This document shows positions 1-59,717 of a DNA stretch of 59,717 nucleotides, piece after piece. Positions within the stretch are counted from its first letter, which is position 1. Every line of letters begins with the position of its first letter. Under the pieces are notes generated by a model, which was not told the origin of the DNA, did no database searches, and saw nothing but the letters and a program-made list of their open reading frames with translations. The stretch comes from Terriglobia bacterium. GTDB lineage: Bacteria; Acidobacteriota; Terriglobia; Bryobacterales; Bryobacteraceae. The stretch covers positions 1 through 59,717 of the forward strand of contig PSRJ01000206.1 of assembly GCA_003175985.1 (NCBI GenBank). Reading direction: 5' to 3'. The translations under genes were made by a program, and so were the position numbers.

Positions 1-1
1 C

Positions 2-118
2 CTGATGCATTCGCCGATTGTGCGATGGGGCGCGCAGCCGATGTACGCCGCCGGTTGGCTGGCGGCTTCGTTGATCGTGTTCAGCGCCCGCTGGTGGAGG
101 GGCGACGCGCGATCTTAA
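2..118 (+). CDS. C-terminal end of an unidentified membrane protein (partial)
   Basis: An open frame enters from the left window edge and stops at a TAA that overlaps the TAA of the convergent receptor gene (a shared TTAA). The 38 residues contain a hydrophobic stretch (MYAAGWLAASLIVF) followed by a basic, tryptophan-rich tail (SARWWRGDAR), as expected of the last membrane helix and cytoplasmic tail of a transporter or other integral membrane protein. Codon third positions are G/C rich like the rest of the window, which favours real coding. Too little is present to name the family. The call rests on reading frame, composition and the typical overlapping convergent stop arrangement only. Confidence 0.4.
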   Translation: MMHSPIVRWGAQPMYAAGWLAASLIVFSARWWRGDARS

Positions 119-3100
119 AAGACGAACTTGAGCGCGAGTTGCACTACCCGGTAATCGCCGGGCGTCAGACCGTTATTGCCGCTAATGTCACAGGTGATTT
201 GTCCGAAGTTTGCCGCGGCCAAAGAGCCCGTGCTCACGGGACACCCGGTCGGGGTATTCGGGTTCAGGTGGTTGGGCAAGTTGAAGGCCTCGCCGCGCAA
301 TTGAATGGTCTTCCGCTCGTGGATGGGAAAGGTCCGCGAAAGGCCGAGGTTCAACTGGAAGATCTTCGGACCTTTCAGGTTGTACTGACCCAAATTGCCA
401 TAAGTCCCCGGGGCCGGGAGCGAGAAAGCGGATAGGCTGATCCAGTTATTGACGCTGTGGTTCGCCGGATACGGATTGGTGTTCACCAGGTTGGGCGTCT
501 GGCCGGCGGCCGTGGTTAAGGCGCGGTCGGTACCGTTGGTAACCGTGAAGAACTGAGCGGATTTGATCTGCAAAATCGGCGCGATCTCCCAATCGCTGGC
601 CAGTAGACGCAGCGCGCGGCCGGAGAATTTCGGGGTCCGGGCTACCATGTTCAGATTGAAGAGCTGGCGCAGATCGGAACCGGCGCAGTTGCTGCGGTAC
701 GCCTCCCGATTCCCCGGTATGGAGGCAACCGCCGCGGCGCTGGTCTGGGGATCGAAGACGTCACTGATGCAATGCGACCAGGTGTAATTGGCCAGCAGGT
801 TCACTCCGCGACTCAGGCGCTTCTGCACCGAGAGGAAGAGCGCGTCATAAGTTCCAGTGCCTCCGTCGTCTCCATAAGCGATCCCGGCATAATACTGGCC
901 CTGTGACGGATTCTGCAGATACAAGGGACGCCGTTGGTTCTGATTGCCGGTGGTGGAACACGTGGAGTAACTGACGTTGTTGATGGCACACGGCCCCAGG
1001 CCTAAGAAGACCGCCGGATTCGCCAGGTTTGAGGTTGTCAGATGAATGGAGCTGTTGCCGATGTAATTGGCAGTGAATAACCAATCCTGTCCTATCTGCT
1101 TCTGAAAACTGATATTCCACTGGTTGAGATAGGGCGGCCGATAACCTTGCAGCCGATGAATCACATAGGTGCTGAAGAGCGGAAACGTAGTGCTATGGCT
1201 GACGTGACCGATCCCCGTGGTGGCAGCGATCAAGGGAATCGGGTCACCGCCCGGGTAAGTGGCCCACGGATTCGCAATATTCACGTTCGATAAAGAGATG
1301 TTGTTACCGAACGGGGCATACTGCGACATGAAATTCGAGTAGAACATGTGATTGCGGTCCCCGAACATCCCGTAGGCTGCACGGATCGTCATTCGCCCGT
1401 CGCCCTTGGGGTCCCATACAATTCCGACGCGGGGAAAGAAGTTCGTCCACTTGGCGCAATTCAGCCCGTTTCCGCAGGCATACTGCGGCTCGCCTGGAAA
1501 TGCGAGCCCTGCGGGAGCATTCGTAAACACGCTGCTATGGAAGTTTTGCGCGAATAACCCGGCATCGAAGTGTGAAAACTGGCCGTACTTACTGTAGGGA
1601 GCGGTATAAGGCTCCCAGCGTAGTCCATAGTTCAGAGTGACTCGCGGGCCGAGTCTCCAATTATCCTGCGCATACAAGGCGATATAGTTCTGGCGATTGT
1701 AGAACCCGTAGATATTGCCCTGGTTGAACGATACGGCCTGCCCTAACATGAAGTCCGCCAGGGCGAGGCCTGTGATCTGGCCGCTATAAGTGGCGTTGCC
1801 GATTCCGTTCAGCCCGGACCAGTAATTCATCATCTGGCGGTACCAGCTTCCGCCCAAGCCGACCTGATGAGAACCTTTGACCCAACTGATATCCTCCGCG
1901 ACGGATGGGTTAGGTCCGTTGTGTGACTCGCCGGGTACCGATGCGGACGTGCCGATTCCGAAAGCGCCGGTGATGGTCATGTACACGTTGGGCCCATCTT
2001 CGGGAGTCATATTCGACCCGAAGTCCCGCAAGGAGTGAAAATGATCACTGATCTTCACAATGTTGGTGCGGTTGGCGGCGACACGAAGAGAACTGACAAC
2101 GTTTGGAGTAAGCAAATACGTGTCGCCTAAAGCCAGGGAATAGTCGAGGTCGTGGACGCCGAAGGTGTTGATCGAGAGCGGGTTCTTGCCATCGAAAGTG
2201 GAGCCTACATTCAGGTTGGCGGCGGTGTACCGTCCGAAAATAGAGTTCTTGGGGCTCTGTTGATAGTCGATGCGCGCAACGTACAGGTCTTCATCCTGAT
2301 TCCCCACGAGGCCGTAACTGGTTCGCCCGCACGGGTCGGGTGTCACCGGCAGGGTCTTGGTGATATTCACGGTAACGGGATTCAGGAGCGTGGGCGAAAC
2401 CTGGTTGTTGGTAAAACCGAGCGAACCCGGTAGGTTGATTTGACGTCCGCTGTTACACGCAGGCGACGTAATGGCCGTGAAGTTACCCGTCAACATCGAA
2501 GGGGTAGGGATGGTCGCCGTGAGCTGGGAGGGATCGGAACGGAGCGAGGTGCGCTGGTATCCACCGAAAAAGAACAGCTTGTCTTTGCGAATCGGTCCGC
2601 CTATGGTGCCTCCGTACTGATTGCGTTTCAGCGTATCGCGAGTGGCCGCGAAGAAGTCGCGCGCGTTGAGGTCCCCATTGCGCAGGAATTCGAATAAGTC
2701 GCCATGAAATGCATTTGTGCCCGACTTAGTAACGGCATTCACTGCCGCGCCCGCATGAAATCCGTATTGCGCGGGGAGCGCGCTGGTTTCTACTTTGAAT
2801 TCCTGGAGCGCATCCGGGAAAGGTAAGGGGAGGCTGCCGCTGTTGTAGGGGTCCTGGAAGTTGGCGCCATCCAAAAGATAGGTCATTCCATTGCCCTGCC
2901 CTCCGGCGACCGACACCATGACCGTGGGGTAGTTTCTGACCGAATTCAGAGCGCCAGCGCCCCCGGCAGTGCTGGCCATTCCGGCGAGGAACACCAGCTC
3001 GATGGGGTTGCGGCCGTTTAAGGGCATCTCCACCACGCGCTGGTTATCAACCACCTGCCCGACGCCGGTGCTGCGTGTTTCCACGAGCGCCGCATCGGCC

Positions 3101-3453
3101 TGCACCATCACCTGCTCATTGACGGTTCCGACCTTCAATGCAGGGTCGATGGTGGGGTTGCTATCGACTTGAAGTACGATACCCGATTGCACGTACTTAC
3201 TAAACCCTTCCTTCTGTACTTCCAGGACGTATGGCCCGATCGGGAGACTTGTCAACACGTAGCTGCCGTCCGGTCCGCTAGTGGCCGTCCGCACCGCTCC
3301 CGTGGCCGTTTGCGTGACCTTGACTTCAGCGGATGGAACGGCCAAACCGCTGGCGTCACGGACGGTGCCGTTGATTTGCGCGGTGGATGTCTGGCCCCAC
3401 GCCGCGGCCGAGCAGAGACAAACAGCAAACGCAATCTTAATGGTGGTGTGCAT
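115..3453 (-). CDS. TonB-dependent receptor, Oar-like, with carboxypeptidase-regulatory N-terminal domain
   Basis: Outer-membrane receptor of about 1112 residues. The chosen ATG begins a signal peptide (MHTTIKIAFAVCLCSAAAWG) and has a purine-rich AGGGGG ribosome site about 10 nt upstream; the open frame runs further upstream but without a signal peptide at its front. After the signal comes a carboxypeptidase regulatory-like beta-sandwich (GTVRDASGLAVPSAEVKV, about residues 25-105), a plug domain (QVVDNQRVVEMPLNGRNP region) and a long beta-barrel ending in a terminal phenylalanine (LALKFVF), the usual outer-membrane assembly signal. Receptors of this build are strongly expanded in Acidobacteriota and are thought to import large substrates such as oligosaccharides or peptides; the substrate here cannot be read from sequence. 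It is divergent from a two-component system, which may control it. Confidence 0.93.
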   Translation of the reverse strand: MHTTIKIAFAVCLCSAAAWGQTSTAQINGTVRDASGLAVPSAEVKVTQTATGAVRTATSGPDGSYVLTSLPIGPYVLEVQKEGFSKYVQSGIVLQVDSNPTIDPALKVGTVNEQVMVQADAALVETRSTGVGQVVDNQRVVEMPLNGRNPIELVFLAGMASTAGGAGALNSVRNYPTVMVSVAGGQGNGMTYLLDGANFQDPYNSGSLPLPFPDALQEFKVETSALPAQYGFHAGAAVNAVTKSGTNAFHGDLFEFLRNGDLNARDFFAATRDTLKRNQYGGTIGGPIRKDKLFFFGGYQRTSLRSDPSQLTATIPTPSMLTGNFTAITSPACNSGRQINLPGSLGFTNNQVSPTLLNPVTVNITKTLPVTPDPCGRTSYGLVGNQDEDLYVARIDYQQSPKNSIFGRYTAANLNVGSTFDGKNPLSINTFGVHDLDYSLALGDTYLLTPNVVSSLRVAANRTNIVKISDHFHSLRDFGSNMTPEDGPNVYMTITGAFGIGTSASVPGESHNGPNPSVAEDISWVKGSHQVGLGGSWYRQMMNYWSGLNGIGNATYSGQITGLALADFMLGQAVSFNQGNIYGFYNRQNYIALYAQDNWRLGPRVTLNYGLRWEPYTAPYSKYGQFSHFDAGLFAQNFHSSVFTNAPAGLAFPGEPQYACGNGLNCAKWTNFFPRVGIVWDPKGDGRMTIRAAYGMFGDRNHMFYSNFMSQYAPFGNNISLSNVNIANPWATYPGGDPIPLIAATTGIGHVSHSTTFPLFSTYVIHRLQGYRPPYLNQWNISFQKQIGQDWLFTANYIGNSSIHLTTSNLANPAVFLGLGPCAINNVSYSTCSTTGNQNQRRPLYLQNPSQGQYYAGIAYGDDGGTGTYDALFLSVQKRLSRGVNLLANYTWSHCISDVFDPQTSAAAVASIPGNREAYRSNCAGSDLRQLFNLNMVARTPKFSGRALRLLASDWEIAPILQIKSAQFFTVTNGTDRALTTAAGQTPNLVNTNPYPANHSVNNWISLSAFSLPAPGTYGNLGQYNLKGPKIFQLNLGLSRTFPIHERKTIQLRGEAFNLPNHLNPNTPTGCPVSTGSLAAANFGQITCDISGNNGLTPGDYRVVQLALKFVF

Positions 3454-3477
3454 TCCGGTTCTACCCCCTGGACAGTA

Positions 3478-3519
3478 TTCCCCCCAAGCGCGTGCGCGTA
3501 TTTCGAGAATTGGGGGGAA
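3478..3519. repeat. Perfect 10-bp inverted repeat in the receptor leader
   Basis: Arms TTCCCCCCAA (3478-3487) and TTGGGGGGAA (3510-3519) are exact reverse complements separated by 22 bp, centres about 32 bp (three helical turns) apart. The element lies 25-66 nt upstream of the receptor start. It could be a pair of regulator half-sites or, in the mRNA, a G/C hairpin whose C6 arm can alternatively pair with the AGGGGG ribosome site. The repeat is seen; the function is inferred. Confidence 0.6.
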
Positions 3520-3546
3520 GTATGACAGAGGGCCGATAGGCGGGCA

Positions 3547-3564
3547 ATGACCATTTCTGGTCAT
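3547..3564. promoter_or_regulatory. 18-bp operator-like palindrome between receptor and histidine kinase
   Basis: Arms ATGACCA (3547-3553) and TGGTCAT (3558-3564) flank a 4-bp TTTC centre. It lies in the divergent intergenic region, 94 bp from the receptor start and 78 bp from the kinase start. A perfect dyad of this size is a plausible binding site for the neighbouring NarL-type response regulator, but that link is an inference. Confidence 0.45.
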
Positions 3565-3621
3565 GGACCGTGGAGATACTGGCTCACGCAATGCCGCCGC
3601 GCAGGGCTGTGCCGGCCAGCC

Positions 3622-3627
3622 TATAAT
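3622..3627 (+). promoter_or_regulatory. TATAAT -10 box upstream of the histidine kinase
   Basis: A perfect TATAAT ends 14 nt before the ATG at 3642. No good -35 hexamer is seen 17 bp upstream. Transcription starting about 7 nt downstream would leave a leader of only about 8 nt for the 3642 start, or about 68 nt for the alternative start at 3702. Confidence 0.4.
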
Positions 3628-3641
3628 GTGGGTCGGACACG

Positions 3642-6575
3642 ATGCGGAAAGAGGCCAAGAACCGCTTGTTGACGCGTGCGGCTCGGAAACTCGTTTGTTC
3701 GATGCGCTATGTATGCGCCCTGTTACTGGCCGCGGGCGCGTGCTCATCCGCTCTGGCGCTGGACGCGCGCAAGTCACTGACTCAGTATTCCCGGACTGTG
3801 TGGACGCAACAGGACGGGCTGCCGCAGGACGCGGTACGCGCAATCGCCCAGACCAGCGACGGTTTTTTATGGCTCGGCACGGATGAAGGCTTGGCGCGCT
3901 TCGATGGATACGAGTTCGTTACCTTTCGTAAGGAACAAGGGGGGCTGCCATCCACCTCGATTACGGCTCTCGCGGCAGGCAGAGATGGCGCCTTGTGGAT
4001 TGGCACGCCCAATGGATTAACAAGGTATCAGGAACATCGCTTTCGCACTTACACACACAGGGATGGGCTGCCGGCCGGTTCGGTGGATTCGATTCTGGTG
4101 GATCATTCCGGATCTCTCTGGATGGTGATCGCAGGCAACCTGAGCCGTTTCGATGGCAACAGGTTTACGAACTTCGTGCTGGGCCGGGACCTACCGATGA
4201 CCAGAGTACGGGCCGTGACCGAGGATGAGCGCCATGGCATCTACGCAGCCGGGTATAGCTCGGTTGCCCGGCTGGAAAAGGAACGGTTTGCCAACGTGAT
4301 TGGCCCCGATGTTCTCGGATCTGACTTCCCCCTGGGCGTGCGCGTGGACCAATCCGGCACGATCTGGGTTCTGGGCACGCGCGGTGTGGTCGCCCGCGCT
4401 CCCGATGGCAAAATGCGCCGCTATGAGGCGGGAAACGGCATGCCGGCATCGTTTGGGCTGGAGGGCGCGCTGGCGCTGGACAGTGACGGCAACGTCTGGG
4501 TCGGCACAACGGGCGGAGTTGCGAGGTTGGAGGGGACGAAATTCGCGACGCAAAACGGGACTGAAGCCGGCGGACGCGGATCGGTCCGCTGCATCTTTGA
4601 GGATCGCGAAGGAAACCTGTGGCTGGGAACGGGCAACGGACTTGTCCGTCTCCACGACGACGTCTTCACGGTTTATGGAAAGCCGGAGGGCCTTCCGAGT
4701 GACGAACCGAATGCCGTTCACCAGGATCGGGAGGGAAGAGTCTGGATCGGTTTTCTGGACGGCGGCCTCATGTTGTTCGGTGGCGGCAAGCCGCCGGCGA
4801 GTGTCCCCAGAGGCGGTGTGTTTTCGATCCGCGAAAGCCCGTCCGGAGAATTGCTGGTAGCAGGCCGCGACGGGCTCACACGATTGCGAGATGGCCGGTT
4901 TCAAACACTCGCTCCTCCCGATCCGCTAGGCCGAAAGTCGGTTTACGACGTGGTTGCGGATTCCGCGGGCCGGATCTGGCTGGCGCTGCCGAGCGGGCTG
5001 GTCGTATTAGAGCGGGATCGATATCGAACCGTGCTGGGCGGCGGCGCGGAGGCAGATGCCAGTATCAATACTCTTGCCGAGGGGCGCGATGGCGCGATCT
5101 GGGCCGGCAGTTTCCGTGTGGGGCTGTGGCGTGTATCCGGCGATCAGAAACGGCTGTATACGCCGGCGAACGGGTTAGGGAGCAACCAGGTCCACTCGTT
5201 ATACCAGGATCCGGACGGAACCTTGTGGGTGGGCACGTTCGGCGGCGGCTTGAACGCGCTGCGCGACGGAAAGTTCGTCAGTTATACGACCAAGCAAGGC
5301 CTTCTCAGCGACAACATTTCCCACATTGTGGATGATGGCCGTTCGCTGTGGCTCAGCACGACGCGCGGCATCTGCCAGGTCTCCAAGCAGGAGTTGCAGG
5401 ATTGGGCCGAGCATCGGATTCAGGTCCTGCATCCTACGAATTATGGAGCAGCCGACGGCCTGCGCGGCGCGCAGGGCTCGTCGAACACTGGCGGCGGCGA
5501 TCGCCACACGGATGGCAGCCTGTGGTTCGTGACCAACCGTGGAGTTGCGGTTTATGAACCGAGCGCGCGCCGGCGCTCGATACCACCGCCACCCATCGAG
5601 CTAGTGGAGATGGCGAGTGACGGGCGCGGCCGATTGCAGATCCGGTACGCCGCAATCCACCTCAGCGCGCCGGAGAGCGTTCAATACGCGTACAAGCTGG
5701 AGGGCCTGGACGCGGACTGGACACCGTCAGGGCGGCGCCGCGGCATCACTTATGACAACCTGAGACCCGGCCATCACCGCTTCTTCATCAGGGCGGAACT
5801 ACCGGGGGGAGTAGCCAGCGAACGGTCGTACGAGTTCGACGTGCTGCCGCGTTTTTATCAGACCGGCTGGTTTCGTGTGCTGGCGGCGTTAATTCTGGCG
5901 GCAGCAGGATGGCTGGTATACCGGCTGCGCATGCGGCAGGTTCGCTCGGGATTTGCCGCTGTGCTGGAAGAGAGGGCGCGGCTGGCGCGTGAAATTCACG
6001 ATACGCTGGCACAGGCTTTCGTTGGCATCGCATCGCAGTTAGACGTGGTGGAGATGCGTATGCCCAGGAGTGCCGATGCGGCGCGCGCCTCGCTGGACCT
6101 GGCGCGCCGCATGGCGCAACACAGTCTAACGGAAGCACGGCGGGCCGTACTCGATCTCCGGGCAGCCGCACTAGACCATCAGGATCTCACCACCGCTCTG
6201 AAATCGGGTATCGGGCTCTGGGCGGCCGATTCGGGCGTCGACGTGGATGTTCAGGTGAGCGGCGAAACCACCGATCTTCCACAGGATGTAGCTCACCAGG
6301 TTCTGCGGATTGCCCAGGAGGCGCTGAATAATGTGCTGAAGCATTCCGGCGCGGATCGAGTGGATTTAAAGCTGCGCGTGGAGCCGCAGCGGCTCAATCT
6401 CAATGTGGCCGATAACGGCTGCGGGTTTGAACCGGACGGCGTCTTTACCGCGGTGAGCGGCCACTTCGGAATCATCGGAATGCGGGAGCGAGCCCGGCGT
6501 CTGGGCGGCGATTTACATCTCGATAGCCGTCCCGGTGAAGGAACGCGTCTCGAAGTGACGGTGCCGCTTCCATGA
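3642..6575 (+). CDS. Two-component sensor histidine kinase with periplasmic beta-propeller (Reg_prop/Y_Y_Y)
   Basis: About 977 residues. An N-terminal hydrophobic segment (VCALLLAAGACSSALA) acts as signal or anchor; an ATG at 3702 immediately before it is an alternative start. Then follow many repeats of the two-component regulator propeller type (for example GFLWLGTDEGLARFDG, GALWIGTPNGLTRY, GNLWLGTGNGLVRL), a Y_Y_Y domain (YAYKLEGLDADWTPSG), one membrane helix (VLAALILAAAGWLVYRL), a HisKA_3 domain with phospho-acceptor His near residue 786 (REIHDTLAQ) and an HATPase domain (NNVLKHSG, DNGCGF). The sensor is periplasmic and signals to the downstream regulator, whose start overlaps its stop (ATGA). 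Kinases of this design commonly sense extracellular polysaccharide or its breakdown products; the ligand here is unknown. Confidence 0.93.
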   Translation: MRKEAKNRLLTRAARKLVCSMRYVCALLLAAGACSSALALDARKSLTQYSRTVWTQQDGLPQDAVRAIAQTSDGFLWLGTDEGLARFDGYEFVTFRKEQGGLPSTSITALAAGRDGALWIGTPNGLTRYQEHRFRTYTHRDGLPAGSVDSILVDHSGSLWMVIAGNLSRFDGNRFTNFVLGRDLPMTRVRAVTEDERHGIYAAGYSSVARLEKERFANVIGPDVLGSDFPLGVRVDQSGTIWVLGTRGVVARAPDGKMRRYEAGNGMPASFGLEGALALDSDGNVWVGTTGGVARLEGTKFATQNGTEAGGRGSVRCIFEDREGNLWLGTGNGLVRLHDDVFTVYGKPEGLPSDEPNAVHQDREGRVWIGFLDGGLMLFGGGKPPASVPRGGVFSIRESPSGELLVAGRDGLTRLRDGRFQTLAPPDPLGRKSVYDVVADSAGRIWLALPSGLVVLERDRYRTVLGGGAEADASINTLAEGRDGAIWAGSFRVGLWRVSGDQKRLYTPANGLGSNQVHSLYQDPDGTLWVGTFGGGLNALRDGKFVSYTTKQGLLSDNISHIVDDGRSLWLSTTRGICQVSKQELQDWAEHRIQVLHPTNYGAADGLRGAQGSSNTGGGDRHTDGSLWFVTNRGVAVYEPSARRRSIPPPPIELVEMASDGRGRLQIRYAAIHLSAPESVQYAYKLEGLDADWTPSGRRRGITYDNLRPGHHRFFIRAELPGGVASERSYEFDVLPRFYQTGWFRVLAALILAAAGWLVYRLRMRQVRSGFAAVLEERARLAREIHDTLAQAFVGIASQLDVVEMRMPRSADAARASLDLARRMAQHSLTEARRAVLDLRAAALDHQDLTTALKSGIGLWAADSGVDVDVQVSGETTDLPQDVAHQVLRIAQEALNNVLKHSGADRVDLKLRVEPQRLNLNVADNGCGFEPDGVFTAVSGHFGIIGMRERARRLGGDLHLDSRPGEGTRLEVTVPLP

Positions 6576-7195
6576 GCGCCAAGATCCGCATCCTGGTGGC
6601 CGAAGACCACTTGATTGCGCGTGTAGGGGTGACCGGAGTCATCAACATGCAACCCGATATGACCGTGGTGGCCGAGGCGGTGGACGGCCAGCAGGCCATC
6701 TCTCTGTTCCGCAAACATCTGCCGGATGTCACGCTGCTGGATATCCGCATGCCCAAAATGTCCGGACTGGAGGCGGCCACGGCCATCCTGGCGGAGCATC
6801 CCAGCGCACGGCTGATCGCTCTCACGTCCTATGGCGGCGATGAGGATATCCGCCGCGCATGGGAGGCGGGCGTTCAAGCATTTCTCACCAAAGACGTCCT
6901 GCGCGAAGACCTGATTAAGGCGATTCACGCCGTGCATGCCGGCAAAACTTACCTACCGCGCCACCTGGCAGTCAAACTAACAGCGCAGCAGCAACGCCCC
7001 AACCTCAGCCCGCGAGAGATCGAAGTATTGAAACTGGTGGCGCAGGGAATGGGAAACAAGCAGATCGCCTACGAATTGCACATCGCAGAGGATACGGCGA
7101 AGAACCACATCAAAAGCATCTTCGGAAAATTAGGTGTGCAGGATCGCACGCAGGCGGCCACCATGGCGATTCAGCGCGGCATCATCCATTTATAG
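6572..7195 (+). CDS. NarL/FixJ-family response regulator
   Basis: Cytoplasmic DNA-binding regulator of 207 residues. The receiver domain (residues about 5-120) has the acidic pocket (VAEDH), the phospho-acceptor Asp in LLDIRMPKMSG, a Thr/Ser (ALTSYGG) and the conserved Lys (FLTKD). The C-terminal LuxR-type helix-turn-helix starts at LSPREIEVLKLVAQGMGNKQ. It is translationally coupled to the upstream kinase through an ATGA overlap, so the pair forms one operon and a cognate system. Plausible targets are its own promoter and the divergent receptor gene, given the palindrome at 3547-3564. Confidence 0.95.
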   Translation: MSAKIRILVAEDHLIARVGVTGVINMQPDMTVVAEAVDGQQAISLFRKHLPDVTLLDIRMPKMSGLEAATAILAEHPSARLIALTSYGGDEDIRRAWEAGVQAFLTKDVLREDLIKAIHAVHAGKTYLPRHLAVKLTAQQQRPNLSPREIEVLKLVAQGMGNKQIAYELHIAEDTAKNHIKSIFGKLGVQDRTQAATMAIQRGIIHL

Positions 7196-7220
7196 ACTCC
7201 TCGCAGCCGGTTGCGGTAGT

Positions 7221-7249
7221 TTGACTCCCACACCATTGGTGTGTAACCT
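7221..7249 (+). promoter_or_regulatory. Promoter with embedded operator of the decayed mazEF module
   Basis: A -35-like TTGACT (7221-7226) and a weak -10 TAACCT (7244-7249) are spaced exactly 17 bp. The spacer is filled by a 15-bp dyad: CACACCA (7229-7235), T, TGGTGTG (7237-7243). MazE-type antitoxins repress their own promoters through such palindromes, so this looks like the surviving autoregulatory site. Confidence 0.45.
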
Positions 7250-7257
7250 CCGAGTAG

Positions 7258-7392
7258 GTGAGCAAACGCATCAACATCATGCTGCCGGAACAGACTTTGG
7301 CGGTCCTGGACCGAGTGGCCCGCAAGGGCAGCCGCAGCCGCCTGGTTTCTGATGCCATCCTCCACTACGTGGAAGCTCAAGGCAAGCCCTGA
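7258..7392 (+). pseudogene. Truncated MazE/CopG-type ribbon-helix-helix antitoxin
   Basis: A GTG start opens a 44-codon frame (SKRINIMLPEQTLAVLDRVA, then KGSRSRLVSDAILHYVEAQG) that matches the N-terminal ribbon-helix-helix half of MazE-like antitoxins, which are normally about 75-85 residues. It stops right after the DNA-binding domain, where the toxin-binding tail should begin. The next bases already encode toxin sequence, so an internal deletion removed the antitoxin tail and the toxin start. The remaining peptide might still bind DNA. The gene is too short to appear in routine gene calls. Confidence 0.6.
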
Positions 7393-7511
7393 TAATCCAG
7401 AACGACATCGGTAATCGGTACAGTTCACTTACGATCGTGGCGGCGATCACGTCCGCTATGGCCGAGGTGGATCAGGCCCTCAAGATCAGCCTGGGGCTGA
7501 TTAGGATGTAA
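7392..7511 (+). pseudogene. MazF/PemK toxin remnant with internal deletion
   Basis: This 39-codon frame has no start of its own. It reads IIQNDIGNRYSSLTIVAAIT, then directly AMAEVDQALKISLGL and a TAA. The first part matches the conserved middle of MazF endoribonucleases (the IQND-GNRYSPLTIVA strand), the second matches their C-terminal helix; roughly 45-50 residues between them and about 25 at the front are missing. It lies one base out of step with the antitoxin fragment. Together the two pieces are the fossil of a chromosomal toxin-antitoxin module, inactive as a toxin. Confidence 0.65.
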
Positions 7512-7532
7512 TAAGAGTGCGGCGAGAAACCG

Positions 7533-10055
7533 ATGAGTAATCCCGATTACACAATGCAGCCCTCGGACATCCGGGGTTCCGAAGCTCTGGGACAACTGGC
7601 CTTGGATCTGCGGTGGTCATGGAATCACTCGGCGGACCGGCTGTGGCAACGTCTCGATCCGGAACTCTGGGAACTCACTCACAATCCCTGGCTGATTCTG
7701 CAAACCGTGTCGCAGGCGAAGCTGCAGGAGGCGGTCAGCGATTCCACAGTGCAGCAATTATTGGAAGACCTGCTACGCCATCAGAGAGAGGCGATCACAT
7801 CGCCTGCATGGTTCCAACTGGAGCATCCCGAAGCCAAACTCAGCGCCGTGGCGTACTTCAGCATGGAGTTCATGCTGAGCGAGGCACTGCCGATCTATTC
7901 GGGCGGTTTGGGGCATGTGGCCGGCGACCAGTTAAAGGCCGCCAGCGACTTGGGGGTGCCCGTGATCGGCGTGGGATTGCTGTATCAGCAGGGTTATTTC
8001 CGGCAGGAGATCGATCCGGAGGGCCGTCAACGGGCGCTTTATCCCTTTAACGATCCGGGCCAACTGCCGATTACACCTGTCCGGGAAGCCAATGGGGAAT
8101 GGCTCCGTATTCGAATGGAACTGCCGGGATTTCGCATGTGGGTTCGCGCCTGGCAGGCCCGCGTGGGACGAACTAAGTTGTATCTGCTCGATACGAACGA
8201 TCCCGCCAATTTACCGGCGCATCGCGGCATCACGAGCGAGCTTTACGGGGGCGGTCCCGATTTGCGGCTGAAGCAGGAGCTCGTGTTGGGGATCGGCGGA
8301 TGGCGGCTGCTGCGGGCTTTGGAGTTGGAACCCGACGTGTGCCACCTCAACGAGGGCCACGCCGCTTTCGCTATTCTCGAACGCGCGCGCGCCTGGATGG
8401 CCGATCACAAGCAGCCGTTCGAGGTCGCCCTGGCTGCCACGCGAGCGGGGAACCTCTTTACGACGCACACGCCGGTAGAGGCCGGATTCGACCGGTTCGC
8501 TCCCGACCTGATGGAGAACTACCTGCAGGGCTACGCGGAGCAAGGCCTCGGAATGCCGTTGCAAACTCTCTTGGGTCTCGGACGCCAGAATCCCGGCGAC
8601 CGCTCCGAACCATTCAACATGGCATTTCTCGCCGTCCGTGGCAGCGGGCGAATTAATGGAGTCAGCCGGCTCCATGGCGAGGTGAGCCGCGGAATTTTCC
8701 AGCCGCTCTTCCCCCGCTGGCCGCGGCAAGAAGTTCCGATTACTCACGTCACCAACGGAGTCCACATGCCGAGCTGGGATTCCGCTGAAGCGGATGATAT
8801 CTGGACGGCAGCCTGCGGAAAAGACCGATGGATGGGCAGTCACGGCAGCCTGGAAGGAGACTTGCGTAAGGTCAGCGACGCCGAATTGTGGCAGCTTCGG
8901 GCACAAGCGCGCCGGACGCTTGTGGAATACACCAGAGGACGGGTAGCCCTCCAGTTGGCCAGCGAGGGCGCACCGGCGGAGGAGATTGCAGCCGCCGCGC
9001 GGATTTTCGATCCGAATACTTTGACACTGGGATTTGCGCGGCGCTTCGCGCCTTACAAACGGCCGACGCTGCTGCTGCATGACAGCGAACGGTTATTGCG
9101 AATTCTGACCAATCCGCGTCAGCCGGTGCAACTCGTCGTCGCCGGGAAAGCCCACCCGCAGGATTCTTTGGGACAGGCGATGATCCAGCAGTGGTTCCAG
9201 TTTCTGCGGCGTCCGGAGGCGCGTTCGCACGTCGTATTCCTGGCCGACTACGACATGCAACTTACAGAGCGGCTGGTGCAGGGGGTAGATTTGTGGCTCA
9301 ACACGCCACGCCAGCCGTGGGAGGCTTGCGGCACCAGCGGTATGAAGGTACTCGTCAATGGCGGGCTGAATTTCTCCGAACTGGACGGCTGGTGGGCCGA
9401 GGCCTACTCACCGGAAGTTGGCTGGGCCCTGGGCGACGGGCACGAGCACGGAGACGACGCCGCGTGGGACGCCGCCGAAGCCGACAGGCTCTATTCGTTA
9501 CTGGAACAAGAGATCGTGCCGCAGTTCTACGCCTGTGACGAGCGGGGTATTCCGGCGCGCTGGGTGGGCCGCATTCGGGAAAGCATGGCAAGGCTCGCGC
9601 CTGCCTTCTCTACCAACCGGACCGTCGTGCAGTACGCCGAGGAGCATTACCTGCCGGCCGCGGCTGCGTTTCGGGAAAGGTCGTCCCAGGGCGGTAAAGC
9701 GGCTGTGGACTTGCTCGCGTGGACGCGAGAGCTGGACCGGCACTGGTCCGCCATCCGGTTCGGTTCGCTTCGTGTAGAGAGACAAAACGATCAGTTCGTT
9801 TTCACCGTTCCGGTGTACCTCGACGAGTTGAATCCGGACTCAGTTCGGGTTGAGCTCTATGCGGATCGAGCGGACGCGCCCTTCCGGCAGCCGATGGAGC
9901 GGGGCGACTTGCTGGTTGGGTCGACTCGGGGATATCTGTATTCGGCGCGCGTGCCGGCGAGCCGGCCTGCGGACGAGTACACGCCCCGAATCATTCCGTA
10001 TAAAGCGGAAGCAGTTGTGCCGCTCGAGGCCCACCAGATTTTGTGGCAGCGCTAG
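7533..10055 (+). CDS. glgP: Alpha-glucan (glycogen/maltodextrin) phosphorylase
   Basis: Cytoplasmic enzyme of 840 residues that releases glucose-1-phosphate from alpha-1,4-glucans with pyridoxal phosphate as cofactor. The N-terminus has the extra domain (DUF3417-like, LALDLRWSWNH) found in the short bacterial phosphorylase type. Substrate and core motifs include YFSMEFMLSEALPIYSGGLG and HLNEGHAAF; the cofactor lysine lies near residue 605 in CGTSGMKVLVNGG. The start ATG follows a GGCGAG ribosome site. It stands alone between the toxin-antitoxin scar and a sigma factor gene. It probably serves glycogen or maltodextrin turnover; no glg synthesis genes are in the window. Confidence 0.93.
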   Translation: MSNPDYTMQPSDIRGSEALGQLALDLRWSWNHSADRLWQRLDPELWELTHNPWLILQTVSQAKLQEAVSDSTVQQLLEDLLRHQREAITSPAWFQLEHPEAKLSAVAYFSMEFMLSEALPIYSGGLGHVAGDQLKAASDLGVPVIGVGLLYQQGYFRQEIDPEGRQRALYPFNDPGQLPITPVREANGEWLRIRMELPGFRMWVRAWQARVGRTKLYLLDTNDPANLPAHRGITSELYGGGPDLRLKQELVLGIGGWRLLRALELEPDVCHLNEGHAAFAILERARAWMADHKQPFEVALAATRAGNLFTTHTPVEAGFDRFAPDLMENYLQGYAEQGLGMPLQTLLGLGRQNPGDRSEPFNMAFLAVRGSGRINGVSRLHGEVSRGIFQPLFPRWPRQEVPITHVTNGVHMPSWDSAEADDIWTAACGKDRWMGSHGSLEGDLRKVSDAELWQLRAQARRTLVEYTRGRVALQLASEGAPAEEIAAAARIFDPNTLTLGFARRFAPYKRPTLLLHDSERLLRILTNPRQPVQLVVAGKAHPQDSLGQAMIQQWFQFLRRPEARSHVVFLADYDMQLTERLVQGVDLWLNTPRQPWEACGTSGMKVLVNGGLNFSELDGWWAEAYSPEVGWALGDGHEHGDDAAWDAAEADRLYSLLEQEIVPQFYACDERGIPARWVGRIRESMARLAPAFSTNRTVVQYAEEHYLPAAAAFRERSSQGGKAAVDLLAWTRELDRHWSAIRFGSLRVERQNDQFVFTVPVYLDELNPDSVRVELYADRADAPFRQPMERGDLLVGSTRGYLYSARVPASRPADEYTPRIIPYKAEAVVPLEAHQILWQR

Positions 10056-10385
10056 GTCGAGGCTCGGAACAGGGGAGAACACGCATGCCCGCAACTTCAC
10101 GGAATCGACCCCGGGCATACCGGCGCCGGCGCGGCAAATTCCCCGTCCACAGCGCCCTTCAGCGTGTACCACCCCGCGACATAGTACTTCCTCCCTTTTC
10201 GAGTAGTCTTTCGGCGGCACGGCAACCTGCTGCCTCAGCACCGAGGTGGTAAACTGAATTCCGCCCTGGTTGCCTGTTGTCGTCATTTTCAAGTGCGGAA
10301 AACGCGGTCGAAAACTGTAATCGCGTAGAAAAAAGAAAGCGGAGTGACGGGTAGCCTGGGACAAACACCTCTGGACGGCCACCCG
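10056..10385. other. 330-bp intergenic stretch with a possible decayed minus-strand frame
   Basis: No intact gene is seen. On the minus strand about 10135-10290, two overlapping frames read like one broken coding sequence: FTTSVLRQQVAVPPKDYSKR, then after a one-base shift YYVAGWYTLKGAVDGEF. I do not recognise the family. The promoter for the following sigma factor must lie in this stretch; a TGTAAT at 10314-10319 is the best -10 candidate. No terminator hairpin with a T-run is visible after the phosphorylase gene. Confidence 0.3.
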
Positions 10386-10967
10386 ATGGAACCGAAGGCT
10401 CAGCAGCTAAACGAACTGCTCGAGTCCTGGAGTCACGGCGACCAGGGCGCCATCGATAAGCTGGTCCCCCTTGTTTACAACGATCTCCACCGGCTGGCGC
10501 ACCGCTTCATGGCCGGCGAGAGGCCGGGCCACACGCTGCAGACGACGGCGCTGGTGAACGAGGCGTACCTGCGCTTAGTCGATTCCGCGCGCCTCAACCC
10601 GGAGAGCCGGGTGCATTTTTTCGCGGTATGCTCGCGCGTGATGCGCCAGATTCTGGTGGATTGGGCGCGTTCCCGCCAGGCGGTGAAACGCGGGAGGGCC
10701 ATGCGGTCACTGGAATTGGAAGAGGCGCTCGCGGTAACCGGCCAGCCTGGCGCCGATCTCGTGGCTCTCGATGATGCCCTCAACGCTTTGGCACTGGTAG
10801 ACCCGCGCAAGAGCCAGGTTGTGGAGCTGCGTTTTTTCGGCGGGCTAAACGTAAAGGAAACCGCGGAGGTACTGAGCGTCTCGGAAGAGACCGTACACCG
10901 GGACTGGAAGCTGGCGAAGAGCTGGCTGCGGCGCGAGTTGGGCAAGGAGCAGCAGCATGGAGAGTGA
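10386..10967 (+). CDS. ECF sigma factor (TIGR02999-like, Acidobacteria expanded family)
   Basis: RNA polymerase sigma factor of 193 residues. Region 2 lies in the first half (PLVYNDLHRLAHRFM, LQTTALVNEAYLRLVD) and region 4 at the C-terminus (VVELRFFGGLNVKETAEVLS, TVHRDWKLAKSWLRREL). I chose the ATG at 10386 because family members begin with a short segment before the first helix (MEPKAQQLNELLESW); a GTG at 10344 would add 14 residues. Its end overlaps the start of the Ser/Thr kinase gene by 11 nt, the standard arrangement for this family, so the kinase probably controls it or shares its regulon. Confidence 0.9.
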   Translation: MEPKAQQLNELLESWSHGDQGAIDKLVPLVYNDLHRLAHRFMAGERPGHTLQTTALVNEAYLRLVDSARLNPESRVHFFAVCSRVMRQILVDWARSRQAVKRGRAMRSLELEEALAVTGQPGADLVALDDALNALALVDPRKSQVVELRFFGGLNVKETAEVLSVSEETVHRDWKLAKSWLRRELGKEQQHGE

Positions 10968-13446
10968 GCGCTGGCAGAAGATCGACCGCTTCTATCACCT
11001 GGCGCTCCAGCAGGAACCTGCCCAGCGGGCGGACTTCCTGGAACAGGTCTGCGGCGGGGACGAGTCGCTGCGGCAAGAAGTCGAGTCCCTTCTGGCACAG
11101 GCGTCGGGAACAGGGGGGTTTCTGGAAAAGCCTGCCATAGAGGTTGCGGCGCAAGCTCTCGCGTGTGGGGACGCAGCCCCGCCGCCGCTGCCTGCTTCTA
11201 TCGGCCGCTACCGGATCCTTCGTTTGCTCGGCGAAGGCGGCATGGGCGCCGTGTATGAAGCGGAGCAGGAAGAACCGCGCCGTGTCGTAGCGCTCAAAGT
11301 GATCCGGGCCGGGTTGGCTACGCCCGAACGTCTGCGACGCTTCAAACATGAATCCCAGGCACTCGGCCGGTTGCAGCACCCTGGCATCGCTCAGGTCTAC
11401 GAGGCGAGCACCGCCGAAACGCCGCTGGGGCCCCAGCCGTATTTCGCCATGGAACTGATCCGCGGCCTCCCCTTAGACCGATACGCGAAAGCGCAGGGGC
11501 TAAGCACGCGGCACAAGCTGCTGCTGATGGTGAAAATCTGCGAAGCTGTCGACCACGCTCACCTGCGCGGCTTGATCCATCGCGATCTGAAGCCGGACAA
11601 CATCCTGGTGGACAGCGGCGGCCAACCGAAAATCCTCGACTTCGGGGTGGCGCGGGTGACTGAGAGAGAGGCGCAGGCAACCGGTCAGACTGATGTGGGG
11701 CAACTGGTAGGCACCTTGCCCTATATGAGTCCAGAGCAAGTACTGGGCGATCCGCTCGAAATCGACACGCGCAGCGACGTCTACTCGCTGGGGGTGATTC
11801 TCTACGAACTCCTCTCCGGCCGGCTGCCCTTCGATGTGCGCCACCGGCCACTGCCGGAAGCCGTGCGCACCATTCGCGAAGAAGATCCCACGTCACTGAG
11901 TTCCGTCAGCCGAAGTTATCGCGGCGATATCGAAACCATTGTGGGAAAGGCCCTGGAAAAAGATAAGTCGCGGAGGTATTCCTCAGCGGCGCATCTGGCG
12001 GCCGACATTCAGCGCTACTTAAATGACGAGCCGCTGGCAGCCCGCCGGCCCAGCGCCAGCTATCAACTCGCCAAGTTTGCGCGGCGGCACCGGGCGCTGG
12101 TGGCGGGCGCAGCAGCCGTGTTTGTGGTGCTGGTAGCCGGCATTGTGGCGAGCACGTGGGAAGCGATCCGTGCCAACCGGGCATCGCAGACTGCTGTGGC
12201 CGAGCGGGACCGGGCTGCGGCCGCGGAGCGCACGGCGAAGGCAGCCGAGGGCAAAGCCGTAGAGGAGCGCAATCGAGCGGTTTTAGAGAAACAACGGGCA
12301 GATGAGGAATCGGCCGCCGCCAAGGCCATCAGCGATTTCCTCCAGAACGATTTGTTGAGGCAAGCCAGCCTGGTGGAACAGGGCCCCAATACCAGGCCCG
12401 ATCCGGATCTCAAAGTGCGCACAGCTTTGGACCGTGCCGCGGCCCGCATTTCCGGCAAGTTCGACGGGAAACCCTTGGTCGAGGCTGCGATTCGGACGGC
12501 AATCGGCACTACGTATATGAACCTCGAACTCCGGCCCGAAGCGCGCATCCAAATGGAGCGAGTGCTCGAGCTGCGCCGCCAGGCCTTAGGCGGAGATCAT
12601 CCGGATACCGCGACCAGCATGAATAACCTGGCCATCATGGATCTCGAGGACGGCAGAGTCTCCGAAGCCGAAGCTCTGCTGGCGAAGGCTCTGGAGGTCC
12701 GGCAGCGCGCGCTGGGTGAAGAGAACCCCGTTACTCTGGTGACGTTGAGCAACCTGGGGTCGCTCTATCGCGCCCAGGGCAAGTACGAACAAGCCGAGAA
12801 GGCCTACTTAAGAGCAGTCGCTGCCAGGCGCCGCGTGCTGGGTGAAAATCATCGCGACACTGCGATGAGCATGCACAATCTGTCTCTGCTGTACCTGATC
12901 GAAGGTAAGTACGGGGAAGGGGAGCGCATAGAAACCCGCGTCTTCGAGATTTGGCGTTCTGTTCTGGGCGCCGAGAATCCCGTTACCTTGCGCGCTGCGA
13001 GCACGCTGGCGGAGTTGTACGATGCGCAGGCCAAATACAGCGAGGCCGAAGCTCTGTGGAACACGGTTTTGGAGCTCCGCCGCCGCCTGCTGGGCGCCCG
13101 GCATCCCGACACCACCGATGTGATGGCTTCGCTGGCGGACGTTCAACTGCAAGAGCAGAAATACACCCTTGCCGAGCCGCTGGCCCGCGAAGCCCTTAGC
13201 AACTGGGAACAGAGCAAGCCGGAATCCTGGAAGCGATATTACGGCCAGACACTGTTGGGCGCCAGCCTGGCGGGTCAGAAACACTTTGAGGAAGCCGAGG
13301 CGCTGCTGGTTTCCGGCCGCGAGGGGATGCTCGAGCGAGAAGGCGACATTCCTCGCGAGAACCGGCGAGTCCTTACAAATGCCAAAGAGTGGCTCTCCCG
13401 GCTCTATGAAAGCCGGGGAAGTAATGCCTTAGGCGCACGCTACTGA
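10957..13446 (+). CDS. Membrane Ser/Thr protein kinase with C-terminal TPR domain
   Basis: About 829 residues. The cytoplasmic kinase domain spans roughly residues 83-355: glycine-rich loop ([12 protein letters not shown]), ATP-anchoring Lys near residue 114 (VALKV), catalytic loop HRDLKPDN near 208 and DFG (DFGVARV). A single membrane helix follows ([20 protein letters not shown]), then an Ala/Glu/Arg-rich coiled coil and a set of tetratricopeptide repeats ([17 protein letters not shown] type, kinesin-light-chain-like) up to the end. The last 7 bp overlap the convergent rpoD gene. Coupled translation with the ECF sigma gene suggests a joint signalling unit: TPRs would sense partners outside the membrane, the kinase would signal inside. 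Confidence 0.93.
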
Positions 13447-14930
13447 ATCGTCATCAGCGGCTGCAGCCGCTTGGCGTGGTCGGAGCTGCGGAGTCTCTGC
13501 AGCGCTTTCACTTCGATCTGGCGGATCCGCTCGCGAGTGAGGCCAAAACCCTGGGCGATTTCTTCGAGCGTGTGTTCCCGATCGTAGCCGATGCCGAAGC
13601 GCATCCGGATGACCCTCTCCTCGCTGGGCGTGAGCATGCGGAGGACGACCGCGGTTTCGTCGCGCACGTCGTGGGCAATCAGCGGATCGAGAATGGAATT
13701 CGCGGCGCGACCTTCGAGCAGGTCGCCTAAAACGGATTCCCCATCCTTCCCGACGGGAAGATCGAGAGATACCGGGTCGCGGGAAATCGCGCGGAGCTGC
13801 TCCACTTTTTCGGTCGTGGTGGCCATGCGGCCCGCAATTTCCTCGTTCTTCGGGAGCCGTCCTAATTCCTTTTCCAGTTGCCTTGAAATATGCAGGAACT
13901 TGGTCAGACTCTCGTTCATGTGGACCGGGATGCGGATGGTCCGGGATTGATCGGCGATCGCACGTGTTACGGCCTGCCGAATCCACCAGGTGGCGTATGT
14001 GGAGAACTTGTAGCCGAGATGATAGTCGAACTTGTCGGCGGCGCGCATCAGGCCGATATTGCCCTCCTGAATGAGGTCGAGCAGGTGAAGACCGCGGTTG
14101 ACGTATTTCTTGGCGACCGAAACCACAAGGCGAAGGTTCGCCTCCACAAGGGCGCCCTTGGCGGCCTTAGCTTCGCCCTCGCCCCACCGGGCGGCATTCA
14201 CCCAGTGACGCATCGTGGAGGCGCGGGCGCCGGCGAGCGTTTCACGCTCGCGAATCTCGCGCTTGATTTGCGCGATTAAGGCCGGCGTAGCTCGCCGCAG
14301 CTTCAGCCCTTGTTCCAGCTCGCCGATCTCCTCCACAGCCTTCTCCACAGTTGCCTGGAGCTTCTTCCATTGAGCCGGATAAAACGATATTCCGCGAATC
14401 TCCCGGGAACACTTGACGTACAACCGCGGTACCTGCCGCGAGAGCTTCGCCCGGCGGTTCACGTGATTTTTGGGAAGCGACGCGATTTTCGCCTCCAATT
14501 GCCGCAACTCGCCGGACAGCCGCTCCAAATTGGCCATATGGCGGGTGACTTTCGTGCGCACTGCTTCGCGCTCTTCTTCGTCCTGGACGCCCAACTCGAC
14601 GATTTCCTCCACACGAAGCTTATCGTGACGGAGGTCGTCGTACCAGGCGAGCACAGTTTTCCACACCAGTGGCGAGCGAGAAATCGCCTTGCGCATCAAT
14701 AGTTTACCGTGCTCGATCCGGCGGGCCAGTTCGATCTCGCCCTGCCTGCTGAGCAGCCGCACCGAACCCATCTCCCGCAGATACACTCGTACGGGGTCGT
14801 CGGTGAAAACAGGTTCTTCCGCAACGCTCTCGTGTTCCTGGAAGTCGGTCTCAAGGGATTCCACGGTTTCCTCGGCCACTCCCAGCGCTGTTGCGGAACT
14901 CGTTACTGTAAATTCGTCGAATTGTTCCAT
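13440..14930 (-). CDS. rpoD: RNA polymerase primary-type sigma factor (RpoD)
   Basis: Sigma-70 of 496 residues. Region 1.2 ([20 protein letters not shown], about residues 44-75), a non-conserved insert, region 2 with the -10 recognition helix ([20 protein letters not shown]), region 3 and region 4 with the -35 helix ([19 protein letters not shown]) are all present. The acidic region 1.1 seems short or absent (only about 40 residues before 1.2), so a secondary housekeeping-like sigma cannot be excluded, yet the motifs are of group 1 quality. It is convergent with the kinase gene, overlapping by 7 bp. It is the factor expected to read the TANNNT promoters noted elsewhere in the window. Confidence 0.88.
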
Positions 14931-15098
14931 CTGAGCTCTCGGCTCTCACCCAGTCGCCGACGCCGCACATTTTCAAACACTTGCGCGTTTTCTAAATTGA
15001 TTTTCCGGCACCGGCCGGCGGCTGGAGAGAATTCCCTGACAATTGGATGCAGCACGCGCGGGGCAGGTTGCACCCAAGTAGGATTTGCGTTGGCTAGC

Positions 15099-16349
15099 TC
15101 ACTTTACGGGCAGAAACCTCTGAACGCGTTCGCCGGCGAACACCTCCCCGGTGTAGACGACGCCCTTGGAATCGACCGCGATCATATGCAGGCCGAAGAA
15201 CTGGCCGCCGTTTTCGCCCATCGTGCCCATCTGCCCCAGCACCTTGCCATCCTCGCGGTTGAGGAACCAGATGTGGTTGTTGGTGAGATCGGAAATATAC
15301 AGGAGCCGCTGCTGCTTGTCGGGCGAGAACATGACGCCGCCGGTGGACCCGCCCACGCCCGTCGTGGGCGCCAGAATGAACTCCTTTTTGAACTGCCCTT
15401 GCTTGGTGGTGACCTGAATTCGGTTGGCATTCCGGTCGGCGGCATAGACCAGGCCGTCATTGGATATGTTCAGCGTGAGATGGCCGCGGAACTCTTTCGG
15501 CATCGGTCCGCCGGGCGTATAGGCGCGATCGGCGTCATTGGTGGTGATTTCCGGCAGTGCATGGCCATAAGCTCCCCAGCCGCGCTTGAACTGCAACGTA
15601 TCTAGGTCGAAAACCATCACGCGTCCGCCCAGGTAATTGTCGGCGGCATAGAGTTCGCGGGCCGGCTCATCGAGCCGGATCTCTTCGATTCCGCCCACGA
15701 TCATCGGGGTAGTGGGCGGATACTTGGCTCGGAAAGCGGCGATGGCTTTCTCCCGCGCCGCTTGAGCCGCGGGATCCGGCCGGCCGCGCCCTGGTGTGAT
15801 GAATCCGGCAACGGGTCCGGCACTGCCGCGCCCTGGAGTATGGGCCGTCGCGGGCGCGCCATCGCCTCCGCCGCCGCCCGGCTGCCTCTCCGGAGTACGG
15901 GGCACTTCGCCAACTACCTTGCCGGTCTTCGGATCATATTTGCGAACGGTATCCTGTCCGATGTAGACGAAGCCTTTGCTGTCCACCGCCATACCGTGGC
16001 CCTGGGGCGCATCGAAGGAACCGATGACAGTGCCGTTCTTATCGATGTGGATCATCGCAGGAGGCCGGACACAACAATCGGCCAGCGGCGGAGTCAGCTC
16101 CGCCTCGAGCTCGATGTCCGTCAGATCATTCGGGCGATTCAGGACCCAAACGTTGTCATCCTTATCGACGGCGAGCCCCGTGACGCCTCCCATCTTCCAC
16201 TTGTTGGGCAGCGGTTTGGGCCAATCGGAATCGAATTTGAACCGGGGCGCAGCCGGTTCCTGCGCCGCGGGTAGTATCCATAAAGCCAACAGGCCAAGCC
16301 CCGCCACTACGCCCGCGGCGCGGCTCCGTATGCGGTGTTGCTGGTTCAT
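15099..16349 (-). CDS. Secreted NHL-repeat / six-bladed beta-propeller protein
   Basis: About 416 residues. A signal peptide (AGVVAGLGLLALWILPAAQ) is followed by repeats typical of NHL propellers, for example VTGLAVDKDDNVWVLNRP, GHGMAVDSKGFVYIGQDTVR and LGQMGTMGENGGQFFGLHM. A low-complexity, Gly/Pro-rich insert (GGGGGDGAPA and following) sits between blades. The start has an AGGAGGG ribosome site. Such exported propellers are numerous in Solibacter-like genomes; the role is unknown, perhaps binding of peptides or sugars or a lyase-like activity. It is divergent from a secreted VOC protein. Confidence 0.85.
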   Translation of the reverse strand: MNQQHRIRSRAAGVVAGLGLLALWILPAAQEPAAPRFKFDSDWPKPLPNKWKMGGVTGLAVDKDDNVWVLNRPNDLTDIELEAELTPPLADCCVRPPAMIHIDKNGTVIGSFDAPQGHGMAVDSKGFVYIGQDTVRKYDPKTGKVVGEVPRTPERQPGGGGGDGAPATAHTPGRGSAGPVAGFITPGRGRPDPAAQAAREKAIAAFRAKYPPTTPMIVGGIEEIRLDEPARELYAADNYLGGRVMVFDLDTLQFKRGWGAYGHALPEITTNDADRAYTPGGPMPKEFRGHLTLNISNDGLVYAADRNANRIQVTTKQGQFKKEFILAPTTGVGGSTGGVMFSPDKQQRLLYISDLTNNHIWFLNREDGKVLGQMGTMGENGGQFFGLHMIAVDSKGVVYTGEVFAGERVQRFLPVK

Positions 16350-16380
16350 AAAGCCCTCCTATGATGGTCGATCGTTCCAA

Positions 16381-16410
16381 ATTATATGCCAGTGCGGCGA
16401 GGTATATACT
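16381..16410. promoter_or_regulatory. Divergent -10 boxes for the NHL and VOC genes
   Basis: On the minus strand TATAAT (16381-16386) lies 31 nt from the NHL start. On the plus strand TATACT (16405-16410) lies 48 nt from the VOC start. Both genes also have good ribosome sites. No clear -35 hexamers are seen. Confidence 0.4.
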
Positions 16411-16458
16411 TGTATGCCAACCGGGGGAACCCCGGCGCCTGCACAGGAGGATAAGCCA

Positions 16459-16935
16459 ATGGAAAATATCATCGCCAAGTTGGTGCATGAATTTGAAGAG
16501 GGGAAGCTGACCCGTCGGCAGCTGATCCAGAGCTTAACAGTTGCGGCGACCGCAGCCGCTGCCGCGCCCGCCACGGCGGCGGAAGGCAGGGTGCTCACCG
16601 CCACCAACATCAATCACGTGTCCTACCAGGTGACCGACTACACCAAGTCCCGCGACTTCTATGCCGGCCTGTTCGGCATGAAGGTCTCCGAGGATGACGG
16701 GAAGCAATGCCGGCTTACGTTTGGAAACAACATTCTGATCGTACGGAACCGGCAGCCCGCGCCGAAAGTCGATCACATCGCGCTCACGCTGGCCAATTGG
16801 GATCAAGAGAAAGAGGCGATGGAGGCCGAGCTGAAACGCCGCGGATTGAAGATCGTTCAGGGCGATACAAAGACCAGCCTGCACATCAAGGACCCGGACG
16901 GCTTTGAAGTGCAAATGGGCGGACTGCGCCAGTAA
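16459..16935 (+). CDS. Exported VOC (glyoxalase/bleomycin resistance) family protein
   Basis: A protein of 158 residues whose ATG follows a perfect AGGAGG. The first 40 residues look like a twin-arginine export signal (KLTRRQLIQSLTVAATAAAA). The rest is a single vicinal-oxygen-chelate domain: NHVSYQVTDYTKSRDFYAGL, a central KVDHIALTLANW and the C-terminal LHIKDPDGFEVQMGG. VOC proteins bind a divalent metal and act as lyases, dioxygenases or binding proteins; the reaction here is not readable. An exported VOC domain is unusual but recurs in this phylum. The following gene lies 37 nt downstream and may be co-transcribed. Confidence 0.85.
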   Translation: MENIIAKLVHEFEEGKLTRRQLIQSLTVAATAAAAAPATAAEGRVLTATNINHVSYQVTDYTKSRDFYAGLFGMKVSEDDGKQCRLTFGNNILIVRNRQPAPKVDHIALTLANWDQEKEAMEAELKRRGLKIVQGDTKTSLHIKDPDGFEVQMGGLRQ

Positions 16936-16972
16936 CGTGCGCCACGCGACCGTTTGCGCGAAAATATTCAAT

Positions 16973-17704
16973 ATGCAGACGAGTCGGCAAGTCAGAATCG
17001 TGGCTGGAATGTGTCTGGCCACGGCGGCGCTTCTGGCGCAGAGCGGCCCTCGCGCCGCGGCCAAACCCGAAGCGCCAGCGGGACCCGCGCCGCGCACGGC
17101 GGATGGGAAGGCGTCATTGAGCGGTGTTTGGGATATTCCCTATGTTCCGGATATGTCCCGCGGGGCCGGCGCGCTGCCTTTCACGGCGTGGGGCGAGGAG
17201 AACTGGAAGGGCTACGATCCGGCGAAATACGACTACACGGCGCACTGCCTGCCCATGGGCTGGACGCGCCAAATGAATACGCCGATGCCGCTCGAAATCA
17301 TGCAGGAGCCGAACCGGGTTGCGATCCTGTTCGAGGCCTGGCAGACCTTTAAGGTGATCCCCACCGACGGACGCGATCATCCGAAGGACGTGAATCCCAC
17401 CTGGATGGGAAATTCCGTGGGCCATTGGGAAGGCGACACCCTGGTGGTCGACACGATCGGGTTCAACGATCGCACGCGGCTCGATACGGTCGGCCACCCG
17501 CATAGCGATCAACTGCACACGATCGAGCGCCTGACCCGCACCGATGCCATGCACATCACCTACGAAGTCACGGTAGACGATCCGAAAACCTTCACGAAGC
17601 CGTGGTCGAACAAACGCACGTTCACTCTGAAGCCGGATTGGGAGCTGATGGAGTATTCGTGCGAAGAGAATAACAAGGACGTCGGGGAAGGCCACGTCAA
17701 GTAG
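16973..17704 (+). CDS. Secreted protein of unknown function (DGK-LSGVWD type)
   Basis: About 243 residues from the ATG at 16973. A signal peptide (IVAGMCLATAALLAQ) is followed by a Pro/Ala-rich linker and the segment RTADGKASLSGVWDIPYVPD, which opens a family of secreted proteins common in Bryobacterales. Later it has GHWEGDTLVVDTIGFNDRT and an acidic C-terminus. The upstream frame is open but lacks a signal peptide, so the shorter start is preferred; no strong ribosome site is seen. The 3' end overlaps the convergent TfoX-like gene by 8 bp. Function unknown. Confidence 0.75.
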   Translation: MQTSRQVRIVAGMCLATAALLAQSGPRAAAKPEAPAGPAPRTADGKASLSGVWDIPYVPDMSRGAGALPFTAWGEENWKGYDPAKYDYTAHCLPMGWTRQMNTPMPLEIMQEPNRVAILFEAWQTFKVIPTDGRDHPKDVNPTWMGNSVGHWEGDTLVVDTIGFNDRTRLDTVGHPHSDQLHTIERLTRTDAMHITYEVTVDDPKTFTKPWSNKRTFTLKPDWELMEYSCEENNKDVGEGHVK

Positions 17705-18164
17705 ACTTCCTGGCCTTGGAAGTCCGGCGGCTCCTCGAACGGGAGACCTGGCGCGATTTCGGCACTTTTCCGATGCGGGGGTCTCGGGCCATCACCAGCT
17801 CACAGGCGTGAAGGGCAGTCTCCTCGAAGTCCACTGCATCGGCCGGAAGCAATTGCCAGTGGGTTATCGGCCTGCCCAGCACCTGAATAGACCTCATATT
17901 CGGAAACTCGCTGCGCAGGCTTTCATGATGCGGTTCGGTAGTGGCCAGCCACACGCCGTTATCTGCCGCCGGTTCCCGCTTGTCGCGCAGGATGAAGACG
18001 ATCTTGTTTTTGACGTAGACCGCCAGACAGCCGAACATCGGCCGGGTCTCCGGCGAGAGCGGAGCGAGGGCCTCCAAGACGAACTCATGGGGGATTGGCT
18101 TACGCGGTTTCGGAACAAACACCGCGTCCTCAAGCGGGACTCGTTTGCCACGACCCTTGGTCAC
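17697..18164 (-). CDS. TfoX/Sxy N-terminal-like protein
   Basis: 155 residues starting at a GTG. The core SPETRPMFGCLAVYVKNKIV and the following VFILRDK...GVWLATTEPHHES resemble the TfoX N-terminal fold, a small domain of uncertain activity. The C-terminus is a highly basic tail (RQVSRSRSRRTSKARKST) that could bind nucleic acid. A 27-codon open frame ends 7 nt upstream on the same strand and may be translated ahead of it. The role is not known; competence control is not implied for these shorter relatives. Confidence 0.65.
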   Translation of the reverse strand: MTKGRGKRVPLEDAVFVPKPRKPIPHEFVLEALAPLSPETRPMFGCLAVYVKNKIVFILRDKREPAADNGVWLATTEPHHESLRSEFPNMRSIQVLGRPITHWQLLPADAVDFEETALHACELVMARDPRIGKVPKSRQVSRSRSRRTSKARKST

Positions 18165-18171
18165 CGGGCGC

Positions 18172-18255
18172 CTACTTTTTCCTCTTGTAGATGTGCGGAA
18201 TCTCGACCAATGTGGCCGCCAGTTCCCGCGCGGAATCGAGATTCTTGTCGGTCAT
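18172..18255 (-). CDS. Possible 27-residue small protein upstream of the TfoX-like gene
   Basis: ATG at 18255 to TAG at 18172, encoding MTDKNLDSARELAATLVEIP and a basic end (HIYKRKK). Its codons are G/C-ending like real genes here. An AGGGG ribosome site lies about 10 nt upstream, and a TACACT -10-like box (18278-18283, minus strand) would place a transcript start just before it. It ends 7 nt before the GTG of the TfoX-like gene, so it may be a real small protein or a leader peptide coupling translation. No homologue is recalled. Confidence 0.4.
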   Translation of the reverse strand: MTDKNLDSARELAATLVEIPHIYKRKK

Positions 18256-18315
18256 CAGTTCAGAGCCCCTGAACAATAGTGTAGTGCGTCAAAGAGAATC
18301 CCAATTGTCTTGCCT

Positions 18316-21300
18316 CTAGTGGGGACGGGCAATGCTGCCCGCGGGTGCGGCGTTTTCCTTCGTCCACCAGCGGACAAAACGGGCGCCGGCATCGTCGAGA
18401 TAGGTATAGACCACAGGCACCACAATGAGCGTTAACACCGTGGAGGTGATCAGGCCGCCGATGACGGCGCGGGCCATGGGGGCACGAAATTCGGCGCCGG
18501 CGCCGATCTCAAACGCTAGCGGCAGCATGCCAAAGATCATGGCGAGGGTGGTCATCAGAATGGGACGGAGCCGCACGCGGGCCGCGCGAATGAGAGCGTC
18601 TCGCCGCGAGAGTCCCTCGCGGCGCTGCGTGTTGGCGAAGTCCACCACCAGAATCGCGTTTTTCGTTACCAGGCCCATCAGCAGAATGATGCCGATCATC
18701 GACATCATGTTCAGCGTGTCTCGAACAAGGTAGAGCATCCCCGCCACACCGAGCAGCGACAGCGGCAGCGACAGCATCAGGGCGAACGGCTGAAGGAAAC
18801 TGCGGAACTGGGAAGCCAGGATGGCATAGATCAGCACGATGCCGAGGACCAGCGACTGCATGGCGTAACCGAAGCTCTCCATCATGATTTCGGTATCGCC
18901 GGTGTAATCGATGTGATAGCCCGGCGGTACCGCCAGGCCGGCGGCACGGCGCTGTATGTCGCCGACGACTTCACCCAGAGAGCGGCCGGCCGTGCTGGCG
19001 CTGATGCGCACTTCGCGCATCAGGTCACGGCGGCGAATCTTCGAAGGCGCCGTTCCGGTTTCCAGGCGCGTCACCTGGCTGGCGGGGACCAGCGCCCGGC
19101 CGCCCTGTGCCGGCAGGTCCAGGCCCAGGAGATCGGCGGCGCGTGCCCGGCTCTGGCGCTCGACGCGCAAGCGCACATCGTAGCTGTCCCCGTCGCGGTC
19201 CTCGAATTGCGAGACAACTTCACCGGCTACGAGCCCGCGCACCGTGGAGGCTACCGTGGCCAAGTCGAGACCGAGATCGCCCGCAGCTTCGCGGTTCACC
19301 GCGATGCGCACTTCCGCCTGCGGCGCTTCTTCGCTGGTGTCGACATCTGCGGCGCCCGCGACCTGTTTCGCCGCCGCCATAATCTGCTCGCTCAAAGGCA
19401 CCAGGCGCTCGAAATCGGAGCCCCGCAAACTAATCTGGATCGGCTTCACATCGCCGCCCACATTTCCGGCCTCTTCAATGGACGCGCGCACCGCGCGGAA
19501 ACGAGCAATCGCCTGGCGCACCTCGGCGGTCAGGAGCTTGTAGTGCTTCCGCGTTTTTCGCGGGGTCAGACGAATGAAGATGGTCCCTTCATTAATAGGC
19601 TTGCCGGCCGTGCCGCCGATGGTGGTGTAGGTATAGGCGACTGCGGGATTCCGCCGGATCTCGCTTTCCATCTCACGCGCGATTTCCGCCGAGCGTTCCA
19701 GGCTGATGCCGGGAGCCGCTTTGTACGCCACTTGAAACTGCCCGGGATCGGCACTGGGCATGAACTCCGAGCCCAGCTTACCGAAGATCAGGAAACTCGA
19801 GGCCACGGCAGCCACCGCGAGAACCATCACCGCCCAGCGATGCGAGAGCGACCAGCCGAGTGTAGTGGCCAACACCTGCTGCAGCCGGTCGACCTGGCGG
19901 TTGAGCCGGTTTAATAGGCGCCCGAACCAGGCTCGCGGCACGAGGGGATCGGCGGCCGGATCGTACCAGCGCGAAGAGAGCATCGGATCGAGCGTGAAGC
20001 TCACATAGAGCGATACCAGCACGGCGAACCCTACCGTGATCCCGAACTGAAAGAAGAATCGGCCGATGATTCCGCGCATGAATGCCACCGGCACGAAGAC
20101 CGCGATGATCGTAAAGGTGGTAGCCATCACGGCCAGTCCGATTTCGGCCGTGGCCTCGCGCGCCGCGCTGAAATGGTCCGCGCCCGCCTGCATGTGCCGC
20201 ACGATATTCTCACGCACTACGATGGCATCGTCGATCAGCAGCCCGATGGCCAGCGAAAGGCCCATCAGCGTGAGAATGTTGAGCGTGAAACCCAGGGCTT
20301 TCATCACGATGAAGGTGCTGATTACCGAAACCGGCAGAGCCAGCCCTGTAATCAGGGTGCTGCGCCAACTGTTCAGGAATAGAAAGACGATCAGCACCGT
20401 AAGCAGTCCGCCCAAAAGCAGCGTTACCTGGACATCTTCCACGGATTCGCGGATGAATGTGGAGTTGTCCACGACTTTTCGCAGGCGGATGTGCGGCGGC
20501 AGTTCGGAATTGATCGAGCGGATCGCCTGCTCCAGGGCGTCGGCGACTTCGACCGTGTTGGCTCCCGATTGTTTCACCACATCGAGGGAAAGGCCGGAGC
20601 GCCCGTTGATCAGAGACGCGCTGCGCCGCTCTTCGACGCCGTCCACTATGCGCGCAATGGCCGGCAGATAAATGGGACTGCTATTACGGAAAGCCACCAC
20701 CAGGCGATCGAATGCATCGAGGGATCGGAACTTGCCCGCCACACGAACCAGCGGCTGGCGCTGCCCCTGTTCCAGTTTGCCGGCGGGCACGTCCATGTTC
20801 TCCCGCTGCAGGGCCGCGGACACCTGGCCGTAAGTGAGTCCGTACGCCTTGACCTTGTTGGGATCGAGTAAGATCTGGATTTCCCGCCGCGCCAGCCCCA
20901 CCAGCGTCACCTGGCCGACGCCGGAAACGGTTTCAATTCGCTTCTTGATTACTTTTTCCGCCACCGAGGAGAGGGTTTTGATATCCGCGGTGGCACTCTC
21001 GACTGCGATCGAGACGATGGGAAGGGCCGCGAAATCGATCCGCTGGATGACGGGTTCTTTCATCTCCTTCGGGAAATCCGCGCGGATGGCGTTGATTTTG
21101 GCCTGCGCATCCTGTTGCGCGTTGGCGATCCTGACTCCGAGATGTAACTCAACGGCCACCATGGAACGGCTCTCGGTGGTCGCCGATTCGATATGGCGGA
21201 CGCCGGAGATCGTATTGAGAGCCTCTTCGATTCGTTTCGTAACCTCCCGTTCGACGGTTTCCGGCGAGGCGCCGGGATATTGCGTTTCCACGGTGAGGAC

Positions 21301-21429
21301 GGGGATCTCGACATCGGGGAACTGGTCGATCGAGAGCTGCCGGTAAGAAAACAATCCGAGCGTGACCAGCGACACGGCCAGCATGGTAGCCAGCACGGGC
21401 TGCTTGATGGAGAGATCGCTCAGGAACAC
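18316..21429 (-). CDS. RND efflux transporter permease (AcrB/HAE1 type)
   Basis: Inner-membrane proton-driven pump of 1037 residues, the usual length for HAE1-family permeases. The N-terminal anchor helix and porter start (FLSDLSIKQPVLATMLAVSL, YPGASPETVEREVTK) are intact. The paired aspartates of the proton relay lie in GLLIDDAIVVRENIVRHM in helix 4, and the helix 10-12 block includes SMIGIILLMGLVTKNAILVVDF. It is the last gene of a three-gene operon: outer-membrane factor, adaptor (3-nt gap), pump. The complex would export toxic compounds or secondary metabolites across both membranes. No adjacent repressor gene is seen. Confidence 0.95.
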   Translation of the reverse strand: MFLSDLSIKQPVLATMLAVSLVTLGLFSYRQLSIDQFPDVEIPVLTVETQYPGASPETVEREVTKRIEEALNTISGVRHIESATTESRSMVAVELHLGVRIANAQQDAQAKINAIRADFPKEMKEPVIQRIDFAALPIVSIAVESATADIKTLSSVAEKVIKKRIETVSGVGQVTLVGLARREIQILLDPNKVKAYGLTYGQVSAALQRENMDVPAGKLEQGQRQPLVRVAGKFRSLDAFDRLVVAFRNSSPIYLPAIARIVDGVEERRSASLINGRSGLSLDVVKQSGANTVEVADALEQAIRSINSELPPHIRLRKVVDNSTFIRESVEDVQVTLLLGGLLTVLIVFLFLNSWRSTLITGLALPVSVISTFIVMKALGFTLNILTLMGLSLAIGLLIDDAIVVRENIVRHMQAGADHFSAAREATAEIGLAVMATTFTIIAVFVPVAFMRGIIGRFFFQFGITVGFAVLVSLYVSFTLDPMLSSRWYDPAADPLVPRAWFGRLLNRLNRQVDRLQQVLATTLGWSLSHRWAVMVLAVAAVASSFLIFGKLGSEFMPSADPGQFQVAYKAAPGISLERSAEIAREMESEIRRNPAVAYTYTTIGGTAGKPINEGTIFIRLTPRKTRKHYKLLTAEVRQAIARFRAVRASIEEAGNVGGDVKPIQISLRGSDFERLVPLSEQIMAAAKQVAGAADVDTSEEAPQAEVRIAVNREAAGDLGLDLATVASTVRGLVAGEVVSQFEDRDGDSYDVRLRVERQSRARAADLLGLDLPAQGGRALVPASQVTRLETGTAPSKIRRRDLMREVRISASTAGRSLGEVVGDIQRRAAGLAVPPGYHIDYTGDTEIMMESFGYAMQSLVLGIVLIYAILASQFRSFLQPFALMLSLPLSLLGVAGMLYLVRDTLNMMSMIGIILLMGLVTKNAILVVDFANTQRREGLSRRDALIRAARVRLRPILMTTLAMIFGMLPLAFEIGAGAEFRAPMARAVIGGLITSTVLTLIVVPVVYTYLDDAGARFVRWWTKENAAPAGSIARPH

Positions 21430-21432
21430 TCG

Positions 21433-22560
21433 TTATCTCCGCGCCTGGATCCGAACCCCTTCCGCGATGGCGATGCTCTGTTCGGCGATCAACTGCTCAC
21501 CCGGCCGCAGGCCTTCGACGATTTCCAGGCTGGACTCGCGCTCGTGGCCGATGCGCACATCGCGGCGGCAGGCCGCGCCGTTCTCCACCACGAAGACATA
21601 GGACGATTTTGCGGAACGGTCGTCGCGATAGACGGCAGCCGCCGGGACCACCACAGCGTTCGTGTTGACGCCGGTGAGAATCTCTCCTTCCGCAAACATG
21701 CCGGACTTGAGCCTTCCGCCGGAATTCACCACTTGAATCCGCACCTTCGCGGAGCGGGTCAGCTCGTCAACCGAGGGATTCATCTCAATGACGCGCCCCT
21801 CAAACACGACACCGGGGTAACTGTTCACCTGGAAAGTGGCCCGCTGCCCGGAACGGACCGGGCCGAAATCCGCAGCGGCCATGGGACTTTCCAACTCCAG
21901 CCGGCCGTTGTCCACGAGGGTGAACAGCGCGGTGGGGGCTTCCACGTAAGAACCCTTGTTCAAGAACTTGCGCTGGATCTCACCCGCCACCGGCGCGTAG
22001 ATAATGGTGTCGCGCACCCGTTTGCGTGCCACTTCGAGCGCGGCGCGGGCTTGCTCAAGCTGCGCGTTGGCCAATACCACCTGCGCCGCCGCATCCCGTC
22101 CGGCGAGTTGTGCGGCCTTCAGATCCTTATCGGTAATGCCTCCGAACCGGAGCAGATTTTGCGCCCGCTCCAGTTCCGTGCCGCTGTGCGCTTCGAGCAG
22201 GCGCGTGCGCTCCAACCCCGCTTCCGCGAGGTGGACCGCCGTCTCCGCCTGTCGGAGTGCAAGCTGCGAATTCTCGTCATCTACCCAGACCACCGGCTCA
22301 CCGGCCGCTACGCGATCGCCCTCCTGCTTGTCGAAACGCGAGACATGGCCGATGACCTCCGCCTTGACGTCGACGCGCACATTGGAGACTAACGTCCCGG
22401 TAACGGGAATGGTAAGGCGCAGAGGTTCCGAAGCCACGGTTATGACGGCAGCGGAAACGGGCGGCGGATCCGGGGTACTCGCCGTTGTGGCTTCTTGCTT
22501 GCGGCAGGCGATGAGCAGGAGCGCGGCGGCCGGCACGGCAAGGAAACGCAAGTGGCGCAT
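21433..22560 (-). CDS. RND periplasmic adaptor (membrane fusion) lipoprotein
   Basis: 375 residues from the ATG at 22560. A lipoprotein signal (FLAVPAAALLLIAC) gives a lipidated Cys near residue 20. Then come the beta-barrel and barrel-sandwich/lipoyl halves (GHVSRFDKQEGDRVAAGEPV, TIIYAPVAGEIQRKFLNKG) around an alpha-hairpin. The open frame continues upstream over the preceding gene, but the lipobox and the 2-nt gap to the TolC stop fix this start. It bridges the pump and the TolC-like channel. C-terminal MPLs of this type end in the membrane-proximal domain, here IVEGLRPGEQLIAEQSIAI. Confidence 0.92.
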   Translation of the reverse strand: MRHLRFLAVPAAALLLIACRKQEATTASTPDPPPVSAAVITVASEPLRLTIPVTGTLVSNVRVDVKAEVIGHVSRFDKQEGDRVAAGEPVVWVDDENSQLALRQAETAVHLAEAGLERTRLLEAHSGTELERAQNLLRFGGITDKDLKAAQLAGRDAAAQVVLANAQLEQARAALEVARKRVRDTIIYAPVAGEIQRKFLNKGSYVEAPTALFTLVDNGRLELESPMAAADFGPVRSGQRATFQVNSYPGVVFEGRVIEMNPSVDELTRSAKVRIQVVNSGGRLKSGMFAEGEILTGVNTNAVVVPAAAVYRDDRSAKSSYVFVVENGAACRRDVRIGHERESSLEIVEGLRPGEQLIAEQSIAIAEGVRIQARR

Positions 22561-22562
22561 GT

Positions 22563-23879
22563 TCACTCCCAAGGCGTCTGGCCCAAAGTCCAGCGCAGGT
22601 TGGCGCGGCCTACCGAATAATCGTAGAGGCCGCGAAGCAGGTTCCCGCGAGCTACCGACAACGCCGTCTGGGCATCGAGGATATCGAGCGTGGTGGCGGC
22701 GCCGTATTTGTAGTTGTCCTGCATCATCGTCAGAACCCTTTCCGCCTCGCCCACGGTAGCGCCGGCCGCCGCAACACTTTCCGCGGCGGCTTGCAACTCG
22801 TCGTAACTTTGCTGGATGGAAAGGCGAACCTGTTGTTCGAATTTTTCGCGCTCCAGGCGCGCGATGCGCTGGCTCGCCGTGGCCTGTGTCATCAGCCCGC
22901 CGCGTTTGAAACCGTCGAACAGCGGGAAGGTGAAATTCACACCTGCGGTCCATCGGATGAACTCCCGGTTCACCAGATTCACGGGCCGGCCCGCCATGAG
23001 CCCGTAGCTGCCGGAAAAGTCGACGCGCATGCGGTCTTCGGCGCGGGCCAACTGAAACTGCGTATCGGCGCTGCGCTCCGCGATGCGCAGACGTTCTATT
23101 TCGGGGCGATGCCGCAGTGCATCCTTCTCGAGGACCGCCAGATCCGGCTGTTCCCAGGACTGTTCGTGGAAATCACCGGTCAGGCGCGTGGAGAAATCGA
23201 GCGGGCGGCCCAGGTAGTAGTTGAGTTGGGCGCGGGCCTGCCGGATCGCGTTATCGGCGCGAACGAGATCGGGTGTGCCGTTCGCCACTGCCACTTCGGA
23301 ACGCAGCACATCCACCTCGGTAGCGACGCCATTGCGGTAACGGTTGCGCGCCATCTCCGCATGGCTCTTTTTCTGCTCCTGGGTTGCGGCGACGAGCGTA
23401 CGAGCCCGCTCCGCCCAGAGCAGCCCGTAAAAGGCCTTCACCGCGGCCAAGGCGACATCCTGCTGCGCGCGGTCGATCTCCGCCAGCGCGCCTTCGGCTT
23501 CGATAGCCGCAAGCCGCAAAGCTGTCCCCACTTTGCCTTGCGTGTACAACGGCTCTTTGATCGTGACCGCGTAATCCAGGAGGTTGACCGGCACCGGCAC
23601 CATCGCCTTGCGCAGTTCCTCGGGAAACCGGTCAAAGCCTGCGGCATTCAGGAGGCTGGGGTCGCGCCAGCGCGTGGCGTTCGATTCCAGCTTGATACTG
23701 GGCAGAGCCTGGGAACGCACTTCGCGAATCTTCCCTTTCAACGCGTCGGCGGCGGCTCGCGCTTTGCTGACATCCTGGTGGCGCGCAATGGCCAGCTTAA
23801 CGGCGTCTTCTAGGGTGAGAGGATCCTCCTGGGCGCCCAGAGTGCCGGCTACCGTCAAAATCGCTATAAGGACTCTCAT
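22563..23879 (-). CDS. TolC-like outer-membrane efflux protein
   Basis: 438 residues with a signal peptide (MRVLIAILTVAGTLGAQ) and two outer-membrane efflux repeats rich in long helices (DPLTLEDAVKLAIARHQDVS; later LVDFSTRLTGDF, QRIARLEREKFEQQVRLSIQ). It forms the trimeric exit duct of the RND system and is first in the operon, so the promoter lies in 23880-23910. A minus-strand TACAAT sits 13 nt before the ATG. The gene is divergent from a cupin protein. Confidence 0.92.
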   Translation of the reverse strand: MRVLIAILTVAGTLGAQEDPLTLEDAVKLAIARHQDVSKARAAADALKGKIREVRSQALPSIKLESNATRWRDPSLLNAAGFDRFPEELRKAMVPVPVNLLDYAVTIKEPLYTQGKVGTALRLAAIEAEGALAEIDRAQQDVALAAVKAFYGLLWAERARTLVAATQEQKKSHAEMARNRYRNGVATEVDVLRSEVAVANGTPDLVRADNAIRQARAQLNYYLGRPLDFSTRLTGDFHEQSWEQPDLAVLEKDALRHRPEIERLRIAERSADTQFQLARAEDRMRVDFSGSYGLMAGRPVNLVNREFIRWTAGVNFTFPLFDGFKRGGLMTQATASQRIARLEREKFEQQVRLSIQQSYDELQAAAESVAAAGATVGEAERVLTMMQDNYKYGAATTLDILDAQTALSVARGNLLRGLYDYSVGRANLRWTLGQTPWE

Positions 23880-23946
23880 ATCCTAAATATGCATTGTACC
23901 GGCTCGCGCGGTGCAAAGGAAGACAACCTTGTTAGCATTACGGAAG

Positions 23947-24405
23947 ATGGATTGGAAAACACACGGAATTCGCATCGTCCGCGCCGGCGAGCTCGACACC
24001 AACACGCCGCAAACGCCCGGCATGACACGCGCGGCGGCCATCACACATGCAACCGCGGGAGCCTCCAAGCTGTGGGCCGGCACTGTGGTGGTGCAGCCCG
24101 ATGCCAAAACCGGCGCGCATCATCACGGCGAACTGGAAACGGTGCTGTACATCGTCAAAGGCCGGGCGCGATTTCGCTGGGGCGAAAAGCTCGAATTCGT
24201 GGATGAGGCCGGCCCCGGCGATTTCATCTACGTGCCGCCCTACGTTCCCCACCAGGAGATCAATGCCCGCGGCGATGAGCCCGTGGAAGCCGTAGTGGTG
24301 CGCAGCGGGCAGGAGCCGGTGGTCGTGAACCTGGATATCGAAAGCCCCGAGCCGCAGTCGACTGCGGCCGAAGTGTTTCATCCGCCGCGGGGACCGTCCC
24401 AGTGA
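23947..24405 (+). CDS. Cupin-domain protein
   Basis: 152 residues from the ATG at 23947. A single conserved barrel carries both cupin motifs: GAHHHGELETVLYIVKGRARFRWG with metal-binding His and Glu, and PGDFIYVPPYVPHQEIN with the last His. A GTG at 23911 would add 12 residues, but a TAGCAT -10-like box (23933-23938) lies between the two and ends exactly 8 nt before the ATG, which favours the shorter start on a leaderless transcript. Small cupins of this kind are isomerases, dioxygenases or sugar-binding proteins; the activity is unknown. It is divergent from the efflux operon. Confidence 0.85.
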   Translation: MDWKTHGIRIVRAGELDTNTPQTPGMTRAAAITHATAGASKLWAGTVVVQPDAKTGAHHHGELETVLYIVKGRARFRWGEKLEFVDEAGPGDFIYVPPYVPHQEINARGDEPVEAVVVRSGQEPVVVNLDIESPEPQSTAAEVFHPPRGPSQ

Positions 24406-24507
24406 ATGGATGCAAGGTCAAAGCCGATGCCTGCCTCGCTTCTGAATCGGTTCCTACCGGTTATGCGCGCCGCGTGAAGTACAAGCTGGCGCCGGTGATC
24501 TGGTAAG

Positions 24508-24858
24508 TCAAGAGCCAAATTCGAACAGCCTTTTGTGCAGGCTGATTGCGGGCGCCTTCAAATTGAAAGACACTATTTTGCGGTTCAGGGCGGCCACGCG
24601 GCTCTGGAAGTCACTCTTCGAGACTTCACCCCGAGCGCGCAGGCGACGGGACTCGGCTTCGATCTCCTTGGCTTCCTCGATCCACGACGGTGCAAATCCG
24701 TTGTTCTTCAACAAGCGATGAGCCATGCGGTCGGAGGGATCCTCAAATGGATTCTCGCTGAGATCGAGGGGCTTGCCTGCACCCTCGAGGTGATCGAAAG
24801 CGCCTTCCTCGATTCCCTCTCGAATCTTTCGCTCGGCAATAAAGCGCCACTCGTCCAT
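24508..24858 (-). CDS. DUF1992 (DnaJ-homologue subfamily C member 28-like) protein
   Basis: 116 residues: MDEWRFIAERKIREGIEEGA, then FDHLEGAGKPLDLSENPFED and MAHRLLKNNGFAPSWIEE, the full DUF1992 signature. The family is linked by name to a DnaJ-related protein, although no J domain is present and no activity is established. A minus-strand TACACT (24865-24870) ends 6 nt before the ATG, suggesting leaderless expression. It is convergent with the cupin gene and sits behind a VOC gene on the same strand with a 47-nt gap. Confidence 0.85.
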   Translation of the reverse strand: MDEWRFIAERKIREGIEEGAFDHLEGAGKPLDLSENPFEDPSDRMAHRLLKNNGFAPSWIEEAKEIEAESRRLRARGEVSKSDFQSRVAALNRKIVSFNLKAPAISLHKRLFEFGS

Positions 24859-24905
24859 AATTTGAGTGTAGCGTGGCGGGGACCTCGTCCTGGCGCTCTG
24901 CGCTG

Positions 24906-25271
24906 TTAACCCGCGGAGTAGATCCCGAAGATGTTTCCCTCCGGGTCAATCCCGTCGTACGAGCCCCACGGGCGTTGCACGATCGTTACTCCCAGCGATT
25001 CCAGGCGCTGACGCTCCGAAGCAACATCATCCACCTCGAAGCTTAGCTTTACGGGGTTCTTTTCGCGTGGCCGAGGCGGAGACGATATCTCGATCTCATC
25101 CGCAATTTCAGAAGGAATGGCATGCAGCGCGAACCTGGCCGCCCCTGCCTCGAACTCCACCCAGTTTTCCATCCGTGTTTCTTCAATGGGCTTCAGACCC
25201 AGAGTGTTCCCGTAAAACGCGGCCATGCGATCAATATCTTTCACGTAAATCATTGCCCGGTTGAGGCGCAT
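24906..25271 (-). CDS. VOC (glyoxalase-like) family protein
   Basis: 121 residues forming one vicinal-oxygen-chelate domain: MRLNRAMIYVKDIDRMAAFY, TLGLKPIEETRMENWVEFEA, SFEVDDVASERQRLESLGVT and the closing GSYDGIDPEGNIFGIYS. It is cytoplasmic, without a signal peptide. It follows the DUF1801 gene by 9 nt and so is probably its operon partner. Substrate unknown. Confidence 0.85.
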   Translation of the reverse strand: MRLNRAMIYVKDIDRMAAFYGNTLGLKPIEETRMENWVEFEAGAARFALHAIPSEIADEIEISSPPRPREKNPVKLSFEVDDVASERQRLESLGVTIVQRPWGSYDGIDPEGNIFGIYSAG

Positions 25272-25280
25272 GGTCTTCCC

Positions 25281-25646
25281 TCAGGCGCAGGGCGCGGCTG
25301 GCGACTGCACAGTTCGGCTCAAGAGGCGCCGGACGACGCCGAAGTCGATCGACTCGGGCTTCTTGAAGCGGATACAGCTCTTGCCGATGCTTGCAGCGGT
25401 AAGAGTGCCGCGGAACTCGTCCACTACGTCCTGCTTCAGGATGTACAGGGCAATATATTGCTTCTGGCTGGCGAACGCCACTTCGACAACTTCGTCGCGT
25501 TTGTAGCAGGGCATGCCGTAGTCCATGCCCTCCTTATAGCCTTTAAGAACCGTGCGGCAGAGGCGTCGCAATTGTTCGATCGCGCGCCTGCGCTCAGCCG
25601 GAACTTCGGCGATGTAACTCGGGACGTCGGACGCCTGGCTGATCAT
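25281..25646 (-). CDS. DUF1801 (YdhG/iron-chaperone-like) protein
   Basis: 121 residues from the ATG at 25646. It reads DVPSYIAEVPAERRRAIEQL, TVLKGYKEGMDYGMPCYKRD and KQYIALYILKQDVVDEFRGT, the pattern of DUF1801 domain proteins related to bacterial frataxin-like YdhG. The open frame runs upstream through the divergent YciI gene, but the family starts here, and a minus-strand TATCAT (25657-25662) ends 10 nt before the ATG. It is followed by the VOC gene as a likely operon. Confidence 0.8.
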   Translation of the reverse strand: MISQASDVPSYIAEVPAERRRAIEQLRRLCRTVLKGYKEGMDYGMPCYKRDEVVEVAFASQKQYIALYILKQDVVDEFRGTLTAASIGKSCIRFKKPESIDFGVVRRLLSRTVQSPAAPCA

Positions 25647-25700
25647 AGTCGGGGCAATGATAACATGGCCGACTGCGGCGCTTGAGTATAATCGGTTCCT

Positions 25701-25997
25701 ATGAAGTACGCCGCCATCGCCAAGTACACGCCCGACGCATCCACGATCGCGAAAGCGCGGCCCGCGCACCGAGAGTATCTCATGGGTCTCCGGGAACAGG
25801 GGAGACTGGTGATCTCCGGCCCATTTGCAGATGACACAGGAGGCCTGCTGGTTTATGAGGCCGAAACCGCACTGCAAGTGGAGACGATGCTTCGCGAGGA
25901 TCCGTTCGCTACCGGGGGCGTATTCCTTTCCTGGGAGATCAAGCCCTGGAACGTCGTTTTTACGAATCCGGACCTGTTACCAAAATTGCCGAAATAA
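25701..25997 (+). CDS. YciI-family protein
   Basis: 98 residues forming one YCII-related ferredoxin-like fold: KYAAIAKYTPDASTIAK, the conserved His in RPAHREYLMGLREQGRL, SGPFADDTGG with the conserved Asp pair, and EDPFATGGVFLSWEIKPWNV. Family members are small dimeric proteins with possible lyase activity, unproven here. A perfect TATAAT (25687-25692) ends 8 nt before the ATG with no ribosome site, so the mRNA is probably leaderless. It is divergent from DUF1801. Confidence 0.88.
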   Translation: MKYAAIAKYTPDASTIAKARPAHREYLMGLREQGRLVISGPFADDTGGLLVYEAETALQVETMLREDPFATGGVFLSWEIKPWNVVFTNPDLLPKLPK

Positions 25998-26002
25998 TCG
26001 AC

Positions 26003-26031
26003 TTGACATTGAGGCCTCGCGGGGGCATAGT
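26003..26031 (+). promoter_or_regulatory. Strong sigma-70 promoter TTGACA-N17-CATAGT
   Basis: Perfect -35 TTGACA (26003-26008), 17-bp spacer, -10 CATAGT (26026-26031, 4 of 6). The predicted start, about 26038, falls at the base of the first hairpin of the downstream RNA. It is the best consensus -35 with ideal spacing that I found in the window. Confidence 0.6.
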
Positions 26032-26037
26032 GTGATT

Positions 26038-26311
26038 GGGAACTGAAATAGAGTTCCAGATCCCTTTATGGTAAAGGGAACCTCTGATAAAAAGGAGGAA
26101 GTGCATAGAACCAGTCCACAATGAGGGCAGCTACCCGCTTCGTCGGCTGGCTGCTCGCGAGTTTTGACGCGCCTGAGCGAAAGAGTTTTTTGGGCGCCGC
26201 GGCTCTGATACCGCTGGTCAATCCGGCTCGCGAGTTAGCAAATGACAGGAGGAGCGGGCGGCTGCCCTTTGTTTTGTGCACTGCTCCCGCCCCGCCGGAA
26301 AACTCCTCTCT
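26038..26311 (+). ncRNA. Candidate structured non-coding RNA or leader
   Basis: From the predicted transcript start come two consecutive hairpins: GGAACT (26039-26044) with AGTTCC (26052-26057), and TCCCTTTA (26061-26068) with TAAAGGGA (26072-26079), an exact 8-bp stem with a 3-nt loop. A purine-rich AAGGAGG (26092-26098) can pair with the upstream CCTC. Further pairing is possible at 26127-26152 (GCAGC/GCTGC). The 11-mer GCTCGCGAGTT occurs twice. An 86-codon frame (ATG 26121) has no recognisable domain and runs into the REP pair, and a 7-codon GTG frame before it is too close to AAGGAGG. It matches none of the 6S, RNase P, SRP or tmRNA cores I know. The identity and the 3' end are guesses. 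Confidence 0.35.
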
Positions 26312-26312
26312 A

Positions 26313-26377
26313 ACCGCTTCCTTACGGTCACGGCTCAGTAAGAGGCGCTTTCCGAGCCGCGACCGTCAGGAAGCGGT
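26313..26377. repeat. Inverted pair of REP-like elements
   Basis: Two 24-bp units in inverted orientation, 26313-26336 (ACCGCTTCCTTACGGTCACG...) and 26354-26377 (GAGCCGCGACCGTCAGGAAG...), differ at only two of 24 paired positions and flank a 17-bp spacer. The same unit occurs beside the Y1 transposase gene at 49126-49149, so this is a dispersed REP/BIME-type repeat. It lies just downstream of the candidate RNA and just before the convergent TPR gene's stop, so its RNA hairpin may end transcripts from both sides. Confidence 0.75.
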
Positions 26378-26383
26378 CTGAAG

Positions 26384-28681
26384 CTAGCCGAGTTTCGCCA
26401 GGGCGGCTTGAATGTCCTCTCGGATTTTCCCCGACGGCTTCTGCGCCAAGGCCGTGTTGAGTTCCGCTTTGGCCGTGGCCCGGTCGCCCTTCTGGAGGAG
26501 CGCCAAGGCCAGGTGGTAGTGAAACGTGGGATTCTGACCGTAAGTTTGAGTCAGCCCCTGAAAGACATGCACTGCGCTGTCGTTCAGGCTCTTTTTCAGG
26601 TAAATCCAGCCTAACGTGTCTTCGAAGTTCGGCTGCTTGGGCGCCTTCTCCATTGCCTTCTGCACCAACTTGAGGGCCTCATCGAGGCTGCCTCCGCTGT
26701 CGGCGATCACAAACGCCAGATTGTTCATTACCTGCACATTGTCTGGTTGGATTTGCAGTGCACGGCGGTATGTAGCCATCGCCTCCTGCTGCCGGCCCGC
26801 TAACGCCTGGGCGTCTCCCAGGAACGACGCCGCCCTGGCATCCTGGGGCAGGAGTTCCACAGCCTTCTGCAGACTTAGGATTGCATTCGGAAGATCGCCC
26901 TTCAATTGATAGGCCCGGCCCAGAGCGACCGCTAACGGGGCCGATTTTGGATTCTTCGCGATGAGCCGCTGGTATTGATCGATCGCCAGGTCATAGTCCT
27001 TGAGACCTTCGCGGGTTTCGGCCAACAGCAGGCGCACAGCATCGGAATCGCTCTGTTTGAGCTGTCCTTCCAGGATGGGAACCGCACGATCCAGCTCCTT
27101 CTGAGCGGCATAAGACTGCACCAGCGCGGTGAGCGGCCTGATATCGCCGGGTTTTGCCTGCACCAGCTTGCGGAGTCGCTCTTCTGCTTCCCGAAACTTT
27201 TTCTGCTGCAGATCGCCGGCAGCCATCTGAAGCTGCAGTTCCTCGTTTTGCGGATATGCCTGCTCCAAGGCGGCCAGTTCCGCGCTGGCTTTTGCCGGAT
27301 CGGTCCGCATCAGAGCGATGGCGCGCAACATCTTGGCATCCGCTATTTGCGGATTGATTGCCAGAATCTCATTGGAATAACGCAACATGGTCGCCGTATC
27401 GCCGGTGGTTTGGGCGAGGCGGGCCAGAGCCAGGCGGGGCGGCAGGAAGTCGTTGCGTTTTTTGATGGCTTCTTGAAATTGCGTGCGCGCTCCCGCAAAG
27501 TCTCTCTTGACTGCGAACGCACGTCCAAGATTGAAATGCCAAACGGCATTATCCGGGGATTTGTCCACCAGCACCTGGAATTGTGTGGCGGCCTGCTGCA
27601 CTTTTTCGGGGGTGCCGGCTGCCAGCAGCAGCGACGCCTTCGCACCTTTGGCCGCTTCGTCCCCCGGGTCCTGTTTCAGGATCTCATCCACCACCTGGCC
27701 CGCCTGTTCGCCCTTGCCTTGCGCGAGCCACAGCTGTGCGATTCTCTTTTGGTAGACGATCTTCTCTTTGGGGTTGGCCTTGGCGCCTTGTTGGAATTCC
27801 GCCAGGGCATCGTCCCAGCGTTGCCGCCCGGCATAGAAATCCCCGGCATAGAGGAGCCCTTGCGGGAAATCGTGGGTGTTCGCGGTCATGCGATCGAGCG
27901 CGGCTTTCATCTGGTCCGGCATCGATCGTCCTGCGTAATAAGCGGCGAGTTGCAATACCGAGCCGGCATCGGTGGGATTGTTGGCGATCTTTAGCTTCAG
28001 CACCTTTTCCGCCTCGCCGGGCTGATCGAGCACGCGATAGTGCGCATAAAGAACGTCGTAGATGGCCTTAAAATCTTTTGCGCGATCGATTAGTTGATAG
28101 GCGAGTTTTTCCCCCTCGGCATCTTGCTTGTCCTGGAAAAGCGCTTGCGTCCAGCCCATGATGACCTGAGGTTGCATGGGCTTTACTTCGTTCGCGCGCC
28201 GAAACAGATCCTTGGCGTCGTTCAACCGCGACTCGGTCAGCGCCAGGTAAGCCTTCAGCCGGAAGGCATCGGCGGAGCGCGGATTCTTTTTCTGGAGCTG
28301 GTCAGCCAGGTTGTTGATCTGTTCGTACAGCCTGGTGGGCCGCCTCCGGTCCGCCAGAAACGCCGTCAAAGCCAGGTCGGCCAGCGTCAGCTTTACGTCG
28401 TCGCGAGCCGGCAACAGCTCGGTAGCGCGGAGCAACTCCTGATAGGCCTCGGGAATCTTACCCGTCCGAAGATTCACGGTTGCCAGTTGATAGTAAGCTT
28501 CACCGAACCGCGGATCTCGTTGCAGCGCTTTGCGATAATTCAACGCGGCGTCTGTGTACTTGCCCTGGGTAGCGAGTTTGTTCCCTCTTTCCACATATGC
28601 CTCAGGGCTGCGGGAACAGGCAGCCATCACCAAAATGGCTAATACGGCGGCCAGTCTGTATTTTTGCGATTTACCGCACAT
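26384..28681 (-). CDS. TPR-repeat lipoprotein
   Basis: About 765 residues from the ATG at 28681, chosen because it opens a lipoprotein signal (KYRLAAVLAILVMAAC). At least fifteen tetratricopeptide repeats follow to the end (AYVERGNKLATQGKYTDAAL, LALARLAQTTGDTATMLRYS, ALQIQPDNVQVMNNLAFVIA). The build resembles long TPR lipoproteins of exopolysaccharide/PEP-CTERM systems (PrsT type), and the window does contain polysaccharide genes and a PEP-CTERM protein, although far away; the parallel is only suggestive. A minus-strand TATAAT (28692-28697) ends 10 nt before the ATG. The gene is divergent from the cytochrome gene. Confidence 0.88.
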   Translation of the reverse strand: MCGKSQKYRLAAVLAILVMAACSRSPEAYVERGNKLATQGKYTDAALNYRKALQRDPRFGEAYYQLATVNLRTGKIPEAYQELLRATELLPARDDVKLTLADLALTAFLADRRRPTRLYEQINNLADQLQKKNPRSADAFRLKAYLALTESRLNDAKDLFRRANEVKPMQPQVIMGWTQALFQDKQDAEGEKLAYQLIDRAKDFKAIYDVLYAHYRVLDQPGEAEKVLKLKIANNPTDAGSVLQLAAYYAGRSMPDQMKAALDRMTANTHDFPQGLLYAGDFYAGRQRWDDALAEFQQGAKANPKEKIVYQKRIAQLWLAQGKGEQAGQVVDEILKQDPGDEAAKGAKASLLLAAGTPEKVQQAATQFQVLVDKSPDNAVWHFNLGRAFAVKRDFAGARTQFQEAIKKRNDFLPPRLALARLAQTTGDTATMLRYSNEILAINPQIADAKMLRAIALMRTDPAKASAELAALEQAYPQNEELQLQMAAGDLQQKKFREAEERLRKLVQAKPGDIRPLTALVQSYAAQKELDRAVPILEGQLKQSDSDAVRLLLAETREGLKDYDLAIDQYQRLIAKNPKSAPLAVALGRAYQLKGDLPNAILSLQKAVELLPQDARAASFLGDAQALAGRQQEAMATYRRALQIQPDNVQVMNNLAFVIADSGGSLDEALKLVQKAMEKAPKQPNFEDTLGWIYLKKSLNDSAVHVFQGLTQTYGQNPTFHYHLALALLQKGDRATAKAELNTALAQKPSGKIREDIQAALAKLG

Positions 28682-28841
28682 TCTTAGAGGAATTATATCT
28701 TGCGGCGGATCCTCGGGAGGTTCCACCCGTAACGACTGGTACCAGGGACGGAAGTTCCATCGGCATCGTTATTTGTGGCTCTAAAGAGTTCCACTCCACC
28801 GCCTCCGCGGGGGACGAGCGCCGGGTTATGATGTTAGGGAT

Positions 28842-29153
28842 ATGAAGCGCGTAGCCCTCGTTGTACCGTTTCTCGCCCTTTCACTGGCTCAGGCCCAGGA
28901 TCTGCCCGCCGGGAAAGGCAAGGAAGTTCTCGAAAAAGTCTGCCAGGATTGCCATGGTCTGGACGTGATAGTCAGCCAGCACGCCACAAAAGATGAATGG
29001 ACTTCGATCGTGGATTCCATGGTCGCCCGCGGCGCCGGCGGAACCAAGGAGGAGCTGTCTACGTTGGTGGATTACCTGGTCAAGAATTTCGGTCCTGAAA
29101 AGAAGCTTGGCAAAGTCAGCGTTTCACCCGCACCTTCCTCTCACCGCCGATAA
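28842..29153 (+). CDS. Small c-type cytochrome
   Basis: 103 residues: signal peptide (MKRVALVVPFLALSLAQAQ), one heme-binding CxxCH in VCQDCHGLD (Cys about residues 34 and 37), and a helical C-terminus (TKEELSTLVDYLVKNFGP). It is a periplasmic electron carrier of the small mono-heme type often coupled to dehydrogenases. A TATGAT (28827-28832) ends 9 nt before the ATG. It sits 82 bp upstream of the PduS-like gene on the same strand, which raises the possibility of a shared redox role. Confidence 0.85.
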   Translation: MKRVALVVPFLALSLAQAQDLPAGKGKEVLEKVCQDCHGLDVIVSQHATKDEWTSIVDSMVARGAGGTKEELSTLVDYLVKNFGPEKKLGKVSVSPAPSSHRR

Positions 29154-29235
29154 GATCGGAGCAACTCACAGCATCACCCGCACATAGCGGGACAACCGCC
29201 GGAACCTGCTTCGTCTTACGTTATCCTTAGCTCTA

Positions 29236-30546
29236 GTGCTCAGCCAGAAACTGCGTGAGGGTGGGGTTGTAGGCGCGGGCGGCGCGGGTTTCCCGACCTA
29301 TGTCAAGGCCGAAGCGCGCGCCGAGTTTGTGATCGCCAATGGCGCTGAATGCGAGCCGCTCATCCATAAAGACGCCGAACTGATGAAGCACTTCGCTCCG
29401 GAGATTCTGTCGGGCATGCAGTTGATGATGGAGGCGACGGACGCGAAAACGGGCAAGTTCGGCGTGAAAACGAAAAACGCCGAATCGATCGAAGCCATCA
29501 AGCGCCACCTGGATGGCCGCGCGATTGACCTGGTCACGCTGGGTGACTATTACCCCTCCGGCGACGAATACGAGCTGGTTTACTCGGCGACCGGCCGCCT
29601 CATTCCCCCGGCCGGCATTCCGCTCCAGGTGGGCTGCGTCGTAAATAACGTGGAGACGCTATACAACGTTGCGCTCGCGGAGCGAGACATTCCGGTAACA
29701 GAAAAATTTCTCTCCGTATGCGGCGCCGTAAAAAAGCCTCAGAGCTTTTGGGCACCCGTCGGTATCGGTTTCCGCGATCTCATTGCCGCTGCGGGAGGCG
29801 CTACGGCCAGCGATTACGGCATCTTCGTGAGCGGCATCATGATGGGGACGCTTACCTTCGATCCTGAAGATGTAGTGACGAAGACTACCGGCGGTCTTAT
29901 CCTGCTGCCTCGCGATCACTATCTCATGTCGCGCCGCACGCGCTCGCAACAGGAAATGGACCATATCGGAAAATCCGCGTGCGATCAGTGCAGCTATTGC
30001 ACGGAGTTTTGTCCCCGCTATCTTCTCGGCTACGAGGTGCAGCCGCACAAGGTGATGCGCAGTCTCGGGTTCACCAGCACCGGCGCCGATGTGTGGAATC
30101 AATGGTCGGAGTTATGCTGCGCTTGCGGGCTCTGCACGCTGTACGCGTGCCCGGAAGATCTGTATCCCAAGGAGGCGTGCGACCAGGGCAAGCACGCGCA
30201 GCGCGCCGCCGGGTTGAAATTCGTGCAGCAGCGTCCGGTCGAGGTCCACCCGATGAAGGAATACCGCCGCGTTCCATTAGCGCAGTTGCGGAGGCGCTTG
30301 CAGATTGAAGAGTACGAGCGCGAGACCCCGTTTTCGGAGGTGCGCTGGCGGCCTGCCGCGGTCCGCATTAAGATGCGGCAGCACGCGGGGCAGGCGGCGA
30401 CTCCCACCGTGAAAGAAGGCGAGAGGCTGAAAAAGGGGCAACTGGTGGGCCGTGTGCCGGACTCCCAACTGGGCGCGCATGTTCATGCGTCCATCAACGG
30501 CACGGCGCGAAAGGTTACGGCCGAGTATGTCGAAATTGCGAGCTAA
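29236..30546 (+). CDS. pduS: PduS-like SLBB/4Fe-4S flavoprotein (RnfC-type, microcompartment redox)
   Basis: 436 residues from a GTG. It has an N-terminal NADH/FMN Rnf-type domain (GGVVGAGGAGFPTYVKAEAR, NGAECEPLIHKDAEL, VVNNVETLYNVALAERDIPV), an SLBB domain (LSVCGAVKKPQSFWAPVGIG) and two 4Fe-4S clusters: C249-x2-C-x2-C-x3-C259 and C294-x2-C-x2-C-x4-C305. The C-terminus carries a biotinyl/lipoyl-like fold. This is the layout of PduS, the cobalamin reductase/electron donor of propanediol microcompartments, and the next gene is a PduT-type shell protein. A TATCCT (29222-29227) ends 8 nt before the GTG. No other microcompartment gene is near, so the electron acceptor is unknown. Confidence 0.85.
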   Translation: MLSQKLREGGVVGAGGAGFPTYVKAEARAEFVIANGAECEPLIHKDAELMKHFAPEILSGMQLMMEATDAKTGKFGVKTKNAESIEAIKRHLDGRAIDLVTLGDYYPSGDEYELVYSATGRLIPPAGIPLQVGCVVNNVETLYNVALAERDIPVTEKFLSVCGAVKKPQSFWAPVGIGFRDLIAAAGGATASDYGIFVSGIMMGTLTFDPEDVVTKTTGGLILLPRDHYLMSRRTRSQQEMDHIGKSACDQCSYCTEFCPRYLLGYEVQPHKVMRSLGFTSTGADVWNQWSELCCACGLCTLYACPEDLYPKEACDQGKHAQRAAGLKFVQQRPVEVHPMKEYRRVPLAQLRRRLQIEEYERETPFSEVRWRPAAVRIKMRQHAGQAATPTVKEGERLKKGQLVGRVPDSQLGAHVHASINGTARKVTAEYVEIAS

Positions 30547-30549
30547 GCC

Positions 30550-31101
30550 ATGACAAAGAATTCCATCGGTCTCATCGAGCTGACCAGCATCGCTGCGGGC
30601 TTTCAAGTGACGGACGCCATGCTCAAGGCCGCCGATGTTCAGTTGGTTCTCTCCCGCTCCATCTGCTCGGGAAAGTACATGGTGATGATGCGCGGCGACG
30701 TGGCAGCCGTCGAGGCGAGCGTCGCAGCCGGTATGCGCGCCGGCCATTTTTCCGTAATCGATTCCTTTGTGATTCCTAATCTCCACACGTCGGTGTTTCC
30801 GGCTCTGAGCGCCTCCACCAAAGTGGAAGCGCTGGAAGCCCTGGGGATCATCGAGTCTTTTTCGGTCGCATCTCTGATTGAGGGCGCCGATGCCGCCGTG
30901 AAGGCTGCGCAAATTCAACTGATCGAAATCCGGCTCGCCATGGCGCTCGGCGGCAAAGCCTTCGTAACCCTTACCGGCAGCGTCGCCGCTGTCGGAAGCG
31001 CGGTCGAGGCGGGCGCGCAAGTAGTGGGCGCCAAAGGCATGCTGGTGAACAAAGTGGTGATCCCCAACCCGCGGCCGGAACTGCTCACGGAGATGATATA
31101 G
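30550..31101 (+). CDS. pduT: PduT-like tandem BMC-domain shell protein (BMC-T)
   Basis: 183 residues with two bacterial-microcompartment domains: residues about 4-90 (SIGLIELTSIAAGFQVTDAM, RSICSGKYMVMMRGDVAAVE) and about 95-180 (ALGIIESFSVASLIEGADAA, GGKAFVTLTGSVAAVGSAVE). The Cys at position 39 in SICSGKY aligns with the Fe-S ligand at the trimer pore of PduT, so an iron-sulfur cluster in the pore is expected. It starts 3 nt after the PduS-like gene. Known PduS-PduT partners shuttle electrons across the shell. No hexameric or pentameric shell protein, aldehyde dehydrogenase or signature enzyme is present in the window. Confidence 0.9.
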   Translation: MTKNSIGLIELTSIAAGFQVTDAMLKAADVQLVLSRSICSGKYMVMMRGDVAAVEASVAAGMRAGHFSVIDSFVIPNLHTSVFPALSASTKVEALEALGIIESFSVASLIEGADAAVKAAQIQLIEIRLAMALGGKAFVTLTGSVAAVGSAVEAGAQVVGAKGMLVNKVVIPNPRPELLTEMI

Positions 31102-31193
31102 AAAGCGCCGCGCGGAGGCGCCATTTTACCATCCCCGGATATTGGGACCCCCTGCTCCGCAGGAGCTCCGCGCGTGCTACTCTGAAAAGTCTC

Positions 31194-31667
31194 ATGCAGC
31201 TTTCTGCGGTTTACCGCGGCTTGGGCCAGGATATCTTTGCGCAACTCGTTCGCGGCATTTCTATCGGAAAGCTGAAGACCTACCAGATCTATGAAGGCTT
31301 CAAGGTGCGGGCCCATTTACATAAGGTGAATACGGAGATTCTCCGCAAGGCCGTGCCGCGCTTTTGGGCCCGTCTGGAAGAGGGCGATGAAGACTTCGCA
31401 AAAGATCTCGCACAGGCGGTGCTGGTTTCGCACCTCGACATGATTACCGCCGTACTCGATTTCCTGGGTATTCCCCACGAGAACGGCTTCTTTGCTAAAG
31501 ACATGGACGCCAAGCCCTACTTCACCGAAGGATGGGAATCGCGAGTTATCGAGAAGTTTCGCAGCGTCTATCCGGAAGCATTGCTTCTCTTTTATATAAA
31601 CCACTTGCGTTGGGAGGTACTGGGCGCGACGGAAGCTTATGTTTCCGTCTCCCCCGGTCCCGCCTGA
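31194..31667 (+). CDS. Conserved hypothetical protein
   Basis: 157 residues, no signal peptide, predicted mainly helical: MQLSAVYRGLGQDIFAQLVR, IEGFKVRAHLHKVNTEI region, LDMITAVLDFLGIPHENGFF, LLLFYINHLRWEVLGATEAY. I do not recognise a named domain. A TACTCT (31178-31183) ends 10 nt before the ATG, so it has its own promoter and is not simply part of the PduST unit, although it follows that pair by 92 bp. Function unknown. Confidence 0.7.
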   Translation: MQLSAVYRGLGQDIFAQLVRGISIGKLKTYQIYEGFKVRAHLHKVNTEILRKAVPRFWARLEEGDEDFAKDLAQAVLVSHLDMITAVLDFLGIPHENGFFAKDMDAKPYFTEGWESRVIEKFRSVYPEALLLFYINHLRWEVLGATEAYVSVSPGPA

Positions 31668-31971
31668 CTTTCGGTGGATGGCGTGCAAATACAACGGCAC
31701 ACAATGACGGCTCTGGCCTACATTGAAAGCGCAAGTTCTTGCTCCGCAAGAACCTATGTGTGCGAACGAGGAGAACGGTTCTGGAACTAAGGTGTCGGAA
31801 TTTTAAGCACCCGCATGGGGCGCTTGCGTCAAAACACGCAATTCGGGACTTTTGCTCCGGAACGGTACTCCCAACCCCCCATTCGAAGAGGCTCCTGACA
31901 TGACTCAGTGCGATTTTCATTATTCCCATCTGCTACCCAAAAAGCCCGGGATTCTTCCACTGGAAGAGATC
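31668..31971 (+). other. Gene-free stretch with two strong hairpins
   Basis: Perfect inverted repeats occur at 31735-31753 (GTTCTTGC, loop TCC, GCAAGAAC) and 31824-31841 (TTGCGT, loop CAAAAC, ACGCAA). Neither is followed by a T-run, so they are not classical terminators. The stretch lies upstream of the zinc-ribbon gene and may be its structured leader or a small RNA. An in-frame upstream ATG at 31900 with an AAGAGG site exists, but its codons look non-coding. Confidence 0.3.
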
Positions 31972-32142
31972 ATGACCAAGCAATGCCGGCGGTGCGGAGC
32001 GGAGTTTGTGACGCGGTCCCGAATTCGGAAACGTTGCGATGCCTGTCAGGCGATCGTGTCCGCGGAGAAGCAGAAGAAGGCCAATGAGCGGCTGAAGGCG
32101 CGGCGCGCGGCTCGCCGGCTTTGTTTGCTGAAGGCCAGCTAA
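31972..32142 (+). CDS. Small zinc-ribbon protein
   Basis: 56 residues: MTKQCRRCGAEFVTRSRIRK followed by RCDACQAIVSAEKQKKANER and a basic, Arg/Lys-rich helix. Two CxxC pairs (CRRC and CDAC) make a treble-clef/zinc-ribbon finger likely to bind zinc and nucleic acid or protein. The ATG at 31972 has a GGAAGAG ribosome site; the earlier ATG at 31900 would add 24 residues of atypical codon usage and is less likely. It is convergent with ispF, ends overlapping by 4 bp. Confidence 0.7.
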   Translation: MTKQCRRCGAEFVTRSRIRKRCDACQAIVSAEKQKKANERLKARRAARRLCLLKAS

Positions 32143-32627
32143 GCGGAGTCGCGGGCCAGGGTTACAATGGCTTGCGATTCGGCGGAGCGCTGCTCGCCCA
32201 CGGGTCCCAGCTTTTCCGCGGTCTTGAACTTCACGGAAACGCAATCGGGATTCAGTTCCAGGGTCTGAGCAAGCCGCTCCCGGATTGCCTGCCGATAGCC
32301 CCTCAATTTTGGCTGCTCCAGGATAATCGTGGCGTCGACATTCACCACCCGATAGCCCCGCTCGGCCGCGAGATCCCGCGCATGGCGAAGGAACATGAGG
32401 CTGTCGCCATCTTTCCACCGCGGATCGGAGTCGGGAAAATGCATGCCGATATCGCCTAAAGCGGCGGCTCCCAGGATCGCATCGGTGATGGCGTGGGAGA
32501 GAATATCGGCGTCCGAGTGGCCTTCCAGGCCTTTCTCCGCGGGCACGGTAACACCGCCCAGGATTAACGGACGGCCCGGCGTGAGCCGGTGCACATCCCA
32601 GCCCAGCCCGGTTCGAATTTCGCTCAA
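32139..32627 (-). CDS. ispF: 2-C-methyl-D-erythritol 2,4-cyclodiphosphate synthase
   Basis: Enzyme of the MEP isoprenoid pathway, 162 residues, usual family length. It starts at TTG within the stop of ispD (TTGA overlap), so translation is coupled. Metal ligands lie in GLGWDVHRL (Asp, His) and EGHSDADILSHAITDAILGA; the ALGDIGMHFPDSDPRWKD loop and the C-terminal VSVKFKTAEKLGPVGEQR are conserved. It converts CDP-methylerythritol 2-phosphate to the cyclic diphosphate in the cytoplasm. Confidence 0.95.
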   Translation of the reverse strand: MSEIRTGLGWDVHRLTPGRPLILGGVTVPAEKGLEGHSDADILSHAITDAILGAAALGDIGMHFPDSDPRWKDGDSLMFLRHARDLAAERGYRVVNVDATIILEQPKLRGYRQAIRERLAQTLELNPDCVSVKFKTAEKLGPVGEQRSAESQAIVTLARDSA

Positions 32628-33364
32628 GAGCGGACTTCCCCGGCTGTCTCCTCCTGAAAGAAAAGGCGCGCCAGGTCCATGTCGCCGGGTTTGGTGATTT
32701 TGATGTTGCGGTCGCTGCCCAGGACCACGCTTACGTCCACATCCAGCCGTTCCACGAGGCTGGCCTCGTCGGTAGCCACGAAGCCATCTTTGCGGGCCGC
32801 CTGAAAGGCCCGCACCAGCAGGTCATAACGAAAGACCTGGGGTGTTTGCGCCAGCACGAGCCGGTCCCGCGGAAGAGTGGCACGGATGCGGGCGTGGCCG
32901 GTCGCCCGGCTCACCTGCTTCACTGTATCCACGGGCACCACGCCTACGATTGCAGCCCCGGTTTCCGCGGCTTCATCCAGCACCTTCTTGATAGTGGCGG
33001 CATCGATGAACGGGCGAACCGCGTCATGTACCACCACCAGTTCAGTATCCGGTTCCAGGGCCGCAAGGGCGTTCTCGACGGACTCCTGCCGGCTGTTGCC
33101 GCCTTCGGTAACTCGCACGCGGACGCGGTTGCCGGTAAACTCCCGCGCCAGCATATCACCTGCCCATTCCAGATCTTCCGCCCGCACAGCGACCACAATT
33201 TCTCCCACGCGGTCCGTTGCGGCGAATTTCCGCACCGTGTGCAACATGATCGGAGACCCTTCCAGCAGCATAAATTGCTTGCGGCTGGTACCCGTTTTTT
33301 CGGCGGAACTGCGGCCCATGCGCGTGCCCAAACCTGCAGCGGGCACAATGACGGCGACTTTCAT
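32624..33364 (-). CDS. ispD: 2-C-methyl-D-erythritol 4-phosphate cytidylyltransferase
   Basis: 246 residues. The CTP-binding glycine-rich loop is AAGLGTRMGRSSAEKTGTSRKQF, slightly shortened here in notation; conserved VHDAVRPFID and GSDRNIKITKPGDMDLA motifs follow. It forms CDP-methylerythritol from CTP in the MEP pathway. It sits 4 nt behind the PIN/TRAM gene and overlaps ispF by 4 nt, the same order (yacL-like, ispD, ispF) seen in many bacteria. Confidence 0.95.
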   Translation of the reverse strand: MKVAVIVPAAGLGTRMGRSSAEKTGTSRKQFMLLEGSPIMLHTVRKFAATDRVGEIVVAVRAEDLEWAGDMLAREFTGNRVRVRVTEGGNSRQESVENALAALEPDTELVVVHDAVRPFIDAATIKKVLDEAAETGAAIVGVVPVDTVKQVSRATGHARIRATLPRDRLVLAQTPQVFRYDLLVRAFQAARKDGFVATDEASLVERLDVDVSVVLGSDRNIKITKPGDMDLARLFFQEETAGEVRS

Positions 33365-33368
33365 TTAC

Positions 33369-34451
33369 CTACGATTCTATCGTGGTTTTTTCGGACCCGA
33401 GATTGGCAATCGGCTGCGGTTCGGTCTTACGAAGCGGCCGCTCATGCCGTTCCGCGCCCGCTGCGACAGCCTGCATGCGCTCATCATATTTGCCGAAGAT
33501 CATCTTGCCCGCCGTGGTTTGCAGGACGCTGGTCACGGCAATGTCCACGGTTTTCGAAATCATTCTCTTGGCGTTATCGACCACTACCATGGTGCCGTCA
33601 TCCAGATAGGCGACACCCTGGTTATACTCCTTACCTTCCTTGAGAATGAAGACGCGCATGGTCTCGCCCGGCAGCACGATGGGTTTGAGCGAGTTGGCCA
33701 ATTCGTTGATGTTCAAGACCTCGACGCCGTGGAGCTGGGCCACCTTATTCAGGTTGAAATCGTTGGTGATTATCTTGCAATCGTAGATCTTGGCGAGTTC
33801 GATCAGTTTCATATCGACGTCGCGGACCTGGGGGAAATCCTCTTCCACAATCTGCACATTGAGGTGGGCCATTTTCTGCACACGCTGCAGGATATCCAGG
33901 CCGCGCCTTCCCCGGTTGCGCTTCATCGAATCGGCCGAGTCGGCGACCAATTGGAGTTCCCGCAACACAAACTGCGGAATCACCAAGACGCCATCGAGGA
34001 AACCTGTTTCGGCAATATCGGCAATGCGTCCATCGATAACGACGCTGGTATCCAGGATTTTGAATGTCTTCTTGGAGGACTTCTCCACGCCGAAAATACC
34101 GCCCAACGCCGCCAGGTTGAGCATGTCACCCTTTTTCGCCCCCACAATCAGGCCCACATAGGTCATGAAAAGCAGGAGCACGACCTGCAGGAAGGGTTCC
34201 GCGGCGGCTTTGCCCAGCACGAGCGACATGAAGAAGGCGCCGACTATGCCGAGCACCGAACCGAACGCGGCCCCGATCAGCCGTTTCAGACTGACCCGCT
34301 CCAGACGGATTTCAAAGAAGATGATGGCCAGCCCAAGCAACAGGCCGGCAGCGCCTGCCATCCAAGGTTCGCTTTGAAACGGATGTAGGGCATAAGCTGT
34401 AGCTGCCAGTACGAGAAGGAAGATCGCACGAACGATGATTAGATCGAACAA
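33369..34451 (-). CDS. Membrane PIN-TRAM domain protein (YacL-like)
   Basis: About 360 residues from a TTG start. The N-terminus has several membrane helices (FDLIIVRAIFLLVLAATAYA, AGAAGLLLGLAIIFFEI), then a PIN ribonuclease-fold domain (FKILDTSVVIDGRIADIAET, later CKIITNDFNLNKVAQLHG with acidic residues) and a C-terminal TRAM RNA-binding domain (LPGETMRVFILKEGKEYNQG, AYLDDGTMVVVDNA). The family is a predicted membrane-tethered RNase, unproven. In the mRNA a short hairpin (34457-34471) covers the AAGGGGG ribosome site, a hint of translational control. It heads the ispD-ispF operon. Confidence 0.9.
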   Translation of the reverse strand: MFDLIIVRAIFLLVLAATAYALHPFQSEPWMAGAAGLLLGLAIIFFEIRLERVSLKRLIGAAFGSVLGIVGAFFMSLVLGKAAAEPFLQVVLLLFMTYVGLIVGAKKGDMLNLAALGGIFGVEKSSKKTFKILDTSVVIDGRIADIAETGFLDGVLVIPQFVLRELQLVADSADSMKRNRGRRGLDILQRVQKMAHLNVQIVEEDFPQVRDVDMKLIELAKIYDCKIITNDFNLNKVAQLHGVEVLNINELANSLKPIVLPGETMRVFILKEGKEYNQGVAYLDDGTMVVVDNAKRMISKTVDIAVTSVLQTTAGKMIFGKYDERMQAVAAGAERHERPLRKTEPQPIANLGSEKTTIES

Positions 34452-34581
34452 GAGAGCACCCCCTTAGGGTGAGCGGTAGAAGACCGGAAATTGCCATTCC
34501 TTTAAGGGACCCCGGGCCACGCCAGCGCAAGCGCTGCGCCAAGAGTATACCATCTCCGGACTTGCTAAAATAGCCAATTGA

Positions 34582-35001
34582 ATGCGGTCAACCCTTGCTC
34601 TTGCAACGGCGGCGGCACTGGTCCTGTTGGGCCTGGCAGCTCACGGAGCAACGAGCGCGACTAAAAAGAAGCCGGGAATGCGAACGGTATCCAAATCGGG
34701 GGCTATTGCGAAATCAAGCGCCAAGAAGGGTAAGAAAGGCCCCGTACGCCCCGCGCCTGCGGCTCGGCAACTGGTTCCCACGCCTAGCCGGTACCGCGAA
34801 ATTCAGACGGCTCTGGCGGCGAAGGGCTACCTTGCCACTGAACAAGCTACCGGGCAGTGGACGGATGCCTCGACCGACGCGCTGAAGCGGTTCCAGACCG
34901 ATCAGAACCTGGAAGCCACCGGCAAGATCAATTCGCTTTCCTTAATCGCCCTCGGATTGGGACCCAAGCACGATGCCAACGCGCCTCTCAGCTCGCAATG
35001 A
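34582..35001 (+). CDS. Exported peptidoglycan-binding-domain protein
   Basis: 139 residues: signal peptide (LALATAAALVLLGLAAHG), a Lys/Ser/Ala-rich linker (KKKPGMRTVSKSGAIAKSSA), and a C-terminal peptidoglycan-binding domain 1 (YREIQTALAAKGYLATEQAT, STDALKRFQTDQNLEATGKI). It should sit in the periplasm and bind the cell wall non-covalently. A TAAAAT (34566-34571) ends 10 nt before the ATG, with no ribosome site, so leaderless translation is likely. It is divergent from the PIN/TRAM gene. Confidence 0.85.
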   Translation: MRSTLALATAAALVLLGLAAHGATSATKKKPGMRTVSKSGAIAKSSAKKGKKGPVRPAPAARQLVPTPSRYREIQTALAAKGYLATEQATGQWTDASTDALKRFQTDQNLEATGKINSLSLIALGLGPKHDANAPLSSQ

Positions 35002-35055
35002 GCCGTTTGAGCGCCAGGGCTTTCTTCACGGCGTAGCCCGCCTGGTCATGGCGCT

Positions 35056-35742
35056 TCACGCCCCGGCGAGTTCTTCGAGGACGCGCTCCACCTCACCTGC
35101 AGGATCGAGCGCACGCGTGATCTGGCGGCCCATGACGACGTAGTCGGCTCCGTCGCGGATAGCCTCGGCAGGAGTCGCCACCCGCTTTTGATCGCCTTTG
35201 GCGCTGCCCGCGGAACGTACTCCGGGTGTCACAATCAGCAGATCGGGTCCGGCAAGACTGCGCACGCGGGCGGCATCCAGGGGTGACGCAACCACACCGT
35301 TCATGCCGCTGGCCAGCGCCTTGCGCACACGCAGATCCACCAGGTCGGAAACTTCACAGGGGTATCCGAGATCGCGAATGTCGTCGCGATCGAAACTGGT
35401 CAGCACGGTGACAGCGAGCAGTTTGAGATTTGACGCGCCGCGGGCTTCCGCGGCGGCTTCCATCACCGTGTTGCTGCCATGCACGGTGAGAAACCGGGCT
35501 CCCGAGGGAACTACCCGACACACGGCGCGGCGGACTGTTTCCGGGATGTCGTAGAACTTCAGATCGAGGAAAACGTCCTTGCCTTGATCGCGTAACCTGC
35601 GGACAAACGCCATTCCGGCGGACGCATAAAGCTCCATACCGACTTTGTAGAAGTTCACGCGGTTGCCGAGCCGCGCCACGAGCGCTTCGGCTTCCGAGGC
35701 CGATTCGAAATCCAGAGCGACGATGATGGGATTGGGCGTCAT
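35056..35742 (-). CDS. pyrF: Orotidine 5'-phosphate decarboxylase
   Basis: 228 residues, the short bacterial class. Catalytic residues are all present: Asp11 (VALDFESA), Lys33 (FYKVGMELY) and the D60-x-K62-x2-D65 set in FLDLKFYDIPETVRR, plus VTPGVRSAGSAKGDQKR at the phosphate site. It makes UMP from OMP in the last step of pyrimidine synthesis. Its ATG overlaps the stop of selD (ATGA), so both are made from one transcript, an odd pairing that may just reflect shared growth-linked expression. Confidence 0.95.
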   Translation of the reverse strand: MTPNPIIVALDFESASEAEALVARLGNRVNFYKVGMELYASAGMAFVRRLRDQGKDVFLDLKFYDIPETVRRAVCRVVPSGARFLTVHGSNTVMEAAAEARGASNLKLLAVTVLTSFDRDDIRDLGYPCEVSDLVDLRVRKALASGMNGVVASPLDAARVRSLAGPDLLIVTPGVRSAGSAKGDQKRVATPAEAIRDGADYVVMGRQITRALDPAGEVERVLEELAGA

Positions 35743-36773
35743 AGTAGTCGAATGGGTTTGGGTCCGCGGGGCAACACGCGGCCGATCCGGTAGGCCTCCC
35801 CGTAGACATTTTCGAGCGCCGTAGCATCGGACTCAGGGAGAGTGATGAGCAGCCCCCCGGATGTCTGCGGATCATACAGCAGATCCTCGACGGGCCGCGG
35901 GATTTCCCGAGCCGCATCGACAACACATTCCGCAAAGTCGCGGTTGTTTTTTAGCCCGCCAGGAATCGCTCCGCGCTCTGCATACTCCAGGGCGCCCGGA
36001 AGAAAACGCACTCGATCCGCGGCGATCTCCAAAGTGACTCCACTGGCAAGAGCCATTTCCCGCGCGTGCCCGATCAGGCCGAAGCCGGTGATATCCGTAC
36101 AGCCATGCACATCGAAACGGAGCATTTCCTCGCACGCACGCCGGTTCAGCATAAGCATGGAACGAATGGCCTCGGCAACGTGTTCCTCGTCGGCCCACTC
36201 GCGTTTGAGCGCAGTGCTGATCACACCCGTGCCCAAACGTTTGGTAAACAGGATCGCATCTCCGGCGCGCGCCGACGAATTGGTTTTGATACGGCCGGGG
36301 TGTATCGTTCCCGTGACGGCATAGCCGAATTTGATTTCGTCATCGGCGATACTATGGCCGCCAATGATGGAACAACCGGCTTCATGCATCTTTTCCGCGC
36401 CACCTTTCAAAATCTGCTCGAGATCGGGCAAGTCGCCTTTGGCGGGATAGGCGAGGATCGAGAGGGCCGAGATGGGGCGCCCGCCCATCGCATAGATATC
36501 GCTCAGGGCATTGGCCGCCGCAATCGCGCCGAAGGTACACGGATCATCGACGATGGGCGTAAAGAAATCGACGGTCTGCACCAGAGCGAGCTCCGGCGTC
36601 AGCTTGTACACGCCGGCATCGTCGGCCGTGTCAAACCCGACCAGCACATTCTCATCCGCCCAGCGCGGCACAGTGGCCAGAACCTGGTCCAAAACCTTTG
36701 GACTCAGCTTCGACGCTCAACCCGCGGCCTTCACGTGAGCTGTGAGCTTTCGCGATAGAGTACCGTCTTTCAT
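35739..36773 (-). CDS. selD: Selenide, water dikinase, itself a selenoprotein (in-frame UGA = Sec19)
   Basis: 345 codons from ATG at 36773. Codon 19 is TGA (36717-36719) inside KLTAHVKAAG-U-ASKLSPK. This is the catalytic Cys17 position of E. coli SelD (GAG-C-GCKISP), with the essential Lys three residues on conserved. A bacterial SECIS hairpin follows the TGA (see 36684-36707). The rest is a normal SelD: VGFDTADDAGVYKL, TVDFFTPIVDDPCTFG, DIYAMGGRPISALSIL, GGHSIADDEIKFGYAVTG, VTDITGFGLIGHA-like block. Reading only from the next start (TTG at 36692) would give a 317-residue protein lacking the active site. It makes selenophosphate for Sec/selenouridine synthesis, so the organism must decode UGA as Sec. 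It shares an operon with pyrF. Confidence 0.9.
36684..36707 (-). promoter_or_regulatory. Bacterial SECIS element in selD mRNA
   Basis: Directly after the UGA codon the mRNA reads 13 nt of coding sequence and then a stem GUCCAAA / UUUGGAC (7 exact pairs) with a GGU loop. A further CUG/CAG 3-bp stem continues below a single bulged A. The apical loop begins 20 nt after the UGA and has G in its first two positions, as described for bacterial SECIS elements bound by SelB. Confidence 0.8.
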
Positions 36774-36799
36774 CGAAGGGTCATTCTTATGATAGCGGG

Positions 36800-36880
36800 G
36801 GCCGTGGCGTATTCAGGGGGGCGGCTGAGGTTGCAGTCGAAATTATCGATGTTGAGGGCAGGAGGCATACGCCACTGGCC
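36800..36880. repeat. Long-loop inverted repeat between selD and the next gene
   Basis: GGCCGTGGCGTAT (36800-36812) and ATACGCCACTGGCC (36867-36880) pair over 13 bp with one extra T. The 54-bp spacer shows no coding frame. Both neighbours are minus-strand genes. It may be a small repeat remnant or an RNA stem; no T-run marks it as a terminator. Confidence 0.5.
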
Positions 36881-36923
36881 GTGGCTGGCAGTTAAGGATT
36901 GAGTGGGACAGCCGACTAGTTAT

Positions 36924-38249
36924 TCAGGGACGCAACCAGGTCGCCGCCGTGGCCACGTTCGCTCCACCGTTCGGTCCGTAATCCAGAACTGCCACCACTT
37001 GGCCCGTTGGAGCGGTGCCCAGGCTTACCTGGTGAATGAACCCGCCCGGCATGGCTACAGGAACCAACGACGACCAGATACCGTTCGTATTCATGACCGA
37101 TACTAATTGTTCTGTTGAATTGTCCACGATCACGACATACACCAATACGGCTTGCCCGCTCGATCCGAACCACGCTACGGCTAGATTCCCAGCGAAGCTC
37201 GTCGCCTGCAGCTTGGCTTCCGTTTGCCATCCCTGTCCGGGCGTGAAACGGTAGACCCCCACGGTTACGCCTGACGGATCTGAGGAGATGAAGGCCGGTG
37301 CAAGAACCACTCCGGAGGAGTTGATTATCGGAACCGGGCCCACCACAGTCGTGCGCGACCAGTTAGATAGTTGCGTTCCCGGTCCCCATTTCCCTCCCTC
37401 ATAACGGAATCCGTATAGGGCCATCAGCGGGAATTGTCCGGGGAACCTTTGCACGGAAGACAGAGGCGTGATCAGCGTTGCATTTCCGGCGTTGTCGAGA
37501 GCGAAGGGCAGCCGGCCGCCGGCGGCATCGGCCGCATGCACCGTGCCCGGAACCTGTTTCGGCGCTGCCCAAGTTTGACTGCCGGCGAGGTACTCCTGCG
37601 AATACAGACCGTACGGTACGTTATAGATCGACTCATACAGCAGCAGGATATGATTCCCGTCTGCGCTGCGGCCCAGGGTCACTGCCCAGGCATCCTGACC
37701 CGGAGGCGAGATCTCACGCGCGGCGCCCCACGTGCCCGTAGCCGCGGTGTATACCATGCTCCACGCGTGCGGTAGAGAATCCGTGCTGCCCGGCCCTTCA
37801 AAAACCATCACCAGGTTGCCGGAAGCATCGAGGACGGCATCGGCTCTGGGCAAGACACCTGGGGGATCGGAATAGAGAACTTGTGGTGTTGTGAAGCCCG
37901 TGCCAGGGATGTATCGATTCCAGGCTATGTCGGTGTTCGAACCGTTGGGCGCCTGACGAATCAAATGGACCACACTCGCGGGCGTAACGACCATAATCAC
38001 ACTACTCGCGCCCGGGACCAACACGGGTGGCTGCCACGCTCCGGATGTCCCAGTGGACTGGGCCAAGGCCGCGTTCCCCTGAAAATCGGCGATCTCAACC
38101 CAGGCATTGTTGGCAGCATCAAAGGACACCGGGCTGAGGATCTGGGTGTAAGTGGTGGATATGGTGCTCAGCGGATCCCACGACTGAGCCGCGGCAATTC
38201 CGCAACACAACTGTAACAAAATGATGGAGTGGGGTCGCATGTACTTCAC
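36924..38249 (-). CDS. Secreted hypothetical protein, probable beta-propeller
   Basis: About 441 residues from a GTG at 38249, or 438 from the ATG at 38240. The signal peptide is HSIILLQLCCGIAAAQ. The body repeats a blade-like pattern: WVEIADFQGNAALAQSTGTS, LVMVFEGPGSTDSLPHAWSM, VLVYVVIVDNSTEQLVSVM. This suggests a six- or seven-bladed propeller of the kind used for secreted binding proteins, but I recognise no named domain. A minus-strand TATGCT (38258-38263) ends 8 nt before the GTG, which supports that start on a leaderless mRNA. Function unknown. Confidence 0.7.
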   Translation of the reverse strand: MKYMRPHSIILLQLCCGIAAAQSWDPLSTISTTYTQILSPVSFDAANNAWVEIADFQGNAALAQSTGTSGAWQPPVLVPGASSVIMVVTPASVVHLIRQAPNGSNTDIAWNRYIPGTGFTTPQVLYSDPPGVLPRADAVLDASGNLVMVFEGPGSTDSLPHAWSMVYTAATGTWGAAREISPPGQDAWAVTLGRSADGNHILLLYESIYNVPYGLYSQEYLAGSQTWAAPKQVPGTVHAADAAGGRLPFALDNAGNATLITPLSSVQRFPGQFPLMALYGFRYEGGKWGPGTQLSNWSRTTVVGPVPIINSSGVVLAPAFISSDPSGVTVGVYRFTPGQGWQTEAKLQATSFAGNLAVAWFGSSGQAVLVYVVIVDNSTEQLVSVMNTNGIWSSLVPVAMPGGFIHQVSLGTAPTGQVVAVLDYGPNGGANVATAATWLRP

Positions 38250-38428
38250 CGGGTATCAGCATACCATCCCGGTCGCTCGTCAACCCCAGCCGCGGCTCGG
38301 CTCAGCATCAGATCAGCATTAGGGGGCGCGTTTTCCGGGCCGCGAACACAATGAAGCTACGCGGTCGGCGGGGCCGCATCGCACTTCTTCCTTACCACGT
38401 CCCAAAGCTCGGGAAAAAAACACTTTGG

Positions 38429-40057
38429 TCATCTGACCATTCGGTCGTACACTATGCGCCCATCCACCACGGTCAGAACCGATTGCAGTTTCTTGATGGC
38501 TTCGTCCGGCACTTTCTTGGGATCGAAGTAGTCCTCGCTGAGGACCACGAGGTCGCCGAACTTGCCGGGTTCGATCGAGCCCAGCTTATCTTCTTCATGC
38601 AGGAACCAGCCATTCGCGGCTGTGTAAAGGCGGAGCGCTTCCATACGGGTGATCTGCTGCTTATCGTTCGCCAGAACTCCGGCGGCATTCTTGCCGGTGA
38701 CCATGTAATAGATCATCAGCCACGGATCGAGTGTCGAGATCTGGGCTGAATCCGATCCGGCGCCCGCATGGATGCCGCTATCCAGGATCATGCGCAGGGG
38801 TGGGCCGCCGCCCATCGGATTGAGATACGCAAATGGATGCACGGCGATACCGGCTCCAACGGCTTTGAACCGATTCACCGTGGCCTGATCGATTCGGGCC
38901 GCGTGCGCGATCGACCAATGAAGCCCGGCGATCGGTGTAGCGGCGTTCACGGCTTCGAACGTGCTCGCTGTTAGCTGGTCTTCGGCCGGCGAGAGGCTAT
39001 GCTGCTGAAACGGCCAGCCCTGTTTCGCGATCAGTTGCAGGGCGGCGTTGTAATTCGGAGGCGGCGTGACTTGCCCGAACAGGGGCCACTGCGTCGCAAA
39101 CTCGCCGATGCCGGAGACGCGCAGCATATCGTCGCCTACGCCCAGCAACGAATTGCGGAGACGCTGGGCAAGCAAGGGAATGTCGGGCTGCGTGTCCATG
39201 CTGAGAAAGAAGATGCGCAGCCGCATGGACATTTTGCCTTCCCGGTGAAGCGCCCGAAAGGCGTCATACATATGGAATGGATCGGCACTGGCCAGTGTGT
39301 TGAACGTGAACGAATCCTGAATATCCGGCAGGCCGGGAAGAACAAACGCGCCCATATCCGCGCTGGTCGTCACCCCCATGCTTGCAGCGTAGGTCATCGC
39401 ATCCAGCGTTCCCCGCTTCTGATCTTCGAACGTCTGTTGCGCGCGCAAAGCGTCCAGGGCAGCGATCGCGGGGGCGTTGACAGCGATCGCGCCGGTATCG
39501 CCGACGGCGATCCCCTTGCCGGTGAAGAACGCTCTCCCGCGAGTATTCGTGGCCGCCGGCCCGGTGAACGCCTGGAAGACGAGCACCGGATGCTCGGGAG
39601 CGGCGGCATCCAACTCGCTGAGCGTGGGCAGGCGTTTTTCGGCGAATTGCGCGGGATTCCAACCGCCCATTGCTGTCAGGAATTCCCCGGCCGGCACGGT
39701 TCGGGCACGAGCGCGGAGGCGGCCCTGCACTTCCTCGATCGAGGCTGCGCCTTCGAGGCGCGTATCGTGCCCGGGCCGCAGTCCCAGCAGCACAATGTGG
39801 TTGTGATTATCCACGAGGCCCGGCACCGCCGTCCGGCCGCGCAAATCGATCACCTTCGTACACGGGCCGGCCCTGCCGCCTTTGCCGACCGTTTCGAAGC
39901 GGCCATTCCGGATGATCACCTCGGAGACGATTGTGTTGCGCGCATCCATGGTGACGATCCTGCCGTTCGTCAACCGGAGGTCCCGGGAGTCTTCGCAAGC
40001 TGCCACTGCGGTCACCGCGGTCATCGCGGCTATCGCCAGCAGCGTCATCCATCTCAT
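38429..40057 (-). CDS. Exported amidohydrolase-family enzyme (YtcJ-like)
   Basis: 542 residues with a signal peptide (LLAIAAMTAVTAVAAC, with a possible lipobox). The metal-dependent hydrolase core shows GRTAVPGLVDNHNHIVLLG (HxH metal site), LRIFFLSMDTQPDIPLLAQR, a second His in GLHWSIAHAARID and the Asp in AGAGSDSAQISTLDPWLMIY. The C-terminus returns to the small beta domain (GKFGDLVVLSEDYFDPKKVP). Members hydrolyse N-acyl or ring amide bonds; the substrate is unknown. It is the last gene of an operon behind the GNAT and M28 genes (gaps of 4 nt). Confidence 0.87.
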   Translation of the reverse strand: MRWMTLLAIAAMTAVTAVAACEDSRDLRLTNGRIVTMDARNTIVSEVIIRNGRFETVGKGGRAGPCTKVIDLRGRTAVPGLVDNHNHIVLLGLRPGHDTRLEGAASIEEVQGRLRARARTVPAGEFLTAMGGWNPAQFAEKRLPTLSELDAAAPEHPVLVFQAFTGPAATNTRGRAFFTGKGIAVGDTGAIAVNAPAIAALDALRAQQTFEDQKRGTLDAMTYAASMGVTTSADMGAFVLPGLPDIQDSFTFNTLASADPFHMYDAFRALHREGKMSMRLRIFFLSMDTQPDIPLLAQRLRNSLLGVGDDMLRVSGIGEFATQWPLFGQVTPPPNYNAALQLIAKQGWPFQQHSLSPAEDQLTASTFEAVNAATPIAGLHWSIAHAARIDQATVNRFKAVGAGIAVHPFAYLNPMGGGPPLRMILDSGIHAGAGSDSAQISTLDPWLMIYYMVTGKNAAGVLANDKQQITRMEALRLYTAANGWFLHEEDKLGSIEPGKFGDLVVLSEDYFDPKKVPDEAIKKLQSVLTVVDGRIVYDRMVR

Positions 40058-40061
40058 CGGT

Positions 40062-40556
40062 TCACCGTCCTATCCGGCCGCTCCGGCGCTCCATCAGAAC
40101 CACATCGCGCCAGCACCCGTCCATACAACCGAGCTTCTCTCTCACACCAACCACGCGGAAACCAACGCGTTTGTGTAATTCGATGCTCGCGGCATTTTCG
40201 GGAAAAATACCGGCCTGCAGGGTCCAGATTCCTTCGTCTTCGGACTCTTCGACCAGGCGCGAGAGCAGCGCCCGCCCGACGCCCTTTCCCCGGGCATTTT
40301 GCGCGACGTAAATGCTGACTTCCGCTACTCCGCGATACACGTCGCGCTGGGACACAGGACTCAGCGCGGCCCAGCCAAGAACCAGGCCCTCACAGCGTCC
40401 CACCAGACGGCAAGAGCCGAGATGCTTCTCATTCCATTCCTGCCACTCCGGCGCCGATCGTGCAAACGTGGCGTTTCGGGTATCGATCCCTTCCTGGTAT
40501 ATGGCTCGTACCGAGTCCCAATCGCCCGGCTGCATCGGCTCCACGAGAAGCGACAT
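40062..40556 (-). CDS. GNAT acetyltransferase, phosphinothricin-acetyltransferase-like
   Basis: 164 residues, single GNAT domain. Front motif MQPGDWDSVRAIYQEGIDTR, then the acetyl-CoA loop ARGKGVGRALLSRLVEESED and the C-terminal RVGFRVVGVREKLGCMDGCW match the Pat/Bar type, which acetylates amino-group compounds such as phosphinothricin or methionine derivatives. It lies between the M28 peptidase and the amidohydrolase with 4-nt gaps, so the operon may process peptides or amino acid derivatives. Confidence 0.85.
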   Translation of the reverse strand: MSLLVEPMQPGDWDSVRAIYQEGIDTRNATFARSAPEWQEWNEKHLGSCRLVGRCEGLVLGWAALSPVSQRDVYRGVAEVSIYVAQNARGKGVGRALLSRLVEESEDEGIWTLQAGIFPENAASIELHKRVGFRVVGVREKLGCMDGCWRDVVLMERRSGRIGR

Positions 40557-40560
40557 CGGC

Positions 40561-42243
40561 TCAGCGGGCGCTGCTTACGATATCGCTTGCGGTTTTCTCT
40601 TTGGGCTCGCCTTTGGGTAGCGGCTTACGCGGCAGCAGCTCAGTGCGGTTGGCCGCGTCATACACGACCGTGGCAATCACGGCCGCTGCCTGCATCAGAT
40701 CGGAAGCCTGCGCGTGATCGTAGGTATCCATATTGGAGTGATGTGTGACCGTGGAGTAGGCCAGGGGATCCTGGATGAACTGGAAACCGGGCAGACCGAC
40801 CGCATCGAACGACAAGTGGTCGGTGCCGCCGGTATTGCGAATGCTGATCGTGGTCACGCCCTGATCGCGAAAAGGCGCCAGCCACTGTTCGAAGACTGGC
40901 CGCATCGCATCGTTATTCTGGAGGTAGACGCCGCGGATTTTTCCGCTGCCGTTGTCCAGGTTGAAATATCCCGCGAACTTCGCGTGAGCATCGGTGAGCT
41001 TCATGGTTTCGGAGTCGCCGAAGTGCTCTTTGACGTAGGCCTTCGATCCCAGTAGCCCCTGTTCTTCTCCGCTCCACAAGGCGATGCGGACGGTGCGATC
41101 GAGCTTGAGGTTTAGCGCCTTCAGAATGCGCATCACCTCGATCATGACCGCGCTGCCGGCGGCATTGTCGGTGGCGCCGGTTCCCGAGTGCCAGGAATCC
41201 AGGTGCGCGCCAACCATCACCAGTTCGTCGCGTTTCGCGCCGCCGGGGATTTCACCGGTCACATTGTAAGCATCCTGGTTCGCCACGGAGGATTCCATCT
41301 GGACATTCACCCGCACTTTCACGGGGATCTTTTTTTCCAGCAGGCGCGCCACCCGGTTGTACTGCTCCGCAGTGACGACGAACGTCGGCAGGGATAGCGA
41401 GTCTTTAGCATCGTAAGACCCTGCCGCCTGGGCAAAGACCAGGCCGTCGCGCGAAACGTTGCTATTGTTCAGCACCGCCAAAACACCCTCGTCGCGAAGA
41501 AATTTGGCGCGCTTCGCCGTTAATTCACGGCGCTGCTGGTTAAACTGTTCGCGCACAGATGCCGGCAGGCTTTGCAGGAAACGGCGTTCCTCCTCGGGAT
41601 CGTCGGGAAACTTCAGCTCTTTCAACTCCGCGAGCTTCGCCGTAGGAGCCGGCGCAGCCGCCAGTTCCGCGAGTTCCCGGTCGCTATAGCGTATAAACTC
41701 GGCCTGGTTCTCGGTTGGAACCCGGCGCGCGGCCGAGAGCAGCACAACTTTGCCTCGCAACTTACCCTTCCACTCGGCCATGTAGCGGTTGAGATCGGCT
41801 TCCATTTTCCGTGGATCATTCTCCTGCCGGCCATTACCGAAGGTCGCAAGAACGGCATCGCCGGAGACCGGCCCGCTGGTGCGATCCGACCAGGCCAGCA
41901 CAACGGCATCGAGCAGCGCGTAGCGCGGTTCCAGCATCTCGAGCGAGTATTGCTTGACGCTCCAACTGCGTCCAAAGGGTCCCCATTTTTCCAGCCGTAC
42001 GTTCTCGACGCCATAGCTCTGTAACCGCTTCACGGCCCAATCGGCAGCCTCGCGAAACTCGGGGGATGCAGTCAGACGCGGCCCATACACGTCCGTGAGG
42101 TAGCTCAAAGTGTCCATGACTCGCGAGTTATCGAAGGCTTCGGCTTTGATCCGGCCTACCAAGGCCAGATCGCTGCGATCGCCGCGCTCCTGCGGACATA
42201 ACGGAAGCACGACCAGAAGACCGAGAAGGCAATTACGCACCAT
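40561..42243 (-). CDS. Exported M28-family metallopeptidase
   Basis: 560 residues from ATG at 42243, which opens a signal peptide (VRNCLLGLLVVLPLC). A protease-associated insert lies in the first half. The di-zinc site is complete: His and Asp in GAHLDSWHSGTGATDNAAGS, Glu pair in RIALWSGEEQGLLGSKAYV, His in GGTDHLSFDAVGLPG. The family includes exopeptidases and carboxypeptidases acting outside the cell. A minus-strand TATAAT (42250-42255) ends just 6 nt before the ATG, so the 11 upstream in-frame codons are very unlikely to be used. It heads the operon with the GNAT and amidohydrolase genes. Confidence 0.92.
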   Translation of the reverse strand: MVRNCLLGLLVVLPLCPQERGDRSDLALVGRIKAEAFDNSRVMDTLSYLTDVYGPRLTASPEFREAADWAVKRLQSYGVENVRLEKWGPFGRSWSVKQYSLEMLEPRYALLDAVVLAWSDRTSGPVSGDAVLATFGNGRQENDPRKMEADLNRYMAEWKGKLRGKVVLLSAARRVPTENQAEFIRYSDRELAELAAAPAPTAKLAELKELKFPDDPEEERRFLQSLPASVREQFNQQRRELTAKRAKFLRDEGVLAVLNNSNVSRDGLVFAQAAGSYDAKDSLSLPTFVVTAEQYNRVARLLEKKIPVKVRVNVQMESSVANQDAYNVTGEIPGGAKRDELVMVGAHLDSWHSGTGATDNAAGSAVMIEVMRILKALNLKLDRTVRIALWSGEEQGLLGSKAYVKEHFGDSETMKLTDAHAKFAGYFNLDNGSGKIRGVYLQNNDAMRPVFEQWLAPFRDQGVTTISIRNTGGTDHLSFDAVGLPGFQFIQDPLAYSTVTHHSNMDTYDHAQASDLMQAAAVIATVVYDAANRTELLPRKPLPKGEPKEKTASDIVSSAR

Positions 42244-42300
42244 GCCGTGATTATAGGACACTGCGCGCAGCCGCAAAGTGTGCGCGCGGTACCCTGTAGT

Positions 42301-43116
42301 TCAATTGGTGACGGCGATCTTCAATTGATCGGTAGTGGTAATCCCACCCATCTGGATCTGGATCGGGACGGCGTTTCCAGTGGGAGTGCCCGGCTGTAAA
42401 ATCACGTTGATCTGGTACACGGACGGGAATTGCGAGAGCCCGGAGAAGACAACGTTGGCGGCAACCCCTCCCACCAATACCACCGGCTTGTTGACGGTAT
42501 CGCTCTGGATGAACTGGCCATTGCTGTCTTTGAGGGCGTCGCCGTTGGGCGGTGTTTTGGTGACCGGACCCAAACCTGTCGCGAGCAACACCAATGTACC
42601 CTGATCTCCAATCCTGGCGGGTTCCGTGGTCAGACCGGAAAAGCTCCCCGACGGGTAGGCGAGCCTGCCCGTAGTGTTGCTATACGCGGCCGGGCGGTTG
42701 ACGCCGGTACTGTCGGTGGCCACGTAGAAGAGTCCGGGAGCGATGGAAGTAAGCTGCACGGTGGCCGGGGCGGAAGGAGTTCCGTTGCGGGTCACGACCA
42801 CCTGCGCGCCACCACTCTGGGGAGCGTTCCAGGGGATTTGCGCGTTGATTTGTCCCGTGGTCACACCACCCAGCGGGGCTGGAACCCCGTTCACCGTGAC
42901 GCTGACGTTAGCCAACGTCGTAGAAAGCGGGATCGTATCTGCCAAAGTCAGACCGGAGGCGAAATTACTTCCGAAAATCGCGACATAGGAACCCGGAGCG
43001 ACTGCCTGGCCTTTGATAAAGCTGGCTCCGTTCTGAACGCCCTTGTCGGGGTCGATGACCGGCGCCTGAGCAAAGGCGATTGCCGCCGCAAGTAGAAAGA
43101 GGATGATGACTCTCAA
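42301..43116 (-). CDS. Secreted TIGR03437 (Solibacter C-terminal domain) protein
   Basis: 271 residues from a TTG with an AGGAGG ribosome site 8 nt upstream. Signal peptide VIILFLLAAAIAFAQ. The rest is the TIGR03437 domain: GSYVAIFGSNFASGLTLADT, VTVNGVPAPLGGVTTGQINA, IPWNAPQSGGAQVVVTRNGT, LTSIAPGLF, VLLATGLGPV. This domain was defined in Candidatus Solibacter usitatus and is usually the tail of larger secreted proteins; here it stands alone. It is a good taxonomic marker. Function unknown, probably cell-surface or extracellular. Confidence 0.9.
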   Translation of the reverse strand: MRVIILFLLAAAIAFAQAPVIDPDKGVQNGASFIKGQAVAPGSYVAIFGSNFASGLTLADTIPLSTTLANVSVTVNGVPAPLGGVTTGQINAQIPWNAPQSGGAQVVVTRNGTPSAPATVQLTSIAPGLFYVATDSTGVNRPAAYSNTTGRLAYPSGSFSGLTTEPARIGDQGTLVLLATGLGPVTKTPPNGDALKDSNGQFIQSDTVNKPVVLVGGVAANVVFSGLSQFPSVYQINVILQPGTPTGNAVPIQIQMGGITTTDQLKIAVTN

Positions 43117-43182
43117 TGCAATCCTCCTGCTTTCAATTGTACGAACTTCCGTGCGGCCCTCTAACGCCGAGGTCCAAAAAGT

Positions 43183-44991
43183 TTACTTTTGCAAAGACTG
43201 CGAATGTATGCGGAATTCCTCGGCCGTGCGGGTTACTTCAGGGTCTTTGCCGCCATCCAGTTCAGCGGCCAACAACGCTTCGCGCCGGCCTTCATCCATA
43301 TGGCCATTGAGACGCAACACCTGGGCCAGCATCCAGTGGGGTTTGAACCAGGTGGGGTGGGCGGCGATGGCCGCGCGCAGACTCCGTGCGGCTGCTGGCC
43401 CATCGTTCTGGAAACCGTAAACGACAGCCAGGTTATACCAGGCGTTGAAGGGATCTTCCGCCGTTTGTGTGGCGGTGCGGGCAGCGGCAGCGGATTGTGC
43501 GAGAGCGGAAAGCTTCTCCGGCAGGCTTGCACCTTTTGAGACAGTTGCCAACGCAGCCCGCGAATACCAAAGATCGGCCGTCCCTCCCGGCAACCGCGAT
43601 TGCGTATATCTCTGGTAATCCGCGGCTGCTCCGGCGACATTCCCTTTCTCCAGGTTCCTCTGAGCACTCGCAAGCGCGTAGTCTGCGAGCGTGAACCTGA
43701 GGGTGACGAACAGGAATGCCGCAGCTAGGGCGCCGGCAATCGACAACGCCCAGGGGTGCGGCCGCCTCACCGCAATGGGCGGTGTCTCCATGGCCACCCA
43801 TAGGGAGAGCACCGCGAAGAAAATGACGGCAGTGGGAAGGGTGAACGAGGTGAACTGCTGGCTCACGATTCCTGCTGCGAGCGCGGCGGTGAGTTCCGGC
43901 CGCCTCCGGCTGGAGAACGGTAGAATGGCCAGGCCCGCCAATGCAAGAAATCCCGGCAGCCCTTGCGCCACCAGAGCGTCGATGAAAATGTTGTGCGGAG
44001 ATTCGTGAGAGAAGTTGGGGTAACTCCGAGCGAGATCGACTGATTCGAACGCGGGAAACTCCGCCGTAAACGTCTCCGGGCCGTATCCTGCCACGAGCCT
44101 GCGCGAAGCCATCAAGAGGCTGTCGCGCCAGAGATATCGGCGCACGCCGCCCCAAGGGTCTTCGGCGAACCATCGGGCGCGGCTCCGCATCTGTTGGCCA
44201 GGCGGGGAATAGTAAAAAGCTGCCGCCGCGAGCAGAGCAAGGGCCGCCACAGCCGCAACCCGCCGGCTGATGCGAGCCTTCCGAATGACCAGCCAGACTA
44301 CGCCTCCTGCCGCCAATCCCAGGATGGCCGCACGCGTGCCGGTAAGAAACAACGCGAATCCCGCCAGCAACCCAGCCGCCGCAGCGAACCGCCGCCAAAC
44401 CCGTGACTCTTCCATGCCCGCCATCGCGAGCGACAGGAATACAACTACCAATAGCCACGTGGCGAAATAGCTGGCGTATCCCAGTGTCCCGGGCGGCCGA
44501 ACGATCGTGAGAGCGCCTTCGCCAACGTGATATGCCGCCGCGGGTAACAGAGGATCCCAGCCGAAGTATTGGAGAATGCCGTAAACTGCGCTTACCCCTC
44601 CGGCGAGAACGAGCCCGCGCAAAATGGTTCTCACCCGCTCGGGCCTGCCGGCGCAATTCACTGCCACCAGCCAGGAAAACAGCAGAACGGCAGCCTGGAT
44701 TACGCTTCCGTAGCGCCGCCAATTACTACCGAACAAGGAGAGTGACGGCTTCGCGGAAACAGCCGTCGAGATTGCCAGAGAAACCACATTCGAGAGCAGC
44801 AAGACCGAAAACCAGCGCAGCGCCGGGTTGGCCACGAAGCTGCGCCGGGCAGGGAGCTGCACAAAGATCAGGCACAAGGCAGTGCCGGCCAGCAGGATTG
44901 TAACCTTGGGCGTGATATCGAAATAGAATTGGAAGCCAGGAGCAAGAATTAACCCGACCAGTGCGGCCACCGCGGCCTGTAACAGGGCCAT
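43183..44991 (-). CDS. O-antigen polymerase/ligase-like membrane protein with C-terminal TPRs
   Basis: About 602 residues with a dozen predicted membrane helices (for example AAVAALVGLILAPGFQFYFD, VLLFSWLVAVNCAGR), the Wzy_C block with AGYGPETFTAEFPAFESVDL and HESPHNIFIDALVAQGLPGF (conserved His), and a C-terminal cytoplasmic or periplasmic TPR part (ALASAQRNLEKGNVAGAAAD). Such proteins polymerise or ligate O-antigen or exopolysaccharide, or glycosylate proteins. The start lies 7 nt from a minus-strand TAGTGT box shared with the divergent polysaccharide genes. Confidence 0.85.
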   Translation of the reverse strand: MALLQAAVAALVGLILAPGFQFYFDITPKVTILLAGTALCLIFVQLPARRSFVANPALRWFSVLLLSNVVSLAISTAVSAKPSLSLFGSNWRRYGSVIQAAVLLFSWLVAVNCAGRPERVRTILRGLVLAGGVSAVYGILQYFGWDPLLPAAAYHVGEGALTIVRPPGTLGYASYFATWLLVVVFLSLAMAGMEESRVWRRFAAAAGLLAGFALFLTGTRAAILGLAAGGVVWLVIRKARISRRVAAVAALALLAAAAFYYSPPGQQMRSRARWFAEDPWGGVRRYLWRDSLLMASRRLVAGYGPETFTAEFPAFESVDLARSYPNFSHESPHNIFIDALVAQGLPGFLALAGLAILPFSSRRRPELTAALAAGIVSQQFTSFTLPTAVIFFAVLSLWVAMETPPIAVRRPHPWALSIAGALAAAFLFVTLRFTLADYALASAQRNLEKGNVAGAAADYQRYTQSRLPGGTADLWYSRAALATVSKGASLPEKLSALAQSAAAARTATQTAEDPFNAWYNLAVVYGFQNDGPAAARSLRAAIAAHPTWFKPHWMLAQVLRLNGHMDEGRREALLAAELDGGKDPEVTRTAEEFRIHSQSLQK

Positions 44992-44997
44992 ATCGGT

Positions 44998-45004
44998 TAC
45001 ACTA
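44998..45004. promoter_or_regulatory. Overlapping bidirectional -10 element
   Basis: The heptamer TACACTA contains TACACT on the plus strand (44998-45003) and TAGTGT on the minus strand (44999-45004). The plus strand would start about 12 nt before the chain-length gene, the minus strand almost exactly at the polymerase ATG. Symmetric -10 elements that fire both ways are a known feature of bacterial promoters. Confidence 0.45.
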
Positions 45005-45021
45005 TCTCCAACGAGCTCAGT

Positions 45022-46089
45022 ATGCAGTCCCCAGAGGCCTTTCGTTACCTAGGTTACCTCCGGCTGCGCTGGCGATTTGTGGCTGCAAGCTGCGGTAGCG
45101 CCGTGGTCCTGGCCGCGGTTTTGAGCCTGATCCTCCAGCGGCAGTACACTGCGACCTCACGAATCATTATCGAACCCCCGGCGGGCGCCGATCCGCGCTC
45201 CGCGATGGCGGTCAGCCCCATTTACCTCGAGTCGCTCAAAACCTACGAACATTTCGCCGATAGCGACAGCCTGTTTCTCAAGGCTACAGACCGGCTGCAT
45301 TTGCGCGAACTGGTGGGATCAAAGCCGATCGAATCGCTGAAGAAGAGAGTTCTCAAGGTCTCCTTGCTGCACAACACGCGCATTCTCGAGATCGAAGCGA
45401 CGCTGCCGGATGCGGCGCGCGCGCAAAGGCTGGCGCAATTCCTGGCGGAGGAAACGGTTGCGCTGAATCGATCGTTGACGTCTGCAGGGGGACAGGATCT
45501 GGTCCAATCGGTCCTCCAGCAGCAGACCGAAGCGCGGGCCCGCCTCGACGAGACGCAAGCCGAATGGAGCAGCCTGCTTTCTAACGAGCCGATCGAGGAA
45601 TTGCAGCTCGCCCTCGAACGGGCAGGCGAACTGCGGTCCAACCTGGAACGGCAACTGGCCAGCGTGAAGCTGGAACTGGCCGAACCCACTCCGCCTAACG
45701 AGGATAACCGGGGCAACGCGCGAGCGCGCCTGGCGGAACTTCAGAATCAGCTCGATGCACTCGATCGGCAGACGGCGGCGAGAGAGAAGCTATTGGCCGG
45801 CCGCCTGGCGAGGCGCGAGCGCAGCGAGGCGCAGCGCAAATCGGCCGAGACCGCGCTCGCAGCCCTGGACAATCGCCTGCGTGAGGCGCGCAGCGATGTG
45901 GCCTACCGCGGGGAGCGCTTGAGCGTCATCGACCCTGGTGTCGTACCCGAGCGCCCCTCCTTCCCCAACCTGCCTCTGAATATCGCCGCGGCTCTACTGC
46001 TCGGTGTGCTCTTCCCGATGGTCTACCTGGCGCTGGAGATGAATTTCCAACAGCATCGCGTTTTGCAAGCCCTCGCCCGCCATGAGTAG
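45022..46089 (+). CDS. Wzz/chain-length-determinant family protein
   Basis: 355 residues: N-terminal membrane helix (FVAASCGSAVVLAAVLSLIL), the Wzz domain (QYTATSRIIIEPPAGADPRS), a long coiled coil (EELQLALERAGELRSNLERQ and LAELQNQLDALDRQ), the proline-rich PxxPxxP-like region (VPERPSFPNLPLNIAAALLL) and a C-terminal helix. No tyrosine kinase domain follows. It sets polymer length or co-polymerises exopolysaccharide in the inner membrane. Its stop overlaps the next gene by 8 nt. Confidence 0.88.
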   Translation: MQSPEAFRYLGYLRLRWRFVAASCGSAVVLAAVLSLILQRQYTATSRIIIEPPAGADPRSAMAVSPIYLESLKTYEHFADSDSLFLKATDRLHLRELVGSKPIESLKKRVLKVSLLHNTRILEIEATLPDAARAQRLAQFLAEETVALNRSLTSAGGQDLVQSVLQQQTEARARLDETQAEWSSLLSNEPIEELQLALERAGELRSNLERQLASVKLELAEPTPPNEDNRGNARARLAELQNQLDALDRQTAAREKLLAGRLARRERSEAQRKSAETALAALDNRLREARSDVAYRGERLSVIDPGVVPERPSFPNLPLNIAAALLLGVLFPMVYLALEMNFQQHRVLQALARHE

Positions 46090-47482
46090 CGCGGTTTACT
46101 CGCGCACGCGCCGACCCTACCTGGTTCCCGTTTTCCTGGGTTTGTGGGCGGCGGCGATCGCCGTGAGCCCGGATCTGCAAACCAGGTTGTGGCTGGCGTT
46201 GCCGGCGCTGCTCGTGGCCGTATCGCTCTGGACTCTTGAAGGCCGCGATCGCTGGCTGGGCGGTTTTCTTGCAGCCGCCTTGCTCCTGCCGCCATTGCCA
46301 ATCGCCTGGGGCGATACCGGGCCGCATATATCTCTGTTGCTCGCTGCAATCGGGTTGTTTGGCGGCATCCTCTGGGCGCGCGATTGGCATGTGCCGGCGA
46401 CCTCGCTCAACCTCGCGCTCGCGGCTTTGTTAATCGTCCTGTTGGCAAGCGTGGCGCAGGCAGCGATCCATTCGGGCGCGGCAGTGGCCGCTGGAAGCCT
46501 GGTGCGTGTGGCGCTGCTGGGAATTTCCGCCTACGCGTTCTTTTTCACAGCCTATGGCCCAGGCGCAGCTTCGGGCAGCCTTTCGCTCGTGCCGTGGATC
46601 TACGGGGCGGGCGTGGTATCCGCCTTATTCGCCTGTGTGGATTTCTATTTTCAATTTCCCGCTCCGGCTGGTTTCGGACCGCAATTCGTCTGGCTCGAGT
46701 CCGGCGTCTACCGGCGCGCGCAGGGCGTCTTCTACGATGCCGGGACGTTGGGAAACCTGTGCGCGTTCTTCCTGGTCATGATCGCCGTGGTGTCGGCGCA
46801 CTCTTCACGCTGGAAACCCGTCTCGCGAAAGGCTCTGGCGATGGGCGGAGCTGTGTTGTTCGCCGCGCTCATTCTCTCCTACTCGCGATCTTCTCTCCTA
46901 AACGTGCTCACAGCGCTGGCCGTGCTTGCATGGCTGCACCGCCGGCGTATACGGCTGGTCCGCGCGGGCGCCATTTTGATTTCAGTAGCAGGGGGCGCCG
47001 CCCTAATCACTGCTGGGATGTTTCCGCAATTTTTCGAAGCCTATTGGCAGCGCGTCTTGGGATCGGCTGAATTCTTTTTTTCGAACCCGGCGGGAGTACT
47101 TTCGGGCCGTCTCGCAGCCTGGCAGACGCTCACGGCCTGGGTCGCCGCCCATCCCTGGCAGGCCTTAATAGGCCTCGGTTATAAGACGCTCCCCTACAGC
47201 GACTATCTGGGCAGCCCGGTGGTGGGCGATAACATGTATCTGACGCTGCTGGTAGAGACCGGGGTGCTCGGGCTGGGAGCGTTGGTCTGGCTGCATGTAT
47301 CCCTCGTGCGCGCGGCTTTTCGGAGCTCGCAGGCAGTGGATGCGAAAAGATCTTTCTTTGGCGCCTGGATGCTTTGTTTCTGGTGCGGCCAGATCGTGCA
47401 AATGTTCTCCGTGGACCTGCTGACCTATTGGCGCGTGCTGCCGCTCTATTTCTGGGTTCTGGCGCTGGCTCTGCGTCCATGA
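46082..47482 (+). CDS. O-antigen ligase/polymerase-like membrane protein
   Basis: About 466 residues with about eleven predicted membrane helices (VPVFLGLWAAAIAVSPDL, AGVVSALFACVDFYFQFP, FLVMIAVVSAHSSRWKPV), and the Wzy_C segment WQALIGLGYKTLPYSD with conserved residues before the last helices. It lacks the TPR tail of its divergent neighbour. It is translationally linked on both sides (8-nt overlap with the chain-length gene, ATGA with the glycosyltransferase), forming a three-gene polysaccharide operon. The polymer cannot be named. Confidence 0.85.
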   Translation: MSSAVYSRTRRPYLVPVFLGLWAAAIAVSPDLQTRLWLALPALLVAVSLWTLEGRDRWLGGFLAAALLLPPLPIAWGDTGPHISLLLAAIGLFGGILWARDWHVPATSLNLALAALLIVLLASVAQAAIHSGAAVAAGSLVRVALLGISAYAFFFTAYGPGAASGSLSLVPWIYGAGVVSALFACVDFYFQFPAPAGFGPQFVWLESGVYRRAQGVFYDAGTLGNLCAFFLVMIAVVSAHSSRWKPVSRKALAMGGAVLFAALILSYSRSSLLNVLTALAVLAWLHRRRIRLVRAGAILISVAGGAALITAGMFPQFFEAYWQRVLGSAEFFFSNPAGVLSGRLAAWQTLTAWVAAHPWQALIGLGYKTLPYSDYLGSPVVGDNMYLTLLVETGVLGLGALVWLHVSLVRAAFRSSQAVDAKRSFFGAWMLCFWCGQIVQMFSVDLLTYWRVLPLYFWVLALALRP

Positions 47483-48591
47483 GGATTTTAGCGCTGGATC
47501 AGTTCAGCGAACTGGGCGGCGGGCAACGAATGCTGTTGGACCTGTTGCCGGCCATCCGCAGCCGGGGCTGGGAAGCCGCCGTAGCCCTGCCCGGCGATGG
47601 GCCGGTTGTGGAACGTTTGTGTGCGCAGAACTGCACGATATTTCCGATCGATTGTGGGCCGTATTCCTCGGGACGAAAATCGGCCGGGGACTTGGCGCGC
47701 TTTGCGGGCGAGGCGCCGCGGCTGGCCCGCCAGATTCGCCGGTTGGCTGCGCAATTCCAACCGGACCTGCTCTATATCAACGGGCCTCGACTCTTACCTG
47801 CAGTCGCCTGGGCACGTCCGCGGGTACCGGCGCTTTTTCACGCGCATATCGAAGTGTCGCAAATCCTGGCACGCCGTCTGGCCGGCGTTTCGCTGCGGCG
47901 GTTGAACGCCCATGTCGTCGCCGTGTGCCACGAAGTAGCGAAAGTGTGGCAGCCGCTGGCTGCCCGGAATCGGGTTACGGTGATCTATAACGGCGTACCG
48001 CGACCCGCCGGAACTTATCCGCACGGCCCGGCGGGAACACGCATCGGGTGCATTGGGCGAATCATGCCGGAGAAGGGGCAGCGGGACTTCCTCGAAGCCG
48101 CCGCACAGATTCATAAGGCGCTCCCGGATTCGCGCTTCGTGATTGCGGGAGCCGCGTTGTTCTCCGATGCGAACGCGCTCTCGTATGAGAAGGAAATCCG
48201 GAACGCCGCTGCGGGGATGCCGGTGGAATTCACAGGCTGGGTTTCCGATGTCTACGCCGCAATGGCGCAGCTCGATCTGTTGCTGGTGCCATCCGTATGG
48301 CAGGAGGCCAATCCACGAGTAGTGCTGGAGGCCTTCGCCGCGGGCCTGCCGGTCATTGCGTTCCGCGCCGGAGGCGTACCCGAAATCATCGACCACGGAC
48401 GAACCGGGTTCTTGTGTGCTAACGCCGAAGAGATGGCGCGTCTGGCGATTGATCTTTTGCAGGGCGACCGCACCCGCCTGTGCGAGGTCGCCGCGGCCGC
48501 CCGCGAACGCTGGCGCCGCGATTTTACATTGGAGCGCTGGCAGGACCAGATGCTGGCGGAGATGGAGTGTGTAACTGAGCCGCGAGCGTGA
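47479..48591 (+). CDS. GT4-family glycosyltransferase
   Basis: 370 residues from ATG at 47479, which overlaps the upstream stop (ATGA); longer reading would invade that gene. The N-terminal Rossmann fold is LALDQFSELGGGQRMLLDLL; the C-terminal donor-binding domain has RIGCIGRIMPEKGQRDFLEA and the E-x7-E motif in WQEANPRVVLEAFAAGLPVI, AGGVPEIIDHGRTGFLC. It transfers a sugar to a lipid-linked or nascent glycan. The last codons (EPRA and stop) are formed by a REP-like element (48577-48600), so the original end may have been altered by insertion. Confidence 0.9.
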   Translation: MRILALDQFSELGGGQRMLLDLLPAIRSRGWEAAVALPGDGPVVERLCAQNCTIFPIDCGPYSSGRKSAGDLARFAGEAPRLARQIRRLAAQFQPDLLYINGPRLLPAVAWARPRVPALFHAHIEVSQILARRLAGVSLRRLNAHVVAVCHEVAKVWQPLAARNRVTVIYNGVPRPAGTYPHGPAGTRIGCIGRIMPEKGQRDFLEAAAQIHKALPDSRFVIAGAALFSDANALSYEKEIRNAAAGMPVEFTGWVSDVYAAMAQLDLLLVPSVWQEANPRVVLEAFAAGLPVIAFRAGGVPEIIDHGRTGFLCANAEEMARLAIDLLQGDRTRLCEVAAAARERWRRDFTLERWQDQMLAEMECVTEPRA

Positions 48592-48606
48592 GCGAGCGGG
48601 GTAGGT

Positions 48607-49101
48607 TCAGGGCACGCTCCCTAAGTACACCGCCATAGGATCACCCTGCTCCTCGACCACGTAGCGGACCGCCCCACGAACATCCTGGTCTTTCCAGAGC
48701 CATCGCGTGCTTCCATGACGTGCCCAGCGCTTCCGCCCTTGTTCCCCACGTTTGTGTCCGTTTAAGGCCCGGCTGGCATAAGCCTTGAAGTCAGTCATCA
48801 GTTTCTCAGGCGCTTCTTCGGCTTCTACTATGACGTGCACGTGATTACTCCGCACATGTGCGGCGATCAGATTCCAACCACGGTGCCCGCAGACCTCCTG
48901 GAGCGTTTTGAGCACGACCGTGCGGCTGTCCTGGTCCAGCTCATAAGATGGCTGCTTCATGCTACGGCATTCCGCTTCAATGCGCCGTGGATCGGCTTCC
49001 ACCACCCGGGCTCCAAACTGATTGTGGTGGCGGTCTACGGAACCCGATTCGTCACCGTGAAAATGTGCGCCGTAGCAAGCAAAAGTGAGAAAGTACCGCA
49101 T
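48607..49101 (-). CDS. IS200-like Y1 transposase, REP-associated
   Basis: 164 residues, apparently intact, with an AGAGGA ribosome site. It has the HUH metal motif (HVRSNHVHVIVEAEE), a basic segment (FKAYASRALNGHKRGEQGRK) and a Tyr near the end (VRYVVEEQGDPMAVY) as the likely nucleophile. This family acts on single-stranded palindromic DNA and is found next to REP repeats. Its ATG lies 24 bp from the right-hand REP element, so the repeat is part of its leader. Whether it still mobilises the repeats is unknown. Confidence 0.85.
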   Translation of the reverse strand: MRYFLTFACYGAHFHGDESGSVDRHHNQFGARVVEADPRRIEAECRSMKQPSYELDQDSRTVVLKTLQEVCGHRGWNLIAAHVRSNHVHVIVEAEEAPEKLMTDFKAYASRALNGHKRGEQGRKRWARHGSTRWLWKDQDVRGAVRYVVEEQGDPMAVYLGSVP

Positions 49102-49125
49102 TGCGTCCTCTGTAGAGCAGCTTCT

Positions 49126-49149
49126 ACCGCTCCCTGACGGTCGCGGCTC
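49126..49149 (-). repeat. REP-like element upstream of the transposase
   Basis: 24 bp reading, on the minus strand, GAGCCGCGACCGTCAGGGAG and GGT. It matches the 26354-26377 unit at all but one position. A short perfect stem-loop follows at 49150-49167 (AGCCGG, ATCACC, CCGGCT). Confidence 0.7.
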
Positions 49150-49198
49150 AGCCGGATCACCCCGGCTCGGCTATGTTCCGACAGTCCATCGAACACGG

Positions 49199-50509
49199 CT
49201 AAAGCTCCCAGACTTTGCCGCCGCCCCGATAGAACGATACGATCCCGTCTTCACTGATCTTCAGCGCCAGCCCGAAGCGCGACGCGTGCACGGCGGCGGT
49301 GGTGCGGCCGCCTTCCTGTGCAGCTATCGATTCACTCGCGTTGCGGAGAATCGCGCCGAACGCCAATAACTGTCCGTGCCGGTCCATGACGATGCCTCCG
49401 TCCACGCGGGCTATGCTTTGCAGGACGTTGAGATCCAATAGCGGCACACTCCGGTTACAGAGCAGGTAATGGACTTGTGCCTTGCTCGACGACCCTGCCG
49501 CGCTGTTTCCCAGCAGGTCCTCCGAGGCCACCAGCAGGCGGGCCGATTCGGCCTCATCGAGCAGCACAAATAACCCGCCCCGGCGATTCTCGGCCAGGTT
49601 GAGCGCTGCTGAAAACAGGCACTCGGCGATCCGAAAATCCCCAACAGCACGACGGAATTCGTAATATTTCTCTTTGACATCTGAGATGTGCCACCGGCCC
49701 TCCAGGAAATGAAAGACCTGCACCCCTCCGGCGAAGACCTTGATTTCGCCGTTGGGTGTGAGCACCAGGCAAGTGCGGCCTCCGGACAGCGTGGCCTGGC
49801 AGTGCGGCCGGTAACGAACGGCGCTGGGAGCGGGGAGATCGGCGCCATCACATGCGCTGGCGAACTGGTCGATATCCACCAGGTCCACCAGTAGACCATC
49901 GGAATTGACGAGGAAAACCGTGTGCAAACCATCGCACAGCCGGTGAAAGCTCTTGATTGCCACGAGAGTGTTGCCGTAGGGGAGTGCGCCCGGTGGAACT
50001 TCAAGGTGTTCCGCCTCGCCCAAAAGGATCACGCCGCTGGAAATGCGGCGATTCTCGTAAGTGATCAGGGAGCTTTCACGCAGCACTTCGATGGCATCGG
50101 CGGCTACATCGCGGTCGGAAGGCAGGCCATTCTCATCGAGATATGGGAAGTAGTCGAGAAATGCGGAGACGAACCGGTCCTCCTGCAAACCCTCAAACAG
50201 GCGCGAAGTCGAAGCAGCGGAAGCCGGGAAAAAGATGCTGCGATACCGCGCCGAGAGTACTGCGCCCATGGCCCCCAGCAGGCGGAGCTGATCTTCCGTG
50301 AAGGGCCGGCCGGAGTGCTCCAGGTGATAACAGACGCCCATCCATTCCAGCTCAAGAGCGCCATCCGTACGGCTGTGGAAGCTCAGGGAAGGGCTGGTGT
50401 CCGCGGCGCGGCCGACTGCCGCAAACCGCGCCTCAGGCAGAAAGTACCGGACGCCTCGCTCAAAGAAATCGCAATACAGCCTGTGGACGATCTCCAGCGT
50501 ATCAGGCAT
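49199..50509 (-). CDS. Diadenylate-cyclase (DisA_N/DAC)-like domain protein with altered catalytic motif
   Basis: 436 residues from the ATG at 50509, which has AGAGG six bases upstream (a GTG at 50515 is the other choice). The first 280 residues are of unknown type (LEIVHRLYCDFFERGVRYFL, PYGNTLVAIKSFHRLCDGLH). The last 150 resemble the DisA nucleotide-binding fold: helix FSAALNLAENRRGGLFVLLD, then DGGIVMDRHGQLLAFGAIL near residue 370 where DAC enzymes have DGA, then GGRTTAAVHASRFGLAL near 400 where they have the RHR motif (GTRHRAA), and a final ISEDGIVSFYRGGG. Two RHR residues are missing, so it may be an inactive or divergent enzyme. It overlaps the NtrC-type gene by 8 nt. Confidence 0.6.
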   Translation of the reverse strand: MPDTLEIVHRLYCDFFERGVRYFLPEARFAAVGRAADTSPSLSFHSRTDGALELEWMGVCYHLEHSGRPFTEDQLRLLGAMGAVLSARYRSIFFPASAASTSRLFEGLQEDRFVSAFLDYFPYLDENGLPSDRDVAADAIEVLRESSLITYENRRISSGVILLGEAEHLEVPPGALPYGNTLVAIKSFHRLCDGLHTVFLVNSDGLLVDLVDIDQFASACDGADLPAPSAVRYRPHCQATLSGGRTCLVLTPNGEIKVFAGGVQVFHFLEGRWHISDVKEKYYEFRRAVGDFRIAECLFSAALNLAENRRGGLFVLLDEAESARLLVASEDLLGNSAAGSSSKAQVHYLLCNRSVPLLDLNVLQSIARVDGGIVMDRHGQLLAFGAILRNASESIAAQEGGRTTAAVHASRFGLALKISEDGIVSFYRGGGKVWEL

Positions 50510-51878
50510 CTTCACCTCTTCGCATAGCCCGCAGGTCGATTCCCAACGCCTGGCACTTTTTGTACAGGTGGCTGCGCTCGAGGCCCAGCGCCTTGGCCGT
50601 ATCGGTCATCCGATAGCTTTGACGTTTGAGCTCGCCCAGGATCATCTCCCGCTCGAAGGCATCGACGCGGTGAGCGAGCGTGCCTTCGAACCGCAAGAGA
50701 TCGGAACCCCCGCCGGAAGAAGCCGCAGCGGGCAGCGCCATACGCACAGTCTCGGCATCCACGGGGCCATCGGCCAGCAGTAACAGGCGCTCGACCACAT
50801 TGCGCAGCTCCCGCACATTGCCTGGCCAGGAGTAGCGCTCCAGGGCCGCGAGAGCATCGGGAAGAATCGGCTTGGGCTTCCATGCATTCTGCGCGGCGAC
50901 CTGCGCCGCGAAATGCGCCACCAGCGCGGGGATGTCGCCCACGCGCTCGCGCAGCGGCGGCAACATTAGCGGATAGACATAAACGCGATGGTAGAGATCC
51001 TGGCGGAAACTCCCCTTCTTCACCAACTCATCCAGGTTGCGGTGCGTGGCAACGATGACGCGCACATCCACGGGGATCGGGCGGTCCCCGCCGATGCGTT
51101 CCACCTGTCCCTCTTCCAGCACCCGCAGCAGCTTGGCCTGCATGACCAGCGGCATATCGCCGATTTCATCCAGGAAGAGTGAGCCGCGGTTGGCCTGTTC
51201 GAAGCGGCCAATGTGCCGGGTGGTGGCGCCCGTGAACGAGCCCTTCTCATGGCCGAATAATTCCGATTCGATCAGTTCCGAAGGCACCGCGGCGCAATTC
51301 AACGTCACAAAGGGCCCGCCGCGCCGGGAGCTGCCTTCGTGAAGCGCGCGCGCGATCAGCTCTTTGCCGGTTCCGGTTTCCCCCAGGATGCAAACGCGCG
51401 CCTCGCTCGCAGCAACGCGATCCACTTGCGACATTACGCGGCGCATGGCCTCGCCCGTGTGGACGATTTCATGTTTCCCCACGCGCTCGCGCAGCTCGCG
51501 ATTCTCTTGTTCCAGGCGCCGCACCTTCAGGACTTGCTCGACGGTAAGCAACAGCTTGTCTGTGGAAAGCGGTTTTTCGAGAAAATCGACGGCGCCCAGG
51601 CGCGTAGCCCGCACCGCCATTTCGATGTTGGCCTGCCCGGAAATCATCACCACGGGGACATCCACGCCGGCAGCCCGAAGATCTTCGAGTAGCGCAAGGC
51701 CGTCCTTTCCGGGCATCACGACGTCCGACAGCATCATGTCAAAGGCATGCGACTTCAGCAGGTCGAGGGCGCGCGCGGCGGAATCGCACACGGTTACCTC
51801 ATGTCCCGCCAAACGGAACGCCCGTGCCAGCGACGCAAGCGTGTTGGCGTCGTCATCAACCACCAGGAGGTTCGCCAA
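50502..51878 (-). CDS. NtrC-family sigma-54-dependent response regulator
   Basis: 458 residues from a TTG. The receiver domain has Asp52 in MLSDVVMPGKDG and acidic LLVVDDDAN. The AAA+ domain shows Walker A GETGTGKELIARALHEGS, the sigma-54 contact loop GSFTGA (consensus GAFTGA), Walker B and GSLFLDEIGDMPL. The C-terminal Fis-type helix-turn-helix (GELKRQSYRMTDTAKALGLE) completes it. It activates sigma-54 promoters on phosphorylation. No histidine kinase is next to it; the DAC-like protein is its operon partner. It is divergent from a PEP-CTERM gene, and regulators of this kind (PrsR) control PEP-CTERM/exopolysaccharide genes elsewhere. Confidence 0.92.
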   Translation of the reverse strand: MANLLVVDDDANTLASLARAFRLAGHEVTVCDSAARALDLLKSHAFDMMLSDVVMPGKDGLALLEDLRAAGVDVPVVMISGQANIEMAVRATRLGAVDFLEKPLSTDKLLLTVEQVLKVRRLEQENRELRERVGKHEIVHTGEAMRRVMSQVDRVAASEARVCILGETGTGKELIARALHEGSSRRGGPFVTLNCAAVPSELIESELFGHEKGSFTGATTRHIGRFEQANRGSLFLDEIGDMPLVMQAKLLRVLEEGQVERIGGDRPIPVDVRVIVATHRNLDELVKKGSFRQDLYHRVYVYPLMLPPLRERVGDIPALVAHFAAQVAAQNAWKPKPILPDALAALERYSWPGNVRELRNVVERLLLLADGPVDAETVRMALPAAASSGGGSDLLRFEGTLAHRVDAFEREMILGELKRQSYRMTDTAKALGLERSHLYKKCQALGIDLRAMRRGEDA

Positions 51879-51932
51879 ATTTGAGGGTACCGTAAAGCAC
51901 CGATGGGTCTGGCAAATTCACCGGGCGAAAAA

Positions 51933-51946
51933 GGATGAGATCATCC
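51933..51946. promoter_or_regulatory. Palindrome between the NtrC-type regulator and the PEP-CTERM gene
   Basis: GGATGA-GA-TCATCC is an exact dyad of 14 bp, 22 bp before the PEP-CTERM start and 54 bp from the regulator start. It is a plausible operator for the divergent pair. No sigma-54 promoter with the correct GG-N10-GC spacing was found here. Confidence 0.4.
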
Positions 51947-51968
51947 GGATTTGCGGGTTACTAACGGA

Positions 51969-52691
51969 ATGATGAAATCCATAGGGCTTGCGGCCGCCGT
52001 CGCTGTCTTGGGCGCCAATTTACTGACGGCCGATCTGGTGGTCTACGATAATGGTTCGCCGGACCAGACCACCGGTGACGAGATGACGCACCTGATTCAG
52101 AGCGAAGATTTCGTGCTGGGGGCGAATGCGACCATTACGGACGTGATTTTCTGGGCGTTGGATTCTTCGCCCAGCGGATACCAGGGCACCATTACCTGGG
52201 TGATCGCAGCGGATTCGGGCGGCGCTCCAGGCGCAGCATTGGCCTCAGGTTCTACAACGGCAACGGTTACGGGCACAGGCAATACCGTAGTGATTGACGC
52301 GCTGGCCCGGAGTGAAGAGATGGTCAGTTTTTCGATCCCAGCCTTCGCGGCACTCGCCGGAACCAAGTATTGGCTGGAGCTTCACAATGGGCCTGCCGGC
52401 ACCACAGACGATCTGGGTTATTTCTGGGAAACCAGTTCCACCTTTCCGCTCGATGACTTAACTCCCGGACAGGAAATCCTGCTGCCGGGCGGCGATCTGT
52501 GGAGCACCAACGGGAACGAGCACGCGTTTCAGCTTGTGGAAGCGGTGCCGGAGCCGACCGAGTATGTTCTGCTGTTCCCCTTGACCGGGCTGGCGCTCTT
52601 TATGGCGTCGAGACGGAACACCGCATCGGACTCCAGGCCGAAGCAGCCATTAAACGACCCGGCGCCGCGAAGCGATGAACTCCGCGGTTGA
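51969..52691 (+). CDS. PEP-CTERM-sorted secreted protein
   Basis: About 240 residues from ATG at 51969 or 51972. Signal peptide IGLAAAVAVLGANLLTA, then a beta-rich body (VVYDNGSPDQTTGDEMTHLI, DVIFWALDSSPSGYQGTITW, TKYWLELHNGPAGTTDDLGY) like choice-of-anchor domains. Near the end lies the sorting signal VPEPTEYVLLFPLTGLALFM plus basic ASRRN; about 20 extra residues follow. Exosortase would cleave there and move it to the surface, but no exosortase gene is in the window. Confidence 0.85.
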   Translation: MMKSIGLAAAVAVLGANLLTADLVVYDNGSPDQTTGDEMTHLIQSEDFVLGANATITDVIFWALDSSPSGYQGTITWVIAADSGGAPGAALASGSTTATVTGTGNTVVIDALARSEEMVSFSIPAFAALAGTKYWLELHNGPAGTTDDLGYFWETSSTFPLDDLTPGQEILLPGGDLWSTNGNEHAFQLVEAVPEPTEYVLLFPLTGLALFMASRRNTASDSRPKQPLNDPAPRSDELRG

Positions 52692-52718
52692 TCGTATCCT
52701 CAGGTGGCTTCGATGTGA

Positions 52719-52895
52719 ACACTCTGGCCTGGGCGCGTCCTGACCGAGATGTACCGGGACGATTACTGGAGAGCCCACCCTGTGCCAGCGCCGCTTACGG
52801 TCAAGGGCGCTGCCCCCACGTTACACGCTCCGGAAACCCCGGCCGAAGATATCGAAATCGTCGCGAAGCTCAAGGCGCTCGGCTATATCGAATAA
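52719..52895 (+). pseudogene. 3' fragment of a type I phosphodiesterase/sulfatase-like gene
   Basis: The frame reads GRVLTEMYRDDYWRAHPVPA and, after a spacer, EDIEIVAKLKALGYIE then TAA. A GRVLTE segment followed after some 40 residues by a final K/RALGYI tail is the standard C-terminus of alkaline-phosphatase-superfamily enzymes of Acidobacteriota. The rest of the gene (several hundred codons) is missing: upstream an in-frame TGA at 52716 and then the PEP-CTERM gene. It is a leftover of a deletion. A possible ATG at 52749 could still start a 48-residue peptide, but no function is likely. Confidence 0.55.
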
Positions 52896-52948
52896 GCGCG
52901 GAGGCCGGTTTCATGATAAGGTGATTGCGCCGGGTGCGGGCCACGTTT

Positions 52949-53893
52949 ATGGTCGTTCTGGGGATTGACATCGGGGGCGCGCAAATCAAGGCGGGAATGG
53001 TGGATGATCAGGGCGCCATTATCGCCTCGCGCACCATTGCCACACCTCCCGACCTGGACAGTTTCGTTCCCTCCCTCCACGATGCCGTCCGATGGCTTTT
53101 GGAAGCAACAGCGCTGCCTGCCGGAGTGGGGATCGGATGCAAGGGAATCATTAACCCGGACAGCACGCAGGTTGAAGCTCTCACGGGATCATTGCATTAT
53201 CTGGAGGGTTTGCGTCTAAGCGAACTCCTCGGGCTGCCGCGGGATGTGCCGGTATTTGCCGACAACGACGCACGTGTGGCTCTCGCGGGAGAGATGGTGT
53301 GGGGGGCGGCGCAACGGCTTGACAATGTGTTGATGCTCATCCTGGGCATGGGAGTCGGGGGCGCCGCCGTGGTCAACGGCCAAATCCTCCGCGGCCACAC
53401 CGGCGTGGCGGGACACCTGGGTCATCTCACGGTCGAGCCGGAAGGTGCGGTATGTGTCTGCGGCAATCGCGGCTGTCTGGAAACCGTGTTCTCGGCCCGC
53501 GCCATCGAAGGAGAGGCTTGGGCAGCCGTGCACCGCGGATGTGCCTCCACGCTGACTCGCCTGTTTCGCGAGCAACCGCAATTGGCCACATGCCGCACCG
53601 TCTTTCAGGCCGCCAGCGAAGGGGATGATTTAGCCGCGGCCATCATCTCGAAAGCCACCCGCCGGCTCGGCGCGGCCCTGGCAGGTCTGCTTCACATCTT
53701 CGACCCTGAGCTGGTTATACTCGGCGGTCAAGTCGCCGATGCTGGCGCTGATCTGCTGATCCCTCTTCAGGAGGAAGTCTGGAGCCGGTCCCGCGGGCTG
53801 CTTGGACGGGATGTTCCCTTGGTCGAACAACAGGTAGCGGACAAATCGGGAATTGTGGGCGCCGCCGGCCTCGTCATGGCGCCCCGTTCGTAA
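52949..53893 (+). CDS. ROK-family sugar kinase (glucokinase-like)
   Basis: About 314 residues from ATG at 52949; other starts at 52934 (GTG) and 52925 (TTG) would add 5-8 residues. ATP-binding LGIDIGGAQIKAGMVDDQG, catalytic Asp in PVFADNDARVALAGEMVWG, glycine loop LILGMGVGGAAVVNGQILRG, and the ROK zinc motif HLTVEPEGAVCVCGNRGCLE are present. It phosphorylates glucose or a related sugar with ATP in the cytoplasm. ROK proteins with an N-terminal helix-turn-helix are repressors; this one has none, so it is an enzyme. Confidence 0.9.
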   Translation: MVVLGIDIGGAQIKAGMVDDQGAIIASRTIATPPDLDSFVPSLHDAVRWLLEATALPAGVGIGCKGIINPDSTQVEALTGSLHYLEGLRLSELLGLPRDVPVFADNDARVALAGEMVWGAAQRLDNVLMLILGMGVGGAAVVNGQILRGHTGVAGHLGHLTVEPEGAVCVCGNRGCLETVFSARAIEGEAWAAVHRGCASTLTRLFREQPQLATCRTVFQAASEGDDLAAAIISKATRRLGAALAGLLHIFDPELVILGGQVADAGADLLIPLQEEVWSRSRGLLGRDVPLVEQQVADKSGIVGAAGLVMAPRS

Positions 53894-54011
53894 GTCTGAG
53901 AACCTCCGCAATCATTAATTTTGAATTAACCGGCCTTGGCACGATCTTCTTGGGGCCGAAAATTGCTCTGTAGAAGGTCCCGGGAATCGCTCGGGAGAAG
54001 GAAAAAGGCTG

Positions 54012-54287
54012 ATGAGAACCGTGAATTTGTTGAAAGTTTTCGTGCTGAGCGGGGCACTTGTATTGCCCTTAGGCTTGGCGGCTCAGGAGCGGACTCCGGA
54101 TCAAAAAGAGGATCGGAGAGAAGTTCGCAAGGACCGCCGTCAAGTTCGCAAGGATCGCAAAGACGTAAAGCAGGCGCCGGTGGGCGAAAAAGCTACGGAG
54201 CGCAAAGAGACCCGCGAAGACCGCAAGGACACGCGGTCCGATCGGCAGGATTTACGTGAGGACCGCCGGGAAGCGCCAAAACGATAG
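54012..54287 (+). CDS. Small exported highly charged Arg/Asp/Lys-rich protein, copy 1
   Basis: 91 residues: signal peptide (LLKVFVLSGALVLPLGLAAQ), then a repeat-like run of basic-acidic heptads (DRREVRKDRRQVRKDRKDVK, ETREDRKDTRSDRQDLREDR). It should be a periplasmic or secreted disordered or coiled protein; no activity is known. A leader with AAAATTGCT, a short hairpin (53978-53996) and a GAAGGAAAAAGG ribosome site precedes it. The gene 139 bp downstream is a paralogue with a similar leader. Confidence 0.8.
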   Translation: MRTVNLLKVFVLSGALVLPLGLAAQERTPDQKEDRREVRKDRRQVRKDRKDVKQAPVGEKATERKETREDRKDTRSDRQDLREDRREAPKR

Positions 54288-54426
54288 CCGCGGCATTGTA
54301 CGAGCAGTTACAAACGAGTTAATCCCAAAGTAAAGGTTCTAGCATTTGGGAAGTAATTGTCCGGCGCGCGGCAAATTGCTTGCAGGGAACCAAGATGCCC
54401 GGCAGGGCGAAAGGAAGGAAAGGCCT

Positions 54427-54687
54427 ATGAAACGTTTGATCTACGGTTTTGTACTCTCGGGCGCGTTGTTGCTGCCTCTCGCATTGCCCGCGCCGAATAT
54501 GGCTCAGAACCGTGCAGCCGTCCGGCAGGGCCGGCAACAAGTGCGCACGGATCGCCAAGCCGCGGTCAATGCGCCGGTGGGCTCCAAATTCACTGACCGG
54601 CAGGCTGCCCGGCAGGAGCGGCAGACAATTCGTCCCGAGCGCCGCGACCTGCGGCAGGATCGGCGCGCGATGATCCGGCGCCGCTAG
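54427..54687 (+). CDS. Small exported Arg/Gln/Asp-rich protein, copy 2
   Basis: 86 residues from ATG at 54427, which follows a GGAAGGAAAGG ribosome site. The signal peptide (LIYGFVLSGALLLPLALPAP) matches that of the upstream paralogue, and the shared NAPVGSKFTDRQAA / QAPVGEKATERKE block confirms common descent. The mature part is RAAVRQGRQQVRTDRQAA and RPERRDLRQDRRAMIRRR. It ends 4 bp into the convergent glycosylase gene. Role unknown; such proteins may coat or condense surface polymers. Confidence 0.8.
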   Translation: MKRLIYGFVLSGALLLPLALPAPNMAQNRAAVRQGRQQVRTDRQAAVNAPVGSKFTDRQAARQERQTIRPERRDLRQDRRAMIRRR

Positions 54688-55577
54688 CGCTTCTTTAGTT
54701 CTTCCAACTCCTCGAGCGTCCGCGGCCAATCTTCGCGCAAGAGCCGTGAGAGCGCACGGTCGGCCAGGAGTCTCCCGCCCGTCTGGCAAGCGGCACAGTA
54801 GTTTGTCTCATTCGAGGCGTAGCGTATACGCTGAATCTTAGCTCCGCAGCGTGGGCAGGGCTGGCCGTAGCGGCCATGCACTGCCATGCCGGAGCGAAAG
54901 GCAGTCACCTTTTCAGGGAATCTGCCGCGCGCTTCCACGCGCAGCCGCTCAACCCACTCGTTAAGCACTTCGCGTGTGGCGCGATATAAACGCTGCACCT
55001 CCGAGTCATCCAGACGCTGGGTCATGGCAAGCGGTGACAGCTGCGCGCGATGCAGGATCTCATCCGAATAAGCATTCCCGATTCCGCTAAACATCCGCGG
55101 ATCCGTCAGGGCTCGTTTGAGTGTGTGGTTCGACGATCGTAGTGCGCGTGCGAACGCCTCCGGGCTCGCTTCCAACGGCTCGACGCCTCCCGCGCCGGAG
55201 AGCCCCTCCTCTCCCGCGAATACCTGGAGCGAAGCGCGATGTTGCGTCCCGGCCTCGGTGAGGACCAGGGTACCCGCATCGAATTCGAACAGCGCCAGAG
55301 CGTTCTTGCCCATTGTCTTGCTCCCGGCAGCTTTCCAATGCAGCCGGCCCGCAATCATGAGGTGCAAGGCCAGCCAGAGATTCCCTTCGAATCCCAATAC
55401 GATCCGTTTTCCCAGCCGCCGGACTTCCCGCACAGTCTTGCCGTACAAGGCTTCAATCGGCGGCGCAGTGGTCCGTAGGAGGAACGGCCCCCGGATTAGA
55501 ATCCGCTCCAGCTTGCGGCCGGCGATGCGTTCGCGCAACGCTTCGACGTAGACGGTGACGTCCGGGAGCTCCGGCAT
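54684..55577 (-). CDS. Fpg/Nei-family DNA glycosylase
   Basis: 297 residues. The catalytic N-terminus MPELPDVTVYVEAL (Pro1/Glu2 after Met removal) is intact, the helix-two-turn-helix block lies in SNHTLKRALTDPRMFSGIGN and AYSDEILHRAQLSPL, and the zinc finger is CPRCG...YCAAC in the last third. It excises oxidised bases and nicks DNA. The C-terminus has an unusual tail (WPRTLEELEELKKR). It follows the cytochrome gene by 6 nt and so is the last gene of that operon. Assignment to mutM or nei is not made. Confidence 0.88.
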   Translation of the reverse strand: MPELPDVTVYVEALRERIAGRKLERILIRGPFLLRTTAPPIEALYGKTVREVRRLGKRIVLGFEGNLWLALHLMIAGRLHWKAAGSKTMGKNALALFEFDAGTLVLTEAGTQHRASLQVFAGEEGLSGAGGVEPLEASPEAFARALRSSNHTLKRALTDPRMFSGIGNAYSDEILHRAQLSPLAMTQRLDDSEVQRLYRATREVLNEWVERLRVEARGRFPEKVTAFRSGMAVHGRYGQPCPRCGAKIQRIRYASNETNYCAACQTGGRLLADRALSRLLREDWPRTLEELEELKKR

Positions 55578-55583
55578 CCGTGG

Positions 55584-55940
55584 CTATTGGCTCTTCAACT
55601 GATTCAACAGCGGAATATCCTTGGCAGGTTTCGGCGCGGCCATGCTTTTGAGGTACGCCCAGATATCGGTAAGCTCCTGGTCGGTGGCCACCTTCTCACT
55701 GAATGCGGGCATAGCGCCGGCGGGCCGCCGCACGTAGCGGATCAGGCCCTGGGCATTGAGTGCCGTCGCGGCGATGCGCGCTCCATCGCGGCCGCCCTGC
55801 CCGGCATATCCATGGCATTGCCAGCAGCCGTCGCGCAAAAACAGGCGCTTGCCATTCTCCGCGTTTCCAGCCGGCGTTTGCGCCGAAGCCATCCCCACCA
55901 GGATCGCAGCGGCTGTAAGAAGCCAAAACGAACGTTTCAT
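55584..55940 (-). CDS. Small c-type cytochrome
   Basis: 118 residues. Signal peptide SFWLLTAAAILVGMASAQ, heme motif CWQCHGYAGQGG, distal Met in RPAGAMPAFSEKV, and a helical end WAYLKSMAAPKPA. It is a class I, single-heme periplasmic electron carrier. An AGGAAT ribosome site precedes it. It is 9 nt behind the Tat-exported ThDP enzyme, suggesting it takes electrons from that enzyme or its product. Confidence 0.88.
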   Translation of the reverse strand: MKRSFWLLTAAAILVGMASAQTPAGNAENGKRLFLRDGCWQCHGYAGQGGRDGARIAATALNAQGLIRYVRRPAGAMPAFSEKVATDQELTDIWAYLKSMAAPKPAKDIPLLNQLKSQ

Positions 55941-55949
55941 CGGTAATTC

Positions 55950-57890
55950 CTATCGCGGCTGAGTGACCACATCGATCAGAGCCGGCTCGCCCTTCTTTAC
56001 CACCTCCAGGGCGGCTTTAATGGCCGGTCCAAGATCGTTCGGATTCTCGATCGGCCCCGCGCTATAGACACCATACGCTTTCGCCATCGTTGCGTAGTTG
56101 ATGTTGGGATCCTTGATGGCCGTGCCGATATGAGCGTTCTCTATGCCACGCTGGGCCCGCGCCGCCATATCCTCCAGGAACATCTGTTCCTGGTGGTAGG
56201 CGCGGTTGTTGTGCATGATGCTGAGCAGCGGAATGCGGTGGTGGGCCGCAGTCCACAGTACGCCGGGGGCATAATTGAGATCGCCATCGCATTGTATGTT
56301 CACGCTGATGCGCCCGTGCTTCTTGTTGGCGAGCGCCGCGCCCACGGCGGCCGGAGCACCATAGCCGATCCCATAGGCCCCGTGTCCGCCGATGAAGTGA
56401 TACGGTTTATCGAACTGCCATAGACGTTGCGGCCACCAGCTCACGAAGGTCAGGTCAGACACCAGCGACCAGTCCTCGTGTTGAATCTGGTTCCAGATTT
56501 CGGCGGCCATTCGCGCCGTGGTGACGGGGCTGGCGTCCCATCCCGCAGCCGCCATTTCGATGTCCTGCTCGCGGTTCTTCCGATGCTGGTCCGCCAACTT
56601 CTTGCCGCGCTCCTCGATGGCGCGCTTGCGATCCGCGGTGATCAGTTTCTTGCAGGCTTCGATCAGAGACGGCAGGGTGGCTTCGGCATCGGCTGCCAAG
56701 GCCATATCGACATCTGCGTAGCGCCCGAAGTCCTGATAATTGCTGCGGCTGAAAAGATCGCCCGCGCTAATGGTGATCAGCTTCGTGCCGGGCTTGACCA
56801 GAGAGCGCGTTTCCATGCCCATCCGGTTGATCGGAGTCTGGCCATGCGTTACGTACCAGAAATCGGGCACCTCCAGGCCCATGATTACATCGGCGGTGCC
56901 CACGTTCCCGCTGTTGTACAGGGGATGGCGCGTCGGGAAATTCATCCGGAACCGCCGGTCCTGAACCGGCGCCTGTAATGTCTCAGCCAATTCCACCAGC
57001 AGCTTGATCCCGTTCGGCGTGCGCGCCACGCGCCCGGCAATGATCACGGGATTTTCAGCAGCTACCAGCATCCTGGCGGCTTCGGCGACCGCGGCCGGAT
57101 CTCCGGCGGGCGGCGAGGGCACTACCAGTTTCGGGATGCGCAGCGTGCGCCGATCCTCGGCGGACATCGGCTCTTCCTGCAATTGCCCGTTCGCGCAGAT
57201 CACCACCGGCTCCATCGGCGGCGTCATCATGATCTTGTAGGCGCGTACGGCCGATTCGGCGAAATGGCCGAGCGAAACCGGCGAGTCGTCCCACTTGGTG
57301 TAATCCCGAACCATGGAAGCCGCATCCTGCACGCTGTGGGTCCACTCCACATCGCTGCGGCGAAAGGCGATTTCCTGCTCGTTGCCCAGAATCAAATAGA
57401 CCGGAACGCGATCGGCGTAGGCATTGTATATCGCCATCGACGCATGCTGGAGCCCTACCGTGCCGTGCGCCATGCATAGGATCGGCTTGCCTTCGATTTT
57501 GTAGTAACCGTGCGCCATCGCGATGGAGGACTCTTCGTGACAGCAGGTAATCCACTCCGGACTCTTATTGCCGCCATAGTTGATGAACGATTCCTGGAGC
57601 CCGCGGAAACTGGAACCCGGATTGGCGAATATGTACTCGAAGTTCAACGTCTTCAGCACGTCGACCATGAAATCGGCCCCGGGGCGGTCGGTGGTGTAGA
57701 CATCCACTCGGGCGGGCGGTGTTCCTGTTTCAAACGCGACTTGGGTCGCGGAGGGCAATGGTGCAGCGGGCCGTTGTGCCTGCGCCTGCTGTCCTTTGGC
57801 GATCGGAGGCTTTGCCACGAGCGCCGCCGCTCCCGCAGCCGCTCCTTTCAAAAAGCCACGACGTCCAACAGAACTCTTCGATTTCGCCAT
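55950..57890 (-). CDS. Tat-exported thiamine-diphosphate-dependent enzyme
   Basis: 646 residues. The Tat signal is VGRRGFLKGAAAGAAALVAK. The N-terminal Pyr domain has the catalytic Glu (CCHEESSIAMAHGYYKIEGK), a central domain follows, and the PP domain holds the ThDP motif CDGDLNYAPGVLWTAAHH with a final NN (IMHNN), where the first Gly of GDG is Cys. It resembles acetolactate synthase or benzoylformate decarboxylase. Export of such an enzyme is unusual, and the substrate is unknown; a periplasmic 2-oxoacid decarboxylase or oxidase feeding the downstream cytochrome is possible. GGAGGAGG precedes the ATG. Confidence 0.85.
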   Translation of the reverse strand: MAKSKSSVGRRGFLKGAAAGAAALVAKPPIAKGQQAQAQRPAAPLPSATQVAFETGTPPARVDVYTTDRPGADFMVDVLKTLNFEYIFANPGSSFRGLQESFINYGGNKSPEWITCCHEESSIAMAHGYYKIEGKPILCMAHGTVGLQHASMAIYNAYADRVPVYLILGNEQEIAFRRSDVEWTHSVQDAASMVRDYTKWDDSPVSLGHFAESAVRAYKIMMTPPMEPVVICANGQLQEEPMSAEDRRTLRIPKLVVPSPPAGDPAAVAEAARMLVAAENPVIIAGRVARTPNGIKLLVELAETLQAPVQDRRFRMNFPTRHPLYNSGNVGTADVIMGLEVPDFWYVTHGQTPINRMGMETRSLVKPGTKLITISAGDLFSRSNYQDFGRYADVDMALAADAEATLPSLIEACKKLITADRKRAIEERGKKLADQHRKNREQDIEMAAAGWDASPVTTARMAAEIWNQIQHEDWSLVSDLTFVSWWPQRLWQFDKPYHFIGGHGAYGIGYGAPAAVGAALANKKHGRISVNIQCDGDLNYAPGVLWTAAHHRIPLLSIMHNNRAYHQEQMFLEDMAARAQRGIENAHIGTAIKDPNINYATMAKAYGVYSAGPIENPNDLGPAIKAALEVVKKGEPALIDVVTQPR

Positions 57891-57994
57891 TTGCTTGGCC
57901 CTCCTCCGTGCGCGGATACACGGCTCCAGACAATTCTACTACTAAGGGCGTAGAGCATCGATTTAGAGGTTGCGCTTGGCGAGGCTGCCCGCTT

Positions 57995-58585
57995 CTAACC
58001 GCGCGGCCGAGCGGGGCCCTCGGCATGGCAGAGAACGCAAGCGGCGCGCAGGTCCTGTGACGCAGCGGCAAGAGCATAGGTCTGCCCCTGCATCGCCCAG
58101 GAGGACAGGGCGGCGCCCGCATAGACCACACTCTGCATCGAATGATGCGGCGGCGCGGCGCCGCCGGGCGCGACGATGAGCCTTGCTTCATGGTTCCCGA
58201 TTCGATAAGAGACGCAGGCCAGACCGCGGATGAGGCTCACCCCGGCCAACTCCGCCGAATGCTGGGCCGGTAAGGGGACGTCGAATCCGGCGTTCGCCTT
58301 GATCCAGGCGCGGATCTCCACCGGGTCCGCGGAGCGGAAATCGACTTGCCCGTTCGTGAGCTGGCTAGCCGCCACCCCGGCTATGTAGGACGTTGTATCG
58401 GAACGGAGATTGAAGCAGAAGATCGCAATGGCCGCCGCCAGCACGGCGGCAAATGCCCACAATTGCCAGCGTAGTGGCTCCCCCGGTTGTGCACACGCAG
58501 GGCTTTGAATCCGGCCCCACAAATCCTCCGGAGCAGCCACTGGCGCCAGCGAGCGGCACAGCTCGGCATCAATACCTTTGACCAC
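57995..58585 (-). CDS. Membrane anti-sigma-factor-like protein with C-terminal CxxCH motif
   Basis: 196 residues from a GTG that lies inside the 3' end of the sigma gene (17-nt overlap). A short N-terminal cytoplasmic part, one membrane helix (residues about 41-60, QLWAFAAVLAAAIAIFCFNL), and a periplasmic part with the segment DPVEIRAWIKANAGFDVPLP and a positively placed HHSMQSVVYAGAAL, as in many anti-sigma factors. The last residues hold C183-V-L-C-H187, a c-type heme-binding motif. No zinc HxxxCxxC motif is seen at the front. It probably holds the adjacent sigma factor at the membrane and may sense heme or redox state. Confidence 0.65.
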   Translation of the reverse strand: MVKGIDAELCRSLAPVAAPEDLWGRIQSPACAQPGEPLRWQLWAFAAVLAAAIAIFCFNLRSDTTSYIAGVAASQLTNGQVDFRSADPVEIRAWIKANAGFDVPLPAQHSAELAGVSLIRGLACVSYRIGNHEARLIVAPGGAAPPHHSMQSVVYAGAALSSWAMQGQTYALAAASQDLRAACVLCHAEGPARPRG

Positions 58586-59150
58586 TTCGTCCTCCCCGCG
58601 TCTCGACCAGGTGAGCCAGACGCCGTTCCAGAATTTTATGCGCGCGATTCAGCCGCGATGCAACCGTGCCCGGGGAGCACTCCAGCGCCTCGGCAATCTC
58701 CTCGTATGACAGCCCCTGCGTGTAGCGCAGCACAATCACGATGCGGTGGTCGGGAGGCAATTGTCCAACCACTGCCCGCACGCGTTCGCTCAATTCCGCG
58801 CGCATTAGCTTATGCAGAACGCCTTCTCCGCTCGCTTGAATCGCGCTCAGCAGGTCGTCAACCAGCGGCAGAAGGCGTCGTCCGCGCCGTTTCTTATCCA
58901 GGCAACTGTTGACCACCAGGCGGTAGAGCCACGATTCAAAACTCGCCTCCCCGCGGAAACTTCGAATCGCGGAAAACAGCTTCAAGAACGTTTCCTGCGC
59001 GATATCCATGGCTTCCGTTTCGTCGCCCGAGTAGCGGAGGGCAATGGAATATACCTTGTCCTTGTGGATTTCAAACAAAGTGCGGAAGGAATCGCGCTCG
59101 CCGCTTTGACACGACTCGATCAGCTCTCGTTCGGTCCCGTCGAGCACCAT
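58569..59150 (-). CDS. ECF RNA polymerase sigma factor
   Basis: About 193 residues from ATG at 59150; the frame is open 35 codons further up but would overlap the preceding sigma gene. Region 2 is HKDKVYSIALRYSGDETEAM and DIAQETFLKLF; region 4 is RVRAVVGQLPPDHRIVIVLR with SYEEIAEALECSPGTVASRL. It is a group of RpoE-like ECFs. Its stop overlaps the anti-sigma-like gene, so the two are co-translated and act as a pair. Targets are unknown. Confidence 0.85.
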   Translation of the reverse strand: MVLDGTERELIESCQSGERDSFRTLFEIHKDKVYSIALRYSGDETEAMDIAQETFLKLFSAIRSFRGEASFESWLYRLVVNSCLDKKRRGRRLLPLVDDLLSAIQASGEGVLHKLMRAELSERVRAVVGQLPPDHRIVIVLRYTQGLSYEEIAEALECSPGTVASRLNRAHKILERRLAHLVETRGGRSGQRY

Positions 59151-59203
59151 AGCCTGATGTATCGATGTATTGGACGCCACAGGCGGCTCGTTTCTTCCGG
59201 TTA

Positions 59204-59717
59204 TTATGAACTCCGGCCCAACTCCCGCATCAGCCACGCTTTGGCCATTTTCCAATCGCGCAGTACGCTTTGCGACGAGATCTGGAGCACATCGGCGGTT
59301 TCGGCAACACTCAATCCACCGAAGAATCGCAGCTCGACTACTCGCGCCTTTCTTGGATCGAACTTGGCCAGAGCGTCGAGCGCTTCATCCAAGGCAATCA
59401 GCTCCGCGCTTCGTCCGGTGCCGATATCCGGGATCTGTTCCAGATTTACGACGCTGCTGTCCTCCACCCGTTGTAGTTGACCTCCGCGCTTTGCGGAACG
59501 GCGAGCCCGTGCGGCATCCACGAGGATGCGCCGCATCATCTGTGCCGACACCGCGAAGAAGTGAAGCCGGTCCTGCCAACCCACGCTCTTTGCATCCACC
59601 AGGCGCACATAGGCTTCGTGGACCAAGGCAGTTGTCTGCAGCGTGTTTCCGGCGCGCTCGCGGCGCATATAACGGCGGGCCATCCGGCGCAGCTCCTCGT
59701 AAACAACGGGGGCGATC
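59204..59717 (-). CDS. ECF sigma factor, TIGR02999-like (5' end outside window)
   Basis: The frame runs into the right edge; the first visible residues are IAPVVYEELRRMARRYMRRE, the normal region 2 front, and the end is LRDWKMAKAWLMRELGRSS. Region 4 shows VVELRFFGGLSVAETADVLQ. It is the same family as the sigma factor at 10386 (about 60% similar by eye in region 4). Its neighbours beyond the window are unknown, but such genes are often followed by large Ser/Thr kinases; here an RpoE-type sigma follows instead, 53 bp away. Confidence 0.85.
   Translation of the reverse strand, partial: IAPVVYEELRRMARRYMRRERAGNTLQTTALVHEAYVRLVDAKSVGWQDRLHFFAVSAQMMRRILVDAARARRSAKRGGQLQRVEDSSVVNLEQIPDIGTGRSAELIALDEALDALAKFDPRKARVVELRFFGGLSVAETADVLQISSQSVLRDWKMAKAWLMRELGRSS

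Follow-up and report, generated by a model that had tools for sequence, protein, structure and literature searches.

A soil acidobacterium's selD with a UGA codon in place of the catalytic cysteine: a predicted selenoprotein

Results

We conclude with high confidence that the selD gene described here encodes a SelD protein whose UGA codon, at the position of the catalytic cysteine, is predicted to specify selenocysteine (Sec) with the help of a putative bSECIS hairpin downstream. The gene lies in the window analysed here, a 59,717-nucleotide stretch corresponding to contig C151 of the draft genome (G000; 405 contigs, 92% complete) of a soil acidobacterium. On the minus strand, the full frame (35739..36773) runs from an ATG at 36773-36771 through a TGA at 36719-36717 to a stop at 35741-35739, and with TGA read as U it gives 344 residues, with U19 in the context TAHVKAAG-U-ASKLSPK. 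When C is put for U, the extended protein matches the SelD equivalog TIGR00476 at 369.8 bits (cut-off 125) from residue 9 to residue 316, that is, on both sides of the UGA. In an alignment with E. coli SelD (3u0o), made with the same substitution, the predicted Sec19 faces Cys17 and K22 faces Lys20, Cys17 and Lys20 being catalytic in that enzyme. A sequence-only reading of this DNA had traced the frame upstream through the TGA to this ATG and equated the surrounding residues with the cysteine-containing active site of SelD; we reproduced the coordinates and the alignment.

The same reading had warned that routine gene finding would lose the active site. The mechanical ORF list indeed contains a 317-aa ORF starting at a TTG (36690..36692, minus strand), which drops the first 27 SelD residues and with them the active site and all 18 codons 5′ of the UGA (36720..36773, minus strand). 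Routine gene calling would thus likely truncate this selD. The next gene on the same strand (35056..35742), which is pyrF-like (OMP decarboxylase), begins within the selD stop, the two sharing four bases (ATGA, 35739-35742). Among the 30 loci L001-L030, our own counted, 16 have a tblastn match to this gene directly after selD. Elsewhere in the window (29236-31101) there are ORFs that may encode a shell protein of a bacterial microcompartment and an electron-transfer protein resembling PduS. ARAGORN found no tRNA in the window and Rfam gave no match there at gathering score. By SelD, the nearest named records are metagenome bins from Bryobacterales and other Acidobacteriota.

The codons that precede the UGA behave as coding sequence. 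We compared 42 of the 46 UGA-type genes described below with our own gene as the reference row, L002, L070 and L073 being left out. Over the last ten codons before the UGA, differences at codon positions 1, 2 and 3 number 27, 29 and 233, and there are 212 synonymous against 32 nonsynonymous codon differences. This stretch is under purifying selection, and the position bias together with the synonymous excess means that translation very probably passes the UGA. No comparable bias is seen in the preceding eight codons (223, 241 and 253 differences at the three positions) or in the 18 that lie 5′ of the ATG (556, 562 and 540), and the first eight SelD residues are therefore not visibly constrained. 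The ATG itself is aligned in three of the four congeners, G004 being the exception. A lack of conservation upstream of the UGA in related species had been named beforehand as an observation that would count against the reading; what the relatives display is purifying selection over these ten codons.

To place the UGA among its relatives, we searched 81 genomes ranging from the same genus out to the same class, our own genome counted, and found SelD over cut-off in 71. Counted by hand, 45 of these have one internal TGA; 8 have a stand-alone gene and 16 an open frame of ~750-830 aa, in neither case interrupted by a stop, and 2 have C-terminal fragments. One genome, G067, has a second, partial SelD copy with a TGA. 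This order-mate combines a long-frame SelD without a stop (C633) with a partial UGA SelD (L073, on C100). The comparison covered 63 SelD genes, namely 54 stand-alone genes (own included) and 9 fusions, with 7 of the 16 fusion SelD genomes and the 2 C-terminal fragments left out. Aligning Sec- and Cys-type SelD had been suggested as a check, and it places UGA (46 genes) or a Cys codon, TGC or TGT (17 genes), at the same column in 63/63. The narrow motif pattern admitted only U or C at this site, and a wider pattern also gave G-U or G-C in 63/63. Within the 49 genomes of our organism's own family (own included), SelD is of the UGA type in 35 and of the Cys type in 7, and 7 have no SelD over cut-off.

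The predicted bSECIS hairpin (36684..36707, minus strand) is based on a recoding test, pairing counts, folding and published bSECIS constraints. Its outer stem of 3 bp (36705-36707 with 36684-36686, CUG/CAG, followed by a bulged A) begins after a 9-nt spacer from the UGA. The inner stem of 7 bp (36697-36703 with 36687-36693) closes a GGU loop at 36694-36696 on the same strand, the core being GUCCAAA-GGU-UUUGGAC with a 3-nt loop. Both stems and the loop had been proposed from the sequence and were recovered here; the 13 nt given for the distance from the UGA applies to the 5′ strand of the inner stem. All 10 pairs form in our gene. The 40 nt after the UGA have a minimum free energy (MFE) of -15.7 kcal/mol (z -2.8), and 4 of 200 shuffles fold as well. 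The review PMC13188914 gives bSECIS constraints of a 3-9 nt loop, an upper stem of 4-16 bp, a G in the first two loop positions, 16-37 nt from UGA to loop and an MFE of at most -7.5 kcal/mol. The selD hairpin lies within these limits, with its 3-nt GGU loop, 7-bp stem, 20 nt to the loop and MFE of -15.7. With up to 3 mismatches allowed, the window holds a single copy of the UGA-plus-hairpin pattern and 0/100 shuffles have one, which is a weak test because the pattern was derived from the site itself; better tests against chance are the codon-position bias upstream and the recoding of UGA genes, for which the Cys genes serve as control.

In the recoding test, genes were randomly recoded with synonymous codons, the protein being kept. 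The 46 UGA genes form a mean of 6.28 of the 7 core pairs against 3.17 expected from recoding, with at least 6 pairs in 42 of them; for the 17 Cys genes the mean is 3.82 against 3.07 expected, and a single gene has at least 6. Recoding p values of 0.05 or below were obtained by pairs for 41/46 UGA genes versus 1/17 Cys genes, and by folding energy for 41/46 versus 3/17, counts that are not independent events because the rows are related. The five UGA genes that fail by pairs are L002, L015, L069, L070 and L073. Across the 46-row alignment, 83.5% of cells are paired in the ten-pair structure, and 57.0% or 55.9% when it is slid by one. Cells changed on both sides number 12, equalled by 0/500 shuffles, but sliding the structure by -1 yields 15, more than the structure itself. 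Covariation is weaker by other counts, pairs changed on both sides being equalled in 31/500 shuffles and further pair types in 61/500. Pairing is frequently lost in the outer three pairs and at the top pair (27, 34, 34 and 26 of 46 rows paired), and RNAalifold on its own finds 4 pairs only. Taken together, these comparisons support a predicted hairpin whose conservation goes with the UGA genes and mostly not with the Cys genes.

The sequence-only reading also implied that selA, selB and selC should be present elsewhere in the genome; selB and selC were found, the latter by joining contig ends, while selA was not found in the 92%-complete draft. SelB matches its model at 366.6 bits (cut-off 242.25) over positions 1-578 of 581, in a frame that is open and without stops. 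A search with the congener selC region located selC split between the end of C174 and the start of C185, which share an exact 51-nt overlap; once they are joined, ARAGORN calls a tRNA-SeC(tca) with all arms and an encoded CCA end. Among the 45 genomes with a UGA SelD, 38 have a tRNA-Sec match of at least 58.8 bits, including the congener G002; no match at that score was obtained in G000 (where the gene is split), G004, G010, G014, G021, G029 or G042. The best single tRNA-Sec match in our genome, on C268 (58.5 bits), was ruled out as selC, its anticodon being UAU.

This tRNA-Sec-like gene (L031:1501-1586, equivalent to G000:C268:7828-7913; RF01852, 58.5 bits) is called a tRNA-Ile by ARAGORN. 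It resembles the allo-tRNAs described in PMC7609411, and the DNA upstream of it is like a putative XRE/ImmA-type regulator-protease gene.

SelD is probably not the sole selenoprotein of the genome, given two FdhA-like frames that also contain a UGA, in each where Sec would probably stand. One, on C359 (L179, near 2963), has its UGA in NRT-U-HAPSVAGL and may be incomplete or broken because a TAA stands at the start of the match. A second, with ENQARV-U-HGPTVSSLG, is split at contig ends and forms an unbroken frame only when C330 and C384 (L178 and L177) are joined across an 11-nt overlap. The congener G002 has a similar FdhA-like gene on one contig (C279), with UGA in ENQARI-U-HSSTVPSLG.

For SelA, neither of the family models PF03841 and TIGR00474 gave a match in our 405-contig draft, and a congener SelA protein used as query at E up to 1 returned a best hit of E 0.047 and 13.6 bits. 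SelA was likewise not found in the congeners G002 (98% complete) and G004; it is present in two of the four congeners, and all five genomes of the genus have a UGA-type SelD. Across the 81 genomes, SelA is over cut-off in 40 of the 45 with a UGA SelD. In the other five, G010 has SelA in two pieces below cut-off, and G000, G002, G004 and G021 have none over it. Of these last four, three belong to one genus, a tighter grouping than random gaps would lead us to expect. Two further proteins were sought in the five genus genomes: SepSecS, as a substitute for SelA, was found in 0/5 (control matches in 4/14 genomes), as was MnmH, another selenophosphate user (control matches in 7/14, over cut-off in 1). 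The neighbours of selA in G001 and G003, an EF-P-like and an E1-like gene, lie mid-contig on two different contigs in our draft, and for this reason synteny neither shows nor excludes a gap. We infer that selA most likely lies in a missing contig, since contig ends in this draft split selC, and probably an fdhA as well, so that gaps do occur at such loci. Absence from a complete genome had been named in advance as evidence against Sec decoding, and with only a draft at hand the missing SelA match is not such an absence.

SelA and SelD do not co-occur tidily in the wider set either: 5 of the 10 genomes without SelD over cut-off have SelA. These five (G070, which is listed as 100% complete, G007, G013, G015 and G025) have SelA over cut-off and tRNA-Sec matches of 69-81 bits.

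Exchange between Sec and Cys at the active site was followed on trees. The best 63-row SelD tree has 9 Sec/Cys changes, of which 3 are forced by well-supported branches, with the bootstrap not settled; the best 51-row tree, built without L054, L070, L073 and the 9 fusions, has 6. A scan of all columns in the 51 rows drew attention to residue 17, two residues before the active site (codon at 36723-36725, Ala in our gene), where Gly occurs in 6/7 Cys forms and Ala in 44/44 Sec forms. The named set of 80 loci, partly shared with the first set, has the motif in 78 (64 UGA and 14 Cys; none in L108 and L132), and Gly occurs at this position in 7/14 Cys forms and 0/64 Sec forms. Against a coupling, Gly17 is found in the UGA row L073, and the residue is Ala, Lys or Arg in the 9 fusions. 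The AU test did not reject a single Cys clade (p 0.207; for the six Gly rows, p 0.391) and independent Sec/Cys pairs on well-supported branches number only 2, for which reasons we do not claim convergence of Ala to Gly. The coupling is a lead only, as it emerged from an all-column scan and the events may not be independent.

Discussion

By the bacterial route as outlined in PMC1794560, SerRS would charge tRNA-Sec(UCA); SelA, with selenophosphate from SelD, would then turn the Ser-tRNA into Sec-tRNA, which SelB, bound to the hairpin, would bring to the UGA. With Sec made from its own selenophosphate, SelD would need its product in order to be made. It would probably also supply one or more FdhA-like proteins of this genome that have a UGA at the corresponding motif. 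Sec insertion at this codon, the enzymatic activity of the resulting SelD and the existence of a selA on DNA missing from the assembly are all inferred.

Other readings of the UGA deserve consideration. Were it a real stop, selD would be truncated or start at TTG 36692 and the product would be a non-Sec or SelD-like protein, as the 317-aa ORF in the list and the failure to find SelA in the assembly might suggest. We regard this as highly improbable in view of the strong purifying selection on the ten codons upstream, an active-site column restricted to UGA or Cys in all 63 genes and a hairpin that is kept in the UGA genes. The chance that a near-cognate or suppressor tRNA reads the UGA as Trp or some residue other than Sec is close to nil: the tRNA-Sec-like gene with the UAU anticodon does show that unusual tRNA genes exist in this genome, but that anticodon cannot read UGA, a UCA tRNA-Sec and SelB are present, and SelD genes alternate UGA with Cys codons only.

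The selA data bear on two further proposals. With SelA not found in three of the five genus genomes and no SepSecS or MnmH match in any of them, Sec decoding might be in the course of being lost from the genus, selA having gone and the UGA-type selD being a recent relic. There is a slim chance of this; an open SelB frame, a joined tRNA-Sec that folds with all arms and a hairpin with all 10 pairs all argue against it, as does the state of the draft, with its 405 contigs, 92% completeness and breaks at such loci. The same three genomes, which have a UGA SelD and the hairpin and no recognisable SelA or SepSecS, are the basis for the alternative idea that the genus makes Sec-tRNA without SelA, an enzyme other than recognisable SelA or SepSecS converting Ser to Sec. 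This, too, we consider improbable. A Sec-containing SelD, with a selA that probably lies outside the assembled contigs, is the explanation that we favour.

The corrected annotation retains an active site that the TTG start would lose. Most of the genomes searched in this acidobacterial family (35/49) have a SelD of the UGA type, and the occurrence of UGA and Cys forms within one family provides a natural experiment on the replacement of Sec and the fate of the RNA hairpin.

Our search found no paper devoted to SelD of Acidobacteria, Acidobacteriota or Solibacter, the subscription literature being mostly outside its reach. PMC5029168 maps selenium use, and PMC12013277 gives 3 known selenoprotein genes for one Acidobacteriota genome. 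Sec-containing SelD has long been described: PMC1794560 counted 38 in a 2006 survey and reports Sec-to-Cys swaps in SelD; it also notes that some selenoprotein homologues keep remnants of a SECIS-like structure behind their Cys codons. According to PMC4561486, Sec is present in 19% of the SelD genes of reference prokaryotes and its position never varies; SelD fusions have Cys, with one exception, and fusions with an N-terminal NADH-dehydrogenase-like part are described.

Our gene resembles these known Sec-containing SelD genes in its UGA at the catalytic position, its bSECIS-like hairpin and the presence of selB and tRNA-Sec in the genome, and differs in the details of its lineage and in that SelA was not found in this draft. 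The stem GUCCAAA-GGU-UUUGGAC is common to many of its relatives. The alignment with the Cys-type SelD of E. coli (3u0o) spans most of the protein and places the active site in the same surroundings, with Lys20 facing K22, but our gene has a predicted Sec where that protein has Cys, and the Cys-type relatives mostly lack a conserved hairpin. With the fusion SelD proteins of its order-mates (~750-830 aa) it shares the SelD domain, the site in the fusions being G-C-[AG]-S-K (9/16 examined); unlike our gene, these have Cys, a longer frame, no UGA and a separate branch in the tree. This kind of selenoprotein is thus long known, and the SelD described here is a well-supported further member.
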